Shown here piece after piece: positions 1 to 5,605 of a stretch of DNA of 5,605 bases. Each line of letters begins with the position of its first letter. The first letter of the stretch is position 1. This DNA is from Deltaproteobacteria bacterium (GTDB lineage: Bacteria; Desulfobacterota; Desulfobacteria; Desulfobacterales; ETH-SRB1): positions 1 through 5,605 of the forward strand of contig QMMZ01000168.1 in assembly GCA_003647525.1 (NCBI GenBank). Reading direction: 5' to 3'. A program made the position numbers and the translations under genes. The notes under the pieces were generated by a model. It did no database searches and was not told the DNA's origin. It saw only the letters and a program-made list of their open reading frames with translations.

Positions 1-39
1 ATGATTGAAGTTTCATGACAGCAGCCAATAATCGACAAG

Positions 40-1992
40 TCATTGGCAATGTAAGCAGAGGGCTTTTTTTTTATAACGAAGTCGCATTCGAAGTAGAAAG
101 TGTAACCCCAAAAAAACAAATATCATGTGGCGGTGCCAAGCTGGCCAGGAACGATGTTCGTAATTCCCCATGCCCAAATATGATTTGCCTTCTTGAAAAC
201 ATTGCTCAATCGGCCATCGCATATTGGATGCCTTTACAAGCTCTTGAAATTTAATCCGCCGTGGCGCATTGGAAATAGCATACTGGATTTGTCCATCTGA
301 ATTTTTTCTCATAAACAACCACCTTTCTTTTCCTTCCGGCAAATTTTTTCGGCTTAAATAAATCCTTACTCTGGCTACTTCCGCTGTGATTGGCCCTTTG
401 GTGCCTTCTGCCAATATAACAGGCATCCAATGCAGTCGATGAGAGTTTGCGATTTCAGATACTTTTCTTGGTTTAGGCTGGCCTGACAAGAGTTTCATTT
501 TCGTTGGGCGGGGACCACGTCCTTTATATTCAGGTAGCCCAATTTTAGGTTTTCGAGTAAACACTTTACTATCAGATCGTATGTGTGCAAAATAATAAAT
601 ATCTTCTGGCAACTCATCCAAAAAGGAACTGTCAGAACCAAAGGTTGCATCACAACCAATCCATTTAGCCTGATAAAGCCCACTTTTTTTGATCTGGTCA
701 ATCAAATCCAGGGCGATTTCCAGTTTGGTCTGGAAACAAAGGTCTTCGGGAACCCAATTTTGTTGGCAGCGTTTTTTATTTGCTTCATCGAACCATTTTT
801 CAGGCATGTACAATTGACCATTTAAAAGGCCATACCCTTTACAACTAGAGTAACCAACAAAAACACCGGATTGACAATTTTCGATTTTGCCCCTTTCCCC
901 ACAATATTGACGGGCAACACCGACAGATTCCTTTCCTTTCTTAACAAACTCACTGCTGTCAAGATTGATCATCCCGTTAGGATCACTGATCTGCTCAGAC
1001 AAGAGTTGTTGATGGGTCATGAGCATTGCCTGATGATTCCATTTGCAATTTTTTAAGAATCGCTGCAATGAACGAACAGATTCTTCTCCTAAAAATTCCA
1101 AGGCTATGGGTTCAACGGATTTAGCTTGTGAATTGCTGATAAGGCCGGATAGATATGTTATTGCTAAACGTCTGTGCTCGATACGCCCATAGCAATCAAA
1201 AAATTGCTCATGAAATTTTATAAGTTCATTTGACATGGTGCGGATGTCATCCTGGGTGAGACTAAGGTCAGATACCAATCCGGGATGCCATTGGCTGTGG
1301 GATAATATCATTTTCAACTCCTCCAGTTTATATTGTGATTGTGGAGGGCTTTGAAAAAAACTAACCATTTTTTGTCTGCAACCGATAATGTCTCTGAATT
1401 TTGATTCTAATGCATAAAGATAAATCTCCTTTGGTTTGCCATGATAAATATAGCTGTTTCCTTTTTTACCACTGCCGTATGTTTGGCCAACATAAGTCCA
1501 GTTAGCGGCTTTGTAGATGGTTCCCTTAAACTTTTCCGGATCTACGAAAGTCTCTAACAACAGCAGCCGTTTCCCAAAATTTTTTCCCCAGTCTTTTTTT
1601 AAACTGCGAACACAACGGGAAAGCACATAAGAGGCTAAATTTTTGATTTGTACCCATGGTACGATTAGAAAGCGGCTGTTACACACCAAACAACTTAAAA
1701 AAATTTTACGTTGAGCATCGGACCATCCAATATAGGCATCCCGTGTTCTCAATTTCAGTGCGGGAGCACTGAATGACAATGCAGCGACTGGTTGATTTTT
1801 TATGAATGCCATATATTTCAGGCGATGTCCTAAAAGTTTCTTGTAACCGAGATAATGGTACCTGCTTACAAGCTGATCCCATGCAGACTCAAATGGTGAA
1901 AGGCTTACCATTCTGATATCAATGGTGAAGGTATCAACAGTACCGTTTATTGGTTTTGTATTTACAGCATGTTTCGATTTGATATCCAGCAT
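40..1992 (-). CDS. DruA-like (DUF4338) / IS701-type DDE transposase fusion protein
   Basis: A 650-residue protein in two parts. Residues about 30-205 match my memory of the DUF4338/DruA family: YHYLGY near 46-50, IGWSDAQR at 88-95, NSRFLIVPWV near 105-114, KNLAS at 117-121, LLETFVDPEKFKGT at 145-158 and ANWTYVGQTYGSGK at 163-176. Residues about 340-640 look like an IS701-type DDE transposase: LDSSEF then KKGKESVGVARQYCG (D345), GCDATFG (D448), and RWPIEQCFQEGKSYLG with the third acid at E597, followed by YEHRSWPAWHRHM. These would catalyse DNA cleavage and strand transfer. IS701 transposases usually have about 400 residues, so the extra length is the N-terminal domain. The frame is unbroken. 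The ATG is preceded by GGAG (plus-strand 2003-2006) with a 10-nt gap, which supports the start. It is divergent from the recombinase operon. DruA is named from the Druantia phage-defence system, but here transposition is the likelier role, with the N-terminal domain perhaps binding DNA (inference). Confidence 0.88.
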   Translation of the reverse strand: MLDIKSKHAVNTKPINGTVDTFTIDIRMVSLSPFESAWDQLVSRYHYLGYKKLLGHRLKYMAFIKNQPVAALSFSAPALKLRTRDAYIGWSDAQRKIFLSCLVCNSRFLIVPWVQIKNLASYVLSRCVRSLKKDWGKNFGKRLLLLETFVDPEKFKGTIYKAANWTYVGQTYGSGKKGNSYIYHGKPKEIYLYALESKFRDIIGCRQKMVSFFQSPPQSQYKLEELKMILSHSQWHPGLVSDLSLTQDDIRTMSNELIKFHEQFFDCYGRIEHRRLAITYLSGLISNSQAKSVEPIALEFLGEESVRSLQRFLKNCKWNHQAMLMTHQQLLSEQISDPNGMINLDSSEFVKKGKESVGVARQYCGERGKIENCQSGVFVGYSSCKGYGLLNGQLYMPEKWFDEANKKRCQQNWVPEDLCFQTKLEIALDLIDQIKKSGLYQAKWIGCDATFGSDSSFLDELPEDIYYFAHIRSDSKVFTRKPKIGLPEYKGRGPRPTKMKLLSGQPKPRKVSEIANSHRLHWMPVILAEGTKGPITAEVARVRIYLSRKNLPEGKERWLFMRKNSDGQIQYAISNAPRRIKFQELVKASNMRWPIEQCFQEGKSYLGMGNYEHRSWPAWHRHMIFVFLGLHFLLRMRLRYKKKALCLHCQ

Positions 1993-2056
1993 AAATCAGT
2001 TTCTCCAGAATGCCGAAATTGTTGAGGCGACTATTTGAAGAACATACGTGCCCTTT

Positions 2057-2074
2057 TCTGTTTATATAAACAGA
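2057..2074. repeat. Perfect 18-bp palindrome, possible operator
   Basis: TCTGTTTATATAAACAGA equals its own reverse complement with no mismatch and no spacer. It covers the candidate -10 of the transposase gene, so a dimeric protein bound here could repress that gene. It is not followed by a T-run that would suggest a terminator. An 8-bp inverted repeat (TTGAAGAA at 2035-2042 and TTCTTCAA at 2103-2110) brackets it loosely. The function is inferred from position. Confidence 0.6.
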
Positions 2075-2090
2075 TTTAAGAGAGAGACAA
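2061..2090 (-). promoter_or_regulatory. Candidate promoter for the DruA-transposase gene
   Basis: On the minus strand, TTGTCT (plus-strand 2085-2090) is followed after 18 bp by TATAAA (plus-strand 2061-2066), a fair match to a sigma-70 promoter (4/6 and 5/6). It would start transcription about 60 bp before the transposase ATG. The -10 lies inside an 18-bp palindrome. Assigned from sequence match only; AT-rich DNA often gives chance matches. Confidence 0.4.
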
Positions 2091-2152
2091 AAAAGGCTGA
2101 AATTCTTCAATATGCCCTTATAACTCACTTGTATCGCATCTATCAGCAAAAG

Positions 2153-2181
2153 TCTACAAAAAAATGCCGCTGTAGTATTAA
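2153..2181 (+). promoter_or_regulatory. Weak candidate promoter for the recombinase trio
   Basis: TCTACA (2153-2158), 17 bp, then TATTAA (2176-2181): both boxes match the sigma-70 consensus at 4 of 6 positions with ideal spacing, about 30 bp upstream of the first recombinase ATG. The match is poor, so expression may be weak or driven from elsewhere. A strong ribosome binding site follows: AAGGAG at 2197-2202, 8 nt before the ATG. Confidence 0.25.
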
Positions 2182-2210
2182 GAAATTAATTTTAAAAAGG
2201 AGAAGAAGAC

Positions 2211-3452
2211 ATGATTAATCAATTCTTTAAAGATCCAAAAACAATTCTGCGCATGCACGAAGGTCCAATAGGGACCCACATTAACATTTATGCAAAATTT
2301 TTATGTGATCAGGGTTACTCTCGTCAGTCATCCTGTTCCCAGCTTCGCCTGATAGCAAATTTCAGCAAATGGCTTCAACTGCAGAATATTAAAGTTGAAG
2401 ATATCAGCCATAAAATAATTGATAAGTATCTCAAATATAGAAAACAGTTCGTAAAAATAAATCGTGGTGATCAATTTGCTTTAAATAGACTTTTGGATAT
2501 TTTGGATGGACTGGGGATCTCTTGTCGTAAAGTTATAAACAAGGCCAAAAGTGAATACCAACAGGTGGAAGATGATTTCAAAAATTATTTATTTAATGAA
2601 CGTAATCTTGCACCTGCAACCGTTGTAAACTACCTGCCTATTGTGCATAAGTTTCTGTTTGAGCGATTTGGTAATAATCCAATCCGATTTAATAGCTTGC
2701 ATGCCAGAGATATTACCGGATTTATTCTACGCCATGCTTCAAATTACAGCAATAAGCGGGCCCAATTAATGGTGACAGCAATCCGTGGATTTTTAAGATA
2801 TCTGTTACTTCAGAAAAAAATTATTACAGATTTGTCAGCATGCGTGCCTACAGTTCCATGTTGGCAACTATCAACAATACCAAAGTATTTGCAGCCTGAA
2901 CAAGTTCAAACCATATTAAAATATTGTAACAACAGGCAAGCCCCTGTGGGGATTAGAAATTATGCAATACTACTCTTATTGGCACGACTTGGCCTTCGTG
3001 CCTGTGAAGTTATAGCTATAGAATTGGAAGACATAGAATGGGAAACAGGTCACATCAATATACGAGGAAAAGGAGGAGGAAAAGTTCGATTTCCCTTACC
3101 GAAAGATGTCGGTGAAGCTATTGCCGATTATTTGAAAAATGGACGACCACGATGTCTGACACGACATGTTTTTGTTCGTCAGTACGCACCTATTCGAAAA
3201 ATTGGCAATTCCAGTACTATTTCATCAATAGTAAGGCGTGCCATTATACATACAGGGATCAACTCACATCATAAAGGAGCCCATTTATTTCGACACACAC
3301 TAGCTACTCAGATGCTCCGACAAGGTGCCTCGCTTGCTGAAATTGGTGAACTCTTACGGCATCAGAGTCCAAAGACCACGCTTATCTATGCAAAGGTAGA
3401 TATAACAGCATTAAAAATACTTGCACAACCCTGGCCTGGAGGTGACTTATGA
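2211..3452 (+). CDS. ritA: Tyrosine recombinase, first of RIT trio (RitA-like)
   Basis: A 413-residue site-specific recombinase of the tyrosine (phage integrase) family, which breaks and rejoins DNA through a 3'-phosphotyrosyl link. The C-terminal catalytic domain (about 225-400) carries R263 in ARLGLRACEV, the beta-hairpin lysine K287 in RGKGGGK, H358 and R361 in HLFRH, H384 in LLRHQSPKTT and the nucleophile Y393 in LIYAK. Upstream are two helical stretches: residues about 20-80, and a more typical SAM-like core-binding domain at about 120-205 (EDDFKNYLFNERNLAP onward). The protein is thus roughly 80-100 residues longer than a plain XerC/D type, and the extra N-terminal segment may bind DNA or partners. 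The start is supported by AAGGAG 8 nt upstream. The gene overlaps the next by 4 bp. The symbol follows RIT naming and gene order; assignment to the exact subfamily is from position and general look. Confidence 0.9.
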   Translation: MINQFFKDPKTILRMHEGPIGTHINIYAKFLCDQGYSRQSSCSQLRLIANFSKWLQLQNIKVEDISHKIIDKYLKYRKQFVKINRGDQFALNRLLDILDGLGISCRKVINKAKSEYQQVEDDFKNYLFNERNLAPATVVNYLPIVHKFLFERFGNNPIRFNSLHARDITGFILRHASNYSNKRAQLMVTAIRGFLRYLLLQKKIITDLSACVPTVPCWQLSTIPKYLQPEQVQTILKYCNNRQAPVGIRNYAILLLLARLGLRACEVIAIELEDIEWETGHINIRGKGGGKVRFPLPKDVGEAIADYLKNGRPRCLTRHVFVRQYAPIRKIGNSSTISSIVRRAIIHTGINSHHKGAHLFRHTLATQMLRQGASLAEIGELLRHQSPKTTLIYAKVDITALKILAQPWPGGDL

Positions 3453-4381
3453 AAACGCTTCATGACGGTGTGGAAGAATATGTTAATATGCGCCGAGCAC
3501 TGGGGTTTAAATTGGATCGACCAGGCAGATTGCTTTTTGATTTTGTTTCTTTTATGCAAGAGGAAGATGCCTCTCATATCACAACGGAGTTGGCTCTACG
3601 CTGGGCTAAAAAGCCCAAAAGCTGTCAGCCTTCATGGTGGAGCCAACGGCTCTCCTGTGTGAGGGGGTTTGCACAATATTGGAGTGCCATAGATACTCGT
3701 ACAGAGATTCCACCCCTTGATCTTTTACCCAGTCAATATAAACGGCGTCCTCCCTATATCTATACAAATAGAGAAATTAAAAAATTACTTGGTGCGGCAA
3801 AAGATCTCCCGCTTAAATCAGGTATCCGAAGATGGACATACTATACCCTATTCGGACTATTGGTGGTGACTGGGCTTCGAATAAGCGAGGCCATTTCTCT
3901 TAAGTGTGAAGACGTGGATTTAGAAGAGAGTATATTAACAATTCAGGAGAGCAAATTTAAAAAATCCCGTCTGGTCCCTATTCACAAATCAACATGCAAC
4001 AAACTCAAACAGTATGCGCATAAACGGGAACATTTTTATAATAGATATTCTGCCCCTTATTTTTTTATATCTGATAGTGGCCGGCCATTAACTTGTAATA
4101 TTGTTCAGTGGACATTCGTGAAAATTTCACATCAAATTGGATTAAGAGGCCCATCTGACAGTTTTGGACCTCGGATACATGATATGCGCCATCGATTTGC
4201 CGTGACTACACTATTGAATTGGTATCGATCTGGTCTGAATGTAGAACGACACATTCCTACACTTTCAACATATCTTGGTCATGTCAATGTATGCGATACA
4301 TACTGGTACCTGTCTGCCGTACCAGAGTTACTATCCCTGGCTGGGAACCGACTTGAAAAAAGGTGGGAGGCGTTGATATGA
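3449..4381 (+). CDS. ritB: Tyrosine recombinase, second of RIT trio (RitB-like)
   Basis: A 310-residue tyrosine recombinase. The N-terminal helical region (about 1-95, with GFKLDRPGRLLFDFVSFM at 19-36) would be the core-binding domain. The catalytic domain runs from about 105 to 295: R144 in TGLRISEA, probable lysine K169 in ESKFKKSRLVP, H244 and R247 in HDMRHRFA, H278 in TYLGH, and Y287 in DTYWYL, nine residues after H278 as in XerD-type enzymes. The TYWYL form of the tyrosine motif is, to my memory, usual in this branch. Its ATG overlaps the stop of the first gene as ATGA at 3449-3452, and GGAGGTGA lies just upstream inside the first gene, so translation is probably coupled. It likely acts with its two neighbours to move the element; how the three divide the work is not evident from sequence. 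Confidence 0.9.
   Translation: MKTLHDGVEEYVNMRRALGFKLDRPGRLLFDFVSFMQEEDASHITTELALRWAKKPKSCQPSWWSQRLSCVRGFAQYWSAIDTRTEIPPLDLLPSQYKRRPPYIYTNREIKKLLGAAKDLPLKSGIRRWTYYTLFGLLVVTGLRISEAISLKCEDVDLEESILTIQESKFKKSRLVPIHKSTCNKLKQYAHKREHFYNRYSAPYFFISDSGRPLTCNIVQWTFVKISHQIGLRGPSDSFGPRIHDMRHRFAVTTLLNWYRSGLNVERHIPTLSTYLGHVNVCDTYWYLSAVPELLSLAGNRLEKRWEALI
4362..4370 (+). promoter_or_regulatory. Ribosome binding site deciding the start of the third recombinase
   Basis: GGTGGGAGG lies inside the end of the second recombinase gene, 7 nt before the ATG at 4378. An in-frame GTG at 4363 would make a protein 5 residues longer, but it sits inside this Shine-Dalgarno stretch. The ATG also reproduces the ATGA overlap seen at the first junction, so 4378 is the better start. 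Confidence 0.75.
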
Positions 4382-5376
4382 AAACCAACAACATTTTCCC
4401 AGCCCTGCTTGAAACATTTTTTACAGATCGGCTTATAGCTCAAAAATGTGTAAGCCCCAACACTGTTGCTTCGTATCGTGATACTTTCCGATTATTGTTG
4501 CAATTTGCACACAAACGCCTGAAGAAGCAACCATGTTGTTTAACGCTGGATGCCCTGGATGCATCTCTCATTTGTGATTTTCTTGATGATATTGAAAAGA
4601 ATCGCCAAAATGTTGCGCGTAGCCGCAATCTCCGGTTGACAGCAATTCGTTCATTTTTTAAATATGTATCATTTCAGGAACCAAGTTACACAGCACATAT
4701 TCAACGGATTCTATCAATACCAAGTAAAAAACAACAACGAAAACTGATTGCTTTTTTAACACGCCCTGAAATCAATGCGCTATTAGCTGTGCCAGATAAA
4801 AAAACATGGATTGGCCGTCGCGATCATGCTTTTTTAATGCTGGCAATACAGACAGGGCTCCGTCTTTCAGAAATGACAAATCTTAAATGGAAAGATATAG
4901 TTTTAGGCAATGGTGCTCATGCCCGATGCCACGGGAAAGGGCGCAAAGAACGTTGTACACCATTGACAAAACAGACTGTTAAAGTAATGAAAGCTTGGCT
5001 TCGTGAACAAAATGGAAAATCTGAAGACATCACATTCCCAAGCGTACGTAGTGGGCAACTCAGCTCTGATGCTGTTCAGTATCTTGTTTCAAAACATGCT
5101 AAAAATGCAAAATTATTGTGCTCATCCTTAAAAAAGAAACGAGTGTCTCCCCATGTACTTCGCCATACGACAGCAATGGAATTACTTCAGGCAGGTATAG
5201 ACCGCTCGGTTATTGCTCTTTGGCTCGGTCATGAATCTGTGGAAACTACGCAAATTTATTTTGATGCTAATCTTGCCATTAAAGAGGAAATTTTGAGAAA
5301 AACAATGCCAATAAATACAAAACCAGGACGTTACAAAGCAGATGATAAACTGCTGAGTTTTCTAAAAAACCTTTAG
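4378..5376 (+). CDS. ritC: Tyrosine recombinase, third of RIT trio (RitC-like)
   Basis: A 332-residue tyrosine recombinase of XerC/D-like build. The N-terminal SAM-like core-binding domain spans about 8-100 (LLETFFTDRLIAQKCVSPNTVASYRDTF region). The catalytic domain spans about 125-300: R162 in QTGLRLSEM, K187 in CHGKGRKER, H259 and R262 in SPHVLRHTTAMELL, H285 in LWLGHESVETTQ, and Y294 in IYFDA. A roughly 30-residue tail follows the usual C-terminal helix. Of the three it looks closest to standard integrases. It overlaps the second gene by ATGA at 4378-4381 and ends 13 bp before the first repeat of the right-end array, so the operon runs directly into the presumed recombination site. Confidence 0.9.
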   Translation: MKTNNIFPALLETFFTDRLIAQKCVSPNTVASYRDTFRLLLQFAHKRLKKQPCCLTLDALDASLICDFLDDIEKNRQNVARSRNLRLTAIRSFFKYVSFQEPSYTAHIQRILSIPSKKQQRKLIAFLTRPEINALLAVPDKKTWIGRRDHAFLMLAIQTGLRLSEMTNLKWKDIVLGNGAHARCHGKGRKERCTPLTKQTVKVMKAWLREQNGKSEDITFPSVRSGQLSSDAVQYLVSKHAKNAKLLCSSLKKKRVSPHVLRHTTAMELLQAGIDRSVIALWLGHESVETTQIYFDANLAIKEEILRKTMPINTKPGRYKADDKLLSFLKNL

Positions 5377-5389
5377 AGATAACCCTTCA

Positions 5390-5403
5390 GACTATGCCGA
5401 ATG
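5390..5403 (+). repeat. 14-bp inverted repeat, left arm
   Basis: GACTATGCCGAATG; its exact reverse complement is at 5466-5479, 62 bp further on. It contains the 11-bp motif ACTATGCCGAA (5391-5401), the first of five copies in this end region. It is a plausible recombinase binding arm by position and symmetry, not by known site homology. Confidence 0.75.
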
Positions 5404-5465
5404 AATTTTATTATTGTTTGAACAATCTCCTGTGTTTTCATATATATATTTGGCATTTAAAATAA

Positions 5466-5479
5466 CATTCGGCATAGTC
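5466..5479 (-). repeat. 14-bp inverted repeat, right arm
   Basis: CATTCGGCATAGTC, the perfect reverse complement of 5390-5403. The 62-bp spacer between the arms is AT-rich, including a TATATATA run, and has no gene. The pair could form a long-looped hairpin in RNA, but the loop is too long for an ordinary terminator. Confidence 0.75.
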
Positions 5480-5484
5480 CGGGA

Positions 5485-5495
5485 CTCGACATAGT
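5485..5495 (-). repeat. Third motif copy with one mismatch
   Basis: CTCGACATAGT differs at one position from CTCGGCATAGT, the inverted motif found at 5511-5521. It faces the plus-oriented copy at 5500-5510 across a 4-bp gap (GACG), giving the inner inverted repeat CATAGT-GACG-ACTATG at 5490-5505. Confidence 0.6.
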
Positions 5496-5526
5496 GACGA
5501 CTATGCCGAGCTCGGCATAGTCGTCA
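5495..5526. repeat. Perfect 32-bp palindrome at RIT right end
   Basis: Left arm TGACGACTATGCCGAG (5495-5510) is followed without spacer by its exact reverse complement (5511-5526). The arms contain motif copies four and five in head-to-head orientation. RIT elements are described with palindromic or inverted-repeat ends, and this one abuts a broken gene, so it probably marks the right terminus and recombination site (inference). A T-rich run (TTCTTTT, 5527-5533) follows, so it might incidentally act as a terminator for the trio, but that run belongs to the coding sequence of the neighbouring fragment. Confidence 0.85.
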
Positions 5527-5605
5527 TTCTTTTGCCACACATATGCTGGAGAATAATGTCAATATTTACAGGGTGAAAGATCTAATGGGGCATGCTGATA
5601 TTAAA
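5522..5605 (+). pseudogene. 3' fragment of another tyrosine recombinase, cut at box II
   Basis: In this frame the sequence reads RHSFATHMLENN, then VNIYRVKDLMGHADIK, and continues past the window. This is the typical tyrosine recombinase segment from the second catalytic arginine (HxLRH box) to the GH motif that precedes the tyrosine. The reading frame is open back to 5498 but meets a stop at 5495-5497, and codons before 5522 lie in the palindrome and do not resemble an integrase, so the gene has lost its 5' part here. The only in-frame ATG (5543) is inside the conserved motif and is not a plausible start. It is not a copy of any of the three trio proteins; the sequence resembles XerC/D- or integron/IS91-associated-type integrases. 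Most likely this is the target gene the RIT element entered. Confidence 0.8.

Follow-up and report, generated by a model that had tools for sequence, protein, structure and literature searches.

The stretch of DNA analyzed here, which we call the window (5,605 nucleotides), ends in part of a tyrosine recombinase gene that opens at the Arg codon of the HxxR box and lies at the right end of a RIT element. Did the element enter that gene at a preferred site, or does a gene remnant lie beside it by accident? The window holds a RIT element with ritA, ritB and ritC, all on the forward strand. Its ritA (2211..3452) encodes a tyrosine recombinase of 413 aa (Phage_integrase, E = 4.2e-30), ritB (3449..4381) one of 310 aa (7.1e-21) and ritC (4378..5376) one of 332 aa (5.1e-37), each gene overlapping the preceding one by 4 bp; the ritC start was taken as the ATG at 4378, the ORF list having a GTG start at 4363. 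RitA has a Phage_int_SAM_1 core-binding domain at 121-201, and a weak match to SAM_5 at 44-78 (E = 0.089) may mark a second one. The protein cluster of this RitC holds 28 sequences on 3 contigs, the longest of 6480 bases, and the window is probably of metagenomic origin. Between the ritC stop and the RIT terminus there are 93 nt (5377-5469), which leaves no room for a fourth gene of the ginD or srap type. The window has the right terminus alone (5470-5494), and no second, left terminus was found in it, the expected place being taken up by an IS701-like element that occupies its left 2 kb. The DDE transposase gene of this element (40..1992, reverse strand, an ORF of 650 aa; DDE_5, 5.9e-43) scores 286.5 bits against the NF033540 IS701 model (cutoff 150). 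Ahead of its DDE domain we noted a DruA-like N-terminal domain at residues 26-176 (Pfam DruA, 2.2e-34).

The right end of the element has several parts. A 14-bp subterminal inverted repeat, GACTATGCCGAATG at 5390-5403 and CATTCGGCATAGTC at 5466-5479, spans a gap of 62 nt. The terminus itself (5470..5494, forward strand, terminus score 27) consists of an inner arm CGGCATAG (5470-5477), 9 nt and an outer arm CGACATAG (5487-5494), an 8-9-8 layout that the relatives share, CGGCATAG being the commonest arm among them. It is followed by an inner 6-bp crossover, s2 (TGACGA, 5495..5500), whose reverse complement TCGTCA reads as N-Arg-CA, by a 20-bp mini-palindrome CTATGCCGAGCTCGGCATAG made of two back-to-back 8-bp arms (5501..5520), and by an outer 6-bp crossover, s3 (TCGTCA, 5521..5526), which is the N-Arg-CA of the target; both crossovers are read on the forward strand. 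Together s2, the mini-palindrome and s3 form a perfect 32-bp palindrome (5495..5526), and it is perfect because s2 and s3 are reverse complements of each other. The first-pass annotation had taken this palindrome for an arm of the RIT element, and in that it was mistaken, since the palindrome is a separate mini-palindrome between two crossovers and the terminus proper lies at 5470-5494. It was right that the bases CGTCA at the palindrome edge encode the Arg and the start of the His, and these are bases of the second spacer, 5521-5526.

What follows is a 3' fragment of a tyrosine recombinase gene (5522..5605, forward strand) that runs from the HxxR Arg codon to GHADIK. Its 28 residues, RHSFATHMLENNVNIYRVKDLMGHADIK, match Phage_integrase (E = 5.6e-7, profile positions 133-159), XerD (1.9e-8) and the integron integrase model TIGR02249 (2e-7), in agreement with the earlier reading of this frame as a recombinase piece opening at the Arg-His codons of the box. 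The intact homologue that had been proposed as a check was sought in 291 genomes of a single class, the one to which the Desulfobacteraceae MAG with locus L014 belongs, drawn evenly from a larger group, and 279 of them gave matches. The best, L125, is an uninterrupted frame of 333 aa with 93% identity over the 28 residues, and at 324.6 bits against TIGR02249 (cutoff 265) it is a protein of the integron-integrase family. Intact relatives of the fragment thus exist, and what the window carries is the 3' portion of a gene of this kind. We tentatively assign the interrupted gene to the integron-integrase family, a label kept tentative because 28 residues alone are seen; on the fragment itself XerD scores slightly above TIGR02249. 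The window has one junction of its own, the right one, and the 5' half of the broken gene lies outside it.

Relatives were fetched by RitC similarity, and for that reason their flanks are unselected. This gave 108 RIT-like loci: 6 on plasmids (H1-H4, H7 and H12, the records opened among at least 5000 that matched), 80 on genome contigs (the best 80 of 580 confirmed) and 22 on viral contigs. They came from alignment-based scans, while a scan of viral contigs for the exact palindrome and a single-protein scan yielded no relatives. The A-B-C order of the window's three proteins recurs at 93 of the 108, the remainder including cut or partial loci. Nine loci were excluded for having no plus-strand RitC match or a RitC identity below 53%. 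The other 99 were parsed together with the window, and 10 had no readable end (a flank under 36 nt or a weak terminus), so that 90 loci, window included, had at least one readable junction, with 150 ends in total. Some labels were set by hand: L002_R, L051_R, L088_R and L093_L were taken out of the HxxR class and L012_L, L041_R and L045_L put into it, L041_L and L005_L were added to it, and several ends classed as "other" were named by motif or Pfam. L005 is a mix of two elements. The ends of a further nine, more remote RitC matches, all from the Burkholderia sp. OK233 genome, lie outside the analyzed set. We also observed 11 RitC matches in a single genome (G004; L113 and L115-L124), six of them with equal scores and 45% identical to the RitC of the window, and, in Desulfopila, a RIT-sized contig (L013, 3393 bases, coverage 461) that would represent a multi-copy RIT if the other contigs of its assembly have much lower coverage.

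At 79 of the 150 readable ends, in 49 of the 90 loci, the same Arg codon of a tyrosine recombinase HxxR box is broken (77 ends in 47 loci without L005 and the window). After curation these comprise 40 ends with a 5' half and 39 with a 3' half of the target. The element has a short side (terminus, 6 bp, target) and a long side (terminus, s2, the 20-bp mini-palindrome, s3, target), and, when the spacer is used to fix the reading frame, the short sides close on H-x-x-R and the long sides open on R-H. In raw, uncurated counts, which include a few short ends and one long end that are not in tyrosine recombinases, 43 of 85 short ends close on the H..R reading and 33 of 63 long ends open on RH, compared with 107 and 96, respectively, of 23,600 random positions in the relatives' flanks. 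Such readings at the junctions are far beyond chance. Clustering at 85% identity, with 5' and 3' halves kept separate, left 72 groups among the 77 HxxR flanks of sufficient length, and the junctions are therefore not copies of one event. The suggestion that RITs home into tyrosine recombinase genes presupposed a repeated target, and the target is repeated. The accompanying idea, that copies with the same end might occur in unrelated flanks and so speak against it, was borne out in part: the flanks vary and clades with other targets exist, but in 49 loci one gene superfamily is interrupted at one codon. Judged from the sequences, insertion into the HxxR box is genuine and frequent in this part of the family, homing to these codons is well supported, and the element, like many of its relatives, appears to land in the active sites of enzymes that belong to other mobile elements.

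The mini-palindrome is found on none of the 40 ends with a 5' half and, by a regular expression for the layout, on 35 of the 39 with a 3' half, the other four (L012_L, L041_L, L041_R and L045_L) showing a variant or shifted copy by eye. It keeps to the 3' side of the target although the RIT itself lies in either orientation, 14 loci having the 3' half to the left and 9 to the right. The spacers conform to N-Arg-CA in 39 of 40 cases for s1, the spacer of the short side, and in 33 of 35 for s3, in both cases partly by construction because the labels depend on them; this does not hold for s2, whose reverse complement is nonetheless N-Arg-CA in 30 of the 35 long ends and otherwise in 5. The plainest reading of s2 is that it is a spacer retained from a previous insertion into a different recombinase gene.

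The best explanation, which we hold with high confidence, is that the RIT of the window integrated into the HxxR box of a tyrosine recombinase gene by site-specific recombination; the mechanism that we propose for it involves a double attachment site. An excised circle would carry, in order, the right arm, 6 bp, the 20-bp mini-palindrome, 6 bp and the left arm, and its two core sites would be opposite in direction. Either core would recombine with a 6-bp target crossover, N-Arg-CA, within the H-x-x-R-H codons, while the inner crossover would retain the earlier spacer. The exchange would be staggered by 6 bp, as reported for the related GInts (PMC5385486), with the Rit proteins presumably binding the arms. 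Because the crossover is asymmetric, the mini-palindrome would in either orientation of the RIT come to lie beside the 3' half of the target; two inverted cores on a circle, each fitting the target spacer in one sense only, would thus produce the sides that we observed. In one genome the same element occurs at two places (L033 and L036) with the mini-palindromes on opposite sides, which could reflect either separate insertion or flipping in place. L072 opens with the final 5 bases of an arm, followed by 6 bp, the mini-palindrome, 6 bp and a left end, as the double site predicts. A regular expression for the whole double site, with a RIT end on either side, had no match in any locus then in the set, and no circular form, excision or transfer was seen in the sequences.

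The remaining 41 of the 90 loci are off HxxR. Tyrosine recombinases are broken elsewhere, at GHxKL (10 ends in 6 loci) and in the lysine region (3 ends in 2 loci); DUF3489 genes account for 17 ends in 10 loci and IS66 transposases for 11 ends in 6 loci, and there is one locus each for an IS21 IstA-like gene, IstB at the P-loop and an IS3-type integrase core. Outside these named targets are 15 loci: 2 in DUF932 genes, 1 in a Gp88-like gene, 1 in a serine-recombinase-like gene (by motif only) and 11 without assignment, among them L017, even though it is a close sister of the HxxR users L008 and L010. A Pfam search of a single flank from each of ten ends found IS66 (L029), DUF3489 (L088), IstB (L053), rve (L083 and L003), Mu-transpos_C_2 (L085), DUF932 (L002 and L032) and GP88 (L064), with no match on the flank of L086; the remaining target names, including IstA, the P-loop and the serine recombinase, come from recognized motifs. 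In L053 the IstB gene is entered at its apparent P-loop (GVGLG/...GKTHLA, the slash marking the junction), and the clade in DUF3489 genes (L090-L097 and L100 on viral contigs, and L088) mostly cuts at the codon before the His of HS(V/I)RG. Target class is clustered on a quickly built tree of the RitC proteins of 89 loci: it changes 18 times, against a mean of 38.8 after shuffling and with a value as low in none of 200 shuffles. The IS66 and lysine-region groups sit on one branch each and HxxR requires 15 changes, many inner branches of this tree being weak. Target choice is therefore largely inherited, with switching between clades.

Why recombinases should be struck so often is a further question. 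On one account, to which we give slightly less than an even chance, a short DNA motif (CA...T NCGNCA ...GC) is recognized, and recombinases are struck because protein constraint keeps this motif common, with no advantage in attacking them. In the interrupted targets, which alone were considered here, conservation is indeed highest at the bases that encode His, Arg-His and Ala, a related clade uses CA/CAGC in DUF3489 genes, which are not recombinases, and the relatives in DUF932 and Gp88-like genes point the same way. At the level of mechanism, however, recognition of a motif is compatible with integration through a double site, and the several clades at GHxKL, lysine-region, IS66, IS21-like, IstB and IS3-type codons hint at more than one shared motif. 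We lean somewhat toward regarding RITs as parasites of mobile elements, in which the double site of each clade would address conserved, often catalytic, codons of mobile genes, and the inner spacer would record an earlier landing. These codons would be those of the HxxR, GHxKL and lysine regions of tyrosine recombinases, of IS66 and IS21-like genes, of the IstB P-loop, of the IS3-type integrase core and of DUF3489 genes. The target presumably loses its function, and a RIT insertion may in this way silence a rival element; a DNA motif that is conserved by the protein and has many sites in mobile DNA fits the pattern equally well as such silencing.

Alternatively, replication through a hairpin end, as in hairpin telomeres, might have left the palindrome of the window as a fold-back copy that is no part of an attachment site. 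Exact reverse complementarity of the inner and outer spacers would suit this origin, and it is found in 9 of the 35 long ends (the window and 8 others); in the other 26 the two spacers differ, which would not be expected from copying, and the mini-palindrome can depart from the arms beside it, L004 being an example. We rejected a fold-back origin on the unlike spacers and regard it as highly improbable.

In all 23 loci where both halves of a target are available (21 of 21 without two Burkholderia loci), an in-frame recombinase runs across the junction with a profile match that crosses it, the profile being built from the Rit proteins of these loci. Empty sites were sought for the target of L036: 12 plasmid records match its 5' half, and of the five that we opened four are uninterrupted at the junction. 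The best, L151 (Paraburkholderia sp. PGU19 plasmid), is identical at 96 of 100 positions upstream and at 97 of 100 from the spacer downstream, with the spacer GCGGCA as in L036. Measured in the same way, the two Caballeronia sp. NK8 plasmids (L150 and L152) have 94 and 93 identical, and the more distant Hydrogenophaga record (L154) 74 and 80; in L150 and L154 an IS91-family transposase adjoins the target gene. In the fifth record, L153 (Cupriavidus sp. KK10), the gene is broken at the same codon. The check for an empty site, made on this one relative's target, thus found homologues continuous across the junction, which argues against an unrelated deletion at L036. Five further plasmid RITs, three of them from Bradyrhizobium (two sharing one insertion) and one, L157, being the KK10 element of L153, lie in HxxR boxes in two cases and at IS66-like codons, named by motif, in three. 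Least probable of all is that the fragment in the window was cut by a deletion or rearrangement and came to lie beside the RIT end by accident: one flank is visible and the IS701-like element does show rearrangement on the left side, but the junction codon and the spacer layout are those of 48 other loci and the halves join in frame wherever both are seen. The original proposal, that the RIT sits inside another recombinase gene at its catalytic codons, is supported.

The element resembles known RITs, for example ritA1B1C1 and ritA2B2C2 of Cupriavidus metallidurans CH34, which have the same three overlapping tyrosine recombinase genes in the order A-B-C. RitA, RitB and RitC have been described as distinct groups (PMC8138268), and RITs as having a length of about 3.5 kb, with an inverted repeat and palindrome unlike the usual sites (PMC3414803), or terminal repeats of 34 bp (PMC10214605). 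Insertions have been reported in radC and the IS66 tnpA (PMC2864759) and in a Tn6049-like transposase (PMC3414803). Known RITs thus share the inverted repeats with an overlapping palindrome at their ends and the insertions in mobile genes, but the accessible portions of these two papers give no target rule and, apart from a single inverted repeat and palindrome, no repeats that convince as binding sites (PMC2864759, PMC3414803). To this the present analysis adds the end layout, the 6-bp crossover and a codon-exact HxxR targeting. GInts likewise have several tyrosine recombinases in one operon, and are reported to make 6-nt staggered cuts and to take attB bases into the element's site, but they have a fourth gene, ginD, which the RIT of the window lacks, and are described from different targets, for instance the ends of ssb (PMC5385486); the string "palindrom" is absent from the available text of that paper. 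We found no statement that recombinase genes are a RIT target in the literature searched, which was available in part and did not include the main RIT survey (Ricker et al. 2013), and the words sought on RIT targets are absent from the main text of PMC12306157. The priority of the HxxR target rule is thus uncertain.

In the portions of the cited papers available to us, the target choice and end structure of RITs are unsettled, and a codon-exact rule makes the insertions predictable. Such a rule would explain truncated recombinase genes beside RITs, as well as the tangles of disrupted recombinase genes on plasmids, for example in Aromatoleum aromaticum EbN1 and C. necator H16. It also provides a concrete case of mobile elements landing in the recombination enzymes of other mobile elements, other RITs included, and points to natural site-specific recombinases with a defined, widespread coding motif as their landing site. 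Inteins and self-splicing introns that occupy conserved catalytic codons likewise exploit, as a durable target, the codons that a protein family conserves most strongly. A RIT differs from them in carrying its own recombinases, and RITs are not known to splice out, so that the split gene stays split.

In 12 loci (L001, L005, L006, L008, L019, L035, L041, L042, L059, L067, L072 and L080) an HxxR half resembles a RitB or RitC of the set, with an identity of 50% or more across over 60% of the length of the half; the short 3' halves in this group, for example that of L008 (42 residues), are weak cases. Five loci (L001, L015, L025, L065 and L075) have two 5' halves and two (L041 and L080) have two 3' halves, and secondary recombination is therefore needed where halves of the same type lie on both sides. 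In L001 the RIT lies between two 5' halves, both of the RitC type, and a nearby solo mini-palindrome (at about 2666) joins two divergent 3' halves, one of the RitC type and one of the RitB type. The types do not match, so this is not a simple reciprocal pair, and the solo mini-palindrome is possibly a product of recombination between insertions.
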